Part shown: positions 1 through 59,206 of the stretch, in pieces
How positions within the stretch are numbered: the stretch's first letter is position 1
How the letters are laid out: every line of letters starts with the position of its first letter
IMG/VR virus record: IMGVR_UViG_3300035663_000017
Location: 1 to 59,206 of that record
DNA length: 59,206 nucleotides
Source of the DNA: a virus
Direction: 5' to 3' (one strand)
Position numbers and translations under genes: made by a program
The notes under the pieces: model-generated
Seen by the model: only the letters and a program-made list of their open reading frames with translations
The model's database searches: none
What the model was told of the DNA's origin: nothing

Positions 1-318
1 CTTTTTAAGAAGTGTAGAATTAATCAAATTCCCCTCTCCTAAGTTGTAAACCCACGAAACAAGGGCATCAAACATTTCTTGTGAAAGCGGAACCTTTACA
101 TGTCTCTCAATCGCAACGGATTTCCTGCGACAGTCGTTGCTGAGATATTCTTCAGCTTGCTCTGTCGTACATACATCTCCCATTTTAACCCTTGAGCCGT
201 TGGGATATACTGTCGTACCCCAACCAATTGTGGGAACTCCAGCTGGACAGATATATGCTCGAAGGTATAGCCCCTCGGCATCTTTTATGATTTGTTTTCC
301 CTTAGTTGATACTTCCAT
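1..318 (-). CDS. phage lysozyme, GH24 family (3' end cut by window edge)
   Basis: Endolysin-type muramidase that would cleave peptidoglycan at lysis. The minus-strand frame from ATG at 318 runs open for 106 codons to the window edge. It reads IIKDAEG (catalytic Glu in the usual N-terminal place), then an AGVPTIGWGTT motif with the conserved Thr, then a helical part with ALVSWVYNLGEGNL, the order seen in GH24 lysozymes. The start overlaps the last codons of regA by 17 nt; an AGAGGA Shine-Dalgarno-like run lies about 12 nt upstream. The last third of the protein lies outside the window. Family assignment is from motifs. Confidence 0.85.
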   Translation of the reverse strand, partial: MEVSTKGKQIIKDAEGLYLRAYICPAGVPTIGWGTTVYPNGSRVKMGDVCTTEQAEEYLSNDCRRKSVAIERHVKVPLSQEMFDALVSWVYNLGEGNLINSTLLKK

Positions 319-739
319 CGGTTGGAATAATCCTCTTTAATTTTTTAAACCTATATTTAGGGTGTAGAATATACTCTTCACGGTTAGCGTAAGGGACTAT
401 AAACACACTGTTTAGTGCTTTTTTCGTAAAAGGCAGGTTCACAGTATCCACCTGAATTAGCTTATTTTCTACTAATAACGCTATAATTCGATTACGTCTT
501 TCGTAATCCAGCTGATCCATATTCCTTTCACGTCCGTCTATCCAAAATAACTCTTTGAAATGACAAATATAAAAATCATTTCCTTCTCTTAGAATATGGC
601 AAGTTTGAAATACGTTATTTGTGTTCCGAGGATTTACTCCTACCCTCTTGAGAAGATTTTTAATCTTCGTGAAACTGTCGGGGGCAGTTAGTTCCACCTT
701 TATCAGCTCTTTAATTCGTTCCTTATCCCTTTCCGCCAT
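302..739 (-). CDS. regA: RegA translational repressor
   Basis: RNA-binding repressor of phage early mRNAs, acting at ribosome binding sites. The central stretch (CHILREGNDFYICHFKELF, then DGRERNMDQLDYERR) matches T4 RegA in order and spacing, and the length (145 aa from this start) is slightly above T4's 122. ATG at 739 is preferred over the upstream ATG at 769 because it reduces overlap with the preceding gene from 47 to 17 nt. It lies directly after the clamp-loader genes, as in T4 (44-62-regA). Its binding sites cannot be predicted reliably here. Confidence 0.9.
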   Translation of the reverse strand: MAERDKERIKELIKVELTAPDSFTKIKNLLKRVGVNPRNTNNVFQTCHILREGNDFYICHFKELFWIDGRERNMDQLDYERRNRIIALLVENKLIQVDTVNLPFTKKALNSVFIVPYANREEYILHPKYRFKKLKRIIPTDGSIN

Positions 740-1124
740 ACGCCACCCGTAATAATTTAAGTTCTTCAAATGAGTATAGTGTAAGATATTCTCGCGCCGT
801 TTCTATTGAACATTGATAATATTTAGAGATTAAGGTTATGTCTGAAGTGTCTTCTGCTTCTTTTTTTGAAGATACCCATCGCTCAAATGGTCGCTTTTGC
901 TTTGCTGTCTGATTAAACAAGAAAGCATAGTGCTGTTCCGGCTCAACATTATATTCATTAAGCATCTGGCATAGATAGATGCAGTCTCGGTGGTGAGCTA
1001 CCGCACGATTGACCACATATGGGACATATCCCTCCGTTAATTTCATAGGCTTATTGGAATTTAATATCGACTTTGCGTATTCAAATGGCGTGAGTTGGCT
1101 TTTGGTACTCTTATTTTCTCCCAT
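723..1124 (-). CDS. 62: clamp loader small subunit, gp62-like
   Basis: Probable small subunit of the sliding-clamp loader, partner of gp44. The assignment rests mainly on position: it lies between gene 44 and regA exactly as T4 gene 62 does. The N-terminal part (TPFEYAKSILNSNKPM) has the expected character. At 133 aa it is shorter than T4 gp62 (187 aa). The start at 1124 has a GAGG Shine-Dalgarno about 6 nt upstream. It is cotranscribed with 44 (12-nt gap) and overlaps regA by 17 nt. Confidence 0.75.
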   Translation of the reverse strand: MGENKSTKSQLTPFEYAKSILNSNKPMKLTEGYVPYVVNRAVAHHRDCIYLCQMLNEYNVEPEQHYAFLFNQTAKQKRPFERWVSSKKEAEDTSDITLISKYYQCSIETAREYLTLYSFEELKLLRVAYGGKG

Positions 1125-1136
1125 GCAACCTCACAT

Positions 1137-2093
1137 CTATATGAATTCGCAATTACCCATAACTTCAGTTAAAGCTGACAATAGACAAATACCTTTATCT
1201 ACGACTCTCATGGCTTTATCTTGATGATCATTCAAAATAATAACTAGGGCAGGTTTACTTTTGTTATCGATTTTATCCTCCAGCGCTCTGTAAAGCTTGC
1301 TGTAAATTTCCGGTTTTATATTTGTCTGAGAAAACACCCAATTACGTACTGATGTCCAGCTTTTTAATTTAAGTAACTCTGCAAGTTCATCAAAGTTTTT
1401 ATCTCGATATACAGCCAAAATACCTTCGTTTATTTGTTCATATGCTTTAGCATATCCCTGCAATACATTAAGGATGTGTCTTATGTCCGGGAAGAATTCC
1501 TTAACTATCGCTGCTAATATTTCTTTATCATATTTGATATCTTCTGCTTTAAGGATACTTTCTAGTCGTACAAATGTCGCTTTCATCAATTCCTTTTTTT
1601 CTTCTTGTAATAAGGGATTGAAATCGATTTTCGTACAACGTGAATGAATCGCCTCGATGATTTTATTCGGATAATTGCAAGTTAATATGAATCCACAAAG
1701 ATGTGAATATTCCTCCATAAAAGTACGTAAAGCTGGCTGAACATGAAGGGACAAGTTGTCGGCTTCGTCAAATATTATTACCTTTCTCTTTGACGAAAGA
1801 AGAGATTGAGTGGAAGCAAACTTCTGAATGTTGTTTCTTAAAGCATCTATTCCGGTTTCGTTGCCGCCGATTGATGCGTTCAACATTAGAAAATCTAAAT
1901 CAAGCTCAGCACAAATAGACTTTGCCAGTGTCGTTTTGCCGAGACCCGAACTTCCAATTAACATAAGGTTCGGTATCTCGCCTGTTTCCAGAATTGTACC
2001 AACAAGTTTTTTTACATAAGCAGGTAAAATGCAGTCTTTAGCACATTTTGGCCTATATTTCTCTGCCCATATAACATGCTCTAGAGTTGTCAT
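1137..2093 (-). CDS. 44: clamp loader large subunit, AAA+ ATPase gp44
   Basis: ATPase that opens and loads the gp45 clamp on DNA. It has a Walker A P-loop (GSSGLGKTTLA, about residue 50), a Walker B FDEAD box, a sensor region (LTCNYPNK) and the SRC arginine-finger motif typical of clamp-loader subunits. From ATG 2093 it is 318 aa, against 319 in T4. That start is chosen over ATG 2120 because AAAGGGCG lies 7 nt upstream of it and because 2120 would run back into gene 45. Confidence 0.95.
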   Translation of the reverse strand: MTTLEHVIWAEKYRPKCAKDCILPAYVKKLVGTILETGEIPNLMLIGSSGLGKTTLAKSICAELDLDFLMLNASIGGNETGIDALRNNIQKFASTQSLLSSKRKVIIFDEADNLSLHVQPALRTFMEEYSHLCGFILTCNYPNKIIEAIHSRCTKIDFNPLLQEEKKELMKATFVRLESILKAEDIKYDKEILAAIVKEFFPDIRHILNVLQGYAKAYEQINEGILAVYRDKNFDELAELLKLKSWTSVRNWVFSQTNIKPEIYSKLYRALEDKIDNKSKPALVIILNDHQDKAMRVVDKGICLLSALTEVMGNCEFI

Positions 2094-2107
2094 CGAATCG
2101 CCCTTTA

Positions 2108-2755
2108 TTAACGTGTGCAACTGACATGATAATTCACCGGAAACTCAATACCGGAAAATCTAATCATGTTTTTTTCCGGAAAAAATGCCAACTTGTAACC
2201 AATATCGAGCATACTTAAGGCGCTAATGCTAAATCTGACGTCGCCCTTTTCAATTGGCACGTTTAGTTCGATTGTGTAGGTATGATTGTGTGATGCCTTC
2301 TTATCGTGCAAAACTAACTTACCCGAATCACCAGCTTCGACATTTACGTCATTAATGCCTAAATATCCGGCCATCTTGAACATGTTTTTGATTTCAGAGA
2401 CTGGAAGATCAACCTCAAAGGATGGTGAATTAAGATTGATCTTCTTTTGATACACATCATCCACAATCTGTAAATTAGCATATCGAAACACAACAGAATT
2501 GTGACCGTTAGAAATGAATAAATGGTCATCCCTAAAGTCAATGTCAGCATCTCTCACAACAGTAAGCACTTGTAAAAGTTCCCTGACGCTGAATACGGCA
2601 AACTTATTTGGAATTACATCTTCTATTTGTGCAGTCATATATACTGACTTGTCACTCGAAAGACTTTTAATTTCATTTCCGGGATAAAAGAGTATCGAAT
2701 CGTTAAGATTCTTAAAGTTGTTCAATACAGAAAGGGTGCTCTCAGAAAGCTTCAT
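2108..2755 (-). CDS. 45: sliding clamp gp45
   Basis: DNA polymerase processivity clamp, also the mobile enhancer of late transcription in T4. It is 215 aa (T4 gp45: 228) with the expected alternating beta and short-helix character. It sits between gene 46 and gene 44, the T4 order. The Shine-Dalgarno AGGTGGA lies inside one arm of an 8-bp hairpin (separate entry). Assignment combines position, size and sequence character. Confidence 0.9.
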   Translation of the reverse strand: MKLSESTLSVLNNFKNLNDSILFYPGNEIKSLSSDKSVYMTAQIEDVIPNKFAVFSVRELLQVLTVVRDADIDFRDDHLFISNGHNSVVFRYANLQIVDDVYQKKINLNSPSFEVDLPVSEIKNMFKMAGYLGINDVNVEAGDSGKLVLHDKKASHNHTYTIELNVPIEKGDVRFSISALSMLDIGYKLAFFPEKNMIRFSGIEFPVNYHVSCTR

Positions 2756-2760
2756 AATTC

Positions 2761-2795
2761 ACCTGTAATAAAATAGTTCTTGAGACTACAGGTGT
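2761..2795 (-). promoter_or_regulatory. hairpin covering the gene 45 ribosome binding site
   Basis: On the minus strand CACCTGTA (2795-2788) pairs perfectly with TACAGGTG (2768-2761) across a 19-nt loop. The 3' arm holds most of the Shine-Dalgarno AGGTGGA, and the start codon follows 5 nt after it. Folding would hide the ribosome binding site. The pairing is seen directly; a regulatory role is inferred. Confidence 0.55.
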
Positions 2796-2815
2796 AGTTT
2801 TTCACAACTTATATG

Positions 2816-2830
2816 CTATGGTGCATTACC
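2816..2830 (-). promoter_or_regulatory. GGTAATG element upstream of gene 45
   Basis: Minus strand GGTAATGCACCATAG, just after the gene 46 stop. It matches the recurrent GGTAAT element and most closely the copy at 9071 (both continue CCATAG). A TAnnnT hexamer at the usual distance is not seen, so promoter function is less certain here. Confidence 0.35.
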
Positions 2831-2832
2831 TT

Positions 2833-4842
2833 CTATGATGAGGCTGTAGTGAAGTTATTTTTTTTCTGAAAATGAAGCATGCGATCAAAACTATCACTTA
2901 AGCCTTCCTTATGAGAAATCACAACAATATTGAAGGACTGAAATTCATCGCCCTTCATGAGACCTAAAATAGTTTCAGTTGTGGTCTGATCTAAATATGA
3001 ATCTAACACTTCATCTAATACTAAGAGATTAGTGTTGACTGCGGATTGAGCTTGTGCAAGATGCCTCCACGCCATCAGTATTGCCAAATCAAGCCTTTGT
3101 CGCTCTCCTTCTGAGTAATTTGCATAAGAAAGTATGTCTCGATGTCTGGATTTGATGGTGTCGTTAAAGTCCCCGTCAAGTTCAAACGAGACAAACATTC
3201 CCATCTTTTCCAAATATTGATTGATGTAGCGATTAAGGGTTGGGACGTATCTTTTTAATATCTCCGACTTAACACCATCATCTTTGATGATTGTCTGCGC
3301 TTCTCTGAGTAGCTTTAACTTCTTAGCTGAAACATTAATGGCGTTAATTACCCTCTCGATCTCTACTTGAAGTCTCTGTATTTCCTGTGTGTTATCAAGG
3401 ATTGGGTTATTCTTTTTTTCCTCAATTGAAATCTTTATGAATTTAGCTTCAGTAATAATTTGCGTTATTAGAGCTTTATTTTCATCAACTGCTTTTTTTT
3501 GCACTGCGATTGTTTTTTCAAATTCGTCCTTTTTTTGCTGAATTAGAATGTTTGTTCTTTTTATTGCTTCGTCATGTGCCCTTCTGCGCTCCTCGAACTT
3601 ACGAAGCTTATCTTCAAATGAGCGACGACGGCTTTCGAATGCTAACAAGCGGGCTTCATATTCACTTTTTCGCTTAGTAAATCTCTCTTTAGCTTCGTTA
3701 AAAGCCTTTTTTTTCTTTTGAATGGATTCAGCCTTTACTTTTATTTCATCTATCCGTTTGTTGCTAACGGTGATGGAGCGTTCTAAGTCGTTCTTCTCGG
3801 AGCGTAGGTCTGAAATGGCTTTATTCTTGAACGAATCATCTATGGACTGAGAGCATGTCGGACACTCGCTATGTTCTTTATAAAACTTTAAGTGCGTTTC
3901 AATATGATGTAGCTTTTCAGTCGCTGCCTTAATCTCAGCGATGCAAGTTGCTTTTTCACTTACTAGCTCGCTCACATCAAACTGAGTCGAATCAATCTCC
4001 TCGAATACTTCATCGAATGTTTCCGTAAATTCCTCTGTAAACGATTCATCGAATACCTCGGTGAATTCGGGAACGTCGACATTGGGATTAAACGATTCAG
4101 TTAAAATCTCAATTTGCTGTTCTTGTTTGAGAATTGACAAATCTATATCCTTTTTCCGATTTCGCAAGTCTATAAGCTTGTCTGTTAATGTTTGTATTTC
4201 CTCTTGCCTCTTCGCGTCAAGGCTTTTTTGCTGTTGTATCAAATATTCCTGCTGACGGACTAGCGTGTCGCGAGCATCAACGGAACCCTTGTACTGTAGA
4301 GTTTCGTCCGATATTTTGGTTTTGATAAGACCATTCATGGTTGAGAACACATCGATACCTAAGATGTTTTCTACCATTTTTTTCCGTTCACTTGGCTTTA
4401 AACGCATGAATGGGGTATAATTAGCCGCGCCCAACATAACCACATGCGTGAATATCTTCCAGTTCATTTTTAATATCTGGTCTTCTAGATATTTCTGCTG
4501 ATCTTTTATGTGAGCTTCCTGATTTAACGCTTCCCCATTTAATATTATTTCAAAGATATTAGGTTTAAGGCCGCGAATAATTTTGTACTTTTCATCACCG
4601 ACCGAGAAGCTAATTTCAACCAACAAGCCTTTGCCATTAATGGTATTGATTAAATCAGTCTTATTGATATCGCGAAATGCTCGACCAAATAGAACAAAAG
4701 ATAGGGCGTCTAAAAAAAGGCTTTTACCAGAGCCGGATGGACCATAAAGTGCTGTTAATCGATGTGAGCAGAGGTCTAGAGTTAGGGGAGCCTGTCCTAC
4801 GGAAAGAATGTTCTTATATGATATTGATTGAAATCTAATCAT
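2833..4842 (-). CDS. 46: recombination endonuclease subunit gp46 (SbcC/Rad50-like ATPase)
   Basis: SMC-like ATPase that with gp47 resects DNA ends for recombination-dependent replication. It has a Walker A near the N-terminus (GPSGSGKS), a long central coiled coil rich in Lys/Glu/Arg, a zinc hook CPTC near residue 325 at the coil apex, an ABC signature-like YSEGERQRLDLA and a Walker B (LLVLDEVLD). It is 669 aa, longer than T4 gp46 (560), mostly from the coiled coil. The start overlaps the gene 47 stop by 4 nt, suggesting translational coupling. Confidence 0.96.
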   Translation of the reverse strand: MIRFQSISYKNILSVGQAPLTLDLCSHRLTALYGPSGSGKSLFLDALSFVLFGRAFRDINKTDLINTINGKGLLVEISFSVGDEKYKIIRGLKPNIFEIILNGEALNQEAHIKDQQKYLEDQILKMNWKIFTHVVMLGAANYTPFMRLKPSERKKMVENILGIDVFSTMNGLIKTKISDETLQYKGSVDARDTLVRQQEYLIQQQKSLDAKRQEEIQTLTDKLIDLRNRKKDIDLSILKQEQQIEILTESFNPNVDVPEFTEVFDESFTEEFTETFDEVFEEIDSTQFDVSELVSEKATCIAEIKAATEKLHHIETHLKFYKEHSECPTCSQSIDDSFKNKAISDLRSEKNDLERSITVSNKRIDEIKVKAESIQKKKKAFNEAKERFTKRKSEYEARLLAFESRRRSFEDKLRKFEERRRAHDEAIKRTNILIQQKKDEFEKTIAVQKKAVDENKALITQIITEAKFIKISIEEKKNNPILDNTQEIQRLQVEIERVINAINVSAKKLKLLREAQTIIKDDGVKSEILKRYVPTLNRYINQYLEKMGMFVSFELDGDFNDTIKSRHRDILSYANYSEGERQRLDLAILMAWRHLAQAQSAVNTNLLVLDEVLDSYLDQTTTETILGLMKGDEFQSFNIVVISHKEGLSDSFDRMLHFQKKNNFTTASS

Positions 4843-5885
4843 TCACTTATACCATGTAAGTTTACAGCTTCCTGATATAATTCTCGCAATACTGACTTTA
4901 AATCAGATTTTGAACTCTCGAAGTTAAGTGAGTCTACGTATATATCCATCAGCGAGAATATGTCTAAGTTATCATCGATTTTACCATCCAGCGTCGACAC
5001 AGACTGTTGTTCGCTTACGTTAATCTCCGCTGGTCCTTGCTTCTCTAGTGCTTCCAGGTACTCTAGAAACTGATTCTGGCTTGCTTTTTCCTTCACCAAC
5101 ACTCGGACAATCTTATTCCGAACGTCTGGAGCACTATCAAGTGTGTTATTCTGATAATCTATATGTACAAACGGGGTGTGTGGATTTTCTATAAATGTAA
5201 TCTTTCGAGTCTTTGTGTCGAAAATGTGAAATCCTTTACGATCAAACGCCTCAGCCCATGTAGTTGCATAAGGAGAACCAAGGTAGTCAATATTTTTTTG
5301 ATTGCTTTTTATGTGGAAGTGGCCGGAAAAAACCCTTTCAAATCGGGAGAACACCGAAGGGTCGAATCCCCTATCAATGTTTTCGATGCCTCTAAACATT
5401 AGAGAACCTATTACTTCGAGGTGTCCAAATACTAATTTAGCCTCAGATTCCTCTAGTAGTTTCTTTGAACGCTCTTCATTCTCATCGCATATCCAAGGTA
5501 GGATGAGCGTTGGAACCCCGTAGAAATCAATCTCTTGTGGGTGTGAATAGAATATAAATGGACTGTAGTGAGAGAGTAACTTTTCTGGTGTGTTGACCTT
5601 GTTGGTATTTTTAAAATATGTATCATGATTGCCAATGATGATGTGAACCGTCTCAAATAAATCTGCCCATCTAGCAAATACCTTTCTATCCCACTCGTAT
5701 ATTGAGTAATTGTTAGTATCCTTTCTTCTATCAAAAACATCCCCCAGATGGAGCATATGCTTAATATTCTCTCGCTCGACGTACGGGAAGAGTATCTCTT
5801 CAAAAAACTTAAATTGATTGGACATGAACACGGGCGAGTTATTTCTCACTCCGGCATGAGTGTCAGCCAATATACAAACCTTCAT
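4839..5885 (-). CDS. 47: recombination endonuclease subunit gp47 (SbcD/Mre11-like)
   Basis: Nuclease partner of gp46. It shows the calcineurin-like metal-binding motifs in order: ADTHAG at the N-terminus, HLGDVFDRR, GNHDTY, and GHFH in the middle of the chain. Length 348 aa, close to T4 gp47 (339). It ends in an ATGA-type overlap with gene 46. The short gap to gene 55 upstream suggests one transcription unit 55-47-46-45-44-62-regA. Confidence 0.95.
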   Translation of the reverse strand: MKVCILADTHAGVRNNSPVFMSNQFKFFEEILFPYVERENIKHMLHLGDVFDRRKDTNNYSIYEWDRKVFARWADLFETVHIIIGNHDTYFKNTNKVNTPEKLLSHYSPFIFYSHPQEIDFYGVPTLILPWICDENEERSKKLLEESEAKLVFGHLEVIGSLMFRGIENIDRGFDPSVFSRFERVFSGHFHIKSNQKNIDYLGSPYATTWAEAFDRKGFHIFDTKTRKITFIENPHTPFVHIDYQNNTLDSAPDVRNKIVRVLVKEKASQNQFLEYLEALEKQGPAEINVSEQQSVSTLDGKIDDNLDIFSLMDIYVDSLNFESSKSDLKSVLRELYQEAVNLHGISE

Positions 5886-5929
5886 TGTTATTTTCTCACA
5901 ATCTCAACCAACTGCGACGATATATCTCT

Positions 5930-6610
5930 CTAGACTGAATCACGCATATTCAATTCTTGTTTCTCTAGGTCACCGTCCCCTCCATCTAAGACATCTACAT
6001 TATCTTGATTTGACGTATCGCTATCATCAAATTGAATTTTTCCTAAATTAACCTTCTTCCTTTGTTTATTTTTTTCGCGCTTCTCCGCCAGACGTCTCTC
6101 AAATTTCTCACAGAACTCACGCATTTGAATGTCACTATATTTTGTGCCGTATATCTGAGCACCCTCCCCGCATATCTCCCCGCACATTTCTTTTTGCCTT
6201 TCCATAATAGCTTTGAATTTTCTATACAAAGCTGTGTGCTCCCGTAAGATGCGCTGTATAAACGAGTAATGAACAATTTGGGTAAAATAAGGGAACGCTG
6301 TAGGTCTTTTTGGGTCAAAATTATGGAGATTCTTGAAGCAGCATAAAATTGCATCTCCAATCATATCTTCGATAAAGGGATACTGTGAAAATCCAGGCTT
6401 TCTTGCTATTTTTCTCGCAAGAATCATTAAGCTTTGTGCAACATAATCGGAGACTATCGGCTTTGGTAGATCATTAGCTTCTGCGTCTTTCACTGATTGC
6501 TTATACTCAGAAAGAGCTTTATGGAATTTTTTATCATCGATATAATGGCGATCAATGTTTGCCTTTCTTTTGGCTTTTACTTTTATTTTTGGGAATGTCT
6601 TTGGTGTCAT
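5930..6610 (-). CDS. 55: late transcription sigma factor gp55
   Basis: Divergent sigma factor that directs host RNA polymerase to TATAAATA late promoters. The core (EDMIGDAILCCFKNLHNFDPKR, quoted in part, followed by FPYFTQIVHYSFIQRI) aligns with the sigma-2-like region of T4 gp55 around GIEASIKGLHNFDE and AYITQACFNAFVQRI. It is 226 aa against 185 in T4, with extra charged N- and C-terminal sequence. It lies immediately upstream of gene 47. The many TATAAATA boxes in this window fit its presence. Confidence 0.92.
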   Translation of the reverse strand: MTPKTFPKIKVKAKRKANIDRHYIDDKKFHKALSEYKQSVKDAEANDLPKPIVSDYVAQSLMILARKIARKPGFSQYPFIEDMIGDAILCCFKNLHNFDPKRPTAFPYFTQIVHYSFIQRILREHTALYRKFKAIMERQKEMCGEICGEGAQIYGTKYSDIQMREFCEKFERRLAEKREKNKQRKKVNLGKIQFDDSDTSNQDNVDVLDGGDGDLEKQELNMRDSV

Positions 6611-6628
6611 GTCTTCTCTTGTGCTTTA

Positions 6629-6636
6629 TATTTATT
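6629..6636 (-). promoter_or_regulatory. possible late promoter AATAAATA before gene 55
   Basis: Minus strand AATAAATA lies about 18 nt upstream of the gp55 start. It differs from TATAAATA by one base. In this AT-rich DNA the match is weak evidence on its own. Confidence 0.3.
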
Positions 6637-6647
6637 TCTGTTCCAAT

Positions 6648-6974
6648 TTATACTCTGTCATGCTCGTAGTGCTTCCATGACCAACCTATTCTTTTCATTT
6701 CCGTTTCTACTCTCGCGGAAACTATTCCTTCCCCGCCACTACAATAATAATCGAGGTAATCTTCACCCCTTCCAGTAAGGTTTGCTACAACTCCCCCAGC
6801 GTATCTCCAGCTTGCCGTGAATTGGTTTCTATTCGGTGAAGTCCAGATTACGTTGCACAAAGCGCAATACATTTCATGAGCAAACGACGCATCCTCTTGG
6901 ATGAGTGTGTTAAGTTTTTCATCGGCAATAATATCGCCTTCCAAATCTGAGATAACGTCACTAACATTGTTCAT
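6648..6974 (-). CDS. conserved T4-like phage protein of unknown function
   Basis: 108 aa, acidic N-terminus. The segments FAHEMYCALCNVIW and SWRYAGGVVANL followed by DYLDYYCSGGEG resemble a small protein found in T4-like cyanophages that has no assigned function. It overlaps the stop of uvsW by 4 nt (ATGA type), so it is translated with it. No catalytic motif is recognised. Confidence 0.75.
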   Translation of the reverse strand: MNNVSDVISDLEGDIIADEKLNTLIQEDASFAHEMYCALCNVIWTSPNRNQFTASWRYAGGVVANLTGRGEDYLDYYCSGGEGIVSARVETEMKRIGWSWKHYEHDRV

Positions 6975-8440
6975 TTCAGATTTACCTTTACTATGCTGTA
7001 GTTAAATCTCTCTTCTTGGTATATTTTCATTCTTTCACTCGCATGCCGAAGTGAATAATTTGTCCACGATTTCCATGTTAGATCATCGCAGATGTCAAAT
7101 ACGCATATCTTGTTGGAACGTCCTATTCTTAATCCTCTACCAATTCCCTGAAGGGTTGTAATTTTAGCTTTTAATCCAAAGGCGAAAATTAGGTTTTCCA
7201 AATTTTTAATATTAATACCGCGAGAAAACGTCCCAAGGGATGCTACTATGATGACACCATCACTTTTCTCTGCAACATTCACTATTTCTAGTCTCTCGTC
7301 TTTCGGAACCCCACCATGCACTAGAAAGATTTTGCGATTTAATTGTTTTTGTTCATTTTCAAGTTTTAACTGTTCAAATATTTTCTTACCGTGGTTCTCT
7401 ACTCGCTGAAATAAAATTAATGTATTACCCGGACACCGGAGGGCAAGCTTAGTTAAAAACTCCATTCGGGGAGCAGATGACAGCAGAAATTCAACTTCTT
7501 CCTGATAAATCTTTTTGGCGTTTTGCTTTCGTATCTCTTCTGGGTATTGGAGAATGACTTGTTTTAGAGATAAATCTGCCAATAGACCCTGATCGATAAG
7601 TTCGGCAGTACGGCTAACACGGTGAACATCTCCAAATAGACCTCTTAAAATCATTTCATTTGTAAACGTGCCATCTAGAGTTCCAGTAAACCCATAGCGA
7701 TATTGCGAATTCTTACACTTTTCTATCAACTGCCTGAGTTTTTCTGCCTTATCTTCGTGACATTCATCGGCGATAACCAACTCAAAATTGTTAAAATATT
7801 CTACTGGAAGTTTGTATATGGATTGCCAGGTGGATATGACTATCTGCTTGGTGACTTCTTTTGTTTGTCCTCCGTGTATCTGCTGAACCATCCCATCGAC
7901 GTCAAAGGAAGGATCGTCGGATGAGTAATCCTTAAAATCCCCATGCATTTGCCCGACAAGCTGAATGGATGGCACAATTAAGAGAGTTGGCTTATTGATT
8001 AAGCGTATAAGTGCGTAAATCGACAGGCTTTTGCCACTTCCGGTTGATGATAGGAACAATGCCTTCTTTTTCTTGGAAGCAATGTGCACAATTTCTTTTT
8101 GATAATCTCTTAGTTCATATTTTGATTTGAAAGATTTGAGAAACTCGTCGGCGTTTAATGCTGCGCTAGAATAAATGTCCTCTAGGTTTACGTTGACTTC
8201 TAATTCGTGATTTTTTGCAAATTCTAGTACCTTAGTGGTCAAGCCAAGATAAGTACTACTTGTTTTTAAATCATATAGAGAAACCCTCCCATCCCAAATT
8301 CCAAATTTGTATTTAGGCATGTGTCTAAAATTTGGAACAAAAAAAGAAAACGCCTCTTTAAGCTGTTGCCGTATAGCTCCGGAGGTAGCAACAACTCGGA
8401 TTCTTACTTCATCTATTTTTTGAATTACAATATCTGCCAT
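6971..8440 (-). CDS. uvsW: UvsW superfamily 2 helicase
   Basis: ATP-dependent helicase that unwinds D-loops, R-loops and branched intermediates and moves phage replication to the recombination-dependent mode. A small N-terminal substrate-binding domain is followed by a Walker A (SSTGSGKS, about residue 131), a DECH box (about residue 223), motif III-like FTGTLDGT and a C-terminal RecA domain ending with a QGIGRGLRIGR arginine motif. Length 489 aa, near T4 UvsW (about 500). The start lies 6 nt after TATTCT of a GGTAAT-type promoter and has no Shine-Dalgarno, so the mRNA may be leaderless. Confidence 0.95.
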   Translation of the reverse strand: MADIVIQKIDEVRIRVVATSGAIRQQLKEAFSFFVPNFRHMPKYKFGIWDGRVSLYDLKTSSTYLGLTTKVLEFAKNHELEVNVNLEDIYSSAALNADEFLKSFKSKYELRDYQKEIVHIASKKKKALFLSSTGSGKSLSIYALIRLINKPTLLIVPSIQLVGQMHGDFKDYSSDDPSFDVDGMVQQIHGGQTKEVTKQIVISTWQSIYKLPVEYFNNFELVIADECHEDKAEKLRQLIEKCKNSQYRYGFTGTLDGTFTNEMILRGLFGDVHRVSRTAELIDQGLLADLSLKQVILQYPEEIRKQNAKKIYQEEVEFLLSSAPRMEFLTKLALRCPGNTLILFQRVENHGKKIFEQLKLENEQKQLNRKIFLVHGGVPKDERLEIVNVAEKSDGVIIVASLGTFSRGINIKNLENLIFAFGLKAKITTLQGIGRGLRIGRSNKICVFDICDDLTWKSWTNYSLRHASERMKIYQEERFNYSIVKVNLK

Positions 8441-8446
8441 TCTGGA

Positions 8447-8481
8447 AGAATAGTTGATTTGTAATTTTCTAGGGCATTACC
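8447..8481 (-). promoter_or_regulatory. GGTAAT-N23-TAnnnT promoter of uvsW
   Basis: Minus strand GGTAATGCCCTAG starts at 8481; the hexamer TATTCT lies at 8452-8447 and the uvsW ATG is 6 nt further on. This is the same arrangement as in front of both methyltransferase genes. Transcription would start at or next to the start codon. Confidence 0.6.
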
Positions 8482-8486
8482 AAAAC

Positions 8487-8494
8487 GCTAAATA
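8487..8494 (+). promoter_or_regulatory. late promoter-like GCTAAATA
   Basis: GCTAAATA lies 7 nt before the ATG at 8502, back to back with the uvsW promoter. It differs from the T4 late consensus TATAAATA at two positions but occupies the same short distance from the start codon as the true TATAAATA boxes at 46086 and 57849. Confidence 0.45.
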
Positions 8495-8501
8495 TGGTGA
8501 T

Positions 8502-9062
8502 ATGAAACAATTAAACTTCCAGAACGAGCTTCATTTTAATTTCCAAATACAAAAGTTGGCGACTTTGCCACTGTTTGTACAATCGGTGATTTTGCCTGGA
8601 ATTTTCACGGAAGCTCCCCAAACGGGAACTCAATTTGCGCCGATTAAACACGTGGGAGATACACTCTTTTTTCAAGATCTAAGTGTTACTCTTAAGCTCG
8701 ATGAAGGTATGGAGACTTGGTTTGAGATGTATAAGTGGCTTACTGGGATTACTAGAGCGGAATCATATCAGCAATTTATAGAGCTGATTAACGATCAGGG
8801 CAAAAGTTTAGACGGTTCCAGAAAACTATTTAAAGCCAAAGAGCCTGATGCTACTAAAAAAGGATATAAAAATATTAAATCAACTGCTTCGCTTAGTGTC
8901 CACGACGCCAATCATATTCAATACATAGAAATTATCTTCGCTAATTTGCACCCCATTAGCATGAGTGGATTAAATTTCCGTACAGATGAATCTGGAGTGG
9001 GCTTCATCACATATGATGTCAATTTTGCATACGATTTTTATTATCCAAAACTTGCACGATAA
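8502..9062 (+). CDS. tail-tube-like (gp19-type) virion protein
   Basis: 186 aa. The opening (PLFVQSVILPGI, then FFQDLSVTLKLDE and MYKWLTGI) follows the pattern of T4-like tail-tube-fold proteins such as gp19 and the tube initiators. ATG 8502 is chosen over 8454 because it follows a late promoter-like box by 7 nt and because the upstream 16 codons show no family resemblance. It is probably part of the tail tube or baseplate. The fold assignment is by eye; it could be another virion protein of the same fold. Confidence 0.6.
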   Translation: MKQLNFQNELHFNFQIQKLATLPLFVQSVILPGIFTEAPQTGTQFAPIKHVGDTLFFQDLSVTLKLDEGMETWFEMYKWLTGITRAESYQQFIELINDQGKSLDGSRKLFKAKEPDATKKGYKNIKSTASLSVHDANHIQYIEIIFANLHPISMSGLNFRTDESGVGFITYDVNFAYDFYYPKLAR

Positions 9063-9070
9063 GCCGAAAA

Positions 9071-9085
9071 GGTAATGTGCCATAG
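9071..9085 (+). promoter_or_regulatory. GGTAATG element upstream of uvsY
   Basis: GGTAATGTGCCATAG, nearly identical to the element before gene 45. A TAnnnT hexamer at the exact spacing is lacking; TATAAG occurs 5 nt later than expected, at 9105. It lies 74 nt before uvsY and points toward it. Confidence 0.4.
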
Positions 9086-9144
9086 GACTACGTTTCTGCT
9101 TCTCTATAAGAGGGCAAGTGTGTTTGTTGCTATTGTAGGTAAAC

Positions 9145-9582
9145 ATGAAATATGAAGACCTCGTACAGATGTGGGAAATCGACGCTAAACTTGATTCGGA
9201 TAACCTGGATCGAGAATCGCTAAGAATTCCGCTATTACAGGGCAAATATTTCAACTTATATTGCCGAGAGAGGGCATCTTTAGCCAAATTAAATTTAGAA
9301 TTAAATCAATTAAAGAGATGGAAGCGTGATTATTATTTGGGCGAAATCTCACCAGAGGAACTCACTGAAAAAGGAATTCCCGTTTTTGCTAGACGTCTCG
9401 TGAAATCTGAAGTTGATACGTATGTCGACACAGATTCAGATATAATTACGTTTTTAGAAAGGCTCGTTGTAGTGCAAACGAAAGTTGATTTTTTAAATCT
9501 AATTGTAAAAAGTATCAATGACCGCCAATGGAATGTGAGAAATGCGATTGAATTTTTAAAATTTAAAAATGGGATCTCATGA
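9145..9582 (+). CDS. uvsY: UvsY recombination mediator
   Basis: Loads the UvsX recombinase on gp32-coated single-stranded DNA. 145 aa (T4 UvsY 137). The helical N-terminus (KYEDLVQMWEIDAKLD), the RDYYLG turn matching T4 RLDYYSG, and the C-terminal helix pattern around LVVVQTKVDFLNLIVKSI align in order with T4 UvsY. Its closeness to uvsW, here divergently transcribed, also fits T4 biology. The stop overlaps the next gene by 4 nt. Confidence 0.88.
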   Translation: MKYEDLVQMWEIDAKLDSDNLDRESLRIPLLQGKYFNLYCRERASLAKLNLELNQLKRWKRDYYLGEISPEELTEKGIPVFARRLVKSEVDTYVDTDSDIITFLERLVVVQTKVDFLNLIVKSINDRQWNVRNAIEFLKFKNGIS

Positions 9583-10061
9583 GTAGTTCTTTTAAATCTC
9601 CCGAAGATTGGTACTTGTATTATGTGGCTAGTCCATATTCACATCCAAGTATTGAAGTTAGAAAGGAACGCTATAAACTTGCTGTTGTAGTGGCTAAAAC
9701 TCTTACACGATTAGGATATTCCGCTTTCGTTCCTATCGCATACGATGGCCTTTGGGATCTTGATCCGAATTATACCGTCGACCACTCATGGTCTTTTTGG
9801 GAGCGAATAGATATTCCAATATTAGATAGATGCTCTGCTCTTATTTTATTTGAGATTCCAGGTTGGGAAACGAGCAAAGGAGTAACCGAGGAGCTTAAAT
9901 ACTGCGAAAAAGTGGGAATTCCTGTAATGCCATTATCGCTTTTTGATTTAAACAGCGATGCTGTAATAAATAGAAAAATGTCGCTATTAAAGGGGATGAT
10001 TCGCCTTAGTAGTCGAAGTGTTCGTCCTCAATTCAGCCCTACCGTGAGAAGCAATGAATAG
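9579..10061 (+). CDS. DUF1937 protein, nucleoside deoxyribosyltransferase-like
   Basis: 160 aa. The sequence opens YYVASPYSHPS and continues with FVPIAYDGLW, then ILDRCSALILFEIPGWETSKGV, quoted in two parts. These are the signatures of DUF1937 and the related nucleoside 2-deoxyribosyltransferase fold (YxASPY start, S/T-x-G-V near the active site). It may act on nucleotides, but the substrate is unknown. It overlaps uvsY by 4 nt and the next gene by 8 nt, so the three are coupled. Confidence 0.8.
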   Translation: MSSSFKSPEDWYLYYVASPYSHPSIEVRKERYKLAVVVAKTLTRLGYSAFVPIAYDGLWDLDPNYTVDHSWSFWERIDIPILDRCSALILFEIPGWETSKGVTEELKYCEKVGIPVMPLSLFDLNSDAVINRKMSLLKGMIRLSSRSVRPQFSPTVRSNE

Positions 10062-11388
10062 TTATCCTCCAATCCAAGTACTACAGAGGAATGTCGATAC
10101 TATGTCTGAACTTTCCGAAGTAGAGAAATCCTTTTCAAACTACTCTTATGATAGATGTGACGTACCCTTTGATCTTTGCGAAGGGCGCAAGTTCACTCGC
10201 GATCTCGACTATGGCTCATATCCATTTACTATCTCAAATGGAAATCCCATAGGATACACCTTTCCTGGAGATAAGTCTGCAAAATACAAAGCTGGAAATA
10301 GGTTCTTTGAATTTAAGCACGCTCGAAATAAAAAGAAAAATTATCAACCATGTTACCCAAGATTACACTTTTGGACTCGTAAGTGGGCGCGTCAATTTGT
10401 TGTTTGCGTCGATTTTGACCAACTTAGTACTCAAAATTATAGAAGAGTTCGAATGTGGGGTGTGTCGGCGACTGAAGAACATGGTCATACTCATAAAGTT
10501 TTTAGACTAGGTTGCATTGAGCTTGCTAAAGAATATCAGGAAAAAATTGGCCACCATGGATTTGTTTACAACTCTCCCAAATCTGGGCGACCTAAAATAT
10601 TGCTTCTCATAGAGTACCCTGAGCCTGTAAAAACACCAGCAACCAAGGATATAGTTAATTTATTTCAAAAATTATTTCCAGAGGAAATGGATAATGGATA
10701 CATAGACATAGAGCGTGGTGCGATGTCCTCTACCTTCTTCGACTGGAAACAGAAGGAACTTTTTGCAGATTCACTTCCACAGCTTGTACCTATAAAAATT
10801 GATAAAAATACCAAAGAGACGACTTTTAAGACAACAAACTCCGAATTCAAGTCAACGTCCGATTACAAATACTACAAAGCTTCTAAAATACCAAAGGAGC
10901 TTCGCTTTAAAGATAGTAATAAAACATTTGAAGAATTTCTAAAATGTCTATGCACGATGACTGGTCTAGTGCGTAATGGCTTCGGCATATCGCAGATTGT
11001 ATTGGCTCGCACTTTAGAGATCGACCAGCCAAGTTGCTCAAGATATATCCGGAAAGCTATTAAATTGGGAATCCTTGAGGTAACCCATGAGCAGTACATA
11101 CCCGGACAGAGAGCAAAGATTTATAAAGCGAAAGGTGTTCTTAAGAGATTTTTATTATCTTGCATCCGGAATTCATCTCTCGTAAAGATTCCAAAGAAAA
11201 TAAAAGATGGCACATGGCACTCGACCTTATTGCATGTTGCTACGACATCTTTTAGATCGTCTCTGGGGCGTTTCATTCCGTGGGTTAAGACTTTGAAGGG
11301 GTATGATCAGGGCGACCGTTTATATCAAGCTCAAACCATCGTCCAGTGGCTTATACGCAGGCACCCAGAACTAGCGTCCGGTTTATAA
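10054..11388 (+). CDS. large protein with winged-helix domain, possible replication initiator
   Basis: 444 aa, not confidently recognised. The N-terminal half has an aromatic- and basic-rich region followed by FVVCVDFDQL (about residue 115), which could be a metal-binding beta strand as in archaeo-eukaryotic primase or Rep domains. Residues about 305-345 (FGISQIVLARTLEIDQPSCS, then YIRKAIKLGILE) look like a helix-turn-helix or winged helix that ends in a linker. The last 70 residues are basic. It is the last gene of the uvsY operon and is followed by a 700-base non-coding region, so an origin-binding or initiation role is possible but unproven. Confidence 0.45.
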   Translation: MNSYPPIQVLQRNVDTMSELSEVEKSFSNYSYDRCDVPFDLCEGRKFTRDLDYGSYPFTISNGNPIGYTFPGDKSAKYKAGNRFFEFKHARNKKKNYQPCYPRLHFWTRKWARQFVVCVDFDQLSTQNYRRVRMWGVSATEEHGHTHKVFRLGCIELAKEYQEKIGHHGFVYNSPKSGRPKILLLIEYPEPVKTPATKDIVNLFQKLFPEEMDNGYIDIERGAMSSTFFDWKQKELFADSLPQLVPIKIDKNTKETTFKTTNSEFKSTSDYKYYKASKIPKELRFKDSNKTFEEFLKCLCTMTGLVRNGFGISQIVLARTLEIDQPSCSRYIRKAIKLGILEVTHEQYIPGQRAKIYKAKGVLKRFLLSCIRNSSLVKIPKKIKDGTWHSTLLHVATTSFRSSLGRFIPWVKTLKGYDQGDRLYQAQTIVQWLIRRHPELASGL

Positions 11389-11918
11389 TTTCACATTTCA
11401 GTAAATACAATTTTCTTCTTATTAACTAACAGGACGGGTCTATCTCGTATTACATATTTTTGCGATTAGACTAGTCTGAGATTGGCATTTCTTCTGTAGT
11501 TTTCAAATTAGATTTAGCTTTCACTCTCAGATTAACTCACACATACACTAATTGAATTATCTTATATCGATTATTGAGAGTTTCATATCAGATCCTTACC
11601 ATACTATAAAAGCAGAATCAGATATGTGACACATCACGTGTCATGAATATATCAATATCAATTATTATTATACATTATAATAGATTTAATTCTGAAGTAA
11701 TGAATGATGTATTTGAACGATAGAAATAAACAAAACAAAGACGCTCGTAGAGCGTTAAAAAAAAAAAGAATTAAAGATTATTTCTCTGAATGTACATGTT
11801 CATTGATATTGTATATTCATCCATCCATTCTTCTAATAACTATTTCCCGATTACGTTCTACATGTCTGTAGAACTAGGTATACAAAATTAAAGAAAGATT
11901 CAATCTATTTGGAAGTTC

Positions 11919-11957
11919 GTAACCAAAGGTTTTTGGTTACTTAATATTTTTTTATAG
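11919..11957 (+). terminator. Rho-independent terminator
   Basis: GTAACCAAA (11919-11927) pairs perfectly with TTTGGTTAC (11932-11940) across a 4-nt loop, and a T-rich tract follows. It would end plus-strand transcription, perhaps of the uvsY operon or of a small RNA from the gap, just before the next promoter. Confidence 0.75.
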
Positions 11958-11960
11958 TTT

Positions 11961-11995
11961 GGTAATGTCAGCGAGATAATATCATCGCGTAAGAT
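11961..11995 (+). promoter_or_regulatory. GGTAAT-N23-TAnnnT promoter
   Basis: GGTAATGTCAGCG begins at 11961 and TAAGAT lies at 11990-11995, the same 29-base offset as in the other copies. It directs transcription toward the phosphoesterase gene at 12092 with a leader of roughly 90 nt. Confidence 0.55.
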
Positions 11996-12070
11996 TTATT
12001 TTATTGGAAGAAAAATAGATAAAACTAAAAAAAAAACAAACAAAGCAAAATAAATGTCAGTTGGCATGTT

Positions 12071-12078
12071 ACTAAATA
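12071..12078 (+). promoter_or_regulatory. possible late promoter ACTAAATA
   Basis: ACTAAATA lies 13 nt before the ATG at 12092, inside a stretch similar to that before 8502 (TAAATAT, then GATATG). It is a two-base variant of TATAAATA. Support is the position only. Confidence 0.35.
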
Positions 12079-12091
12079 TCGTAGTGTTGAT

Positions 12092-13621
12092 ATGAAAAAA
12101 AGACCCACCAACCCGTACATCATTATTGGTACTGCACATTTAGGGCTTTCTTCTCCTATATTAAAAACAATCGCATGCTTTGCTAATCACTTTAAGGCGC
12201 AAGTTATTCATGTCGGTCCTCTTTGTACAATCGAAGAAAGAAAAATGTACGAGACTCGAATTCAGCGCGTGAGGACATGGGAAAAGATTGATAATAGAAA
12301 TATTCAAATTGAGGAGTTATATCAAAGATATAAAAAGGAAGCTGCTGATCTTTTAGGATTACAAAGAAAGAGAGTTACTGCCCTTAAAGATGCCTTCGGG
12401 AAAGTACAATTCGTCGCTAACGATGAGCAGATGATTCCAGATGAAGATATGATTACTTTAGGGGTCGAGTATTCATTATCAAAGTATCTAACGCTAACTT
12501 CAATACCAGCTAACGGAGACAAAGTTACTGGAGACCCAATCAGCCCACGCTGTATGCTTGCTATGAGGGAATATGATTCGTCTGTAATCATGGCACATCC
12601 TATTCCGTCGACTAAGATGTATAAAAAGGAAGGCGTCAATTGCGCCTTTATGTTTACTACTACCGGAAGCTTGATCCCTTCCGAGAAATGCAAGCGTGTA
12701 AGTGATATATGGAAGCAAATTTTAAAACCATCTTTTTTACTTGTAGGGATTGATGAGGCCAATCAGCAATTTCACTGTCAGAGAGTAAGAATTAAATTCA
12801 ATCGAGATCAAATTTCACATCGCCAGACACCCCACATCGCATTTGACGGTTTAATATTCAACCCAAACAGCAAAAAGCCTCTTGAGGCTCCAAGCTCAGA
12901 TAAAGCTTGCTATATTACTGACACTCACGCTCCTCACCACTCTCATGGCGTTGTCAAATGTTTCCACCAACTTATTAAACTTCATAAGCCAGAAATTGTA
13001 ATAGAAGGAGGTGATACCGCAGATTTTGCATCAGTCTCTCGCCACACTGAGTTTCTACCTGGTGCTAGAGAGAACCTGAGATTAATAGATGATCTACAAG
13101 CCATGTGGAATATCCTTGATGGATTTAAGAAAGCAGATCCATCCGTAAAGACTGTTAAAGTTTTAGACTCAAATCATGCTGAGTGGCTTTCATTGTTCGT
13201 TCAAAAGAATCCAGCACTTAAAGGAATGCTTGATTGGGAAACGCTGGCTAAAAATTTCTTTGAAGATTTCGAACTCGTTATTCGGAAAGGAAACGTAAAA
13301 GCAATTTGGTTTGGTGATTTAGCCATTAGACACGGCGACCAAGAGAACTCGCTGATGGAGGCTCACCTATCATATAGAAATTACGTATCGGGACATTTTC
13401 ATTCCTTTCAAGAATTAGGTGATGCTGTACGTGTTGGCTGTGCTGCTAAGTTAGATCCAGGATACCTCGGAGGAAACAATACTGCATGGCAGTGGAATAT
13501 TTCAACTTTTACGAAATTTAAAGGAGTAACTGATAAACATCCGAGAATTGTACTTTCTAACAAGGCTGGAGATCGCTTCACGTTTATGTATCGTGGACAA
13601 ATTTGGGAAATAAATCATTAG
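12092..13621 (+). CDS. calcineurin-like metallophosphoesterase with unknown N-terminal domain
   Basis: 509 aa. The C-terminal half has the metal-binding motifs of the family in order: TDTHA (about residue 275), GGDTAD (about 306), DSNHAEW in the place of GNHD (about 360), RHGD (about 413) and SGHFHSF (about 433). The N-terminal 270 residues open with IIIGTAHLGLSSP and are not recognised; they may be a second, degenerate nucleotide-binding domain. The substrate could be nucleic acid or nucleotides. The following genes lie close behind and are probably cotranscribed. Confidence 0.75.
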   Translation: MKKRPTNPYIIIGTAHLGLSSPILKTIACFANHFKAQVIHVGPLCTIEERKMYETRIQRVRTWEKIDNRNIQIEELYQRYKKEAADLLGLQRKRVTALKDAFGKVQFVANDEQMIPDEDMITLGVEYSLSKYLTLTSIPANGDKVTGDPISPRCMLAMREYDSSVIMAHPIPSTKMYKKEGVNCAFMFTTTGSLIPSEKCKRVSDIWKQILKPSFLLVGIDEANQQFHCQRVRIKFNRDQISHRQTPHIAFDGLIFNPNSKKPLEAPSSDKACYITDTHAPHHSHGVVKCFHQLIKLHKPEIVIEGGDTADFASVSRHTEFLPGARENLRLIDDLQAMWNILDGFKKADPSVKTVKVLDSNHAEWLSLFVQKNPALKGMLDWETLAKNFFEDFELVIRKGNVKAIWFGDLAIRHGDQENSLMEAHLSYRNYVSGHFHSFQELGDAVRVGCAAKLDPGYLGGNNTAWQWNISTFTKFKGVTDKHPRIVLSNKAGDRFTFMYRGQIWEINH

Positions 13622-13628
13622 GTAAGTC

Positions 13629-13985
13629 ATGACGCACTTTGAACTAGACGAGATTAGGGTAATAAAGATTACTACAGGAGAAATAATTATAGGATTTCAA
13701 GCTAATTTTTCTGAGGAATTACAACATAATCCTGAGCTAGACAATTATCTCGTGGTTCATAATCCATACCAAGTAGAATATCATGTTGAGGAGAAGGAAG
13801 CAGAAAATTCGAACTTCATCGTAAATTGTTTTGAGTGGATGCCTTTTTTAGAGGACGATGCTCTTTTAATTCAAAAGCATAATATAATTGCTATTGGTAT
13901 TCCTGACGAACATTTATTAACTCTTTATACTAATTTACTTCAACTTCGAGTCTTTGATGGAAATAGCGATGAGTCAGAAAATTAA
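13629..13985 (+). CDS. Sm-like (LSm) fold phage protein
   Basis: 118 aa. The layout VIKITTGEIIIGF, then VVHNPYQVEY, then CFEWMPF and a final IIAIGIPDE matches the small Sm-like proteins described from cyanophage-type genomes, in which a bent beta sheet forms rings. RNA binding is known for the Sm/Hfq superfamily; for this phage branch a function is not established. The acidic tail (NSDESEN) overlaps the next gene. Confidence 0.7.
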   Translation: MTHFELDEIRVIKITTGEIIIGFQANFSEELQHNPELDNYLVVHNPYQVEYHVEEKEAENSNFIVNCFEWMPFLEDDALLIQKHNIIAIGIPDEHLLTLYTNLLQLRVFDGNSDESEN

Positions 13986-14226
13986 ATCTAATATCTTATC
14001 CAATACGCAAAATACGGAAAATGCGTTAATTGATGTTTTTCTCGACGAGGTTGAAGATATTAATAATCTAATTAAAATACAGTCGGTTTTCTCTATATCA
14101 CCTGAGACTGAAGTTAGGGTAAATGCTCGAAGAACATTAAATAGGGAAATTTACCATCGAATTGACTCTTTAGCCGTTCATATCATTGAATTTTTCAAAA
14201 GTAAGGATGAAAAGGCAAAATCCTAA
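13969..14226 (+). CDS. small helical protein, unknown
   Basis: 85 aa from ATG 13969, which overlaps the Sm-like gene by 17 nt; an alternative ATG lies at 13954. Predicted mainly helical with a basic C-terminus. It matches no family known to me. Overlap and direction suggest translation coupled to the Sm-like protein. Confidence 0.55.
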   Translation: MSQKIKSNILSNTQNTENALIDVFLDEVEDINNLIKIQSVFSISPETEVRVNARRTLNREIYHRIDSLAVHIIEFFKSKDEKAKS

Positions 14227-14300
14227 TACTGCCGGAACTGTAAATGTGAAGTCATCCGTCTAAGTAAGTATTCAGTCTTTGGAAAAACGAAATATTTTCT

Positions 14301-14732
14301 ATGGTTTCCGAGAAACAACCATCACCGAAGAAAACTAAGACTTCGAAGAAAGTAAGAAACCATAAAACAGTCACGCTGGCTGAGATGTTGATTACTGAGT
14401 TTCAATTAAAAAAAGACGGCGATTATATTCGGTTCAAGGAAGGACACTCTAAACTATCTAATTCTTTGGCAAACGCAACAAGACAGATAGGATTAAAATA
14501 TCAATCTAAAAACGTTCAACCCGAACTAATGCAACTCGTTCACTATGCGTCTTTTGTAAAAAACCCACTGCGTTACATATTCGACATGATTCAACACGCG
14601 GATACGACACAACAGATTAAAAAAAACCGAGTTGAAGCAGTTCACCGAATAGTAAAGCAGGCGATGGATGAAGATCCTCTTTCAACAGTCAAAAGTATAA
14701 TTTGCTCGTTAGCCAGAGTCGTTCGGTTTTAA
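14301..14732 (+). CDS. basic protein of unknown function
   Basis: 143 aa with a Lys-rich N-terminus (SEKQPSPKKTKTSKKVRNHK), then a likely helical body. The very basic start suggests nucleic-acid binding or packaging with DNA, which is inference only. It stands alone between the Sm-like operon and the fibre genes. Confidence 0.55.
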   Translation: MVSEKQPSPKKTKTSKKVRNHKTVTLAEMLITEFQLKKDGDYIRFKEGHSKLSNSLANATRQIGLKYQSKNVQPELMQLVHYASFVKNPLRYIFDMIQHADTTQQIKKNRVEAVHRIVKQAMDEDPLSTVKSIICSLARVVRF

Positions 14733-14781
14733 AGCGAACATATATACTACTCAATCGCAAAAAAAATTAGCTGGCATAAAT

Positions 14782-14816
14782 GGTAATGCACTAGCGACGT
14801 TCTTTTGACCTATTAT
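14782..14816 (+). promoter_or_regulatory. GGTAAT-N23-TAnnnT promoter
   Basis: GGTAATGCACTAGCG at 14782 and TATTAT at 14811-14816 with the standard offset. It points to the fibre gene at 14897 with a leader of about 74 nt, which holds a small hairpin AGAATTA/TAATTCT near 14831-14849. Confidence 0.6.
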
Positions 14817-14896
14817 AAAAACTACAATTTAGAATTAATTGCTAATTCTCCATGATCATTAGCCTTTACTATAGCGATTGTTGAAAATGGATATGC

Positions 14897-15739
14897 ATGG
14901 CTACGAATAATAACGATAGAAAGATTAGCCAGTTACCAACTGCGGAACCGCTAACTGGCTCCGAATTAATCCCTATAGTGCAAAATGGGCAAAATAAAAG
15001 AATAACAGTTTCTGACATCGCATCCGTAGCCGGATTTATTTCATCGGCCAGTGAATTAATTGTTAGGGAGACTCCCTCTGGACTCATTGATGGTATAAAT
15101 AAAGTTTTTACATTATCGAACACCCCTGCACTTAATAGTGAGCAAGTATTTTTAAATGGTATTTTGCAGGAGGCTAATCCGGCTGGAGACTATACAATCA
15201 CAGCCGATGAAATAACTTTTAATAGAGCCCCCGATTCTGGTTGGACTCTTTTTGTTAATTATCTCAATGGCGATGCTGGTTCTGGAGCTGGTTCGGCGAC
15301 ATTAGATGCTCTTACAGATGTAGTAATTTCCTCACCTACTGCTAATCAAATTCTCAAATTTGATGGCGCTAAGTGGATTAATTCCGATAATAGCGGAGGA
15401 AGTGTAGCTGCATTTCAGTGGAGTTCTAGTGAACAGGTTTACCCATTTGAGAGGGCTTCTAATGGCTCGATATTATATTGCAAAGAAATCGATATGGGAT
15501 TTTTAACGAATAAAGGGGGGAAGACTCTTCCACACGCAATAGATAATTACTCACCTCATAAAATACATTCCATTACAGGAATGATTTACAACACAGTTGG
15601 GGGTGATGCCGTGGCGATAAATAGCATGGCTTACGGTGGTAATTATTGCATTTTAGATGGTTCAAATATCAGCGTTTACACTCCACAGGCCGATTGGACT
15701 ACGTATAAGTGTAACGTCAGATTGATTTATTTTAAATAA
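14897..15739 (+). CDS. fibre-like virion protein (small paralogue)
   Basis: 280 aa. The N-terminus (KISQLPTAEPLTGSELIPIV) is the attachment-type start found in many phage fibre and neck proteins. Next comes a beta domain (PSGLIDGINKVFTL, SEQVFLNGILQEA), a short Gly/Ala/Ser linker, and a C-terminal domain starting QWSSSEQVYPFE. The middle and C-terminal modules have counterparts at the C-terminus of the 1217-aa protein next door. It is probably a receptor-binding or fibre-tip component. Confidence 0.75.
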   Translation: MATNNNDRKISQLPTAEPLTGSELIPIVQNGQNKRITVSDIASVAGFISSASELIVRETPSGLIDGINKVFTLSNTPALNSEQVFLNGILQEANPAGDYTITADEITFNRAPDSGWTLFVNYLNGDAGSGAGSATLDALTDVVISSPTANQILKFDGAKWINSDNSGGSVAAFQWSSSEQVYPFERASNGSILYCKEIDMGFLTNKGGKTLPHAIDNYSPHKIHSITGMIYNTVGGDAVAINSMAYGGNYCILDGSNISVYTPQADWTTYKCNVRLIYFK

Positions 15740-15786
15740 CAGTTTTTTTTAAGTTGAATTTTTGTCGTATTAATTAAGGATTATAA

Positions 15787-18700
15787 ATGTCAGGAATAAT
15801 TAGAACAAAGATTTCAGGAAAACAGATTATCGATGGAAGCGTAACTCGCTCAAATCTCGATACATCTATCGTTTCTGATATCGACACACTCAAGAGTCAT
15901 GATACTCAACAAATTGGTCAAATCGCTCAGCTAGAAACTGACGTTGCGACCGAGACAACAGCTAGAATTGCCGGTGATACCGCTCTTGGACTACGTATTG
16001 ATGACGTAGAGAGCAATTTGGCTGATGAAGTAACCGCAAGGACATCTGCTGATACTTCACTAAACAATGCTATCGCAGCCGAAGAGAGTCGCGCACTTCT
16101 TGCTGAACAAGGACTTGCAGATGACATTCTTTCAGAGCAAGAGCGTGCGATTGCAATAGAAACAGATCTTCAAGCTCAAATTGATGCAGAAGAAATCGCT
16201 CGCGCTGCGGCTGTTAGTGCTGTTGCTGGCGATCTTAGTACTGAAGTAACTCGCGCCACTTCTGCTGAACAAGCATTAGATGCACGATTAGATGTTCTTG
16301 AGCAAGACCCAACAACAAAGGGCTATGTAGATCAAAAGGTTGCAGACCTAGTTAACTCAGCCCCTGCGGTACTTGATACATTAAAAGAACTTGCTGATGC
16401 TATTGGCGAAGATCCTAATTTCGCAACTACTATCGCAAATCAAGTAGGAGTAGTAGCTGCTGATCTAGCAACCGAAACAACAGCTCGTATAGCTGGAGAT
16501 TCAAATCTTCAGTCTCAAATTGATGCTTTATCGCTCGGTTCAAGTACCGACATAAGTGCATTGCAAACATCTTTAAATCAAGAAATCCTTGATCGTCAAT
16601 CTGGCGATACTGCTCTCGGACTTCGAATTGATGGAGTAGAAGGTGATTTAGCTGATGAAGTAACTGCAAGAACATCCGCTATAGCTGCTGAAACCTCAGC
16701 TCGTACCTCAGCTGATACCGCTCTCGGACTTCGAATTGACGGAGTAGAAGGTGATTTAGCTGATGAAGTAACTGCAAGAACATCTGCTGACAGCGCTCTT
16801 AGCAGTCGAATTAGCGTCCTTGAATTATACAAAGATGCACAGGTAGTCTATGTAGCTAAAAATGGAAATGACTCCACTGGAAATGGTGGCGAACATGCTC
16901 CATACTTAACACTTCAAGCTGCTATGGCTTCTATTACTGATTCATCTCCTTCAAAGAGATACGTCATTAGAGTAAAGGCTGGTAACTATACCGAATCTGG
17001 CATTTTAAATCTTAAGCCAAATGTGTATGTTGTTGGTGATTCTATATATTCTGTTAGAATTACTGCTACCTCATTTGCTCTTGATTCAACATTCAACGCA
17101 AATTCTAGCTTTGACAACAGATCAGGATTTTCGAGTTGTACGCTATTAAGTGCATGTGACTTTAACTGGCAAACCGTATCATCTGCTGCTGGTAAATTGT
17201 ATTTTACCGAAGTTCAATTCGGTTCTACTGTTACCATGTATGGGCATAATAATGCAATCGCACAAGCACAATTTCTCGGTTGTATATTTTTTGGTGCCTT
17301 TACTGTTAGTGGGATTAACGTAGGTGTTCATAGAAATAACATACACTACGGCAATATCACACTTAATCAGCATCCTAATGGTGGTATGGTTACCAATCTT
17401 ACTGCTGATGGTGGAGTTTGTACTGGTACAGTTACACTAAATGCAACTACAAATGACTTTAATAGAAGATGCTCCGTGTTTGCTCGTTCATTCTACATGG
17501 AATATCTAACTGTTAACGGTCCAAGTGCATACTGCGACCTTACTGATAGTAGCGTTCCAAGAGACATTGCACGTGTAACAAAGTCAAATGGTGGGAATAT
17601 TGTTTATATTAACTCATTAACACCAATTGATACTAATACACGTAATCAAGGAGATGTTGGAAAGCAATATCTGTATAACTTTAACTACGTGAACGCTTCT
17701 ACGGGAAGTGATTTGTACGTCATTTCAATGGGTACGTCATATTCCGCAGATAACTCAGGTAAAAACATCTTTATCAAAGCTGACTCAAATGGATTAGCTC
17801 CTAACGTAAACGGTGGTGATATTAATATTAACACCTCAGAAGTTAGTGGAACTGGTGTTCGCGGAGAAATTAAATTTGACGGTCGACAAGTTAACGTCAG
17901 CAGCAAGAAAATTGTAAATCTTGCTAATGGTGTTGATGCAAACGATGCAGTAAACGTATCACAACTTAATTCTTCTATAGCTGCCGAAACATCAGCTCGT
18001 ACCTCAGCTGATACCGCTCTTGGTCTCAGAATTGATGGAGTTGAGGGTGATTTAGCTGATGAAGTAACTGCAAGAACATCTGCTGATACAAATCTTCAGT
18101 CGCAAATTGATGCTTTATCACTCAGCTCAAGTACCGATATAAGTGCATTGGAAGCAGCTTTAGAGCAAGAAGTTCTTGATCGTCAATCTGGCGATGCAGC
18201 TACGCTTTCAAGTGCTAATACTTATACCGATGGTAAAGTAGCTGACCTTGTAAATTCTGCACCTGCTGTACTTGATACCCTCAAGGAATTAGCTGATGCA
18301 CTCGGACAAGATCCAAACTTTGCTACCACTGTTTCAAATCAGATTGGTGTTGTAGCTGCTGATCTAGCTTCGGAAATTGCTCGCGCTCTAGCAGCAGAGT
18401 CTGAGATTGCTGGCGATCTTGCTGATGAGGTGATTGCAAGAAGTGCTGCTATAACCGCTGAAGCAACAGCTCGTACCTCAGCCGATACAGCTCTTGGACT
18501 ACGCATTGACGGAGTTGAGAGTGATTTAGCTGATGAAGTGACTGCAAGAACCTCAGCTGATACAGCTCTTGGACTACGCATTGACGGAGTTGAGAGTGAT
18601 TTAGCTGATGAAGTGACTGCAAGAAGTGCTGCTATAACCGCTGAAGCAACAGCTCGTACCTCAGCCGATACAGCTCTTGGACTACGCATTGACGGAGTTG

Positions 18701-19440
18701 AGAGTGATTTAGCTGATGAAGTGACTGCAAGAAGTGCTGCTGATTCTGCACTTGATCTTAGACTGGATGCTCTTGAAAGCAGCGCTTTCGTTACCAGAGA
18801 AGTTCCTTCCGGACTTATTGATGGAGTCAACAAAGTATTTACTTTGGCGAACACTCCAAATCCAGGCTCGGAGCAGGTATTCCTCAACGGTGTGTTGCAA
18901 GAAGCTGGAGTGAGTGGTGATTACACCATTTCTGGAAGTACCATTACTTTCGGAGAAGCACCAACCGTTCCGTTCAGCATCTTCGTTAACTACATAACCG
19001 GAGACCTAGTAGTAGGTAGCGCTGGCGGAAGTGGAAGTGGAAGCGTTCAGCCGTTCCAATGGACGACAACTGAGCAGTTATATCCTTTTGAAGTTGCCGA
19101 TGATGGAAGTCCATTATATGCAATAAGAATTGATATACCATCTCTTCCGAATAACGGCTTTGCCTCATACAACTTGACACCTCTCGCACCGTTCCTTGCG
19201 GATAAAACAAACAATCTGCATGAATACTTACACAGGTACGAGTTTCACTGGAAGGGATTTAGCACAGTCTACGGGCAATCCATTGTGAGAGAAGGCGCTC
19301 AAGCTGGTGTTGTGAATGCTTCTATAGAGTGGGATGGAGTAAGCAGCTACAGCCAAGTAGTAGTTGGTACTAGTGGTGGTGGCAATTGGCATAGCGACCT
19401 CTCTGGTACTTTCAGAGTATTATATAAGAAAACAATATAA
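15787..19440 (+). CDS. long tail fibre with repeat shaft and beta-helix domain
   Basis: 1217 aa. Residues 1 to about 345 are a repeated, probably trimeric coiled-coil shaft with many copies of LADEVTARTSAD and ALGLRIDGVE. Residues about 350-700 start VYVAKNGNDSTGNGGEHAPY and read like a right-handed parallel beta-helix (pectin-lyase-like) domain. A second repeat shaft follows, then a module PSGLIDGVNKVFTL and a C-terminal domain starting FQWTTTEQLYPFE, both shared with the preceding gene. SD AAGGA lies just before ATG. Two terminators follow it. The likely role is host-surface binding. Confidence 0.85.
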   Translation: MSGIIRTKISGKQIIDGSVTRSNLDTSIVSDIDTLKSHDTQQIGQIAQLETDVATETTARIAGDTALGLRIDDVESNLADEVTARTSADTSLNNAIAAEESRALLAEQGLADDILSEQERAIAIETDLQAQIDAEEIARAAAVSAVAGDLSTEVTRATSAEQALDARLDVLEQDPTTKGYVDQKVADLVNSAPAVLDTLKELADAIGEDPNFATTIANQVGVVAADLATETTARIAGDSNLQSQIDALSLGSSTDISALQTSLNQEILDRQSGDTALGLRIDGVEGDLADEVTARTSAIAAETSARTSADTALGLRIDGVEGDLADEVTARTSADSALSSRISVLELYKDAQVVYVAKNGNDSTGNGGEHAPYLTLQAAMASITDSSPSKRYVIRVKAGNYTESGILNLKPNVYVVGDSIYSVRITATSFALDSTFNANSSFDNRSGFSSCTLLSACDFNWQTVSSAAGKLYFTEVQFGSTVTMYGHNNAIAQAQFLGCIFFGAFTVSGINVGVHRNNIHYGNITLNQHPNGGMVTNLTADGGVCTGTVTLNATTNDFNRRCSVFARSFYMEYLTVNGPSAYCDLTDSSVPRDIARVTKSNGGNIVYINSLTPIDTNTRNQGDVGKQYLYNFNYVNASTGSDLYVISMGTSYSADNSGKNIFIKADSNGLAPNVNGGDININTSEVSGTGVRGEIKFDGRQVNVSSKKIVNLANGVDANDAVNVSQLNSSIAAETSARTSADTALGLRIDGVEGDLADEVTARTSADTNLQSQIDALSLSSSTDISALEAALEQEVLDRQSGDAATLSSANTYTDGKVADLVNSAPAVLDTLKELADALGQDPNFATTVSNQIGVVAADLASEIARALAAESEIAGDLADEVIARSAAITAEATARTSADTALGLRIDGVESDLADEVTARTSADTALGLRIDGVESDLADEVTARSAAITAEATARTSADTALGLRIDGVESDLADEVTARSAADSALDLRLDALESSAFVTREVPSGLIDGVNKVFTLANTPNPGSEQVFLNGVLQEAGVSGDYTISGSTITFGEAPTVPFSIFVNYITGDLVVGSAGGSGSGSVQPFQWTTTEQLYPFEVADDGSPLYAIRIDIPSLPNNGFASYNLTPLAPFLADKTNNLHEYLHRYEFHWKGFSTVYGQSIVREGAQAGVVNASIEWDGVSSYSQVVVGTSGGGNWHSDLSGTFRVLYKKTI
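18475..18732 (+). repeat. 75-bp direct repeats in the fibre gene
   Basis: Three near-identical 75-bp units occur at 18475-18549, 18550-18624 and 18658-18732, inside a field of weaker copies that includes 16600-16790 and 17990-18090. Each unit codes for 25 shaft residues. Near identity at DNA level suggests recent expansion or recombination. Confidence 0.85.
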
Positions 19441-19454
19441 TTAACTAGTTAAAC

Positions 19455-19480
19455 GCCCCTCTTAATTGAGGGGCTATTTT
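19455..19480 (+). terminator. Rho-independent terminator after the long fibre gene
   Basis: GCCCCTC (19455-19461) pairs with GAGGGGC (19468-19474) over a 6-nt loop and is followed by TATTTT. First of two tandem terminators. Confidence 0.85.
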
Positions 19481-19503
19481 AGAATAGCATAAACATAAAA
19501 CAA

Positions 19504-19533
19504 AAAGAGGGAGCATCGCCTCCCTCTTTTTTT
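19504..19533 (+). terminator. second tandem Rho-independent terminator
   Basis: AAAGAGGGAG (19504-19513) pairs with CTCCCTCTTT (19520-19529), loop CATCGC, and the T run continues to 19533 where it merges with a late promoter. A strong terminator directly abuts the next promoter, insulating the baseplate genes from the fibre operon. Confidence 0.9.
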
Positions 19534-19540
19534 ATAAATA
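19533..19540 (+). promoter_or_regulatory. late promoter TATAAATA
   Basis: Perfect T4 late box starting at the last T of the terminator. The ATG of the next gene comes 9 nt later with no Shine-Dalgarno between them, so the predicted transcript has a leader of only a few bases. Confidence 0.8.
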
Positions 19541-19549
19541 AGATATACT

Positions 19550-19798
19550 ATGGGAACTTGGAAATACGATCAGCCTCCAACTTGGAGAAGAGATGCAATA
19601 GCGACAAATGCCGGATGGTGCCATCCAAAAACTGGAGAAGTTCTTGCGTGCTGCCCGCGATTAAAGCGCCTTCGTAGACAAAAACTCGACGAATCTGACG
19701 AAAACTTAATTACCGAAGAGGGAAGCTTGTTCGTTTTAGAACAGGAAAACACCGACACTACGGAAAATTTTGTAGACTTAGAAGACCCTGGCGCGTAA
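19550..19798 (+). CDS. small conserved phage protein with WRRDAIATNAGW motif
   Basis: 82 aa. The N-terminal pattern PTWRRDAIATNAGW followed by HPKTGEVL resembles small proteins of unknown function common in marine T4-like phages. The C-terminal third is acidic. It has its own late promoter and is convergent with gene 4. A structural or assembly role is likely from its late expression, but not shown. Confidence 0.65.
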   Translation: MGTWKYDQPPTWRRDAIATNAGWCHPKTGEVLACCPRLKRLRRQKLDESDENLITEEGSLFVLEQENTDTTENFVDLEDPGA

Positions 19799-19808
19799 TT
19801 TTAATAGT

Positions 19809-20252
19809 TTAAATAACCACCCCAAGCTTCTTTAGAGTAATTTCGTCCCATACTTGGAACTTGTAACCCATAGAATGGGCATATTGCTCTGCTGCTTGCC
19901 ACTTGGCGGTGTTTTGAGCGTAAGTCCTAGCTTCAGCCTCAATTAGATGCTTACGCTTTCCCTGCCTCCTTTTAGGAGGCATACACTCCTTTTGCGGCTT
20001 CACTTCAACTAAGAATACCCCTTCGGTGGTTTCGATCATAAAATCTATAAAATACCGATGAACTTTATTATCGATTGGGGAAACGTAAGGAACTATAACA
20101 TTTTCAGAAGACCACGCTTTTACCTTGTCGTTAATATCGAGCCAATACATAAGAGCTGCCTCCCAGGAGGAGCGATATACAATTTGTGAAATATCCCCCC
20201 TATATTTTTTAGGATTTCTGGGGATAAATGTTCCTCGATAAAAGCCAGCCAC
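19809..20252 (-). CDS. 4: head completion protein gp4
   Basis: Completes the DNA-filled head so that the tail can attach. The sequence FIPRNPKKYRGD, then YRSSWEAALMYWLD, then VHRYFIDF and FLVEVKPQKE aligns closely with T4 gp4 (FTPKNPKKYKG, FRSSWE, HRYFVDF, FLVEVKP), a PD-(D/E)XK-like core. 147 aa against 150 in T4. The start is GTG with AGAGGA 5 nt upstream. It lies alone on the minus strand between two plus-strand tail genes. Confidence 0.93.
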   Translation of the reverse strand: MAGFYRGTFIPRNPKKYRGDISQIVYRSSWEAALMYWLDINDKVKAWSSENVIVPYVSPIDNKVHRYFIDFMIETTEGVFLVEVKPQKECMPPKRRQGKRKHLIEAEARTYAQNTAKWQAAEQYAHSMGYKFQVWDEITLKKLGVVI

Positions 20253-20260
20253 CGATTTCC

Positions 20261-20268
20261 TCTAAATA
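20261..20268 (+). promoter_or_regulatory. late promoter-like TCTAAATA
   Basis: TCTAAATA lies 5 nt before the TTG start of the tube-cap gene. It is one base from TATAAATA. The same bases on the opposite strand hold the Shine-Dalgarno of gene 4. Confidence 0.45.
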
Positions 20269-20273
20269 GATGA

Positions 20274-21209
20274 TTGAAGTTTAAAACTTATTTAGGGCAT
20301 CGTTTTACTGTGGGATATCTCGACTTTCAAAGAAAAATACAAAAAGACCGAGCAACTGATTACATAAATCAAGCCGGAGCAAACTTAGAGAAAAAGGGTA
20401 CGCCGAAACAATTGGTGTATCCTCAAGATTTATTTTCGCCGGAGTGTGCCCCCTTCATCCTATTTTTTGCCGTAGATCCGACTAAACCAGATGTTCTTTT
20501 GGACAAAATAGCCCTCTATATGCCGAGAAACATCGAAGTCAATTATGGGATTAACTACAGCGAAGCCACTAACTATTTGAAATATTTATCGTCGAACTCA
20601 CTGGCAGGTTTAGGTGAACTTGCTTCAGATCCACTTTACGGTGGAGCTGCCGCCTTTGGCGCTATAAGAGGAGCAATTGGAGCTGCTATGGCTGGAGGTA
20701 GCGTAGCTGGAAAAATATCTGGGGCTGCTTTAGGAGCAATAGCTTCTGGGTTAAATGCATTCAAAGCTAGTAATGCTATCGGCCAAACGGCATCAATTAA
20801 CTCCAAGAAAACTCTAAACCCACATAAAGCGGCATTATTTGAGGGAGTAAACTTCCGCAGACATAATTTCCAATTCGACTTAATTGCGCGAAACGAAGAA
20901 GAATCTGAAACCATTAGAGAAATCTTACAGACATTTAAAATACACGCACATCCAGATGCAGGAAATCCAGACGATCAAAGTTCAGTATTTTATTGGCCGT
21001 CAGCGTGGCAGATAGCTTTATACTCACCAGCCAGAAAATACCTATACGCCATATCTACTTCGCATATTACAAATATCGCAATAAATTATACAGGAGGAGG
21101 TACAAGAGCTTTCTTCGCGGATACGGGAGCACCAGTTGTTGTCCGTTTAAATGTCGATTTCATGGAAACCGAACAATTAACTCGCGAACGCATCAGACAA
21201 GGATTTTAA
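20274..21209 (+). CDS. baseplate tail-tube cap or initiator, gp48/gp54-type
   Basis: 311 aa (T4 gp48 364, gp54 320). The C-terminal half shows the shared pattern of these tube-like proteins: FEGVNFRRHNFQF, then NEEESETIREILQTFKIHAH, then YWPSAWQI and a final EQLTRERIRQGF. The middle holds a Gly/Ala-rich segment (about residues 120-165). The start is taken as TTG 20274 because the ATG at 20270 runs into a stop at once and no in-frame ATG occurs for 80 codons. It begins the baseplate gene cluster. gp48 and gp54 cannot be told apart here. Confidence 0.8.
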   Translation: MKFKTYLGHRFTVGYLDFQRKIQKDRATDYINQAGANLEKKGTPKQLVYPQDLFSPECAPFILFFAVDPTKPDVLLDKIALYMPRNIEVNYGINYSEATNYLKYLSSNSLAGLGELASDPLYGGAAAFGAIRGAIGAAMAGGSVAGKISGAALGAIASGLNAFKASNAIGQTASINSKKTLNPHKAALFEGVNFRRHNFQFDLIARNEEESETIREILQTFKIHAHPDAGNPDDQSSVFYWPSAWQIALYSPARKYLYAISTSHITNIAINYTGGGTRAFFADTGAPVVVRLNVDFMETEQLTRERIRQGF

Positions 21210-21211
21210 AT

Positions 21212-21718
21212 ATGAAGTATTTTCAATATCTTCCTACGTTTGAATACTCGTCACTTAGTGCTACTAACATATTAGTGAGGGCAAAAGTAAGAGAATATGT
21301 TTTGAATAATGCTGCCATTTATTACACACATCGAATTGAAGAGGGCGAACGCCCCGATACTTTAGCAAGCAAATATTATGGAAATTCAAGTTTTACTTGG
21401 CTTCTTTTTTACGCAAATAACATTTACGACCCTATATTTGACTGGCCGTTAAATAGCGAAAATTTAATCTCCTACATGATTAACAAGGTCGGATCGTTAC
21501 AAATTGCACAGCAAACACCACATCATTACCTTTTAGATGGGCTTTATATAATCGATAAAGCAACTTACGAAGATGTAAATGTTCCAGCTAATCGAAAAAG
21601 CATTATAACGGTATATGACCACGAATTAGCGGAAAATGAAAAAAAGCGCAACATAAAAATCATCGACGAAACTTACGCGACGCAAATTGTCAATGAAATG
21701 AGAAGACTGTTTTTATAA
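21212..21718 (+). CDS. 53: baseplate wedge protein gp53
   Basis: 168 aa (T4 gp53 196). The sequence MKYFQYLPTFEYS, then TNILVRAKVREYVLNN, then GERPDTLASKYYGNSSFTWL, then NIYDPIFDWPL is the typical gp53 pattern and includes a LysM-like segment. ATG 21212 is chosen because it begins the conserved N-terminus; the longer open frame upstream is inside the previous gene. It follows that gene by 2 nt. Confidence 0.92.
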   Translation: MKYFQYLPTFEYSSLSATNILVRAKVREYVLNNAAIYYTHRIEEGERPDTLASKYYGNSSFTWLLFYANNIYDPIFDWPLNSENLISYMINKVGSLQIAQQTPHHYLLDGLYIIDKATYEDVNVPANRKSIITVYDHELAENEKKRNIKIIDETYATQIVNEMRRLFL

Positions 21719-21724
21719 TAGATT

Positions 21725-23116
21725 ATGTCTGATATTAAGTCTAATCCGCAATTAATTCGAGTAGAGCGGGATTACTATATCCATTATATTAAAATTGTCG
21801 CTTACAATAATAAAGAATACGACATAGATTCGCAGATGGTTGAATTGTGCTATCACGAAAATATCGCATCCATATGCACATATTTGTCTATAACAATGTA
21901 CGATACGGTCGATTTTCCGACACTATTGCCAATGATAGGTGAAGAAAGAATAAAGATATCATTCACCAGACAGGATGAAAAAGCGGTTAAAGGGGAAGGC
22001 GCACTAAAGCCCCCTATTATCTTAGATATGCCGATTTATAAAATTACGGGGCGATCTCCAGAAAGCAGGAGTAGAAAAACTCAAGTTTATACCTTACATG
22101 CAGTTTCCGATGAAATGATACAGTCGTTAAAAACCAAAGTTCGACTAGGCATAAAAGGCAAAAGCTATTCGGAAATGGTAGAGCAAGTTTACGATGAATA
22201 TGTAAAAGTTACAAAGCCACTCGAAGTTGAAACAACACAGCACGTGCATGATTTCTGCATTGCGAACATGAGTCCTTTTCGCTTCATTACTCATGTTTCT
22301 GGACGTTCAATAAGTCCAAGTTACGGTGGATGTTTATATTTTTTCTACGAAGATCGGGATAAATTTTACTATAAAAGTCTAGGTGCCCTGTTCAATTCTA
22401 AGGAGCAGCTTGATTTTAACTTTGCGGTTAAGGGCATTCTAAAAAAAGGTAATGACACAGAGCCAAAACAAAGAAACTTTGACCGTGATTTGTATACAAT
22501 CGAGCACTTCGAACACAAAGGGAGTTTTGACATTTTAAAAACTATTATGAGCGGAGCTTACTCCCAACGTGCTATATTTTTTGATCCAGTTAGGCAAATA
22601 ATTAAAGTAAATGATTTTGATATTGATAGTGAGTGGGATTCTCTACCTCATACTAATCAAGTCAAGCCTTTTACACAAGCAAATAAAGCAAAAGCATCTC
22701 CCGATTGTCGCATGACTCTTCATTGGACTAATGCCGAACATGATATCGTAGAGCATATTTCTTCAAAACAACCTGGAATTAATCCATTTCGCACAGAAGA
22801 GTTTTTTTTGAGAGTAACTTCTCAAGTAGACACTATGCTTCGTAATGCTATAGATGCGGTTCTTCCAGGCACTCCAGATTTAAAAGCAGGGATGACTGTA
22901 AATTTCAAGCTTCCGGAAGGTTTGGGAAAGATTAGTGAGGAAGAGAAAGAACTTCCTGATGCTTACTTACAAGGTAAATATCTAATTGTGAGCGTGCTTC
23001 ATAGAATTGTGAAAGGCGAATACACATGCAGCGTAACACTCACGAAAGATTCTTTCTTTTCCGACATAACGCATCGCGCTCCGACAGAAGAATATCCACT
23101 CTATAGGTATATGTAA
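21725..23116 (+). CDS. 27: baseplate hub protein gp27-like
   Basis: 463 aa (T4 gp27 391). The central hub cylinder protein on which the puncturing device sits. The first part (VELCYHENIASICTYLSITM) and the last part (LQGKYLIVSVLHRIVKGEYT) follow the gp27/gpD-type hub pattern of two tube-like domains. It lies between gp53 and tail genes. The stop overlaps the next start by one base. Assignment is by pattern and context. Confidence 0.8.
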   Translation: MSDIKSNPQLIRVERDYYIHYIKIVAYNNKEYDIDSQMVELCYHENIASICTYLSITMYDTVDFPTLLPMIGEERIKISFTRQDEKAVKGEGALKPPIILDMPIYKITGRSPESRSRKTQVYTLHAVSDEMIQSLKTKVRLGIKGKSYSEMVEQVYDEYVKVTKPLEVETTQHVHDFCIANMSPFRFITHVSGRSISPSYGGCLYFFYEDRDKFYYKSLGALFNSKEQLDFNFAVKGILKKGNDTEPKQRNFDRDLYTIEHFEHKGSFDILKTIMSGAYSQRAIFFDPVRQIIKVNDFDIDSEWDSLPHTNQVKPFTQANKAKASPDCRMTLHWTNAEHDIVEHISSKQPGINPFRTEEFFLRVTSQVDTMLRNAIDAVLPGTPDLKAGMTVNFKLPEGLGKISEEEKELPDAYLQGKYLIVSVLHRIVKGEYTCSVTLTKDSFFSDITHRAPTEEYPLYRYM

Positions 23117-23772
23117 TGGATATAAGATATAGCCATAAGAAAAAGCAGGTTTCTCGGCACCCTGAAGAAATCTTTGAAATCGCTATTCAAGAAGCTAAAA
23201 ATGACGATGTATTTAGAAAAAGAACACAAACTGCAATCAAATGGTATCTTGCTCTTATTAAACGATTATCACCGACTAGAATAGATCGAGCCGATTTTAC
23301 AAAACGGGGCAGACTGCGCTCGAATCTGCAACTTGGGCATATGTACTGTTACGTCTATGATGCGAAAACGAAGGATGAACTCCCCTACTGGGATCGCTTT
23401 CCTCTTATTTTTCCCATCGAACTTACTGAAAATGGCTGGTATGGTCTAAATTTGCATTATATTCCAATTCAATTCAGAGCCAAAGTATTGTCCGTTTTAT
23501 ATCGTTTTTTAAATAATAAAAAATACGACGAAACCACAAGAATTACTCTAACTTACAGATATTTAAAAGATTTAGGTGCTTCGGACAAAGCTTTAATGCA
23601 AGTGGCCTTTAAGCAATATCTAACAAATAGAGTTAAAAGTCGCTTTATACATATTTCACCCGACGAGTGGCCTATTGCTTTGTATTTACCGATGGAACAA
23701 TGGCAGAAACAGAGCTTTTCGAAAGTGTACTCTGATATTGATTCGAAAATTAAACAATTGCGGAATAAATAA
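23116..23772 (+). CDS. conserved T4-like virion or assembly protein, unnamed
   Basis: 218 aa. The core motif LGHMYCYVYDAK, then LPYWDRFPLIFPI, then GLNLHYIPIQFRAKVL is found in proteins of many T4-like phages that are annotated variously and without a settled function. It lies within the hub genes and overlaps gp27 by one base, so a baseplate or DNA-end role is plausible. I do not assign a T4 gene number. Confidence 0.65.
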   Translation: MDIRYSHKKKQVSRHPEEIFEIAIQEAKNDDVFRKRTQTAIKWYLALIKRLSPTRIDRADFTKRGRLRSNLQLGHMYCYVYDAKTKDELPYWDRFPLIFPIELTENGWYGLNLHYIPIQFRAKVLSVLYRFLNNKKYDETTRITLTYRYLKDLGASDKALMQVAFKQYLTNRVKSRFIHISPDEWPIALYLPMEQWQKQSFSKVYSDIDSKIKQLRNK

Positions 23773-23777
23773 ACAGC

Positions 23778-24431
23778 ATGAATATTGATAAGCTAAAAAC
23801 TGCCATAGATGTTGGTAACGGCGTTACCATGGCATCGCATTTTAGGGTGCAATTTACATTCCCTGAAAGTCTTCGTGCGGTTTCATCGGAGAGCTTTTCT
23901 CCCAGAAACATGACTATATACTGTCAAAGCGCAACTCTACCTGGAACTCAAATAGCCACTTCGGAGACGCCCATTTACGGACAGAGCGTGAAAATGCCGT
24001 ATGGGTTGATTTATCAGGATTTAACTTTATCTTTCATTTGCACCAATACAATGTCTCAGAGGTACATATTTGAAGAGTGGAGGCGAATAATCGTAGACCC
24101 TACGACCAATTATGTAAATTACTACGATAAGTACGTTGGATACGCTTTCATACAGAAACTCGACCAGACTGGCAAAGTCGTTCATGGGATAGTTTGTGAG
24201 GAAATTTATCCAATAGCAATCTTTGAACAAGAACTTGCGGCGCAAAATAATGACTGGCTCAGATTAACAGTGCAGTTTTCGTATAGGAGATGGAGAGGGC
24301 GTTATGATCTTGTCGCTGCAAGTCAAGCTGGATTTGAGTTAACGGACGTGCAGCCGCCGGGAGATGAGCCAAATCCAGGAGATGTCTTTAGTAAGACTAG
24401 AGCGCCACGGGTACCTGAATTTAAACCATAA
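23778..24431 (+). CDS. tail-tube-fold (gp19-like) baseplate protein
   Basis: 217 aa. CQSATLPGTQIATS, VKMPYGLIYQDLTLSF, YIFEEWRRII and EEIYPIAIFEQEL are the elements of the T4-like tube fold (LPG loop, MPYG strand, FEXW helix, YP strand). The true tube gp19 is at 33107, so this is a paralogue in the baseplate cluster, perhaps a tube-initiation ring. The C-terminal 35 residues are Pro-rich and probably disordered. Confidence 0.72.
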   Translation: MNIDKLKTAIDVGNGVTMASHFRVQFTFPESLRAVSSESFSPRNMTIYCQSATLPGTQIATSETPIYGQSVKMPYGLIYQDLTLSFICTNTMSQRYIFEEWRRIIVDPTTNYVNYYDKYVGYAFIQKLDQTGKVVHGIVCEEIYPIAIFEQELAAQNNDWLRLTVQFSYRRWRGRYDLVAASQAGFELTDVQPPGDEPNPGDVFSKTRAPRVPEFKP

Positions 24432-24443
24432 TGAGGTAATTAT

Positions 24444-25187
24444 ATGATGCCAACTCTACCGCAAATTGCACACCCAACTTACGAGATTACTATCCCATCA
24501 TCTAAGAAAAAGCATACTTTTCGCCCTATGCTAACTGGCGAGAGAAAAGTTCTTCTTATTGCTATGGAATCTCAAAATCCCCTAGAAATTAGTCGTGCTG
24601 TGCGTCAAATTTGTAATTCTTGCGTTAATAATTTAAACGCCGAATCACTTACAAGTTTTGATTTAGAATGGGTATTTCTGCAACTTATTATTAATTCTAT
24701 TCGCGATACTATTGACTTAGAAGTCAGAATACCAAATCGCCAAGATACGTGCGAAGAATGCGGAAAACCTAAGTTCGTAAAAGCAGATTTAACCAAAGCA
24801 CAGATTAAGGGAGATATAAAAGATAAAAAGGACTTGTTAATTGATGTTGGTAGTGGAGTAGGTGTTAAGCTGAAATACCCATCAGATAAAGACATTGAAT
24901 TATTGGAAGAATTAAATCAGAGCAAAACTGAAATTGAAAAATTGATGAATCTTATCTCTGTTAGCATTGAGTCGGTCTTTGATCAAGACAAGACATTTTC
25001 TTTTTCGGAGTACGACTACAGAGACAGGTTGGCATGGTTAGAGGCATTACCTCCAAATGTAACCGATAAAATTGAAGCCTTTCTTAATTCCATTCCTCAG
25101 TTAGTTTTGGACGTAGCGATTGAGTGTCCGAAATGTAAATTTCAAGCTACATACCAATTGCAGGGGTTATCTGATTTTTTCGTTTAA
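24444..25187 (+). CDS. 26: baseplate hub assembly protein gp26-like (zero-frame product)
   Basis: 247 aa (T4 gp26 208). The sequence YEITIPSSKKKHTFRPMLTG, then ERKVLLIAMESQ, then FDLEWVFLQLIINSIRD matches gp26-type hub assembly proteins. Two CxxC pairs (CEEC near residue 112, CPKC near residue 230) could bind zinc. Its last codons contain a -1 slippery site with a stem-loop after the stop (next entries), so a longer product is expected. Tail assembly chaperones of other phages make such paired short and long forms. Confidence 0.85.
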   Translation: MMPTLPQIAHPTYEITIPSSKKKHTFRPMLTGERKVLLIAMESQNPLEISRAVRQICNSCVNNLNAESLTSFDLEWVFLQLIINSIRDTIDLEVRIPNRQDTCEECGKPKFVKADLTKAQIKGDIKDKKDLLIDVGSGVGVKLKYPSDKDIELLEELNQSKTEIEKLMNLISVSIESVFDQDKTFSFSEYDYRDRLAWLEALPPNVTDKIEAFLNSIPQLVLDVAIECPKCKFQATYQLQGLSDFFV

Positions 25188-25210
25188 CGCTAGGTGATGA
25201 AGACCTAGCG
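25175..25210 (+). promoter_or_regulatory. programmed -1 ribosomal frameshift signal
   Basis: The zero frame reads GAT TTT TTC GTT TAA, so the heptamer T TTT TTC (25175-25181) is in the exact X XXY YYZ phase. The spacer GTTTAA is 6 nt. A perfect 8-bp stem follows: CGCTAGGT (25188-25195), loop GATGAAG, ACCTAGCG (25203-25210). Slip of one base back avoids the stop at 25185 and opens 60 more codons. All three parts of a classic site are present with ideal spacing. Confidence 0.88.
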
Positions 25211-25363
25211 GCATATTATAGGATGTGTTTCGATTTGATGCATTTTCATAAATGGAGTTTAAAAGATATTGAAAGCATGTACCCATTTGAACTTGAATTG
25301 TACAAGGTTTTATTAGTTAATCATTTACAAGAAGTTCAAAAAAGTAGGCAAATGAGCAGTTAA
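25181..25363 (+). CDS. -1 frame extension of gp26 (frameshift product, 60 codons)
   Basis: After the slip the chain continues RLTLGDEDLAAYYRMCFDLM, then HFHKWSLKDIESMYPFELEL, to a TAA at 25361, giving a 306-aa fusion. The WSLKDIESMYPFE-type motif looks conserved and protein-like. The frame has no good start of its own: the first ATG, at codon 14, lies inside the domain without a clear Shine-Dalgarno. The next gene starts 2 nt after the stop. It is the analogue of the T part of lambda G/GT. Confidence 0.82.
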   Translation, partial: RLTLGDEDLAAYYRMCFDLMHFHKWSLKDIESMYPFELELYKVLLVNHLQEVQKSRQMSS

Positions 25364-25365
25364 TA

Positions 25366-27915
25366 ATGAATCGCGAAAAGCAAAGGCAATTAAAATCACA
25401 GGAAGATCAAGCATATCTTCAGTTCGTTGACGAACTAAGGAACGCTGCACGTTTAGATTCACCCACAGTGGAGGTTTCTAGAATATATAAGGAAGTAATT
25501 GACATCCTCACTGAAGCATTCGACGAATATGATCCAGAGGAATTGCCCAAATATCAAGATAGACTTGATAATGTTGTAAAACTAGTAAAAGAACAAGGAG
25601 CATTTTCAGATCCCCTCTTTTTAGACGATTTAGATAAAGCCACAGAAATCTTAAATGCCAAAGTAAAGAGAAGATGGAGTACATTTGACAAAATTAAAAC
25701 TTTAGCCTCCACGGCAATACGGGTCGTCGGAAGCTCCAGTGCTATAGTGCAAGAAATTTTGGATATAGGAAGTCAAGCCGAATCACTTGGAAGAAGAGCT
25801 GGTTCTATCTTTAGAGGGAGAGTTAGAGTAGACGACGAAGAAAGCAGAAGAGTTAGAGACTTAATAAAGGGCAATACCGGACAATACGGTAATTATGAAT
25901 CACCTCAAGGCTCTGCAAGTAATCGGCAGAATACTCTAACTCCACTTTCGAATTCAGCCATAGCAGTTAAAGATGATAAGTTAATTGGCACAAATACTAC
26001 ACAAAATAAAGTCCTTAACAATTTACTTGATGTCAGTAAAGAAACTAATGTCAATATTAAAACTATTAAGAATCTTTTAATAAATCAGGAAAGACAAAGA
26101 GATGATAAAAGCGACGATGCAACTCTTGACGCTTTGGAAAACAACCGAGAAAAAAATGCACTTGTTGCAATAAAGAATGATCGAAAATTACTCCAAAGTA
26201 TTTTAGGTCCCGAAAGTACTGGTGGCTTAATACCATCAGAATCTGATAGAGGCGACAATCAGGGCGGAAGTACAATTTCTGATATGCTAGTGCAGGGATA
26301 TGCCATAAAGAAAGGCGTAGAATGGATAGCGAAAGGAGGGAAAAAGACTCTCGGAGCAATTAAAGGAATAGCAAAAAAAGCATTACCGGCATTAAAAAAA
26401 TCATCTTCTGTAATCGGGAGAGCACTCCCATGGCTTGGAAGAGGTGCTGCAACAGTCGCGGCATCCCCAGCAGTTGGTACGGCAGCTACAATAGGAGCTA
26501 CGGCGCTGACGGCTTATGAAGTTGGCGGTTTAATCAATGATTATGTCGTTGATCCGGCAGTAAAAAAACTTAGTCCCAAAGTCACTAATATTGGCCAATC
26601 CATTTCGGCTACTGTGGGTGAAAAGACTAAAGGGATCGAATACTATAAGCAACTTTTTAAATCCGTCGATTTCGACGGGGATAGTCAGGAGAAAGCCGAA
26701 AAGTGGGCGCTTGAGTTTTTGGCGAAAATCGCTAAAGAAAAAGAAGAATTATTCCAGAAAGCGTATGAGAATGGCAGTCAATATGGGGATGGTTCCTATA
26801 AGATAAACAACAAGGATGCCAGCATCAGCGAAGCTTTACTAGATGTTAAGGCTGCAAAAGAGCAATATGAATATTATAAAAGATATCTTTTAGAGAAAGA
26901 GAAAAAAGGCGGATTGACTGCAACTGCCAGATTCAGAGGCTCCGATAACAAGATATATTCAAATCCATTATATAGAAATGAAGAACAGCCTCCTATCGTT
27001 TCAGGTCAAAGTCAAATAGAGCTAAAGAGTGATGCGTTAAAAACACAAATTGCTTCTCCCGCTCCTATTCCAGCACCAGCTCCAACTCCAGATTTAACCA
27101 GTAAAGAGCGTAAAGAGGCATCTGTAAGGTCAGTAACACCACTATCTCCAACCTCAGCACCAAATCCAACGCCGACCGAAGCGGTCATGCGAGGTATTAC
27201 GGCAGCAGAAACTGGAATTATTAGTGATGAGAGGCCAATAGATGACCCTAGTAGATTTATTAGAACCAAAGGAGGCGCAGAATCAAGCGCCTACGGTCCT
27301 CAGCAGATAACCATGAGTCTCGCTAAGGGAGCATTGGAAAAAGGACTTCTTGATGGCGATGAAGAACTTAAAACATGGGTACAGGACAAGTTTATACCAC
27401 AGGGTAGAAAATTCTTACAATCAGATTATTCTCACCCCACCTATGGGGCTGGAGGACAGGGCGACTTAAATACTCCAGAAGATCGCAAGATGTATCAAAA
27501 AATGTCGGAAAGGCTCATTGGTGAAGCCGTTTTAAACAATAAAGGAAATCTTGAATCTACACTAGGGGAGTGGAGATTTGGTCGTTCTAAACGCCATATG
27601 CTAGATCAATTAGATCCGGGATACGCTATTAAAGCAAAATCTCAGATATCAAAAGATCAAGTTTTGATGGCTAAATCTGATGTTGAAATTGGACCTAAAT
27701 CTCAGAATTATCTTGAAAATGCTGTTAGTTCATTATCCAGGGAAAATGAAGCAGCGAGAACACAGCCCATTATCATATCGCAAAATAGCGGAGGTTCGGG
27801 GAAACAGGAAGAGCCAATGCCTTCGGCTAGTATGAAAAGTGTCGGAGCGCCCGCAAATGGTGCATCTGAGAGTACACTTATGATTGCTATAAGACAATCC
27901 ATTTCACCCATATAA
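25366..27915 (+). CDS. 29: tail tape-measure protein with lysozyme-like C-terminal domain
   Basis: 849 aa (T4 gp29 590). It lies directly after the gp26 frameshift pair, the classic tape-measure position. Residues about 1-310 are helical and charged; about 320-410 hold basic and Ala/Gly-rich hydrophobic stretches (AATVAASPAVGTAATIGATA). A Pro-rich linker near 565-600 leads to a domain from about 605 with GITAAETGI and SSAYGPQQITMSLAKG, the layout of a transglycosylase or goose-lysozyme-like fold, where the Glu in AAETG would be catalytic. This may help the tail pass the cell wall. Length control and tube scaffolding are inferred from context. Confidence 0.8.
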   Translation: MNREKQRQLKSQEDQAYLQFVDELRNAARLDSPTVEVSRIYKEVIDILTEAFDEYDPEELPKYQDRLDNVVKLVKEQGAFSDPLFLDDLDKATEILNAKVKRRWSTFDKIKTLASTAIRVVGSSSAIVQEILDIGSQAESLGRRAGSIFRGRVRVDDEESRRVRDLIKGNTGQYGNYESPQGSASNRQNTLTPLSNSAIAVKDDKLIGTNTTQNKVLNNLLDVSKETNVNIKTIKNLLINQERQRDDKSDDATLDALENNREKNALVAIKNDRKLLQSILGPESTGGLIPSESDRGDNQGGSTISDMLVQGYAIKKGVEWIAKGGKKTLGAIKGIAKKALPALKKSSSVIGRALPWLGRGAATVAASPAVGTAATIGATALTAYEVGGLINDYVVDPAVKKLSPKVTNIGQSISATVGEKTKGIEYYKQLFKSVDFDGDSQEKAEKWALEFLAKIAKEKEELFQKAYENGSQYGDGSYKINNKDASISEALLDVKAAKEQYEYYKRYLLEKEKKGGLTATARFRGSDNKIYSNPLYRNEEQPPIVSGQSQIELKSDALKTQIASPAPIPAPAPTPDLTSKERKEASVRSVTPLSPTSAPNPTPTEAVMRGITAAETGIISDERPIDDPSRFIRTKGGAESSAYGPQQITMSLAKGALEKGLLDGDEELKTWVQDKFIPQGRKFLQSDYSHPTYGAGGQGDLNTPEDRKMYQKMSERLIGEAVLNNKGNLESTLGEWRFGRSKRHMLDQLDPGYAIKAKSQISKDQVLMAKSDVEIGPKSQNYLENAVSSLSRENEAARTQPIIISQNSGGSGKQEEPMPSASMKSVGAPANGASESTLMIAIRQSISPI

Positions 27916-27916
27916 T

Positions 27917-27951
27917 AAAAAACCCCGTATTAGCATAATGCCAATACGGGG
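27917..27951 (-). terminator. Rho-independent terminator of gene 32
   Basis: CCCCGTATT (27923-27931) pairs with AATACGGGG (27943-27951). On the minus strand it is followed by a run of six T, so it ends gene 32 transcription. On the plus strand no T run follows, so it is weaker for the tape-measure operon. Confidence 0.88.
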
Positions 27952-27974
27952 AACGGGAGGAGTATGGTTTTTTC

Positions 27975-28907
27975 TTATTCGCTGAACATGCGATCTACTG
28001 CATCGTCACTAGATAAAGATTCGACGCCTTGTAATAACTCATCGAATATTTTGTCCGGATCATCCGATTCATCAACTGCCGGTGGAGCACTTTTGGTTTT
28101 AGCGGGAGCAGATTTTTGATTTACCCTATCATCTGAAGATGATGGCGATTTCGAACTACGGCTATTATCCGAACCAACAACCTGTTCTAGTAGTACTGAA
28201 AGCTCTTCATAACTCTTAAATGTTTCTGGAGCAATCAGAGGCATTAAGGGATGAGCTGTTTTCCACATAGCCTCAATCTTTTCTAGATCACCATTAAACA
28301 ACTTGGATTGTCCCATAAACTGCGATTCGTCATAGTTATTTTGCCCACCCTGCTTAGTGACGACTATCTTGAAGTTTGCACCCTCAAGAGGGTCGAGAAT
28401 ATTAAGTGGGTCTCGTGGATCAATCGGGTCATCCGAACCATTCATCACAAGTGTTATCTTCTTCATGATTTTGTTACCAAATTCTAGAAGAAACACTTTC
28501 CCATTGTTTTCTGGTTTATTACCATCTTGTAAAACAAGAATATTAGCTACAAATCTCGGAGTTCTGCCATACTTTAAGTACGTAGCTTTGTCATTACTAC
28601 CTAGCTTTTTAGCAAGTTCCTCAGCCGGATCTGGCTGATTAAGCGTTGTGCGACAACGTTCTATATACATTTTATTATTCTGCCCTCGAATATAATGAGT
28701 GAAGAATTTAACAAAATCATTAGTCTCGCCATCTGGTGCTGGTAAAAATCTTACAATTGCCTTAGATTCTTCGCGACCATCTTTGCTCTTAGAAAAGGTG
28801 GGTGACCAAAATCGCGGATCGGCCACATAATTAGACTGAACCTTATTTACTATTTTTTTCACCGCATCTTTCTGCTGCATGCGATCCATCATATCTTTAA
28901 AAGCCAT
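27975..28907 (-). CDS. 32: single-stranded DNA-binding protein gp32
   Basis: 310 aa (T4 gp32 301). The N-terminal basic segment, WSPTFSKSKDGREESKAIVR, the FFTHYIRGQNNKMYIERC segment and RFVANILVLQDGNKPENNGK match gp32 in order, and the C-terminus is acidic as needed for partner binding. The T4 zinc ligands (a His and CPVC) are missing: after the first Cys it reads RTTLNQPDPAEEL. It is transcribed after gene 59 with a 2-nt gap. Confidence 0.93.
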   Translation of the reverse strand: MAFKDMMDRMQQKDAVKKIVNKVQSNYVADPRFWSPTFSKSKDGREESKAIVRFLPAPDGETNDFVKFFTHYIRGQNNKMYIERCRTTLNQPDPAEELAKKLGSNDKATYLKYGRTPRFVANILVLQDGNKPENNGKVFLLEFGNKIMKKITLVMNGSDDPIDPRDPLNILDPLEGANFKIVVTKQGGQNNYDESQFMGQSKLFNGDLEKIEAMWKTAHPLMPLIAPETFKSYEELSVLLEQVVGSDNSRSSKSPSSSDDRVNQKSAPAKTKSAPPAVDESDDPDKIFDELLQGVESLSSDDAVDRMFSE

Positions 28908-28909
28908 AT

Positions 28910-29608
28910 CTACTCCTTAGTCAATTTCAAAATTGTTTGTTTTGTCATCTCTACATTTAATTTTGTTCCTAGAAAGCTCTCATACTTTTCCATTTTGTGC
29001 TCAAAATCTGCCCAAAGGCGATCTTCTTGCAGAAAAGGCTGATAAACTTTTCTAAGATTTAATACTAGTGATAATAACAAGTAACTTTCAATGCTGAACA
29101 TTCCCCCCCAAAGAAGTCTTAAAACTAAAGGGTGAGTATTTTCTGGCTTTTTAATTAAGTATTTTACAGCATCCTTACATTTGATTTGCTTCCGTCGTTC
29201 TATTTCTTGAATAGCACCCTTAAAATCTTCCTCAAATTGATAATCAATACGGGATATTCTCCCCTTCCAATCGTTCCATATACTTATGCAATTTTCGGCG
29301 ATTAGCTCACCAATCCAAATGTGTCGATTGTAAACAAAATTAGCAAGGAATATTTGATTTATTTCTGTTTTTGAATATTTACTTTGAATAATTTGAAAGA
29401 ATATCTTGTCCTTACGTTTTTGAAATGATTCTTCCGTCAAGTGTGGAATTTTACCCTGATACTTTTTCCAGTTGTAATCTCTGTTAAAGTGAGCTTTTAA
29501 ACTCACATATTGACAGTATGCTTCAAACCCATTTGAAGTATCTTTTTCGTCTATCTGCGATAAGGCTTCCTCGACCATGTGGTTAATCCCACAAAATTCT
29601 TTCTCCAT
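28910..29608 (-). CDS. 59: helicase loader gp59
   Basis: Loads the gp41 helicase on gp32-covered forks. 232 aa (T4 gp59 217). The stretch SFQKRKDKIFFQIIQSKYSK, then IFLANFVYNRHIWIGEL matches T4 AYQKRRDKYFFQKLSEKY and IFISNLVANQDAWIGDI. Adjacent to gene 32 as in T4. The annotated start overlaps the preceding gene by 26 nt; ATG at codon 11 is an alternative. Confidence 0.9.
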   Translation of the reverse strand: MEKEFCGINHMVEEALSQIDEKDTSNGFEAYCQYVSLKAHFNRDYNWKKYQGKIPHLTEESFQKRKDKIFFQIIQSKYSKTEINQIFLANFVYNRHIWIGELIAENCISIWNDWKGRISRIDYQFEEDFKGAIQEIERRKQIKCKDAVKYLIKKPENTHPLVLRLLWGGMFSIESYLLLSLVLNLRKVYQPFLQEDRLWADFEHKMEKYESFLGTKLNVEMTKQTILKLTKE

Positions 29609-29936
29609 TCAGATGACGTCTCCAGCGGTCATAGTCCCATGGATAAAAAGCATCTTGTTCTTCATGCGGAACTCCGCTCATTAATGGACACGTCTGACCA
29701 GATAACCACTGACGAAATGGTTTTTGCTCATCTTTAGGGAGTTCTCGAATCCGAGGCCAATGAGTAATCTGATGTTCAGCAAGCCTACATTCTAACAAGT
29801 GATTTTCTTGCTCAAGAGCGCTGATGTAATCTTCAGCTATTTGAAATCTTTTCTCTTCGTCTACCTTATCTGCAACTTTTGCATGCCAGTAATTATTTCT
29901 ACATTCCACTATCTTTGACACTTCGAATCTCCTCAT
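29583..29936 (-). CDS. conserved phage protein with GQTCPL motif, unknown
   Basis: 117 aa. A helical, probably coiled-coil middle (AEDYISALEQENHLLECRL) is followed by FRQWLSGQTCPLMSGVPHEE and FYPWDYDRW, a motif that recurs in small proteins of marine phages. No function is known to me. It lies between two replication/transcription genes in the gene 32-59 operon. Confidence 0.6.
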   Translation of the reverse strand: MRRFEVSKIVECRNNYWHAKVADKVDEEKRFQIAEDYISALEQENHLLECRLAEHQITHWPRIRELPKDEQKPFRQWLSGQTCPLMSGVPHEEQDAFYPWDYDRWRRHLNGERILWD

Positions 29937-29947
29937 TACTAGTAAAT

Positions 29948-30250
29948 TTACTTATTTTGTAAATCGTTAATTTGAATTGTTAATTGTTCCTTTTCCTTTA
30001 ATAGAGCGGAGACCTTTAATACCAACGCCGCCACCTTCTGGTGCAACGACTGGTTTTCGAGCAGTAGTGAGTTTATTTGATCTGTTTGCATGTCATTTTT
30101 TAAGGTTAATGATGTAATATACGCCTCATCAATAACAACATGACCCTCACGTATCTCAAGCTGTTGATTATGTTTTGAATTTGATGTTTCAAAAATGTTT
30201 TCATCAGTCTCCTCTTTTGGGGACTTTGATTTTTGTTTTCTCGCAACCAT
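29948..30250 (-). CDS. coiled-coil protein, unknown
   Basis: 100 aa. The N-terminus is basic (ARKQKSKSPKEE) and the rest is a heptad-like helix to the end (LTLKNDMQTDQINSLLLENQ and after). No homologue is recognised. It lies in the same operon as gene 59. Confidence 0.55.
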   Translation of the reverse strand: MVARKQKSKSPKEETDENIFETSNSKHNQQLEIREGHVVIDEAYITSLTLKNDMQTDQINSLLLENQSLHQKVAALVLKVSALLKEKEQLTIQINDLQNK

Positions 30251-30352
30251 GCCAGCACTCCGTAAGGTTTGCTATTAAGATAGCGTATGCTTTGAGAAGC
30301 GTAAAATTACCTTTTTCGGCGACCCGCGAATATTTGTCGAAATTGTATTTAC

Positions 30353-30589
30353 TTACTCGTCAAATTGAACTTTAACATTTTGCTGTCGAAACATATTCAG
30401 ATTGACTGCTTCTTTATAGAGCATCGCTTTGAATTCATTTGTCAGTAGATTCTCTACTTCTTCGATTTCTACTCTTTTATTGCGACAGTATTCCGTTAAA
30501 GCATCAAGTAGGTGTAATTCATTTAATTGTGCAAATTTGATTATTTTCTCGGAAAAAGAGCTTTTACTTTCTAATATTATTTCGTTCAT
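30353..30589 (-). CDS. 33: late transcription coactivator gp33-like
   Basis: 78 aa. In T4 gp33 links RNA polymerase to the gp45 clamp at late promoters. The pattern FSEKIIKFAQLNELHLLDAL, then TEYCRNKRVEIEEVENLL, then a helix with KEAVNLNMF resembles the short gp33 of cyanophages (DAxxxYCExNxIExExVxKLL). Location upstream of gene 59 on the same strand fits T4 order. Shorter than T4 gp33 (112 aa); assignment is moderate. Confidence 0.65.
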   Translation of the reverse strand: MNEIILESKSSFSEKIIKFAQLNELHLLDALTEYCRNKRVEIEEVENLLTNEFKAMLYKEAVNLNMFRQQNVKVQFDE

Positions 30590-30591
30590 AT

Positions 30592-31362
30592 CTATAATCC
30601 TAAGTTCCTTTTCACTGTAAGAAATTCTTTTACTAATTCACTTCGAAGTATGTCTTGTACGCCGAACTCTACAACATCAAAGTTTCTCATATTGTGACAC
30701 ACCCGGATGAGACTCTCCAATCCACTTTTCTCGTTTTTCCTTTGCTGTGTAAGATCATTTTGCTCGACGTCTCCTAAAACAATCAGGCGCGAACCTTCCC
30801 CAACGCGAGTTATCAAGCTACATATTTCATGCCAAGTGCAATTTTGAATTTCGTCTGCGATTATGAGGGCATTTGACCAAGTGATGCCTCGCAAGAACGA
30901 AGTGCTCTTAAATTCAAGTACTTCATCCCTTTTTAAATCATCATATGCGCCCTTGCGCCCCAGCAAATCATTCACAATTTCCTGATACGGCTCCTCATAT
31001 ATGTCTATTTTTTCTTGCAGGTTCCCTGGAAGAAAGCCAATATCTCTTGTTGGCACTATTGAACGTAGAATAATTATTTTATCGAAGCGACCGCTAAAAA
31101 GATCATTAAGAGCCAAATATAAGGCACAATAACTTTTTCCTGTTCCGGCACACCCATGAAGTAGAATGTGCTTGTCGCAAAAAAAAGAATGAAAAAGCTG
31201 CTCTTGATTTGGTGTTTTTGGACTGACGTCCTTAATTTTATCGCGAAAATTTAATAGTTTTTTTGAACGTCTGCGCTTTACTTTTTCTGTTTTTTTCTCA
31301 AATACATGGGTTTCTTGTTCTTGTTCGGATAAAACGTTCTCACTTTCCGTCTCGTGACTCAT
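30592..31362 (-). CDS. phoH: PhoH-like ATPase
   Basis: 256 aa. Walker A HGCAGTGKSYCA near residue 70, then VPTRDIGFLPG, a Walker B-like LIIADEIQN and the sensor LVLGDVEQND are the classic PhoH signatures. Phage PhoH proteins are widespread in marine phages; their role is unsettled (RNA metabolism has been proposed). It shares its first base with the stop of the gene before and lies 2 nt before gp33. Confidence 0.93.
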   Translation of the reverse strand: MSHETESENVLSEQEQETHVFEKKTEKVKRRRSKKLLNFRDKIKDVSPKTPNQEQLFHSFFCDKHILLHGCAGTGKSYCALYLALNDLFSGRFDKIIILRSIVPTRDIGFLPGNLQEKIDIYEEPYQEIVNDLLGRKGAYDDLKRDEVLEFKSTSFLRGITWSNALIIADEIQNCTWHEICSLITRVGEGSRLIVLGDVEQNDLTQQRKNEKSGLESLIRVCHNMRNFDVVEFGVQDILRSELVKEFLTVKRNLGL

Positions 31363-31631
31363 TAGAAATCCGGTATGTTAGCCTTCTTATCTTTTGCGAA
31401 ATGCTTTTTGATTTGCTGCATCCTCTCCCTAAAATCCCCTTGAGGCTTAGAAGATTTGGCTGCATCAAGTCTGTGAGATGAGCATATCGCTGGAGCACCT
31501 ATCCGCATAATTACCGTTTTATGAAAACAGTTCGGACAAGGTAATGTTTCTGGGAGATGCCTTTCGGCGATACTCTGAATATCTTCAAATTCGTGTTCGC
31601 ACGAGGAGCAGGAGTAATTATATGCAGGCAT
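31362..31631 (-). CDS. FmdB-type zinc ribbon protein
   Basis: 89 aa. MPAYNYSCSSCEHEFEDIQS followed by CPNC gives two CxxC knuckles, the pattern of FmdB-type zinc ribbons (putative regulators). The C-terminal part is basic. It has a late promoter TATAAATA 31 nt upstream and overlaps phoH by one base, so it leads that operon in the late phase. Confidence 0.8.
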   Translation of the reverse strand: MPAYNYSCSSCEHEFEDIQSIAERHLPETLPCPNCFHKTVIMRIGAPAICSSHRLDAAKSSKPQGDFRERMQQIKKHFAKDKKANIPDF

Positions 31632-31662
31632 AACTGTATTTCGCTTTTTTCTACTCGCAGTA

Positions 31663-31670
31663 TATTTATA
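31663..31670 (-). promoter_or_regulatory. late promoter TATAAATA
   Basis: Perfect box on the minus strand, 31 nt before the zinc-ribbon ATG. Unlike several others in this window it leaves a normal leader. Confidence 0.7.
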
Positions 31671-31779
31671 GAGATTATTTTAAAGGCGAAAAGTAACCTT
31701 GATATGAATTTTACAAGAAGACGAATAAACTTTATGCTTAAAATAGTTTGACTGGATAAATACCAGTAGGAGTTTAATA

Positions 31780-32121
31780 ATGACCGCGCCCGCTGACACA
31801 AATGACACCTCACCAGCTCTCGTTGAATTGGCTGTAATTATTCGTTCTCGATTCACTAAGAATGAACAATCTGATTTACCGCTTGACAAAGTAATCGTAA
31901 AAGCCGAGGAAGTCGCCAAGATTTACCATCGCAATCGAGAGCCTATTACACCGTCAGAATTAGATATTTTGTATGAGGTTCTGCGTGAGTTTGGCATAAT
32001 AGCAGCTCACATCCCCTCTGACTTCCATGTGCATGTTGGGAATGTCATGGCATTATTAAAAAAAGGTGACAGGACGCTCAGTAAAAGTCACGTATCTGGT
32101 GTTATCTTTTCAAGGATGTAG
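31780..32121 (+). CDS. unknown protein upstream of the Ntn hydrolase
   Basis: 113 aa, helical. It is preceded by AGGAG (about 8 nt upstream of ATG) and ends 2 nt before the proteasome-like gene, so the two are a pair. No family is recognised. A substrate adaptor or regulator role would be speculation from the pairing only. Confidence 0.6.
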   Translation: MTAPADTNDTSPALVELAVIIRSRFTKNEQSDLPLDKVIVKAEEVAKIYHRNREPITPSELDILYEVLREFGIIAAHIPSDFHVHVGNVMALLKKGDRTLSKSHVSGVIFSRM

Positions 32122-32123
32122 AT

Positions 32124-32702
32124 ATGACATGCGTTGTTGGACTAATTACTGATGTCGGATTGGTATTTGGAGCCGATTCTCTTGTTACCACAGAGACTGG
32201 GTTAAAGCTGACACTTTTAGACAAAAAGGTTTTCGTTAAGAATAACGTATTATTCGGTTTTTGTGGCGATCTTCGCTTTGGGCAGTTAGTAAAGCATCGA
32301 TTTACACCCCCTTCGCCTGGTAGAAGCAAAGACCTCGAAGCCTTTATGCATACGAAATTCCTACCCGACTTGCAGAAATTTTGCACCGATTCCGGAGTGC
32401 TTAAAATGGAAGACCTATCATTTGAATTGCTGATAGGCATTCATCGTAGCATTTATACTATTGCTTCCGACTTCTCTGTTGTGGAAGCCTCAACTCGATA
32501 TCAGGCTATAGGCAGTGGCGCTGAATATGCCCTTGGGGTGATGTACGCCACCAAGTCACTGTCTAACTTCCAACAACGAATAACTCTCGCCCTAGAAGCC
32601 TCCAGCGCATTCTCACAGACTGTTGCCAAGCCATTTCATTTTGAATGTCTAACGACCACTCCCAAGAAACAGGTAAAGACTAAATCCACTTCTCGCAAAT
32701 AA
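32124..32702 (+). CDS. proteasome/HslV-like Ntn hydrolase
   Basis: 192 aa. The start MTCVVGLITDVGLVFGADSL has a Thr right after the initiator Met, a beta sandwich opening and the GADS motif of proteasome beta subunits and HslV. KVFVKNNVLFGFCGDLR and later AIGSGAEYALGVMYA are further family marks. Removal of Met would expose the catalytic Thr, with Cys next to it. It may be a self-assembling protease. The usual Lys at position 33 is not obvious (KLTLLDKKVF is close), so activity is uncertain. Confidence 0.75.
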   Translation: MTCVVGLITDVGLVFGADSLVTTETGLKLTLLDKKVFVKNNVLFGFCGDLRFGQLVKHRFTPPSPGRSKDLEAFMHTKFLPDLQKFCTDSGVLKMEDLSFELLIGIHRSIYTIASDFSVVEASTRYQAIGSGAEYALGVMYATKSLSNFQQRITLALEASSAFSQTVAKPFHFECLTTTPKKQVKTKSTSRK

Positions 32703-32762
32703 CTAATGTTTGACTGCTCTTAAACAGTCTAAGATAGTCTTATCTTTATAGGGTATTTAATA

Positions 32763-33071
32763 ATGTCGCAAAGTAGAAAATCCTTTTTACACCACCTTTC
32801 CAAAAAAGGTTTTCATGAATATCAACCAGATGGAGATATTTTCAAATATATAAATCGCGACTTTCTAAAATGCCATCCTTTTGCTGTTGGCATCTCATCG
32901 AAGGGAACATCGATTAATGTGGCTGTATATCATTTAGAAACAAAATTAACTAAACACTTTGAAACGTATTCTGAAGCGTTGCGGTTTTTAAATGTTCTCA
33001 GTAATGAGAAAGAAAATCCACCTATTATTGACGAGAAGCCAAGACGAAGAAGAAAAAAAAAGCACCTCTAG
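32763..33071 (+). CDS. small basic protein, unknown
   Basis: 102 aa. A small mixed alpha/beta core (HPFAVGISSKGTSINVAVY) ends in a strongly basic tail (PRRRRKKKHL) that could bind nucleic acid. Its stop codon lies in the loop of the downstream terminator. No homologue is recognised. Confidence 0.55.
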   Translation: MSQSRKSFLHHLSKKGFHEYQPDGDIFKYINRDFLKCHPFAVGISSKGTSINVAVYHLETKLTKHFETYSEALRFLNVLSNEKENPPIIDEKPRRRRKKKHL

Positions 33072-33082
33072 GGTGCTTTTTT
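33056..33082. terminator. bidirectional Rho-independent terminator
   Basis: AAAAAAGCACC (33056-33066) pairs with GGTGCTTTTTT (33072-33082). It has T runs on both strands and separates the convergent genes 32763-33071 (plus) and gene 19 (minus). Confidence 0.88.
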
Positions 33083-33106
33083 ATTAGGAAAGAGTCTGCC
33101 AGCCAC

Positions 33107-33664
33107 CTAGACACGGAATGTAGCTTGCGGAATTACAGCATCAACTGCGAACGTTACTTGAAACCTCTCAATTTGATTTGTATCCTGCCATCCTAGAGTT
33201 ATTTCTGAAACATTAACGGGGAACAATCCAGTACATTTCCACGTTTTGATTCTCGCTTCATCCTGGCCGAACTGCTGAATAGTTGCCTGTGATTTATATG
33301 CTTCAGGTCGACTGGAGAACCCACTATTGCGAACGTTATCAATAGGCTCGTTGAGGGCTGAAAGCCATGAGATAAAAGCGTCATAAACGCCAAAATCTTC
33401 ATCATTTATTACCTCGATAGCCCAAGGTGCATAAGTGCGATTTCCTGAAAAATTCACAGCCCTACCTTGATAAAACACCGGAATCGCATCAACAGTGGAT
33501 GCTGGAATTTGAGTAGCCGAAGCCTTTACCACTATATCAGCGGAAAAAACGGCACCAGGAAAGCTAGTAAGAGCAGGTGGCAGCGACATTTCTACTTGAA
33601 AAAGATGTGGCCTTGCGCCACCGAAGCGCATTGTTTCTGTAAATTGATCTATCTTAAATGTCAT
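33107..33664 (-). CDS. 19: tail tube protein gp19
   Basis: Main tube subunit. 185 aa (T4 gp19 163). The N-terminus MRFGGARPHLFQVEM, the ASATQIPASTVDAIPV loop and the C-terminal NVSEITLGWQDTNQIERF are the conserved gp19 elements. It follows gene 18, as in T4, and has a near-late box AATAAATA upstream. Confidence 0.92.
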   Translation of the reverse strand: MTFKIDQFTETMRFGGARPHLFQVEMSLPPALTSFPGAVFSADIVVKASATQIPASTVDAIPVFYQGRAVNFSGNRTYAPWAIEVINDEDFGVYDAFISWLSALNEPIDNVRNSGFSSRPEAYKSQATIQQFGQDEARIKTWKCTGLFPVNVSEITLGWQDTNQIERFQVTFAVDAVIPQATFRV

Positions 33665-33691
33665 ATTATTAAGCCAAACTTATTATAAAGG

Positions 33692-33699
33692 TATTTATT
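33692..33699 (-). promoter_or_regulatory. late promoter variant AATAAATA of gene 19
   Basis: AATAAATA on the minus strand, 27 nt before the gene 19 start and followed by an AT-rich leader. One mismatch to the T4 consensus. Its position before a highly expressed late gene supports it. Confidence 0.5.
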
Positions 33700-33741
33700 A
33701 TTCTAAACACAGAAAGGAGGGAGAAACCCACCTCCCCCACA

Positions 33742-35865
33742 TTAAAATTGCCCAACAACTTCGTTGAATGATACTCCAGAGCGAGTTGCTACAAAATTTA
33801 AAGTAATGAAGTTAATTGATTTTGCTGGCTTAATGAAGATATCACCAACAAATTCATTTCTATCGACTACTTCTGGGGTATTATTAGTAGAATCGCAGAC
33901 GACCCTAGAATCGTAAATGCCGCGACGAGCTTGTACATTCTTTAAGAATGGTTCAACTTGGTTCTTGAAATTATTGCGAGTAACTTCATCATTAATTTCA
34001 TGAATAAGATTTTTAGCAATAATTGCAACTGATTTGCGAAGTACGATAAACAAACGCCTTACATTAATTCGATCAAACGCCGAAGGTCTCGCAAGAAGAG
34101 TCTTATCCCCCAACCATACAGGACCGCTACCAGCTTGAGAGATGACAAAATTTATCCCAGCTAGATATAAATCGTCACGAGCTGCCTTACGAGGATTCCA
34201 CGCTAATTTTACTACTTCTTTTAGAATACCTCGATTATAACCAGCTGGTGGTATCCAGGGAGCACTTTGCGTATCAGCACGAGCTATAATACCGGCCAAA
34301 TCGCCATTATCGGGAATCCACACAAACACATCTCGATATTTGTCATAGATATTTAACCAGTTAGAAGACATCACTCCATATGAAGAAGAAGGGAGTGTGT
34401 TTCTGAATTCAATAACGTTAGAGGCTTCTTTTCCTGGAGCTGATACAACATCATCCTTTTCTGGTGAAATTAAGGCAATACAATCACCACGCGATTCGGC
34501 AATACCTAAAACGTGAAGAACGACCGCTGAACTTGCAGATCCACAGAGAAGAAGTGCAACATCTACTGATTCAGCATCAGCAAATAAATCGTATCCTAAG
34601 TTTCTTGCAGCATCAATAGCCGAACCAACGTTCACATCTCTACCGCCAGTAAGCCTCATAGTAGATGGTTTACTTACAACAGAGAAAACTTTATTTGCAG
34701 CTGTAGTTCCCCAATTAATTCCTGCTGGTATATGATCTGTCCAATATACGTACGAGCTGTTTTTATTAATTTTATTAACGTAATAGTTAGATGTACCATC
34801 ATCATCTCTGGCATCAGAAGCCTTTGATAAGAATGAAAATCTTTCTAAAACGGTACCAGGAATACCACTAATATCACCACCGCGATCAACAACAACAACA
34901 TGGAGTTGGTCATTTGAACCCAATTTGCTGAGTACAAAGTCAGAGGTACCTGGCGCGACGCCGATAGCATCGGCATATTCCCACTTTGCAACAACTGTAG
35001 ACGTGCCGAGAGGTGGTTGAAAGGCTTTTTCGACGGTCAAAGACGTATCACTTACAACTGAAACGACTTTTCTTTCTTGACCACTAGCGACATCTCGTAG
35101 GATAGTTCCTGGCGTTACTCTTGAAAGGAATGAAGTTCCGATTCCGGTAACAGCAGTACCAGATGAAGAAACTGTTCCAGCTAAAGTTTGGCTAAAAGCT
35201 TCAGATGATGGACATAAAGAAACTTCAATCGAGTTACCAAGAACGCCAGCATATCGAGCAGCAAATGGACCTACATTAGCAAGACCATTCGAATAATCCG
35301 AATCGTAATGAGATTGATTTCGAATTAATGCACCGATACCAGGTGAACCAGTGCCGGTTCCCTCTTCTGCTGTCGCGTTTAAAGTGCCGACATATATTGA
35401 GAAAGTGACGTTATCGTCGCTTAAATCAGTAGAAAACGCATCATCCAAGACGGCTTCAGTATCAGAAGTAACTGAAACTACAGTTCTTTCTTCGGAACCG
35501 CTATTTACAATAGAACCTGGACGAAGTCTGGGACTGCCACTAATAAACCCACTTCCTGTTAGTGTAGTACCCGAAGACGAAACAACCGCTGCTACAGATT
35601 GTGATGCAGTTGAAGCAACTCGCACAACCCTTAGAGCGTCGGCGTAAGAAAGAAATCTGGCTGCCGTGAAGAATGAAGTTGCAGTGTCTAGATCCGGTTT
35701 GCCAAATTTGCTTACAAGGTCACCCTCATTAGAAAGTGTAATAATTTCTTCTAATGGTCCCCATTTGAACACTCCACAAAATGCGCCAACAGTGGTATTA
35801 ACGCCAGGAACGTAGCTGGATAGATCTATTTCTCTTGTTATAACGCCTGGTGAAATTTGAGTCAT
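33742..35865 (-). CDS. 18: contractile tail sheath protein gp18
   Basis: 707 aa (T4 gp18 659). The N-terminus ISPGVITREIDLSSYVPGV, GAFCGVFKWGP and the C-terminal INVRRLFIVLRKSVA with NNFKNQVEPFLKN are the sheath family core. A central insert (about residues 105-290) has two copies of a small motif (LTGSGFISGSPRLRPGSIV and AVTGIGTSFLSRVTPGTIL), probably a surface-exposed duplicated beta domain. Confidence 0.95.
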   Translation of the reverse strand: MTQISPGVITREIDLSSYVPGVNTTVGAFCGVFKWGPLEEIITLSNEGDLVSKFGKPDLDTATSFFTAARFLSYADALRVVRVASTASQSVAAVVSSSGTTLTGSGFISGSPRLRPGSIVNSGSEERTVVSVTSDTEAVLDDAFSTDLSDDNVTFSIYVGTLNATAEEGTGTGSPGIGALIRNQSHYDSDYSNGLANVGPFAARYAGVLGNSIEVSLCPSSEAFSQTLAGTVSSSGTAVTGIGTSFLSRVTPGTILRDVASGQERKVVSVVSDTSLTVEKAFQPPLGTSTVVAKWEYADAIGVAPGTSDFVLSKLGSNDQLHVVVVDRGGDISGIPGTVLERFSFLSKASDARDDDGTSNYYVNKINKNSSYVYWTDHIPAGINWGTTAANKVFSVVSKPSTMRLTGGRDVNVGSAIDAARNLGYDLFADAESVDVALLLCGSASSAVVLHVLGIAESRGDCIALISPEKDDVVSAPGKEASNVIEFRNTLPSSSYGVMSSNWLNIYDKYRDVFVWIPDNGDLAGIIARADTQSAPWIPPAGYNRGILKEVVKLAWNPRKAARDDLYLAGINFVISQAGSGPVWLGDKTLLARPSAFDRINVRRLFIVLRKSVAIIAKNLIHEINDEVTRNNFKNQVEPFLKNVQARRGIYDSRVVCDSTNNTPEVVDRNEFVGDIFIKPAKSINFITLNFVATRSGVSFNEVVGQF

Positions 35866-35904
35866 TTTTACAATCCCTTAATTAATCGGATTTTCTAATA
35901 CGTC

Positions 35905-35912
35905 TATTTATT
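35905..35912 (-). promoter_or_regulatory. late promoter variant AATAAATA of gene 18
   Basis: AATAAATA on the minus strand, 39 nt before the gene 18 ATG, with AAGGGAT near the start as Shine-Dalgarno. Same variant as at gene 19. Confidence 0.5.
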
Positions 35913-36010
35913 GTTTACGCGCTACACTCTTATTATTTTAAATTTCACAAAACCGTATTATTATTGATATCGAGAATAGAAACTTAGATTATCGTACCTA
36001 ATTCTCAAAT

Positions 36011-39000
36011 TTAACTAATTTTTGTCCAAAGAACTCCATCAGATTCAAATTGCTCAACTCCGTTAAGTTTTTGCATAAAATTTATTATTTGATACGTCTC
36101 AGCTTTCTTTTTCAAACCTTCTTCACTCACTATGGAGTTATTTAATAATAATTTGAATTCTCGAATTGTATGAAGCCATCCAAATAGCAATAAAGCCATC
36201 ACCAAATCATCATTATTTCCCTCCTCTGCTGCATAAACGGCACCCTGACGGGAAAAGCTTTCTAATTCGCTAATTGTCTCCTTATCATTGATGATAAGAT
36301 CATCATTCTCAATTAATCGCTTAAGCTCAGTACAACCTATCAGTTTTACAGGTAAGGTGGTTTTACCTCCGAATCTACCCTTATTATTTCTTCCAAGAAC
36401 AATTTTAAATTGTTCCTTTCCTTTAATTTTCTCTAAACTGATAAGATTTTTGTAGTCGGCTGAGAATAATGCTTCCGAAACTACAGGACCAGTTGATGCA
36501 TCTTCGATGAAGACCATCGCATCATTGTACATTTCGGCAACTTGTTTGATGAGCAAAGCTAATTCATGAGGTCTTATCATGTTGTCGTGATATGCCGCAA
36601 CTTGTCCATATTTCTTCTCTGAAACGTCAATTACTTGTATGGATGAATAGTCTAATCCAACTCCTTCTCCACAGTCACAAATCATCACATATTGCCTATC
36701 TTCTTTTGGCTTTTGGTAAATGTTAATTGGTATTGTAGTTTCACAATTTTCAGGTACCAAAGAGCGAAGCTTATCTGGATGAATAAGCGTTTGCGTTGAA
36801 CCGATGAAGTCGCAGTTATGAGAAATTACATCTTCGCTGTAAAATAGGTGACCGCCCGCAACATTTAATGGGTCAAAAAGAGAGATGCCTTCCTTAATAA
36901 TTTCCTTTTTTAAAATCTTTTTTGAGCCGCCCCTGCTTTGCAGGAGGTTACCTTTTTTAAGTTTGTTTGCTTCTTTTAATCCCTTTGGCGTTTCAAATCT
37001 ATGATTTGTTGAGCATCGAATTATAGTGCCATCGTCAAAAGTAAGACGAACATATTCGTCTCTGTGAATCTTTTGAATGCCATCGAAAGGCAAAAACCCA
37101 GAAGGGGTTTCTATAAGATATCTATGAGAGGAAATTAGACTCGCGCCGATTAGCTCATACAACTCCTCAATCGTTATTTGTTTAATTTCTCCTGTTGGAG
37201 TTTTGATACGGACTCTACTCTCTCCGGCCAAACACAAATGTTCCTGTCGGAACATATCACGACCGAGTTCTTTGATTTGAGTCTGTACCCATTTTTCATT
37301 ATCTCTAGCTGGATCGGCTCTATAGTCAGCTTTTATTAAATGCCAATTATTTCCAGCTTCGGCCTCTTTGATGATTTTGTAGAAATGATTTTTCCCTTGT
37401 GGGGTTGAGGTCACAAAAAGTTTGGTTTCAGTACCGGCTGCAATAGTAGGTATAATAGATGCTTTAAATTTATCGGCAACCGTTTTCTTAACCGCTGCAA
37501 ATTCATCCAAGAATACAATGGAAAAGGATCGACCTCGACCTGCGTTAATAGTAGTAGCGGATACCTGTACCGATGAACCATTTTCTAATTTGATAGATTT
37601 GATGTTCCATTTGGTATAGCCATGCTTTAACCAATGTGGAACATTTTCATAGCCTAATTTTAATCGGTCATGAATTTCTATTGCAGTCTCCTGCTTGTCA
37701 GCCAAAACGCCTACTGAAACGTTTGGGTGGAAGTTAATGAACCAACCGATAAATGCAGCAGTGACGGATGTGTTATGGGTAGGTATTAAAGAATTGCCAG
37801 CTAGGAAGAGATGGCTTTCATTGTCCACTTTAATACATTTTACAGGAACAGTTTCAACTTTCTCAATTGATTGAATATAATGCCTCTGACTATCAAGCGA
37901 AATTAGCGCAGTCTGAAGTCGCTCAGCTTTTCTTTTTAGCCTAACAACCGGAAGAGTAGTTAAGCACCTGACTTTATAATGACGTCTTGGCTCTTCAAAG
38001 TAATATGATTTTTCTTTATCCTTAGAATGTACTTTTGTTACAATTTTTGCCGTTATCTTCGCCTTAATTCCGAGAGACGCCATCAATGATTGCACCTGAT
38101 TTGCAAGATCCTCTGACTTTGTATAAAATTCAGCACTGCCTTTTTTGGTAATTGAACCATCCGTGTCGAGTAATCCTTGAAGCAAAGCCAAGCGATCATC
38201 AAATGATGATAACAAGTATTCAGCAGGAATGTGTTTGTTTTTTAATAAATTTAATTGTTTGAGCTTTCCATAAAGACCTTCAACTTTAACCAATTTCATA
38301 TGAGAATGGTCGCTCTTATAGGACTTTTGTGTGAATACTTCTGATGATACAATTTTCTCGTATTGTTCTACATCTTCTCTAAGACCGATGATATCTCCTG
38401 AATGCGAATACCCATCACCAATCCACAACCCCAAAAGATATGGGTTAATCGGAAGTTCCTTTTTCTCCATTTCCAAAGGTTTCGTAACGTCAATAAATAC
38501 GCTTTGCCCTTTGGCTCTTTGTTTATTCAATATTGGTATAATTTCTTCAGTTGTTAAAGTCTTATATTTAACAATCTTTCTAGTTTTTTTGATATCTGAT
38601 CCTAATTTGTAGGCTCCCGGAATCCTTTCTTGTGTGATAGTACCAATTGTCCAAAGATGTTCGGCGTCCGCTGTAATGACTTCGCCGTTATCAAACGTGA
38701 CATTATAGCACGTTCGATCTGTATAAACAGGAGACTCGTAAAGAACTTTTGTTTCCTTTCCATCTGGTCCATAGATCGTGTCACCTATGTGTATATCCTT
38801 CAGAAACTTAAATCCGGTAGGTGTTAGGATTTTTGTTGATAAACTAAGACTCTTTCCCACCTGACGACTGCAAAGCATTGCAATCATCCGATGTTTTTGA
38901 TACGCCGTGATTGCTTCTTTTTGAAATGGTCTAAGTGGAAATAATATTAGACCTCTATCTGGGTGAGTTATCTTCCAGTATTTTTCAATAAAATATATTG

Positions 39001-39124
39001 GATCGTGAGCACACTTAATCCACTCTTCTTTTTGCTCATCAGTATAAGGTGGAATATGACCAGCTTTCCTTAATCCTGGTCCTTCCCAATCGACAATTTC
39101 CTCAGATTCTTTTTTATTGGCCAT
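36011..39124 (-). CDS. 17: terminase large subunit gp17 interrupted by two inteins
   Basis: 1037 aa precursor of the DNA packaging motor. The exteins (537 aa after removal) carry the P-loop SRQVGK/TSVTAA split by intein 1, Walker B SIVFLDEFAA with the catalytic Glu, FVTSTPQGKN, the QEHL/CDFIGSTQTLI junction split by intein 2, and the C-terminal nuclease Asp motifs (CDCGEGVGLDYS, VFIEDAS, NNDDLVMALLL). The ATP-binding loop and the linker to the nuclease are both broken unless splicing occurs. T4 gp17 is 610 aa. Confidence 0.95.
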   Translation of the reverse strand: MANKKESEEIVDWEGPGLRKAGHIPPYTDEQKEEWIKCAHDPIYFIEKYWKITHPDRGLILFPLRPFQKEAITAYQKHRMIAMLCSRQVGKSLSLSTKILTPTGFKFLKDIHIGDTIYGPDGKETKVLYESPVYTDRTCYNVTFDNGEVITADAEHLWTIGTITQERIPGAYKLGSDIKKTRKIVKYKTLTTEEIIPILNKQRAKGQSVFIDVTKPLEMEKKELPINPYLLGLWIGDGYSHSGDIIGLREDVEQYEKIVSSEVFTQKSYKSDHSHMKLVKVEGLYGKLKQLNLLKNKHIPAEYLLSSFDDRLALLQGLLDTDGSITKKGSAEFYTKSEDLANQVQSLMASLGIKAKITAKIVTKVHSKDKEKSYYFEEPRRHYKVRCLTTLPVVRLKRKAERLQTALISLDSQRHYIQSIEKVETVPVKCIKVDNESHLFLAGNSLIPTHNTSVTAAFIGWFINFHPNVSVGVLADKQETAIEIHDRLKLGYENVPHWLKHGYTKWNIKSIKLENGSSVQVSATTINAGRGRSFSIVFLDEFAAVKKTVADKFKASIIPTIAAGTETKLFVTSTPQGKNHFYKIIKEAEAGNNWHLIKADYRADPARDNEKWVQTQIKELGRDMFRQEHLCLAGESRVRIKTPTGEIKQITIEELYELIGASLISSHRYLIETPSGFLPFDGIQKIHRDEYVRLTFDDGTIIRCSTNHRFETPKGLKEANKLKKGNLLQSRGGSKKILKKEIIKEGISLFDPLNVAGGHLFYSEDVISHNCDFIGSTQTLIHPDKLRSLVPENCETTIPINIYQKPKEDRQYVMICDCGEGVGLDYSSIQVIDVSEKKYGQVAAYHDNMIRPHELALLIKQVAEMYNDAMVFIEDASTGPVVSEALFSADYKNLISLEKIKGKEQFKIVLGRNNKGRFGGKTTLPVKLIGCTELKRLIENDDLIINDKETISELESFSRQGAVYAAEEGNNDDLVMALLLFGWLHTIREFKLLLNNSIVSEEGLKKKAETYQIINFMQKLNGVEQFESDGVLWTKIS
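36815..37234 (-). other. intein 2 in terminase: mini-intein without endonuclease
   Basis: 140 aa from Cys1 (CLAGESRVRIKTPTG) to the terminal His-Asn (DVISHN), followed by Cys+1. Block B is seen as CSTNHRFET and block F as LFDPLNVAGGHLFY. No LAGLIDADG or HNH motif is present, so it is a splicing-only mini-intein. The joined extein reads FRQEHLCDFIGS, a normal terminase sequence. Confidence 0.9.
37772..38851 (-). other. intein 1 in terminase: LAGLIDADG homing intein
   Basis: 360 aa, starting with Ser1 (SLSLSTKILTPTG) and ending LIPTHN with Thr+1. Block B is EVITADAEHLW; two dodecapeptides YLLGLWIGDG and LLQGLLDTDG mark a LAGLIDADG homing endonuclease. It lies within the Walker A loop of the terminase ATPase; the joined extein reads SRQVGKTSVTAA. 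Ser1 in place of Cys1 and Thr+1 are allowed nucleophiles. Confidence 0.92.
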
Positions 39125-39572
39125 CTTTGGATTTTTTTACTTGCGCTGCTACAAATTCACCAAATTGTGCTGACGTTACGTTCAAGTGTAGATGATTACT
39201 TCGTGCGCCTCCCCTTTTCTCCTCTTTCGCCTTTTGCCCTGCCTCAAGAGCAGCAAGCATATTTGCACCATCAAGACGAGTTTTGGCGAGAGTACCCGCC
39301 GTTTGAAAATAAAATCCTTGCTGAGAAGCAGGAGCGAGAAGCTTCAATTCGTCTAAGAGATATTTCAAAGTTGAAAGCGTGTCTTTTATATGCTCTACTG
39401 CAATTTTTGTATTCTCTTCAGATAAAACCATCTGATGAGTTTTCAAAACCTCAATATCTTTAGGGGTAGTCGTTTCATCAGTAGATGTAAGATTGGAGTG
39501 GTCGACGACTGGACGAGCTAATGCTTCGATTAATTCCGGTTCAGGATTGTAGGTTTTTTGTCGCGTACTCAT
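39114..39572 (-). CDS. 16: probable small terminase subunit gp16
   Basis: 152 aa (T4 gp16 164), directly before and overlapping the large subunit by 11 nt. The middle (IAVEHIKDTLSTLKYLLDEL) is a likely coiled-coil helix, as in small terminases, and FYFQTAGTLAKTRLDGANML resembles the assembly region. Assignment rests on position, size and helical pattern; direct motif support is weak. Confidence 0.65.
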   Translation of the reverse strand: MSTRQKTYNPEPELIEALARPVVDHSNLTSTDETTTPKDIEVLKTHQMVLSEENTKIAVEHIKDTLSTLKYLLDELKLLAPASQQGFYFQTAGTLAKTRLDGANMLAALEAGQKAKEEKRGGARSNHLHLNVTSAQFGEFVAAQVKKSKDGQ

Positions 39573-39577
39573 AATAA

Positions 39578-39913
39578 CTACTTTTTTTGTTTAGCCAAAA
39601 GTTCTTTTCTTCGCTTCATTCTCTCCTGCTTAAATCTTTCGTCAGGATTATTACTCGCAGCAACTGCTTGAGCGGAAGTAGTACTGGATGAGACAAAAGG
39701 CTCCGGTCCTATAGATTTCAATTTTGAATATGCCGCATTAACGTGCGACATGATTTCAGCATTACCACCAGCATCGGGATGACTTTTCTTTGCAGCCGAA
39801 TGGTAAGCGGATTTAAGCTCATCCTGAGAGAAGCTTATCGGGAGACCCAAAATTGTTCGCGCTTCATCGACGGATAAGTCTTTTTCTATGAGATATTCTT
39901 CAAAAGTAAGCAT
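39578..39913 (-). CDS. J-domain (DnaJ-like) phage protein
   Basis: 111 aa. ILGLPISFSQDELKSAYHSA, then KKSHPDAGGNAEIMSHVNAA is a J domain with the essential HPD motif. Such proteins recruit and stimulate host DnaK. The N-terminal MLTFEEYLIEKDLS resembles short packaging-type starts in other phage proteins. The start follows AATAAATA by 6 nt with no Shine-Dalgarno. It sits at the head of the terminase operon, which suggests a role in head assembly or packaging (inferred). Confidence 0.88.
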   Translation of the reverse strand: MLTFEEYLIEKDLSVDEARTILGLPISFSQDELKSAYHSAAKKSHPDAGGNAEIMSHVNAAYSKLKSIGPEPFVSSSTTSAQAVAASNNPDERFKQERMKRRKELLAKQKK

Positions 39914-39919
39914 ATTTCT

Positions 39920-39927
39920 TATTTATT
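39920..39927 (-). promoter_or_regulatory. late promoter variant AATAAATA before the J-domain gene
   Basis: AATAAATA, then AGAAAT, then ATG. The expected start of transcription falls at the start codon, so the message would be leaderless. Confidence 0.55.
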
Positions 39928-39960
39928 GGTTTTAATTTTTAGAAATTGGTGACATAAACC

Positions 39961-39988
39961 ATAAAGTATTGTTTGAAGTCTTCCGATT
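39961..39988 (+). repeat. 28-bp direct repeat, left copy
   Basis: ATAAAGTATTGTTTGAAGTC followed by TTCCGATT. It matches 42050-42077 except for one base. A shorter copy of its core, TTGTTTGAAGTCT, occurs at 40047 as part of the recombinase promoter. The two long copies bracket the recombinase, nucleotidyltransferase and small RNA region. Confidence 0.8.
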
Positions 39989-40049
39989 CTTTATATCATA
40001 AGGCACAAACATAAAAACATTGCCGTTATTTAGAACTTAAATTAATTGT

Positions 40050-40078
40050 TTGAAGTCTGCCCACATTTTTGATATACT
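40050..40078 (+). promoter_or_regulatory. sigma70-type promoter of the recombinase gene
   Basis: TTGAAG (40050-40055), 17 bp, TATACT (40073-40078), followed by GGAGGTGAT before the ATG at 40114. A good host-type early promoter. The -35 region overlaps the repeated TTGTTTGAAGTC core. Confidence 0.7.
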
Positions 40079-40113
40079 TAAAATATGGGATTAGCGAGTT
40101 TGTTGGAGGTGAT

Positions 40114-40686
40114 ATGAAAGGTTGCAGACCACTTACTGAAGATGAAAAGGTTCAAGTATTAAATGCAATTGACGGTCGGCACCAATTGAGAGACCGACTT
40201 CTTGTCGTTTTAGGCATTTATGCTGGTTTTAGAATTTCTGAAATACTCTCACTAAAGGTGAAGGATGTTTTCCAAAAAGGCACGATACCAGCTCACGTTA
40301 CTGTGCAGCGACGGAACCTTAAAGGTAAGCGCGAGGGTCGCTCCGTTGTGCTTCACCAAGTAGTCAAAGACGCTATTGTAGAATATATTCTCAGCAATCC
40401 GCATATTACTCCAGAATCGCCACTATTTTTAAATCAAAGTGGAACTAAGGCAATTAGTCGCCAGCAAGCTTGGAATATCCTTGAGTATGCATATGCAGCA
40501 TGTGGCCTTACCGGAACTCTTGGGTGTCATAGTTTGCGGAAAACATTCGCAGCCTCGGTTTATGAGCGATCTGGCCACTGCCTATTGAAGACAAAACGAG
40601 CACTCGGTCACACCGATATTCGTACTACAGAAAAATATCTCTCATTCGCTGAGAGTGAAGTAGAAAACCTTATTACCGGAGCATAG
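40114..40686 (+). CDS. tyrosine recombinase, catalytic domain only
   Basis: 190 aa. It shows the family residues in order: Arg in YAGFRISEIL (about residue 39), a beta-hairpin Lys region, CHSLRKT (HxxR, about 138), LGH and EKYLS with the Tyr nucleophile (about 172). The N-terminal core-binding (SAM-like) domain found in XerC and integrases is missing. ATG 40114 has a strong GGAGGTG Shine-Dalgarno; the open frame to 40069 has none. It could act on the flanking 28-bp repeats. Confidence 0.88.
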   Translation: MKGCRPLTEDEKVQVLNAIDGRHQLRDRLLVVLGIYAGFRISEILSLKVKDVFQKGTIPAHVTVQRRNLKGKREGRSVVLHQVVKDAIVEYILSNPHITPESPLFLNQSGTKAISRQQAWNILEYAYAACGLTGTLGCHSLRKTFAASVYERSGHCLLKTKRALGHTDIRTTEKYLSFAESEVENLITGA

Positions 40687-40705
40687 TAAGAAACTAAATA
40701 AAGAG

Positions 40706-41578
40706 GTGAAAACCTTTTTAGAATATCTACAAGAATCAATAATTGACCCGTATCATGAGCGGCTCAGTCCTTCTATTTTCGAATCGACAAATCCTCCAAA
40801 ATTGAAGAGTTTGGTTAGGGCACAGATACAAAGAGGTGTAGCCAATTTAGAATCCCATTCAGGGATTAAAGTCATAGATTACAGATTAATAGGAAGTATA
40901 CTCACACATCGATATACTTCCGATTCTGATATAGATATTAATGTTCTAATTGAAGGGAATTTCAATAATGCAGTAAAGGTGGCAACCCATTTAAGCGGTA
41001 AGCCAATACCAGGAACGCAGCATGTAGTCAACTTTCACGTTTTAAATCAACGACTCATCTGGAATGCAGCCAACAAAGACGCTGATGGTATATTTAATGT
41101 AGTAGAAAACAAGTTTGAAAAGATTCCAAAAAATAAACCATTCGATGTTACAGTTTACTGGAAGGATTTTACACGAGTTGCCAGCACGATAGACAGCCTT
41201 TCGGAAAAGCTAAAAGAAATAGTACTTGATTACGATTCTTTACGTCTTGCTGATCCAAATGCTCTAAAGCACATTCGCACCATGGCACTGCATAAAATTC
41301 GAGAAATGGAGCAAACAGCTGCATCTTTAGTGGACATCTATAAAATAATCAAAACTCAACGTGATAGCTTATTTGAAAAACAGTTAACACAAAAGGATAT
41401 CATACGCTATGGCGAGAAGAATCGCATGCCAGCAAATGTTATTTATAAACTTTTAGAAAAATATCACTATTTAAAGCTCCTACATACCATCTCAGATATC
41501 ATAGGAAATGATAATTCATTAAGCCCATCTGAATTAAGAGAACTTCAACAACTTTTCAATCCAACAGTTCCTAGATAA
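40706..41578 (+). CDS. nucleotidyltransferase-fold phage protein
   Basis: 290 aa, GTG start. The segment YRLIGSILTHRYTSDSDIDI followed by NVLIEG is the GS...DxD motif of the polymerase-beta-like nucleotidyltransferase fold. A helical C-terminal half follows. Related proteins occur in other T4-like phages without a known substrate. The N-terminal KTFLEYLQES resembles the capsid-targeting starts of T4 internal proteins (inference). It follows the recombinase by 19 nt. Confidence 0.75.
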   Translation: MKTFLEYLQESIIDPYHERLSPSIFESTNPPKLKSLVRAQIQRGVANLESHSGIKVIDYRLIGSILTHRYTSDSDIDINVLIEGNFNNAVKVATHLSGKPIPGTQHVVNFHVLNQRLIWNAANKDADGIFNVVENKFEKIPKNKPFDVTVYWKDFTRVASTIDSLSEKLKEIVLDYDSLRLADPNALKHIRTMALHKIREMEQTAASLVDIYKIIKTQRDSLFEKQLTQKDIIRYGEKNRMPANVIYKLLEKYHYLKLLHTISDIIGNDNSLSPSELRELQQLFNPTVPR

Positions 41579-41620
41579 TCTCAGCAAATTTCACAAATAA
41601 AAAAAAGATATTTTTGCTTA

Positions 41621-41657
41621 GGTAATGTTTTAACGAACCCACAATCTGCCATATTAT
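41621..41657 (+). promoter_or_regulatory. GGTAAT element with TATTAT
   Basis: GGTAATGTTTTAACG at 41621 with TATTAT at 41652-41657, two bases further than in the standard copies. It would start transcription right at the structured RNA of 41662. Confidence 0.45.
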
Positions 41658-41661
41658 TTTT

Positions 41662-41737
41662 AGCACCGCTTCTTTGTGAAGCATAACCTCCTCCTCCTCA
41701 TGATAACTCTCCTGTCGCAAAGGGCGGTGCTTTTTTT
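41662..41737 (+). ncRNA. candidate small RNA ending in a terminator, with CCTCC repeats
   Basis: AGCACCGC (41662-41669) pairs with GCGGTGCT (41724-41731), followed by a T run: a closed domain with an intrinsic terminator-like end. Inside are a small hairpin GCTTC/GAAGC and an unpaired CCTCCTCCTCCTC run, complementary to Shine-Dalgarno sequences. A GGTAAT-type promoter lies just upstream. The next gene's Shine-Dalgarno AGGAG lies 7 nt after the T run starts. It may be a regulator or an attenuator. Confidence 0.5.
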
Positions 41738-41748
41738 AGGAGAATTGT

Positions 41749-41910
41749 ATGAAAAGTCCTAGACAGCCTTACGTGGATTTAATTCTTGGTGCTTTAAAAG
41801 ATTTAGGTTCATTAGCGTTATTAACGTTTTTGTTTATGATTGCCTGGCTCGCCATTGCAAGTGCATTGAATGCTTTTTTAAATATGAATATAAGATTAAT
41901 CTTTTTTTAA
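41749..41910 (+). CDS. 53-aa membrane protein
   Basis: Begins MKSPRQPYVDLILGALKDLG and continues with one long hydrophobic segment (LALLTFLFMIAWLAIASALN) before a short tail. AGGAGA lies 5 nt before the ATG. One membrane span is expected. Its function is unknown; small lysis or superinfection proteins have this shape. Confidence 0.65.
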   Translation: MKSPRQPYVDLILGALKDLGSLALLTFLFMIAWLAIASALNAFLNMNIRLIFF

Positions 41911-41916
41911 ACAAAA

Positions 41917-42010
41917 AAACCAACCACTCCTAAACCCTGACACCGTTCTACTTTAAGCTTAGGTTCGTGACAGGAAACGGTAAAAACATCCCCTAGCGGT
42001 TGGTGTAATC
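41917..42010 (+). ncRNA. structured intergenic RNA candidate
   Basis: Between the membrane protein and RadC gene CCAACC (near 41921) can pair with GGTTGG (near 41997), ACCGTT with AACGGT inside, and CCTGACAC partly with GTGACAGG, giving nested and competing helices. A long-range fold of about 90 nt is plausible. It could be a leader element of the RadC gene or an independent RNA. Confidence 0.35.
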
Positions 42011-42049
42011 TATTTAGAGTAATGAGATACGTATTATTTTAGCTGAAAT

Positions 42050-42077
42050 ATAAAGTATTGTTTGAAGTCCTCCGATT
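42050..42077 (+). repeat. 28-bp direct repeat, right copy
   Basis: ATAAAGTATTGTTTGAAGTC followed by CTCCGATT, one base different from 39961-39988. It lies 36 nt before the RadC gene, so it may double as a promoter (TTGAAG is present but no clear -10 at 17 bp). Confidence 0.8.
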
Positions 42078-42112
42078 GTTTTCATTAGAAGTGGCTAATT
42101 ACGGAGAATTTC

Positions 42113-42550
42113 ATGGAAACTAGATTTATTCGAGAGGTTTCAGCTCGATATTCCAATACTCGAAGGCAAAAATTTGCTATTTCTGATGGTAGTGATGTTG
42201 TACGTTTCATAAGAACAAAAGTTATAAAGGATAACACTAAAGAGCATTTTATTATACTATCCTTAGATTCAGCTAGAAATGTCGCTTCATATTCAGTCGT
42301 GAGCGTAGGTACAACTAACTTTTCAATAGTTCACCCACGAGAAGTTTTTCAAATGGCCATACTTTCAGGAGCTATAGGTATTATCGTTGCTCATAATCAC
42401 CCATCAGGTAGAGCCAAACCATCATATGCTGACCGGCAGGTTACGAAACGTCTAAAACAAGCAGGTGAAATCTTAGGAATTAGAGTGCTTGATCATGTTA
42501 TCGTAACTGAAGATGATTATCATTCATTTCAAGAGGAAGGTGAATTCTAA
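42113..42550 (+). CDS. radC: RadC-like JAB/MPN domain protein
   Basis: 145 aa. The JAMM zinc motif HNHPSGRAKPSYAD lies near residues 94-107, after FIILSLDSARNV and VHPREVFQMAIL, the usual RadC C-terminal domain order. The N-terminal helix-hairpin-helix of bacterial RadC is missing. These proteins are often carried by mobile elements; the enzyme function is unsettled. Confidence 0.9.
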   Translation: METRFIREVSARYSNTRRQKFAISDGSDVVRFIRTKVIKDNTKEHFIILSLDSARNVASYSVVSVGTTNFSIVHPREVFQMAILSGAIGIIVAHNHPSGRAKPSYADRQVTKRLKQAGEILGIRVLDHVIVTEDDYHSFQEEGEF

Positions 42551-42595
42551 AGCCTCTATGCTTTCTTATTGAATTGTGTTACTGTCACACTATAA

Positions 42596-42669
42596 GCGCC
42601 CGTAGCTCATCTGGATAGAGCATTAGCCTTCTAAGCTAAGGGTAACAGGTTCGAGTCCTGTCGGGCGCG
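42596..42669 (+). tRNA. tRNA-Arg (UCU anticodon)
   Basis: 74 nt cloverleaf: acceptor GCGCCCG (42596-42602) with CGGGCGC (42662-42668), D arm GCTC/GAGC, anticodon stem TTAGC/GCTAA with loop CTTCTAA, T arm ACAGG/CCTGT with loop TTCGAGT, discriminator G. CCA is not encoded. It reads AGA, a codon used often in this AT-rich phage. Confidence 0.95.
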
Positions 42670-42706
42670 TTTAATTTGCCAAAGTCATTCTCAACACCAT
42701 CCTACT

Positions 42707-43522
42707 TTATTCCTCCCCAATTAAATTTTTGATATCAATGCCTCTTTTCCTGTCTTCTATAATAATCTCGCAAGCGTCTAAGTTGCCACAGAGTCCGGTC
42801 ATATCACCCCAAATTCCACTAACATCCCCAGAGAGTTCGGTCACATCCCCATAAATTTTATTTGCATATCCACAAAGTCCGGTCAAATCTCCTGTAATCT
42901 GACTTACATATCCCCGAATCCCGCTCACATATCCCCGAATCCCGCTCACATCTCCACAAAGTCCAGTTACATCTCCTCTAATCTTACTCACATCTCCATA
43001 AATTCCGGTTACATTTCCACAAATTCCGCTTACATAACCACAAAGTCCGGTAACATTTCCACAAAGTTTGCTTACATCTCCATAAATTCCAGTGACATAT
43101 CCTCTAATATTGCTTATACATCCAGAGAGTTTACTCACGTCTCCGCAAAGTCCCGTCACATATCCCCAAATCTTACTCACATCCCCACACAGTCCGGTTA
43201 CCTCCCCTCTAATGTCGCTTACTTTTCCGCGAATTCCGGTGACATCCCCACAAAGTCCGGTTACATCTCCCCTAATCTCGCTTGCATTTCCCCTAACCTT
43301 GCTTACCTCTCCATAAAGTCCACTCACATCTCCTCTAAGATCGCCGACATAACCATAAAGTCCGGTAACATCTCCCATAACTTGGCTTACATAACCAAAA
43401 ATTCCGCTTACATCTCCCGTAATTTTACTTGCATCCCCGAAAATATTACTTTTATTTGTTACTAAAATGCTTACATTTCCAATCAATGTTTTTGAGTTTG
43501 ATATTTTCAATTTACGTTTCAT
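42707..43522 (-). CDS. heptapeptide-repeat protein, large paralogue
   Basis: 271 aa, almost entirely about 33 tandem repeats of seven residues, G-[DYN]-V-[ST]-[GK]-[IL]-x (for example GDVSGIRGDVTGLCGDV). Gly, Val and Ile/Leu recur at fixed places, which suggests a solenoid or beta-helix. It ends in a cap DACEIIIEDRKRGIDIKNLI followed by GEE, shared with the two genes upstream. Function unknown; adhesin, virion surface and decoy roles are possible. Confidence 0.8.
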   Translation of the reverse strand: MKRKLKISNSKTLIGNVSILVTNKSNIFGDASKITGDVSGIFGYVSQVMGDVTGLYGYVGDLRGDVSGLYGEVSKVRGNASEIRGDVTGLCGDVTGIRGKVSDIRGEVTGLCGDVSKIWGYVTGLCGDVSKLSGCISNIRGYVTGIYGDVSKLCGNVTGLCGYVSGICGNVTGIYGDVSKIRGDVTGLCGDVSGIRGYVSGIRGYVSQITGDLTGLCGYANKIYGDVTELSGDVSGIWGDMTGLCGNLDACEIIIEDRKRGIDIKNLIGEE

Positions 43523-43939
43523 TTACTCCTCCCCAATTAAATCTTTAATATAGATACCAGCTTCTCTTTCTTTCTTGGTAATCTCGCAAGTATCTAAATT
43601 GCCTTGAACCCCACTCGCATCTCCATAGATTCCGCTCACATCGCCACTAATTCTGCTCACATCTCCCCTAAGTCCGCTCACATCTCCCCTAAGTCTGCTT
43701 AAATCTCCACTAATCGCGCTCACATCTCCACTAAGTCCGCTCACATCTCCACTAATCGCGCTTACATATCCCCTAAGTCTGCTCACATCTCCACTAAGTC
43801 CGCTCACATATCCACTAATCGCGCTTACATCTCCACTAATCGCGCTTACATATCCCCTAAGTCTGCTTAAATCTCCAGTTAACTTGCTTGTATCGCCTAT
43901 CAATCTTTTGAGTTTCATTGTTGTTAATTTAGGTTTCAT
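43523..43939 (-). CDS. heptapeptide-repeat protein, middle paralogue
   Basis: 138 aa. A basic start (MKPKLTTMKLKRL) leads into about 14 repeats of GDVSGLS/GDVSRLR type, then the shared cap TCEITKKEREAGIYIKDLI and GEE. The last codons GGG GAG GAG followed by TAAATG serve as the Shine-Dalgarno and start of the next gene, so the three are translationally coupled. Confidence 0.8.
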   Translation of the reverse strand: MKPKLTTMKLKRLIGDTSKLTGDLSRLRGYVSAISGDVSAISGYVSGLSGDVSRLRGYVSAISGDVSGLSGDVSAISGDLSRLRGDVSGLRGDVSRISGDVSGIYGDASGVQGNLDTCEITKKEREAGIYIKDLIGEE

Positions 43940-44197
43940 TTACTCCTCCCCAATTAAATCTCTAATATCAACACCATTAGCTCTTTCTTCTTCGGTAATC
44001 TCGCACTTGTCTAAATCTCCCGATAGGCCAGTTACATACCCACTTATGCCAGTAACATCTCCACGTATCCCACTTATATCACCGTGTAGATCACTTACCC
44101 TACCGCGTATATTACATCCATTACCTTTCAGTTTAGTTAAATCGCCCGTTAAATTGTCAGCATTTATTAACTTAGTTTTTTTTAATTTTCGTTTCAT
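43940..44197 (-). CDS. heptapeptide-repeat protein, small paralogue
   Basis: 85 aa, first of the three tandem genes. It has about six repeats and the cap KCEITEEERANGVDIRDLI plus GEE. Repeat number rises from this gene to the last (about 6, 14, 33). This is the shortest complete example of start, repeats and cap. Confidence 0.78.
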   Translation of the reverse strand: MKRKLKKTKLINADNLTGDLTKLKGNGCNIRGRVSDLHGDISGIRGDVTGISGYVTGLSGDLDKCEITEEERANGVDIRDLIGEE

Positions 44198-44234
44198 ATC
44201 TTATCCGTTAAATGAACAGCGTTGATTTTCTTGT

Positions 44235-45989
44235 TCAGATCTCATCGCTATTGTTAAAATCATCAAAATTCGAAGTAGGCCAAGCTATTATTGTTTTCCG
44301 AGTTGGTGGCTGCTTACGCGGTCTCCCCTTTGTGGGTGTTCTGGTTACCATAGGGGCAAACGTATGCTTTGGCGTTAACGTAGGTCTCGGCGTTGCAGTT
44401 GGTCGAGGAGTTCTTGTAGGTCTCGGCGTTGCAGTTGGTCGAGGAGTTCTTGTAGGTCTCGGCGTTGCAGTTGGTCGAGGAGTTCTTGTAGGTCTCGGCG
44501 TTGCAGTTGGTCGAGGAGTTCTTGTGGGCGTTGGTGCTGCCGTGGGTGTTGGCGTTGCCGTGGGAGTTGGTGTTGCTGTAGGTGTGGGAGGAGGAAGAAG
44601 ATTCAGTTGTTCGCAAACATTAATTGCATTTAAAATTGAATTATTTGCGTTTAAAATTCCTGATGTTGCAACTATTCCTGTTAGGTTTGTTTGAACTCTT
44701 ACGTTATCAAGAATTATACTTTTTAAGTAGTCGACCGGAAACGTCCTATCACATGTCGATTGGGCGAGGATTGCCACGCCTGAAACGAACGGAGCTGCCA
44801 TAGAAGTACCACTCAAAGCAACATACGCATTGCCTGGATATGTACTAATAATTGTATTTCCTGGTGCAGCCAGATGAACGCTTGTTCCGTAATTAGAGAA
44901 TGTAGACAAATTCCCGCTATAATCAACGGAAGCTACAGAAATCACATTTGGAACGTCAGAATTGGCTGGAAATGATGGCAGAAGATCATTATTGTATCTT
45001 GAGTTTCCAGCTGCTGCTACTACAAGAATGTTGTTATCATTTGCTCTTCTAATTGCATCTGCTAAATTCACACTATTTACCAAACTCCCCCAAGAGTTGT
45101 TGGCGACGACGATATTATGACCCGCCTGTTTCAATCGAACGCCGTAATCGATGGCCTTAATCGCATTGGCTAAACTTCCCCTGCCGAAACTATTAAGAAA
45201 TTTCGCAGAAACAATCTTTACATTCCAAGCAATACCGGCAATTCCAAGTCCATTATTTCCTCTCGCCCCAATAATTCCAGCAACATGCGTTCCATGTCCA
45301 TTATCGTCAAATTGATCACCAGAGTTTGTTATCGCATTATACCCGTGAATATCATCAACAACTCCATTCAGGTCGTCGTCGATTTTATTATTGGGAATCT
45401 CATTGGGATTTATCCAAAGATTCTCTTGTAAGTCTATGTGTTCAGATGAAATGCCACTATCAACAACTAATGCCAAAAGGTCATCTCTTCCGGTCGCTTT
45501 ATCCCATGCTGATTTTGCTGAGATTACATCCAATCCGTATTGAAAAAAAAGATATTGGTCACTTGGGTTTGTCTCTGTTGCAAAGTAAATGTAGTTAGGT
45601 TCACAGCGACCCCTTTTGACTCTTCTTAATATATTCTTTATTTTAGCAGTTCGGCATAGTTTCTTAGTCCCGATGCTTGGTTCTAGAGTCGTCTGAGACT
45701 CTACAAAGTCATCTCTATGCTTCGGCTCCAATAGAAATACTTTCTGAGAAATATTCTCAGTTTTTAATCTTCTATTCTTTGCTTCGACTTTAAGAACATT
45801 ATTCTCTGCTAGAATCTCACCCTGCTTATCGCGAAAGCTCACCACTACGCTATCATAAAAAGATGCCTCAGCTAAAACATCTACTTCTGATGAAATGAAT
45901 GTCAAAGCGAAGATGAGTGATTTTCCGATTATTCTCTTAAAGTTAAATCTGCAATCCTTACTTGTTACTTTTTCAATCTGGCTTTTCAT
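44235..45989 (-). CDS. secreted subtilisin-like serine protease (S8) with Thr-Pro tail
   Basis: 584 aa. A hydrophobic N-terminal segment (SLIFALTFISSEVDVLAEA) looks like a signal peptide. The catalytic triad is complete: Asp in LVVDSGISSEHI (about residue 176), His in NGHGTHVAG (about 233), Ser in SGTSMAAPFVSG (about 395), with the oxyanion Asn in ANNSWGS. The C-terminal 90 residues are Thr/Pro/Arg repeats, coded partly by perfect 36-bp DNA repeats. A preceding inhibitory propeptide of about 150 residues is likely. A phage-encoded exported protease is unusual. Confidence 0.93.
   Translation of the reverse strand: MKSQIEKVTSKDCRFNFKRIIGKSLIFALTFISSEVDVLAEASFYDSVVVSFRDKQGEILAENNVLKVEAKNRRLKTENISQKVFLLEPKHRDDFVESQTTLEPSIGTKKLCRTAKIKNILRRVKRGRCEPNYIYFATETNPSDQYLFFQYGLDVISAKSAWDKATGRDDLLALVVDSGISSEHIDLQENLWINPNEIPNNKIDDDLNGVVDDIHGYNAITNSGDQFDDNGHGTHVAGIIGARGNNGLGIAGIAWNVKIVSAKFLNSFGRGSLANAIKAIDYGVRLKQAGHNIVVANNSWGSLVNSVNLADAIRRANDNNILVVAAAGNSRYNNDLLPSFPANSDVPNVISVASVDYSGNLSTFSNYGTSVHLAAPGNTIISTYPGNAYVALSGTSMAAPFVSGVAILAQSTCDRTFPVDYLKSIILDNVRVQTNLTGIVATSGILNANNSILNAINVCEQLNLLPPPTPTATPTPTATPTPTAAPTPTRTPRPTATPRPTRTPRPTATPRPTRTPRPTATPRPTRTPRPTATPRPTLTPKHTFAPMVTRTPTKGRPRKQPPTRKTIIAWPTSNFDDFNNSDEI
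44380..44523 (-). repeat. four perfect 36-bp tandem repeats in the protease gene
   Basis: Units at 44380, 44416, 44452 and 44488, each 36 bp and identical, coding for 12 residues of the Thr-Pro-Arg tail. Perfect identity points to recent slippage or unequal recombination and to copy-number variation. Confidence 0.95.
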
Positions 45990-46045
45990 ATACGTTTAAC
46001 TCCAAAGCGCATTTTTAAATGCTGCCATTAAATATAATTCTTCAA

Positions 46046-46079
46046 ATCCTATCAGGGAAATTTACTTTCGAGCATTACC
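46046..46079 (-). promoter_or_regulatory. GGTAAT-type promoter of the protease gene
   Basis: Minus strand GGTAATGCTCGAAAG starts at 46079; TAGGAT lies at 46051-46046, one base closer than in most copies. It points at the protease gene with a leader of about 50 nt. Confidence 0.5.
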
Positions 46080-46085
46080 TGAAGC

Positions 46086-46093
46086 TATAAATA
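46086..46093 (+). promoter_or_regulatory. late promoter TATAAATA
   Basis: TATAAATA, then TGAAAC, then ATG at 46100. There is no Shine-Dalgarno; transcription should begin at or one base before the start codon. It is back to back with the minus-strand promoter at 46079. Confidence 0.8.
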
Positions 46094-46099
46094 TGAAAC

Positions 46100-46351
46100 A
46101 TGAATTATAAAAACACGCTAAAACTCGTGAGAGAAGAAATAGATCGCTCCCCTGAGAGCGTGATGGAGATTTTTTCTAAGATTCCACGAGCAAGTAAGCA
46201 CTCAAAGAAGCAACTTTTAAAAGGTTTTAAAGTTGAATTAGAGCATACTAAAACAGTTGGTAGTAATCCTGAAACTATCGCCAACATTGTTCTTGACCAT
46301 CTCGCAGAATATCCAGATTATTACGACAAACTCGCAGCTGCTGGTCTTTAA
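46100..46351 (+). CDS. DUF5661-like small protein
   Basis: 83 aa. The C-terminal pattern LLKGFKVELEHTKTVGSNPE and NIVLDHLAEYPDYYDKL matches DUF5661-type phage proteins, whose function is unknown. It has its own late promoter and appears leaderless. Late timing suggests a virion or assembly role. Confidence 0.75.
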   Translation: MNYKNTLKLVREEIDRSPESVMEIFSKIPRASKHSKKQLLKGFKVELEHTKTVGSNPETIANIVLDHLAEYPDYYDKLAAAGL

Positions 46352-46360
46352 TCGCATTCA

Positions 46361-46392
46361 TAACGACACGTTTCGCTTCGAACACGTTATCG
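46361..46392 (+). other. hairpin after the DUF5661 gene
   Basis: ATAACG pairs with CGTTAT around an inner GTTTCG/CGAAC helix, followed by CGCCTTTTG. It may be a weak terminator between this late gene and the adenosyltransferase gene. Confidence 0.35.
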
Positions 46393-46480
46393 CCTTTTGA
46401 AATGTAAATGTTCCACTTCGATTAAATGGCGTATAAACCGTATATCAATATACTGTTTATATTTTTACGTGTATTTCACT

Positions 46481-47065
46481 ATGGTCAAAATTAACAAACT
46501 TTACACTAAAAATGGTGATAGCGGAAAAACTCACTTAGTTGGCGGCTCGATGATTGAAAAATTTTCTTTAAAGATAGGATGTGTTGGTGAAATCGACGAG
46601 CTTAATTCTCATTTAGGACTCATTAGAACAAAAGTGGAAATGCTGCAAGATAAGCCACATATCGTTGGTACCCTTGCTCAAATTCAAAACGATTTATTTG
46701 ATATTGGCGCATATATAGCAACTGACGTAAGTAGTGAATATAAACAATCTTTAAATATCATAACAGACAAACACGTTAGGTTTTTAGAAGATAAAATAGA
46801 CAACATAACGGAGTCTATACCAGAGTTAAAATCATTCGTTTTACCTGGGGGTAGCGAGCTAAACGCTTTTCTCCATATTGCAAGAACTGTATGTAGACGA
46901 ACTGAAAGAAATCTCTGGTTACTAAACACTGAAGAGGACGTATCGAAATCAGTTTTGATTTATATTAATAGACTCAGTGATTTTCTATTCGCTCTAAGTC
47001 GCTATTTTATTATCAGTGCCGAAAAGAAAGAGTATCTTTGGGAATCTGGGAAATCTCACGCATAG
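46481..47065 (+). CDS. PduO-type ATP:cob(I)alamin adenosyltransferase
   Basis: Makes adenosylcobalamin, the cofactor of class II ribonucleotide reductase and several mutases. 194 aa from ATG 46481, which begins the conserved N-terminus (KINKLYTKNGDSGKTHLVGG). Further marks are GEIDELNSHLG, FVLPGGSELNAFLHIARTVC and RRTERN near the ATP site. The upstream open frame to 46397 lacks family sequence. No other cobalamin gene is seen in the window. Probably an auxiliary metabolic gene. Confidence 0.93.
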   Translation: MVKINKLYTKNGDSGKTHLVGGSMIEKFSLKIGCVGEIDELNSHLGLIRTKVEMLQDKPHIVGTLAQIQNDLFDIGAYIATDVSSEYKQSLNIITDKHVRFLEDKIDNITESIPELKSFVLPGGSELNAFLHIARTVCRRTERNLWLLNTEEDVSKSVLIYINRLSDFLFALSRYFIISAEKKEYLWESGKSHA

Positions 47066-47155
47066 ATATCATCTAAAGGAATGTTCGCCATCTCTTTTGT
47101 TGACGTAAAGTCAAAGTTAATAATAGATTATTAATCATTTTAAGACGTTCTTAAT

Positions 47156-48079
47156 ATGCAAGATGAAGTAACATTTCCAATTGACTGTATCAGGGTTTTA
47201 GATAAGGGGTTTGTTTCTCTGATTAACCACATGGGAGACGATTCCTTAATAGCCAGGGCAGCTAGAGTTAGCTATGGTCCTGGCACACGTACGGTGCAAG
47301 ACGATACAAATCTTATTAGGTACTTAATGCGAAACAAGCACACATCACCATTCGAGATGTGTGAATTTGTATTTTGCCTTAGATTACCTATTTTCGTCTC
47401 TAATCAATTGGTTCGTCATAGAACAGCGAGTCTTAATCAAATGAGTGGGCGGTATTCCGTCATGCCTGACATGTTCTATGAGCCAAGAGAAGAAGATATT
47501 ACATTTCAGAACCCAGATAATAAACAGGGCGGAACTAATACACAATTAAAGCTATCCAACATTAAGAATCCGAATGAGTTCGTAGATCTCGATCTTATGG
47601 ACGTTCAGTCGTACGACACTCCAGAATGTCCGTTCTCATTCTCCCGCTATTTCACTTCAGAGCAGGAGCAAACTCGATGGTATTATAATCGCTACATCGC
47701 CACTGGCATGAGAAAAGAGCTTGCCAGAATTAACCTACCCCTCTCACAATATACTGAAATGTATTGGAAGATGGATTTACACAATCTCTTTCATTTTTTG
47801 AAACTCAGACTTGACCATCACGCACAATATGAAATAAGAGTATACGCAGAGGCCATCTACAAGATTATTAAACCGCTTGTACCAATTGCATGTGCTGCAT
47901 TTGAGGATTATGTTTTAAATTCTATAGCACTAAGCGCCAAGGATATTGAAGGACTTAAAAATCTTATGCTTGATGGTGCAGAAGGTGAAACTACTAAAGC
48001 AGCAGAAACCATTTTCCCCAACAAGAGAGAAAGGTCTGAGTTTTTGAATAAAGTAGCCAAAATTCGCGGAACGAATTAG
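47156..48079 (+). CDS. thyX: flavin-dependent thymidylate synthase ThyX
   Basis: 307 aa. Makes dTMP from dUMP with FAD and methylenetetrahydrofolate. The signature RHRTASLNQMSGRYS lies near residues 87-101 and SRYFTSEQEQTRWYYNRYI follows near 165. C-terminal residues (LRLDHHAQYEIR) are the substrate-binding segment. It ends in a 4-bp overlap with the convergent gene 48076-48612. Upstream TTGACG followed by an AT-rich region may be a host-type promoter. Confidence 0.95.
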   Translation: MQDEVTFPIDCIRVLDKGFVSLINHMGDDSLIARAARVSYGPGTRTVQDDTNLIRYLMRNKHTSPFEMCEFVFCLRLPIFVSNQLVRHRTASLNQMSGRYSVMPDMFYEPREEDITFQNPDNKQGGTNTQLKLSNIKNPNEFVDLDLMDVQSYDTPECPFSFSRYFTSEQEQTRWYYNRYIATGMRKELARINLPLSQYTEMYWKMDLHNLFHFLKLRLDHHAQYEIRVYAEAIYKIIKPLVPIACAAFEDYVLNSIALSAKDIEGLKNLMLDGAEGETTKAAETIFPNKRERSEFLNKVAKIRGTN

Positions 48080-48612
48080 CTCTTTACTCTCATATATTCT
48101 GAGAACGTAAGTATTTCTTCTGTAAGATCAGAAACTGGAGTACTAGACCAGAATTTACACGACCAGTAACGAGCTTTGTGTTTCGGACCAGGCGATTCGC
48201 AATTATGCCTTGCTCTGAAATTTTTACGTCTATTGGGGTCGTCCCGTTTAATTGACATATTTGGGTCGCCAAAATTCACTTTTACGACATTTCCCTTATC
48301 GTTTTTAACATAAACGGAGAATTTCTTAGGACCGTTCGATGTCCTAAAAGGTTTATTGAGCTTCACTTTCTTTCCTTGATGCTCAGATTCTTCGATAATC
48401 TCACCTTCGGAAAGCATTTCCAGCTCTAACTCAAGAGCTTCTTCTATTGCCCCCGAAGCCTTTGCTTTAAAATACTGAACTTGCTTTTCCCGTTTTTCCG
48501 CAGCCTCTTTAGAATCGAATGTGCCAAGATTCTTCCCAGTATGGGACAAAAGGCGATATTCGCCAGATGGGAGTTTTATGATTCTTTCTTCTAAGGGTTT
48601 CACTTTAAGCAT
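48076..48612 (-). CDS. conserved phage protein with FRARHNC motif
   Basis: 178 aa. VVKVNFGDPNMSIKRDDPNR followed by KNFRARHNCESPGPKHKARY and WSCKFW is a motif found in many T4-like and jumbo phage proteins of unknown function, often near head genes. The N-terminal GEYRLLSHTGKNLGTFDSKE is a separate small domain. Convergent with thyX; stop codons overlap. Confidence 0.75.
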   Translation of the reverse strand: MLKVKPLEERIIKLPSGEYRLLSHTGKNLGTFDSKEAAEKREKQVQYFKAKASGAIEEALELELEMLSEGEIIEESEHQGKKVKLNKPFRTSNGPKKFSVYVKNDKGNVVKVNFGDPNMSIKRDDPNRRKNFRARHNCESPGPKHKARYWSCKFWSSTPVSDLTEEILTFSEYMRVKS

Positions 48613-48615
48613 AAT

Positions 48616-48852
48616 TTAATCTAAAAGATTGAGATCGTTTTCATTTAAGCAATCGTGCAAAAAAGAGCGAATATCTTGTAATGCATCATGGGTTTCTTCG
48701 CTGAGTGCATCATTATATTTAATTTGCTGTCGAAGTTTTTGATCAACATCCCACAAGATGCTTTTAAATATCTGAGCATTTTGTATGTCTTTAATTTGAT
48801 TCACTTCATCGCGATTGTCCGTATCGTAATAAAAACGTATCACAGCTTTCAT
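48616..48852 (-). CDS. small conserved phage protein, unknown
   Basis: 78 aa, begins MKAVIRFYYDTDNRDEVNQI. Mixed beta start then helical, acidic C-terminus. It lies 3 nt before the FRARHNC gene and shares its late promoter. Confidence 0.6.
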   Translation of the reverse strand: MKAVIRFYYDTDNRDEVNQIKDIQNAQIFKSILWDVDQKLRQQIKYNDALSEETHDALQDIRSFLHDCLNENDLNLLD

Positions 48853-48892
48853 AAATGTCCCATATATAGAATAGCATAATACAATTCATATC

Positions 48893-48900
48893 TATTTATA
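48893..48900 (-). promoter_or_regulatory. late promoter TATAAATA
   Basis: Perfect box on the minus strand, 40 nt before the ATG at 48852. It drives the two minus-strand genes here. A plus-strand box lies only 33 nt away, so the pair is divergent. Confidence 0.7.
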
Positions 48901-48932
48901 TCCCCCTTTTTAAATACTCTTTTAAATTCGGA

Positions 48933-48940
48933 TATAAATA
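48933..48940 (+). promoter_or_regulatory. late promoter TATAAATA
   Basis: Perfect box on the plus strand. The next open reading frame is only six codons, so it may give a longer transcript for the gene at 49083 in tandem with the box at 49027. Confidence 0.55.
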
Positions 48941-49026
48941 TGACGTGAAATGTTTAGTTTTAACTCATAGCAAACGATAGATTAGTAGATAATGTTAGTT
49001 TTAGTATTGGAATGCTATAATAAGGT

Positions 49027-49034
49027 TATAAATA
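49027..49034 (+). promoter_or_regulatory. late promoter TATAAATA
   Basis: Perfect box 48 nt before the ATG at 49083. Second of two tandem plus-strand late boxes. Confidence 0.65.
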
Positions 49035-49082
49035 TAACTTTCCGAGAATAGTAAGTGAAAATAAATATTTATCAGAGATACC

Positions 49083-49808
49083 ATGAGTGATAATACATTT
49101 GAAGAATTAAAAACTCTCATTGAAACATTTCGTTCTTCTCATCTTTCGGAATCGGCCAAGAAATCTTTCAATCGCATTGACGATCATGTACGCAATCGCA
49201 GCATTGGTATAATCAGTGCAAACCGCAAAGAACGAAAGCCAGCCGAAAATCGCTCGAACAGTAAAGCTCTCGAAAAAGATATCAGAGACGCAGGTTATGG
49301 GTTCGTCCGTGTAAAGGGTGGTTGGGTTGAATCTCAAGAGGATGGGTCTAAGACACCAGTACATGAACCGTCATATATCGTCGTTGGGCATAAAGGTGAT
49401 GATAGTGGGAAGTTAAAACAATTCATGCAGCATCATGGTAGTAAATATGACCAAGATGCAGTTGTGTATAAGCAACACGACGCACCTCACGTCAGCACAA
49501 TATCTACAAGCGATCGAGATCCAGAATCACCTAGACATAGCGAAACTAATATCGGCACGTATCATCCTGGCAAATTTGGGGATTATTTTACAGCACTCCA
49601 CGGCGATGCATACTCGAAAAAGAGTGTAAAAAAAATGACTCCAGATGAAAAAAAATCTCATAAAGAAGCAAGCTTAAAGCAAAAGGCTTTTGTTTTTGAG
49701 TCTTGCGTTTTTGAATTTTCAGAAGACGAGGATGCTCCAGTCCAGTCAGTGAATGAGCTGACTCTCTATGGTCGTATGGCTGCTACCGCCCGAACGAAAA
49801 AGAAATAG
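49083..49808 (+). CDS. DUF3293-like late protein
   Basis: 241 aa. RSNSKALEKDIRDAGYGFVR, then VKGGWVESQEDG, EPSYIVVGHKGDD and a later YDQDAVVYKQHD follow the DUF3293-like pattern found in phages. The C-terminus (VNELTLYGRMAATARTKKK) is separate and basic. It is late-expressed and possibly virion-associated. Function unknown. Confidence 0.6.
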   Translation: MSDNTFEELKTLIETFRSSHLSESAKKSFNRIDDHVRNRSIGIISANRKERKPAENRSNSKALEKDIRDAGYGFVRVKGGWVESQEDGSKTPVHEPSYIVVGHKGDDSGKLKQFMQHHGSKYDQDAVVYKQHDAPHVSTISTSDRDPESPRHSETNIGTYHPGKFGDYFTALHGDAYSKKSVKKMTPDEKKSHKEASLKQKAFVFESCVFEFSEDEDAPVQSVNELTLYGRMAATARTKKK

Positions 49809-49964
49809 AGTAATGCCTTAAGGCGTTCAGCCTCTGATATAATTATTAACACGATCTTAATCACTCATTTTGTCGGGTGCTAAATAAATCTATGCACTTC
49901 GTACTAAAGTTGATTAAACGCCACCGCTTACAAACAATCATCAGTGTATAATTTGGAGATTATC

Positions 49965-50246
49965 ATGAGCATTAACTTAGAAGATAATATGGGCACTACG
50001 GTTCCAGTTTTAGAAGTCATAGTTAAGCGCCATGAAACACCTCTAATATCTAAACTAAAAAACAAAAATAAAGAATTATATGAAGTGCGATACAATTACG
50101 AATTACAATTAAAGTATCATGGTGCTGAAATTAAGATGAATTGCCGTGATATGGAACACGTCTTGGAGCAAATTAAAAGAAACGAAACCTTTTATCATCC
50201 TAGCGTTAAAAGTGTTACGGGAAATGGTCGCTGGTCGTGCGATTAG
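49965..50246 (+). CDS. small protein, unknown
   Basis: 93 aa from ATG 49965, which has TTGGAGAT 5 nt upstream; the open frame to 49944 lacks a Shine-Dalgarno. Mixed alpha/beta. No family recognised. Confidence 0.55.
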   Translation: MSINLEDNMGTTVPVLEVIVKRHETPLISKLKNKNKELYEVRYNYELQLKYHGAEIKMNCRDMEHVLEQIKRNETFYHPSVKSVTGNGRWSCD

Positions 50247-50256
50247 ATGAAGAACC

Positions 50257-50922
50257 ATGGATAAGATCATTTCTAAAATAAATAAACTTTTAGAGTTGGC
50301 AAGAAGAGGAGGAACAAAATCCGAAGAATCTACTGCCAAAAAAATGGCAGATGAACTTCTCGCAAAATATAGTCTTTTAATTGCTGATATACAAGATAAT
50401 ATCGATCCGGATGACTACATGTTTGATGGTATAATGACAGGCACCGCACGTGCCACTTGGCAGGATTCAATTTATGTATCTGTTGCCAGATTATACGATT
50501 GCACATATTTTAAAAAATACAAAACCGATGGTACTGCTATTCGGTCTATGGTCGGAGACAAGAAGCAAGTAAAGATGGCAAAGAAAATATGTGCCCACTT
50601 AATTCTAATGTGTACCGCTCTAGCTCAAGAATCACTTAAAGAAAAACGCCAAATACGCTCATATAAGAAAGGATTTGCGTGTAGAATTTGGGCAAGAGTC
50701 GATGAAGAAATGCAAACGCAACAGCGTGGTTCTTTGATTGATGCCATTCCAGAAATGAAAGCAGCAAAGATGGCGCAGGAGGAGAAGATGTCTATTTCTT
50801 CTTTAAAAGATGAGAAAATTGAATTAACTTCCAAGCCCGATGATATAGATAATGCCTGTTTTCATAAAGGAGCAATAGCAGCCAATTTAGTAAGTCTCAA
50901 GCTGCATGATTTTTTAAAATAA
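50257..50922 (+). CDS. DUF2786-domain protein
   Basis: 221 aa. The N-terminus KIISKINKLLELARRGGTKS, then ESTAKKMADELLAKYSLLIA is the DUF2786 helical hairpin. The middle domain (about 60-150) is mixed and the C-terminal part is charged. Found in phages and plasmids with no known activity. It follows the previous gene by 10 nt and ends at a bidirectional terminator. Confidence 0.8.
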   Translation: MDKIISKINKLLELARRGGTKSEESTAKKMADELLAKYSLLIADIQDNIDPDDYMFDGIMTGTARATWQDSIYVSVARLYDCTYFKKYKTDGTAIRSMVGDKKQVKMAKKICAHLILMCTALAQESLKEKRQIRSYKKGFACRIWARVDEEMQTQQRGSLIDAIPEMKAAKMAQEEKMSISSLKDEKIELTSKPDDIDNACFHKGAIAANLVSLKLHDFLK

Positions 50923-50954
50923 CATCACATCGGTAAAGGAGAGCATAAGTTACT

Positions 50955-50994
50955 AAAAAGCTGACATGGGATTTTCAATACCATGCCAGCTTTT
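50955..50994. terminator. bidirectional Rho-independent terminator
   Basis: AAAAGCTGaCATGG pairs with CCATGcCAGCTTTT (one mismatch) over an AT-rich loop. It has a T run on both strands and closes the convergent DUF2786 and AT-hook genes. Confidence 0.8.
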
Positions 50995-50999
50995 CGGAT

Positions 51000-51161
51000 T
51001 TAAGCTTTTGGTGGTCTACCTACACGACCAGGCTTCCTTCCCCTTTTTTTACCAGTAGCTCCCTGTAGCGCTATCACATCTGACACAATTCCTTGCTTTT
51101 GAAGCGCTTTTAATAGTTTTGGCTGCTCGGTTCTGACTATATACATTTGAGTTTTATTCAT
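51000..51161 (-). CDS. 53-aa AT-hook DNA-binding protein
   Basis: Begins MNKTQMYIVRTEQPKLLKAL and ends in GKKRGRKPGRVGRPPKA, which holds two AT-hook cores (RGRKP and GRPPK). AT hooks bind the minor groove of AT-rich DNA. The start has AGAGGTGA 6 nt upstream. It is below the usual ORF-size limit and easily missed. Possible roles are host nucleoid take-over or regulation; this is inference. Confidence 0.75.
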   Translation of the reverse strand: MNKTQMYIVRTEQPKLLKALQKQGIVSDVIALQGATGKKRGRKPGRVGRPPKA

Positions 51162-51195
51162 AGTTGTCACCTCTTCATTTCATTATTACCAATGG

Positions 51196-51230
51196 GGTAA
51201 TGTTAGAACAAACTCTCCTTCATTTACAGT
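51196..51230 (+). promoter_or_regulatory. GGTAAT-N23-TAnnnT promoter
   Basis: GGTAATGTTAGAAC at 51196 and TACAGT at 51225-51230, the standard offset. It points to the gene at 51301 with a leader of about 65 nt. An inverted ATTACC lies 6 nt upstream. Confidence 0.55.
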
Positions 51231-51300
51231 TGATATATCAAACGGCGATAAAGCGACACTGCTCTATCATCGTTACATACATAAACACACAGGAGTTGAT

Positions 51301-51546
51301 ATGTCAAATTTAAATCCATTCGAAATAAGATTAGAGCTTCTCAAAATCGCAAAGGAGATGTTAGAGCAAGAATATTACGCAAAGCGCGAAGTTATACGCT
51401 CCAATTGGGAAAGGGACGTGGAGTTAAGCAAATCCACATTCGGAGCGAATCCGCCCGCGCACCCAGATTATCCTCCATATCCATCAGGAGATGAAGTGAT
51501 TTTTAAAGCTAATGTGTTGAATAATTTTGTATCACTTGCGAAGTAA
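51301..51546 (+). CDS. conserved T4-like small protein
   Basis: 81 aa. LNPFEIRLELLKIAKEMLEQ followed by EYYAKREVIRSNWE is shared with short proteins of many T4-like phages. The C-terminal Pro-rich segment (AHPDYPPYPSGDE) and final FVSLAK are also typical. Function unknown. CAGGAG precedes the ATG. Confidence 0.75.
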   Translation: MSNLNPFEIRLELLKIAKEMLEQEYYAKREVIRSNWERDVELSKSTFGANPPAHPDYPPYPSGDEVIFKANVLNNFVSLAK

Positions 51547-51583
51547 ACTACTGCATGATATGCAACAGCTTGGCTGAAATAAA

Positions 51584-51607
51584 ACGCGGCACGCACAAAC
51601 GCCGCGT
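51584..51607 (-). terminator. terminator of the acetyltransferase gene
   Basis: ACGCGGC (51584-51590) pairs with GCCGCGT (51601-51607). On the minus strand it is followed by TTTTATTT. It lies just after the acetyltransferase stop and also faces the end of the plus-strand gene. Confidence 0.75.
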
Positions 51608-51613
51608 CAACTT

Positions 51614-51982
51614 TTACTTAATTTTTTCAGCAATTTGCTCTTGGTCTGATAGTTCGACGAAATCGAGCCATTCAAAAAAGCGTTTATACCCTCCCTTTTC
51701 TAGACTCGACCTCAATTTGCTACCATCATCCGTGGTCATTCCCCAGTGGATTTTGTGTCCGATGTTGTGGCGAATTAGATTTTTAACTAACGATTTTCCA
51801 ACTCCCTTCCCGCGATGCTTCGAGTCTACTTCGATATGATTGATATGAACTTCCTTAGAGTCAGTGGGAACTGAATATGAAACGCTACCAATCACGTTTT
51901 CCTCTGGATCATGAGCTGTCAACTCATAGTCGTGCTGCCCGTAAGCAGTATTCAGATGAGTGTTAGAAAATTTCATGGACAT
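51614..51982 (-). CDS. GNAT-family acetyltransferase
   Basis: 122 aa. INHIEVDSKHRGKGVGKSLV is GNAT motif A with the R-G-x-G-x-G acetyl-CoA loop. The N-terminal beta strands (HDYELTAHDPEENVIGSVSY) fit the fold. Substrate unknown. The start is ATG 51982; ATG 51976 is possible. It is driven by a late box on the minus strand at 52011-52018. Confidence 0.82.
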   Translation of the reverse strand: MSMKFSNTHLNTAYGQHDYELTAHDPEENVIGSVSYSVPTDSKEVHINHIEVDSKHRGKGVGKSLVKNLIRHNIGHKIHWGMTTDDGSKLRSSLEKGGYKRFFEWLDFVELSDQEQIAEKIK

Positions 51983-51986
51983 TAGA

Positions 51987-52000
51987 TATAAATATAAATA
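51987..52000 (+). promoter_or_regulatory. overlapping double late box TATAAATATAAATA
   Basis: Two TATAAATA boxes share two bases (51987-51994 and 51993-52000). They drive the plus-strand gene at 52035. The second is part of a palindrome that contains an opposing late box. Confidence 0.75.
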
Positions 52001-52010
52001 ACTCGATAGT

Positions 52011-52018
52011 TATTTATA
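52011..52018 (-). promoter_or_regulatory. late promoter TATAAATA facing the previous one
   Basis: Perfect box on the minus strand for the acetyltransferase gene. With the plus-strand box it forms a perfect inverted repeat of 12 bp around CGAT (51992-52019), so the two start sites are predicted to lie in the same few bases. Confidence 0.75.
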
Positions 52019-52034
52019 TGACCCGTTAAGTTAT

Positions 52035-52469
52035 ATGGCAAAAACTCCTCAGCAACTAATCGCAGATGCGATAAGTCAATCTTTTTCTATTACGACTGAT
52101 GAATCGATATCAAATGATTCTGATATAACATTTTTATTCGAGAGCCATTGTGAATGTGAAAAAGACGAAGATTCGGATAAACGCACAAAGAGAAAGAGTG
52201 GGGAATTAGAAGAATCGGCAAATGACATTCTTTTTCGAATTAATGCCCTTGGGTTAAAAAAGACAAAGTTGCCTGGAACCAATACTCGCGCCAATGCCAA
52301 GTGGGAAAATGACGATTGGGAACTATTACTTGGAGATGGTAGTGTAGGTGGAGGCTCTAAGGATTCGAAATGGCGAGCCGTCAGTAAAAAGCACTCCGGA
52401 AGCGATGCGTCTCGGTTTTCTAATTCATTTAAAGATGTTGAAAATCATATAAAGACTTTCAAAAAGTAA
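52035..52469 (+). CDS. late protein of unknown function
   Basis: 144 aa. Acidic N-terminal half with a CECEKDEDSDK segment. The C-terminal domain (LPGTNTRANAKWENDDWELL, then KWRAVSKKHSG) is basic and may bind nucleic acid. Family not recognised. Late promoter 35 nt upstream. Confidence 0.55.
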   Translation: MAKTPQQLIADAISQSFSITTDESISNDSDITFLFESHCECEKDEDSDKRTKRKSGELEESANDILFRINALGLKKTKLPGTNTRANAKWENDDWELLLGDGSVGGGSKDSKWRAVSKKHSGSDASRFSNSFKDVENHIKTFKK

Positions 52470-52503
52470 TTCTTAAAAAACGTTTTTTGTTCAATTTCAC
52501 AAA

Positions 52504-52538
52504 GGTAATTCTCTAGCCTCTAATCACTCCCGTAACAT
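52504..52538 (+). promoter_or_regulatory. GGTAAT-N23-TAnnnT promoter of the first methyltransferase
   Basis: GGTAATTCTCTAGCCTC at 52504 and TAACAT at 52533-52538; the ATG follows after GGGAGT. The last part forms the hairpin ACTCCC/GGGAGT touching the start codon. Nearly the whole 41-bp block is repeated, inverted, at 58784-58825. Confidence 0.7.
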
Positions 52539-52544
52539 GGGAGT

Positions 52545-53501
52545 ATGAAAAATCAAATTCTAATTGGGGATGCGCTAGAAGTATTAAAAACGCTCCCCGA
52601 CAACACCATTAATACTTGCGTTACGTCACCCCCTTACTTTGGGCTAAGGGATTATGGTGTTGAGGGTCAAATTGGATTGGAAGAATCTCCAGAGCAATTT
52701 ATTGAAAATCTTGTGCATGTGTTTAGTGAAGTGCGTCGCACTCTTAGGGATGACGGCACTCTTTGGGTGAACATTGGAGATAGCTACTATAATTACAGGC
52801 CAGGCAAGGGACAATCTCTTGTAAAGCAAACGGTAAGCAACACAAATCAAGACTTACCTACGGTTTGTGCAAGACGAGCTAACAAGCTTGAGGGTTTAAA
52901 AGAAAAAGACCTCATAGGAATCCCTTGGATGCTTGCATTTGCGCTTCGCGCTGATGGCTGGTATTTGCGCCAAGACATCATATGGAATAAGCCAAACCCG
53001 ATGCCTGAGAGTGTAAAAGACCGCTGCACTAAATCTCATGAGTACATATTCCTTCTTAGCAAATCTCCAAAGTATTACTTTGACGGCGATTCAATCAAAG
53101 AGAAAGCGATGCATCCAAACGCAAAAGCTCAATGGAGCTGCGAGTCCCGTAGTTCTAGGGGACACATGCTAAAAGGTAAGCCCGTAGGAAATGAAGCAAA
53201 TGGAGCCATTTATACCGGCTCTGAGTTTCGAAATCGTCGCTCAGTCTGGAGCATAACAACAAAACCATTTAAAGGTGCCCATTTTGCAACATTTCCAGAA
53301 AAGCTAGTAGAGCCTTGCATACTAGCAGGGTGCCCCGAAGGGGGCTTAGTGCTAGACCCGTTCTTTGGAGCGGGAACTACAGGGCTTGTAGCGAAAAAGC
53401 TACGGCGAGATTACGTTGGTATCGAGCTAAATCCAGACTATGCAAAAATTGCAGAAGACCGAATTAAAGAATTTACATTTAATATATTGGATGTCTTATG
53501 A
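52545..53501 (+). CDS. DNA amino-methyltransferase, beta-class (N4-cytosine or N6-adenine)
   Basis: 318 aa. Catalytic motif IV TSPPYFGLRDYG lies near residue 28 and the SAM-binding motif I DPFFGAGTTG near 270, the beta-class order. SPPY is common in N4-cytosine enzymes but also occurs in N6-adenine ones. The region between (about 110-230) is the target recognition part. No restriction partner is nearby; likely protection or host take-over. It overlaps the next gene by 4 nt. Confidence 0.9.
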   Translation: MKNQILIGDALEVLKTLPDNTINTCVTSPPYFGLRDYGVEGQIGLEESPEQFIENLVHVFSEVRRTLRDDGTLWVNIGDSYYNYRPGKGQSLVKQTVSNTNQDLPTVCARRANKLEGLKEKDLIGIPWMLAFALRADGWYLRQDIIWNKPNPMPESVKDRCTKSHEYIFLLSKSPKYYFDGDSIKEKAMHPNAKAQWSCESRSSRGHMLKGKPVGNEANGAIYTGSEFRNRRSVWSITTKPFKGAHFATFPEKLVEPCILAGCPEGGLVLDPFFGAGTTGLVAKKLRRDYVGIELNPDYAKIAEDRIKEFTFNILDVL

Positions 53502-53821
53502 AAACGATACTTTTAGCTCTAATAACAATCACTTTATTAGGATACAGCGTAGAAGCTCAAACTATGGCTGAGTTGCGTGACGAATTAGAACGAGAAAAAT
53601 TGCTCACAGAAATCGCTAATGAGCGCAACAAAAGAGAATATCTTATTTCCCAACAAGAAAATCGTTACTTTGAAAGTCGACAAAGAGAAATTTATAACCG
53701 TCGTAGTCAAAATGACCAAATTACTAATGCTAATTCGCAACAAATACGAAATATAAATGAATTGACAAATGTTATAACTAATGGACTACGAAATATTCAA
53801 ATTTTAGGGAGTCAAAGATGA
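53498..53821 (+). CDS. small exported coiled-coil protein
   Basis: 107 aa. A signal peptide (TILLALITITLLGYSVEA, cut after AEA-like VEA) is followed by a charged coiled coil (ELRDELEREKLLTEIANERN). Possibly periplasmic, e.g. a spanin-like or superinfection factor; no lipobox is visible. It is coupled to the methyltransferase by ATGA overlap. Confidence 0.65.
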   Translation: MKTILLALITITLLGYSVEAQTMAELRDELEREKLLTEIANERNKREYLISQQENRYFESRQREIYNRRSQNDQITNANSQQIRNINELTNVITNGLRNIQILGSQR

Positions 53822-54105
53822 GTAATAAAATATTAATAGGAGCTAAAAAAGAAGAGGTAGCTCAACTTATCTACGAGTTAGGTAGAGACCAGACAAAAAC
53901 ATTTAATATAGCTTACAAGGAGTTATGTCAGCGACTTTCCATAGAAAGAAATGACGAATCTGAGGAGATCTTCAGAAAGTATCGACGAACTTTGACTAAT
54001 TTAGAAAAGACAGCAACCCATTTTTACGAGAGGATGTGGAGACCAGCTCCTATATCGTTCAATAACGATGATCCTAACGGCAAGTGGGGATGGGGAAACA
54101 GTTAG
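53818..54105 (+). CDS. small protein, unknown
   Basis: 95 aa. Helical, ends in NNDDPNGKWGWGNS. It overlaps the previous gene by 4 nt, so methyltransferase, exported protein and this gene form one translational unit. No family recognised. Confidence 0.55.
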   Translation: MSNKILIGAKKEEVAQLIYELGRDQTKTFNIAYKELCQRLSIERNDESEEIFRKYRRTLTNLEKTATHFYERMWRPAPISFNNDDPNGKWGWGNS

Positions 54106-54111
54106 AAATGT

Positions 54112-54342
54112 TTAATAATCTATAGATTCCGCCTCTGCAAATTTTTCATACGCTTCCCTGTACTCTTTAAGAAAAGAAAGAAGAACTGATATGACTCGAC
54201 CATCACATTGGTCGACAATCAGTAATGGAAGTCGATTTTCTTGATATGCTTTATGTGTAATTTTCGGTATTGCTTCGCTGAAATCCTGCAACACATCCAG
54301 AACCAGATGAAAATTGGGCTTTAATGATATTTTTTTCACCAA
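54112..54342 (-). CDS. small protein, unknown
   Basis: 76 aa, GTG start with a strong AAGGAGG 8 nt upstream. Helical C-terminus (LLSFLKEYREAYEKFAEAES). It has its own GGTAAT-type promoter and converges with the methyltransferase unit. Confidence 0.6.
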   Translation of the reverse strand: MVKKISLKPNFHLVLDVLQDFSEAIPKITHKAYQENRLPLLIVDQCDGRVISVLLSFLKEYREAYEKFAEAESIDY

Positions 54343-54369
54343 AATTCCTCCTTACAAATAATAATGTTT

Positions 54370-54404
54370 ATTTTAAGACGTTTACATTTTGCTGCAACAT
54401 TACC
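54370..54404 (-). promoter_or_regulatory. GGTAAT-N23-TAnnnT promoter
   Basis: Minus strand GGTAATGTTGCAGC starts at 54404; TAAAAT lies at 54375-54370, exact offset. It resembles the copy at 51196 (GGGGTAATGTT). Here a leader with Shine-Dalgarno follows, so this copy is not leaderless. Confidence 0.6.
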
Positions 54405-54489
54405 CCTAATGCGACTGGCTCTATAAAAACGTTGACTACTAATATTTTTCTTATTGATTTATGCGAGTAGAATGTTTTATTATTAAAGT

Positions 54490-54875
54490 ATGAAAACGAG
54501 ATACTGGAAAACTATTCCTAGATATGAAACTCTTTACGAGTTGTCTGATGATGGATATATAAGAAGTCTAACTGGAGTTGAAAAAGGAATTGAAAGGCGT
54601 CCGAAAAGAAAAAATGGCACCCAATTGAATTTTAGTTTGTATCGTGGAGGCATTCGAAAATGTATCAGTGCTTTTAGACTTTTAGCTATTACCTTTTGGA
54701 TGTCGATTGGTCAGATAAAAGATTTTTAGCTCTACCCAAAGACGGAAATTTTTACAACGCGACCCTTGATAATGTACTTTTGCTTAAAGGCGATGAGGTT
54801 GGAGAATTTTACAAACAAACGAGTAAAACGATCATGGAAGATTATCTAAAAATCGCAAATATGCAAAAAAATTGA
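54490..54875 (+). pseudogene. frameshifted NUMOD4-type homing-endonuclease-like gene
   Basis: The first frame reads YWKTIPRYETLYELSDDGYI, then RSLTGVEKG and ISAFRLLAITF, the NUMOD4 DNA-binding domain of HNH homing endonucleases, and stops at 54729. A -1 shift near the TTTT at about 54697 continues LDVDWSDKRFLALPKDGNF and 40 more residues to TGA at 54875. So about 125 codons are split by a single frameshift. The HNH motif itself is not seen. A decayed selfish gene or a sequencing error. Confidence 0.6.
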
Positions 54876-54915
54876 TAATTTGAAGGTTTCGGTACTCATA
54901 TGGGAGCTGCGTACC

Positions 54916-55236
54916 ATGTTCACGAGAGACTCTTATTTAGATTTTTTAAATAAAGCTGAAAAGGAAGCCTTACTAGTTCATAGAAGGTACTTTTCTCAGT
55001 TTGTGACCGAAGAAATTCGAGAGATTGTCCTGAGTACTTTCGGGCTTCTTACACTTAAAAATGCATTTGCGCGGGATTTTTATTTCAATAGCATTCACGC
55101 TGACAAATGGCATTCTCTGATTATAACAAACAGGGCGCTTGTTGATAATAATTTGCTAAAGCAAGCAGGTGAAACATTTTGCTTATCGACTGCGACTTAC
55201 ATCTTCAAAGAATCTGCCAGACAGATTGTAGAATAG
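54916..55236 (+). CDS. small protein, unknown
   Basis: 106 aa from ATG 54916 (GGAG 9 nt upstream); the open frame could begin at TTG 54880. Helical, starts MFTRDSYLDFLNKAEKEALL. A GGTAC/GTACC hairpin directly abuts the start codon. Family not recognised. Confidence 0.5.
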   Translation: MFTRDSYLDFLNKAEKEALLVHRRYFSQFVTEEIREIVLSTFGLLTLKNAFARDFYFNSIHADKWHSLIITNRALVDNNLLKQAGETFCLSTATYIFKESARQIVE

Positions 55237-55259
55237 CTATTAATTTTAAGTAAATAGCA

Positions 55260-55514
55260 CTATTCAGAAGATTCTTCAGTTTCAGCCCTGAATCTACTAA
55301 CGATAGCCATCCATACTCGTGCGTGGCAAGAGCTTCCTAGGCCAATATTACCCGATTGCTGTTTTCGTTCTAATATCTCTCTTACAAAGACCTGCTTTTG
55401 CTCTTTGGTCATTTTCTTCCAATTATCATGAATTTCTCTTGCTACAGTGTCGACTGCATAAGAGCGTTTCCCAAGGGCATAACGAAAAGCGAAAAGTAAA
55501 ATAATATGATTCAT
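55260..55514 (-). CDS. conserved phage protein, FRYALGKRSY motif
   Basis: 84 aa. LLFAFRYALGKRSYAVDTVA followed by a helix with NWKKM and REILE is a pattern found in small phage proteins of unknown function. The end (SSCHARVWMAIVSRF) is also typical. Probably cytoplasmic. Confidence 0.65.
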   Translation of the reverse strand: MNHIILLFAFRYALGKRSYAVDTVAREIHDNWKKMTKEQKQVFVREILERKQQSGNIGLGSSCHARVWMAIVSRFRAETEESSE

Positions 55515-55528
55515 AATTTATTATTAAA

Positions 55529-56338
55529 CTATTTCTTACTGCGTTTGGCATTACTTTCTAGTTGATGGCGAGTATCTCTTTTCACTATATCCTCTAATGT
55601 AACATAACGAGTTTGTTGCGCGGGAACTCGCCAGGGTTCTCTATGAAGTGTAAGATATTCTTGACGACGACGAGCAATATATTCTGGCTCCATGTTATCA
55701 TCAGTAACTCTACGACCATGCTTATCACAATCAGAGCAAGATATATCAAGTCGGCGGTCTCTATTTCGGGATTCGATAATTTCTCTAGATTCCTTTAGTC
55801 CGGGTTCAGCTTTTACATAATCCGGATCATCTTGCCCTTTGGCAAATGTTTTTACGTTTTTGGGTTTGGCACCATCTTTCTTATCTTGCTGATTTGAGTC
55901 TTGTTCTCTCTTTCTTCTAACAGCAGAATCGATTAATTTTTCCCCCTTCTCACCCTTTTTCTTCAGTGCTGCTAATCTCTTACTGGAAAAGCACTTAGGC
56001 GTTGAGGTTTCGCCTTCCTCGTTGGCACAAGGTGAGCCATCAGCCTGAACCCATCCGGGTTTACCATCTTTCGATTTTGAATCATTAAACCAATGATGCA
56101 GAGTGCCCTCTGTTTTTGTTCCCCAGTTCTCAGCTCCTGCCTTACGACACTGCACCAACGCGCCCGATGCATAGGCACTAGGCCATACGTCATATCTACT
56201 CTTTACTTTATGATAGCAGGCATCTTTCTTACCGCTACCCTTACCTGGCTTATCTTTCACCCCTCGCGATTTCTTCTCATTAAGAGAAGTAAATTGCTCT
56301 ATGGCCTCTGAAATGATGTCCAGCTCAGACTTTTTCAT
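55529..56338 (-). CDS. DUF5872-domain protein
   Basis: 269 aa. GSGKKDACYHKVKSRYDVWP, then SAYASGALVQCRKAGAENWG is the DUF5872 signature, known from phages and giant viruses, often in virion-associated or basic proteins. The remainder is Lys/Asp-rich, with CSDCDKHG as a possible zinc knuckle. The N-terminus (SELDIISEAIEQFTSL) may be a packaging segment. Gap of 1 nt to the next gene upstream. Confidence 0.82.
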   Translation of the reverse strand: MKKSELDIISEAIEQFTSLNEKKSRGVKDKPGKGSGKKDACYHKVKSRYDVWPSAYASGALVQCRKAGAENWGTKTEGTLHHWFNDSKSKDGKPGWVQADGSPCANEEGETSTPKCFSSKRLAALKKKGEKGEKLIDSAVRRKREQDSNQQDKKDGAKPKNVKTFAKGQDDPDYVKAEPGLKESREIIESRNRDRRLDISCSDCDKHGRRVTDDNMEPEYIARRRQEYLTLHREPWRVPAQQTRYVTLEDIVKRDTRHQLESNAKRSKK

Positions 56339-56339
56339 T

Positions 56340-56975
56340 TTAATAACGGTCTTTGGTTATCTGGTCTATGTACTCAGGTGTGCCAGAGTCTAAGTCTGGG
56401 TGCTTCTGACCTTTGCGATTTCTGTGCTCATATTGATATGCTTGCAGTTTAAAATGAGCAGTTTCAATGTTTGGAATATTCCCATCTGGGTTCTTGCGAG
56501 CGGGATTACCCTCATGCCATTCCCGATGTCGCTCATCTTCGTGACGTTTTACTCTAGCCGCCACGTCGTTATCTGAGAGAGTTTTTGCGTGGGCGAGAGC
56601 CTTATGATAGGTATTGTAGAGGTGCGTATTGTGCATACGCTCGGCATGCTCCTTGCGATTCTTGGGAAACTGCTTAACCGCAGCTTCAATTAAAAATGAG
56701 TCAATCGCTTTGTCAAAGATGTCAACTTTAACACTTGCGTTTTCTTTCACGAATGAACGCTTTTTGACAATAATATGCGGAGGCTTTTCTCTTTTTAATT
56801 CAGCATTCGTTTTGGACTTTTTATGGTGAGATTGAACAATATGACGAACTCGCCTTTGCGCCTCTGATTCTTTAGGATGGCTACTATCTAACTTGCCATT
56901 GACGAATACCTGATGCCAACCTCGCCCGTCAGATTCGCGTAATGTATCGGCATACTTACTGTTAATATTTTTCAT
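56340..56975 (-). CDS. His/Lys-rich late protein, unknown
   Basis: 211 aa from ATG 56975 (TTTTGGAAA upstream); TTG at 56996 is an alternative. The N-terminal part RGWHQVFVNGKLDSSHPKES resembles a small beta module. The rest is very basic and His-rich (KEHAERMHNTHLYNTYHKAL), as in proteins packaged with DNA. A near-late box AATAAATA lies upstream. Confidence 0.55.
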   Translation of the reverse strand: MKNINSKYADTLRESDGRGWHQVFVNGKLDSSHPKESEAQRRVRHIVQSHHKKSKTNAELKREKPPHIIVKKRSFVKENASVKVDIFDKAIDSFLIEAAVKQFPKNRKEHAERMHNTHLYNTYHKALAHAKTLSDNDVAARVKRHEDERHREWHEGNPARKNPDGNIPNIETAHFKLQAYQYEHRNRKGQKHPDLDSGTPEYIDQITKDRY

Positions 56976-57002
56976 AATTTCCAAAATAAACTTCAACAGT
57001 CA

Positions 57003-57010
57003 TATTTATT
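57003..57010 (-). promoter_or_regulatory. late promoter variant AATAAATA
   Basis: AATAAATA on the minus strand, 27 nt before ATG 56975. It would drive this gene and the DUF5872 gene. Confidence 0.45.
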
Positions 57011-57030
57011 ATATATGCCTGATATGCGAA

Positions 57031-57417
57031 TTAAATATTCAGTTTGAGATGCGACATACCAGCAAGCATCTTAGCTGATTTGCTACTAAGACCTTTAATT
57101 TTACGCATCTGAAAAAAGCCATTATACTGAGGGTGGAGAAATTCAAATATTCTCGCATAGTAAGCGATGAAATTATCGTTAATTTTGAATCCGTCACTTG
57201 CGCCTAGGCGAAGTCGCTCATATCGCACTATTTCAATAACGGCACGTGCACCATAGTGCTTTTTGCCCAATGAAATAATCTCCAATGCCTTTTCTTCAAA
57301 GGCAGTCCATAGCAAGCTATTTTCTCTATGATAGTCTAAAAAGACCGAGATTGTGTCTCTTGGGACATTATAGGATAGGAGAGCATTTGTAATTTGAGAT
57401 TCTGTGATTGTTTCCAT
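57031..57417 (-). CDS. conserved phage protein, unknown
   Basis: 128 aa. VFLDYHRENSLLWTAFEEKA, then IEIVRYERLRLGASDGFKIN, then YARIFEFLHPQYNGFFQMRK is a pattern seen in many phage and prophage proteins of unknown function. The start has no Shine-Dalgarno and follows TACCAT by 6 nt (leaderless prediction), with the hairpin ACTTGC/GCAAGT touching the ATG. Confidence 0.7.
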   Translation of the reverse strand: METITESQITNALLSYNVPRDTISVFLDYHRENSLLWTAFEEKALEIISLGKKHYGARAVIEIVRYERLRLGASDGFKINDNFIAYYARIFEFLHPQYNGFFQMRKIKGLSSKSAKMLAGMSHLKLNI

Positions 57418-57423
57418 ACTTGC

Positions 57424-57458
57424 ATGGTACGCAAGTTATGAATCGCTATCACATTACC
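57424..57458 (-). promoter_or_regulatory. GGTAAT-N23-TAnnnT promoter
   Basis: Minus strand GGTAATGTGATAGCG from 57458; TACCAT at 57429-57424; N6 GCAAGT; ATG at 57417. Same layout as at both methyltransferase genes with different bases in the hairpin arms. Confidence 0.68.
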
Positions 57459-57463
57459 TCATT

Positions 57464-57748
57464 TTAATCTTCGCCCAATTCGTCCTTAAAACCTTGCACA
57501 TAAGCGCGAAGGAGTTTTGACTTTTCCCTATGCTTTTCGTATTTGGCTCTATGGTGTTCAGGTGATTTGTGTTTAGGATGCTGAGGATCTTCCCCTATCG
57601 TATCATGCAAGTTCGCATAGTCATAATGCTTATCGGAGAGATTGTATGCATGCTCAATTGTTCGGCGAAGTTGCTGAATTTTTCTGGCATGATCTCTACC
57701 TTTAAGCTCCATGCTTCTGATATCTAAAGGTATTTTTTTATATGCCAT
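57464..57748 (-). CDS. small basic protein, unknown
   Basis: 94 aa, very rich in His, Lys and Arg (YDYANLHDTIGEDPQHPKHK). Helical. It starts 3 nt after the 29-aa gene and shares its late promoter. It resembles in composition the other late His/Lys-rich protein at 56340. Confidence 0.55.
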   Translation of the reverse strand: MAYKKIPLDIRSMELKGRDHARKIQQLRRTIEHAYNLSDKHYDYANLHDTIGEDPQHPKHKSPEHHRAKYEKHREKSKLLRAYVQGFKDELGED

Positions 57749-57751
57749 CGT

Positions 57752-57841
57752 TTATCTTTTAATTTTAACTGGTACTTGTACTGGCTTTAATCCCAAGAGT
57801 GCTTGAATTAGAGCCTCGAAAATACTCTGTAATGTGTTCAT
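57752..57841 (-). CDS. 29-aa peptide gene
   Basis: MNTLQSIFEALIQALLGLKP, then VQVPVKIKR. Amphipathic helix then basic tail. TATAAATA lies 7 nt before the ATG and the stop is 3 nt before the next start, so this is likely a translated leader gene. Below normal size limits; function unknown. Confidence 0.55.
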   Translation of the reverse strand: MNTLQSIFEALIQALLGLKPVQVPVKIKR

Positions 57842-57848
57842 AGTATCC

Positions 57849-57856
57849 TATTTATA
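57849..57856 (-). promoter_or_regulatory. late promoter TATAAATA
   Basis: TATAAATA, GGATACT, ATG at 57841. A GGTAATGC element starts at 57882, also exactly 41 nt before the start codon, so both motif classes occur together here. Confidence 0.75.
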
Positions 57857-57900
57857 ATGGGAAATTGTGTAATAGCATTACCTTGCCGTTTTTAAATTAT

Positions 57901-58113
57901 TTAATCATCTCCCTTGCAATCTTCCGTAATCTTTTTGTGTGATTTTTCATCTTCTTTTTTCCACGGACAGTGCCTGCATCCATTGTTGCAACAATATCCA
58001 CGCTTTAAATGTCCGATTTCGGTAATTACCAAAAACCCCGTAGATGGGTCTTTGTAACTATTTTTACCTTCTCTACAAGATTGCTCGTGTAATTGTTTTA
58101 TCGAATCTTCCAT
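57901..58113 (-). CDS. DUF5522-like cysteine-rich protein
   Basis: 70 aa. TGFLVITEIGHLKRGYCCNN followed by GCRHCPW is the DUF5522 pattern, with four Cys that could bind zinc. Known in bacteria and phages without assigned function. Leaderless prediction: TATCAT 6 nt before ATG. Confidence 0.78.
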   Translation of the reverse strand: MEDSIKQLHEQSCREGKNSYKDPSTGFLVITEIGHLKRGYCCNNGCRHCPWKKEDEKSHKKITEDCKGDD

Positions 58114-58119
58114 AATCTC

Positions 58120-58153
58120 ATGATATGAAACTATAAGACGCTAGAGAATTACC
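58120..58153 (-). promoter_or_regulatory. GGTAAT-N22-TAnnnT promoter
   Basis: Minus strand GGTAATTCTCTAGCG from 58153; TATCAT at 58125-58120; GAGATT; ATG at 58113. One base shorter than the other copies, but the 6-nt distance to the start codon is kept. Confidence 0.6.
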
Positions 58154-58163
58154 TTAGCAGAAT

Positions 58164-58784
58164 TTATTGATTACTATTAAAAAACGCCTCAGCGAACCCT
58201 TGTGAGCATAAGCTTCTAAAGTCTGCATCAGTGTGAATGCAATCTTTAAACTTGTAAAATTCGGGAATTAAATCTATTGCTGATTTATGCAAGCAGTCTA
58301 ACCCTGGCTTAGTCCGGTTTGGTTTGCAGTAAAGATTGAGTTTTGGTACGTCATCATATTTTTTATATATCTTTGGTGGTTGATTAAATTTCCCCCAAAG
58401 TGCCGTCTTTTTAGTCCACGGGCTCCCGTATTCCCACGGTTGGTAAACCATTGCTGGCTTACCCAAAAACTCTTTTAAACGACCGTTGCAAGGGTTTTCT
58501 ATTACCCAAAATGAAGCAGGATTAGCTTCTTGTATAATTCGTTGACAATGTTTCACAAGAAACATTCCAGATTCTAAGTCTCCTATTTTCTTAAAATTGT
58601 TAGCGGTAGAAAACTCAGTACATGGTGGATTTGCAATAATTCCATATATTGGCTTATCAGGCGTGTAATTTTCAACGCCTATATTCTTGCCGACAAGAAT
58701 GACCTCATATTAGTCATTCTGCTGGTAGAACCAACTGTCAGAGCCAATATCAGCACATAAATGAAGAATTATTTTCTTTTCCAC
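58164..58784 (-). pseudogene. C5-cytosine-methyltransferase-like gene with in-frame TAA
   Basis: From GTG 58784 the frame reads LHLCADIGSDSWFYQQND, then TAA at codon 25 (58712-58710), then YEVILVGKNIGVENYTPDKP and on. IIANPPCTEFS holds the catalytic Pro-Cys motif and FWVIENPCNGRLKEFLG the ENV-type motif, as in short phage cytosine methyltransferases. The 206-codon frame is otherwise intact. Restart at the first downstream ATG (58565) would lose the Cys motif. Decayed, recoded by readthrough, or an assembly error. Confidence 0.75.
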
Positions 58785-58790
58785 ACTCCC

Positions 58791-58825
58791 AAAATACGGG
58801 AGTGATTAGAGGCTAGAGCATTACT
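58791..58825 (-). promoter_or_regulatory. GGTAAT-N23-TAnnnT promoter of the second methyltransferase
   Basis: Minus strand GTAATGCTCTAGCCTCTAAT follows 58825 (first G is A here); TATTTT at 58796-58791; GGGAGT; GTG at 58784. It shares a long identical run with the promoter at 52504, in inverted orientation. Confidence 0.65.
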
Positions 58826-58849
58826 TTTTTAAGATAGACTATTTTGATA

Positions 58850-59206
58850 TTAATTTTCATCGTCTGGATCGTATCCCCACTCGTGTATAGAGTCCCCGCT
58901 AGTATAAACGTGCTTTGCTGGAACTCTCATACTGGCAACTTTATAATCCCCTCTCAGGGCACCTTTGCCATGGTCGTGAGCGTACTCCTTAGAGATCGTC
59001 ACCCAGTCGCCTTTGCGAATCATGTGCCGAATGGGAGCTTTGCCGCTTTTTGCGGCATCCTTATGAGCCTGGTCGTACGCGGCTTTAGGTATAGCTCGGT
59101 GAACCCACACCTTTTCATCTGGCTTATTTCTATTTCTGGTCACTTTGCTATGGGAAGATCTGTCATGAACTTCCCCGTAGTTTGAGTAATAGTCAAATCC
59201 CTTATG
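58850..59206 (-). CDS. C-terminal part of a MuF/ADP-ribosyltransferase-like protein (5' end outside window)
   Basis: The frame is open to the window edge, at least 118 residues. KVWVHRAIPKAA, then MIRKGDWVTISKEYAHDHGK, then RVPAKHVYTSGDSIHEWGYD is the C-terminal pattern of ADP-ribosyltransferase-like domains often fused to MuF head proteins. GTG 59143 is not taken as the start because the upstream codons (FDYYSNYGEVHDRS) fit the same family. Function beyond family is open. Confidence 0.65.
   Translation of the reverse strand, partial: HKGFDYYSNYGEVHDRSSHSKVTRNRNKPDEKVWVHRAIPKAAYDQAHKDAAKSGKAPIRHMIRKGDWVTISKEYAHDHGKGALRGDYKVASMRVPAKHVYTSGDSIHEWGYDPDDEN

Follow-up and report, generated by a model that had tools for sequence, protein, structure and literature searches.

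Direct repeats around a catalytic-domain-only tyrosine recombinase in a T4-superfamily phage as probable copies of a phage-wide promoter

Genes and features at the locus

The window, i.e. the whole stretch of 59,206 nt analysed here, is an IMG/VR fragment of a T4-superfamily myovirus and carries genes for terminase, sheath, tail tube, sliding clamp and clamp loader, together with a gp46/47-like nuclease, a late sigma factor and gp32-like and gp59-like proteins. The large terminase subunit (36011-39124) contains two apparent inteins (residues about 93-451 and 632-768) that are absent from the compared relatives. Downstream of it, two 28-bp direct repeats at 39961-39988 and 42050-42077 were identical at 27/28 positions, as originally predicted, and the alignment of both could be stretched to 42 nt at 86% identity. 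The third core copy that had been placed at the recombinase promoter, TTGTTTGAAGTCT, was located at about 40045-40058. As for the genes said to be enclosed, the recombinase and the nucleotidyltransferase were recognized by Pfam profiles and the membrane protein corresponds to a 53-aa hydrophobic ORF. The locus was compared with the relatives L009/L015 (27 kb), L010/L016 (145 kb) and L088 (5 kb, ending inside the nucleotidyltransferase gene); a scan of genome contigs found no relative.

The recombinase gene (40114..40686, + strand, ATG at 40114) encodes a protein of 190 aa that starts with MKGCRPL and consists of the catalytic domain of a tyrosine recombinase (PF00589, E 1.3e-21), with the R/K/HxxR/H/Y residues all present and with Xer/Cre-type matches in Foldseek. 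Three-sequence alignments gave AlphaFold models of poor quality (pLDDT 49 and 63), and no conclusion rests on them. The enzyme shares the PF00589 domain and every catalytic residue with the Xer/FimB-type tyrosine recombinases and PHROG 216 but differs from these in having no core-binding domain, which confirmed the claim that this N-terminal domain is missing. It belongs to a wider phage family starting with MKGCRPL, in which this is the normal state and not a truncation. In 8 viral records a minimal recombinase gene occurs at a distance of 1-9 kb from TerL, and in phages of Bacillus and Sporosarcina the two are direct neighbours. Catalytic-only recombinases, often divergent, were also seen near the terminase in unrelated phages (L107, L110, L096 and viral records G006-G017).

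The Polbeta-fold nucleotidyltransferase gene (40706..41578, + strand) encodes 290 aa (PF18765, E 2.4e-5, slightly below the cut-off of this profile) with a conserved GS..SDxD motif, and its profile gave nothing convincing when compared with solved structures. A T4-type late promoter-like sequence, ACTAAATA, is located at 40693..40700 (+ strand), 5 nt ahead of the gene, and the corresponding sites in L009 and L010 are TATAAATA and TAATAAATA, the start being 5-8 nt away in all three phages. In the stretch examined around the homologues in other phages (L121-L123), no recombinase was detected. The T4 capsid-targeting sequence comprises the N-terminal 10 residues of a protein, of which residues 4 and 7 are important for targeting and residues 8 and 10 for processing (PMC9026906). 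The nucleotidyltransferase begins with MKTFLEYLQE, giving aromatic F4 and Y7, hydrophobic L8 and E10, and the same pattern was present in L009 and L010. Given the residues that T4 has at these four positions, the N-terminus resembles the T4 capsid-targeting pattern, and the protein may be packaged and injected. The DnaJ-like protein encoded at 39578-39913 has a similar beginning, MLTFEEYLIE.

Further downstream, a terminator-like hairpin with a T-run (41662..41738, hairpin 41662-41731, + strand) had a z of -2.7, and a hairpin stands at the equivalent position in L009 and L010 (-4.1 and -3.5). The hairpin region (41658-41748) displays a C-rich, anti-Shine-Dalgarno-like loop, CCTCCTCCTCCTC, just before the AGGAG of the hydrophobic ORF (41749..41910, + strand), and small membrane ORFs are likewise placed in the relatives. 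A small RNA candidate had also been listed within the interval, and it probably corresponds either to this + strand hairpin at 41662-41738 or to a minus-strand element of the CyVA-1 class (see below). Beyond the right repeat follows a RadC/JAB-domain gene (42113..42550, + strand).

The repeats as probable members of a promoter family

When the window was replaced by 20 first-order Markov versions, 0 pairs of 28-mers with at most one mismatch were obtained, and among the pairs listed for the window all other such pairs lay inside a repetitive gene (15787-19440) that matches tail fibre proteins in PHROG. The bare 13-mer core, with 2 mismatches allowed, was not enriched in the window (6 observed, 3.5 expected), and the significance of the repeats therefore rests on the longer match. 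When viral contigs were scanned with an 18-mer, five matches were obtained; these had nothing alike beyond the 18-mer, and the motif family did not recur there.

Further copies, for which a search had been proposed, were found in the phage itself and in its relatives. The genome stretches scanned were the window, 30 kb to the left of it taken from another contig of this phage (99.99% identity over the compared part), and the relatives' contigs. With a position weight matrix (PWM) trained on the relatives' sites only, the window copies being left out, the three window copies ranked 1-3 of all window positions (scores 23.2, 19.5 and 16.1), as compared with maxima averaging 11.5 (largest 19.2) in 30 random sequences. 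The left 30 kb held three more copies (29.8, 20.7 and 16.1), upstream of unrelated ORFs and with no recombinase nearby. The 145-kb relative holds about 18 motif copies; a 23-bp pattern matched it 12 times and its reversed control 0 times, and the motif combined with a TA...T pattern gave 21 matches, compared with 1 in the control. Two copies located 34 kb apart in this relative match each other at 26/28 positions, so that 27/28 between the repeats is ordinary and a recent duplication is not needed to explain it.

The family consensus is about T..WAAG.WWTGTTTGAAGKCKGMCSA, with the core TGTTTGAAG. Since the sites were collected by their -35 core, the conservation of this core is partly by construction, whereas the -10 and the flanks were free of that selection. 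Similarity to TATAAT at a spacer of 17-18 exceeded that at control positions (p = 6e-6), which is a statistic of the family and not of every copy, as a -10 match of at least 4/6 at this spacer was lacking in about two fifths of the sites in the alignment of 25. The per-spacer count of -10 matches peaked at 17-18 bp, in agreement with the suggestion that TTGAAG is a -35. MotA-like middle promoters, with a spacing of about 12 bp, were considered and rejected: some 4/6 matches occurred at 12-14, the peak being at 17-18.

Within the window, copy 1 (39961..40002, + strand, PWM 19.5) includes the left 28-bp repeat and has TTGAAG at 39973-39978 and, after a spacer of 18, a weak -10, CATAAG, at 39997-40002; it has no gene of its own and lies in tandem upstream of copy 2. 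Copy 2, the predicted recombinase promoter (40038..40078, + strand, core 40045-40057, PWM 23.2), has TTGAAG at 40050-40055 and TATACT at 40073-40078 (spacer 17), followed by a GGAGG ribosome-binding site and the ATG at 40114. Its equivalents are retained in L009, L010 and L088, as ATTGTTTGAAGTC...TACAAT, ACTGTTTGAAGGC...TAGAAT and TTTGTTTGAAGTC...TATAAT. Copy 3 (42050..42091, + strand, PWM 16.1) includes the right repeat, with TTGAAG at 42062-42067 and TAGAAG at 42086-42091 (spacer 18), and the RadC-like gene starts 21 nt beyond it.

These findings support the alternative that the original prediction had offered, a shared promoter, as the motif recurs ahead of other genes and a -10 is enriched at the proper spacer. 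We put at roughly 0.9 the probability that both repeats belong to a sigma70-like promoter family spread over the phage genome, of which copies 1 and 2 would serve the recombinase and copy 3 the RadC-like gene, the enclosed pair of genes being resident. Each site would consist of a long conserved -35 region and a degenerate -10 box 17-18 bp further on, copies 1 and 2 driving the recombinase gene in tandem. Given the sigma70-like layout and the T4 family, the sites would be read by host-type RNA polymerase ahead of the switch to the late sigma factor.

Early promoters of the T4 superfamily (T4, RB49, RB43 and Aeh1) have a phage-specific -35 region whose consensus varies by phage (PMC1524935). 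The family described here is like them in its many oriented copies before ORFs, its long -35 region and its sigma70-like -10, but differs in that the core is TGTTTGAAGKC, conserved to about -22, compared with GTTTAC in T4 (PMC1524935). A search for the A-rich segment of T4-superfamily early promoters at -40 to -44 showed A at just two positions, -44 and -43, in 14-15 of the 24 sites. Since the T4 core GTTTAC was not observed at -35, the likeness of the family to T4 early promoters is one of presumed mode of action and not of consensus, and by this analogy we infer that it acts pre-replicatively.

The conserved block runs about 8 bp beyond the -35 into the -35/-10 spacer, and because of this an operator overlapping the promoter is conceivable, the long block then being the predicted binding site of a phage or host regulator. 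The poor -10 of several copies and the tandem arrangement at the recombinase gene, with copies 77 bp apart, point in the same direction. On the other hand, a promoter that needs no extra factor would account for the peak of -10 matches at 17-18 bp and for the spacing to gene starts, and T4-type promoters likewise have long conserved -35/UP regions (PMC1524935). We therefore regard an operator function as possible but doubtful.

The locus in related phages

The gene order sheath, TerL, small gene, DnaJ-like gene and then divergent recombinase and nucleotidyltransferase genes is common to the relatives, and L009/L015 and L010/L016 have about 66-78% DNA identity where aligned. In comparisons with L009 and L010, the recombinase reached 76-78% and the nucleotidyltransferase 65-68% protein identity, as compared with 74-94% for pieces of the terminase and 53-59% for two small neighbours (53-55% for the DnaJ-like protein). 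The recombinase and the nucleotidyltransferase have thus not diverged further than core genes have, which is the behaviour of resident genes. The 28-bp repeats flanking this pair were absent in L009, L010 and L088, where the motif persists solely as the recombinase promoter.

These comparisons bear on the first idea of the original prediction, namely that the repeats are att-like or crossover sites at which the catalytic-only recombinase excises or integrates a 2.1-kb cassette. A recombinase with an intact catalytic set does lie between direct repeats, and the RadC, tRNA-Arg and repeat-protein genes beside the right repeat are lineage-specific. Against this, the relatives hold the same genes at the same locus with divergence similar to that of core genes and with no flanking repeats, and an empty site with a single repeat, which had been suggested as a check, was sought in the relatives and every one of them (L009, L010 and L088) was occupied. 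There is no conserved inverted core, since the palindrome of copy 1, GAAGTCTTC, is broken by the single mismatch of copy 3, and a search for inverted repeats as a target of DNA inversion gave no candidate linked to the recombinase. Nothing found connects the recombinase to the repeats. The original prediction had itself named as evidence against a cassette the recurrence of the motif ahead of other genes that have no recombinase near them, and this is what was found; copies of a promoter that precedes many unrelated genes are therefore most probably not the ends of a mobile cassette. We consider the cassette very improbable.

It is beyond the repeats, not between them, that the DNA varies. In the window, the RadC, tRNA-Arg and repeat-protein genes are located between the small membrane ORF and a subtilase gene, whereas these two are only 40-120 bp apart in L009 and L010. 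The RadC gene is missing at this position in both relatives, so that the stretch containing it, which the repeats do not enclose, is lineage-specific. The enclosed genes also differ in promoter class, with the repeat-motif promoter before the recombinase and a late-type one before the nucleotidyltransferase, and the interval 39961-42077 is, by its predicted signals, not one unit. Reading the repeats as promoter copies removes an apparent mobile element and provides a promoter consensus usable for an uncultured T4-like lineage.

A putative small RNA gene beside the third motif copy

Between the membrane ORF and copy 3 lies a putative small RNA gene on the minus strand (41912..42018), with a late promoter-like TCTAAATA at 42018-42011, an RNA helix at 42004-41919 and a T-run at 41918-41912. 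It matches RF02965 (CyVA-1) at 41999-41924 with 37.2 bits, about 4 bits below the gathering cut-off of 41.4, and is homologous to copies in two other phages that score 42.3 and 46.5 bits, over the cut-off; it is therefore described as CyVA-1-class. Two helices covary in the three sequences: two-sided changes occur at 7 pairs, and 96% of cells are paired, versus 36-53% in slid controls. The likeness to CyVA-1 thus comprises a full-length match of 77 positions and covarying helices, the differences being the T4-like phage setting, the T4-type late promoter and the 4 bits by which the window copy falls short. All three copies have a late promoter-like TAAATA at such a distance that transcription is predicted to begin where the outer helix has its 5' end; the copies in the window and in G001 close in poly-U, and that in L114 has ATTT only. 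Each is divergent from, and 45-90 bp away from, a copy of the promoter motif.

This pairing of an RNA predicted to be made late with a promoter predicted to be pre-replicative, which recurs at different loci and in the window borders a change in gene content (RadC/tRNA), might tentatively be taken as a mobile regulatory unit of a lineage of T4-like phages, a suggestion that we regard as possible but rather unlikely. A related idea is that promoter and structured element serve as short homology for module shuffling, copy 3 having arrived with the RadC/tRNA module. Such PeSL cassettes were reportedly described by Arbiol in 2010 and by Comeau in 2014. Compared with the PeSL cassettes (PMC4503421), the likeness is that a promoter and a stem-loop lie side by side at a junction of genes that varies, and the difference that the window stem-loop belongs to a divergent small RNA gene on the minus strand. 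The PeSL arrangement, in which the upstream gene ends in a terminator stem-loop and an early promoter follows at once, was not found, as the T-run is on the minus strand. In favour of such shuffling, copy 3 adjoins the lineage-specific stretch and the promoter copy and CyVA-1 hairpin occur together at other loci in the two other phages; the hairpin by copy 3, however, has the orientation of a minus-strand gene and is no terminator of the upstream + strand gene, and no breakpoint was seen within the motif. On balance a PeSL-like origin appears unlikely.

The CyVA-1 link places a known RNA family in a phage context where its timing can be tested, and together the promoter consensus, the late-promoter layout and the small RNA make expression classes readable from sequence in this lineage. 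On the minus strand at 42707-44197, three genes in tandem encode G-D-V-S-G-L-like repeats of 7 aa, with a period of 21 nt, and these genes adjoin the subtilase gene, which has a TPTRTP-repeat tail.
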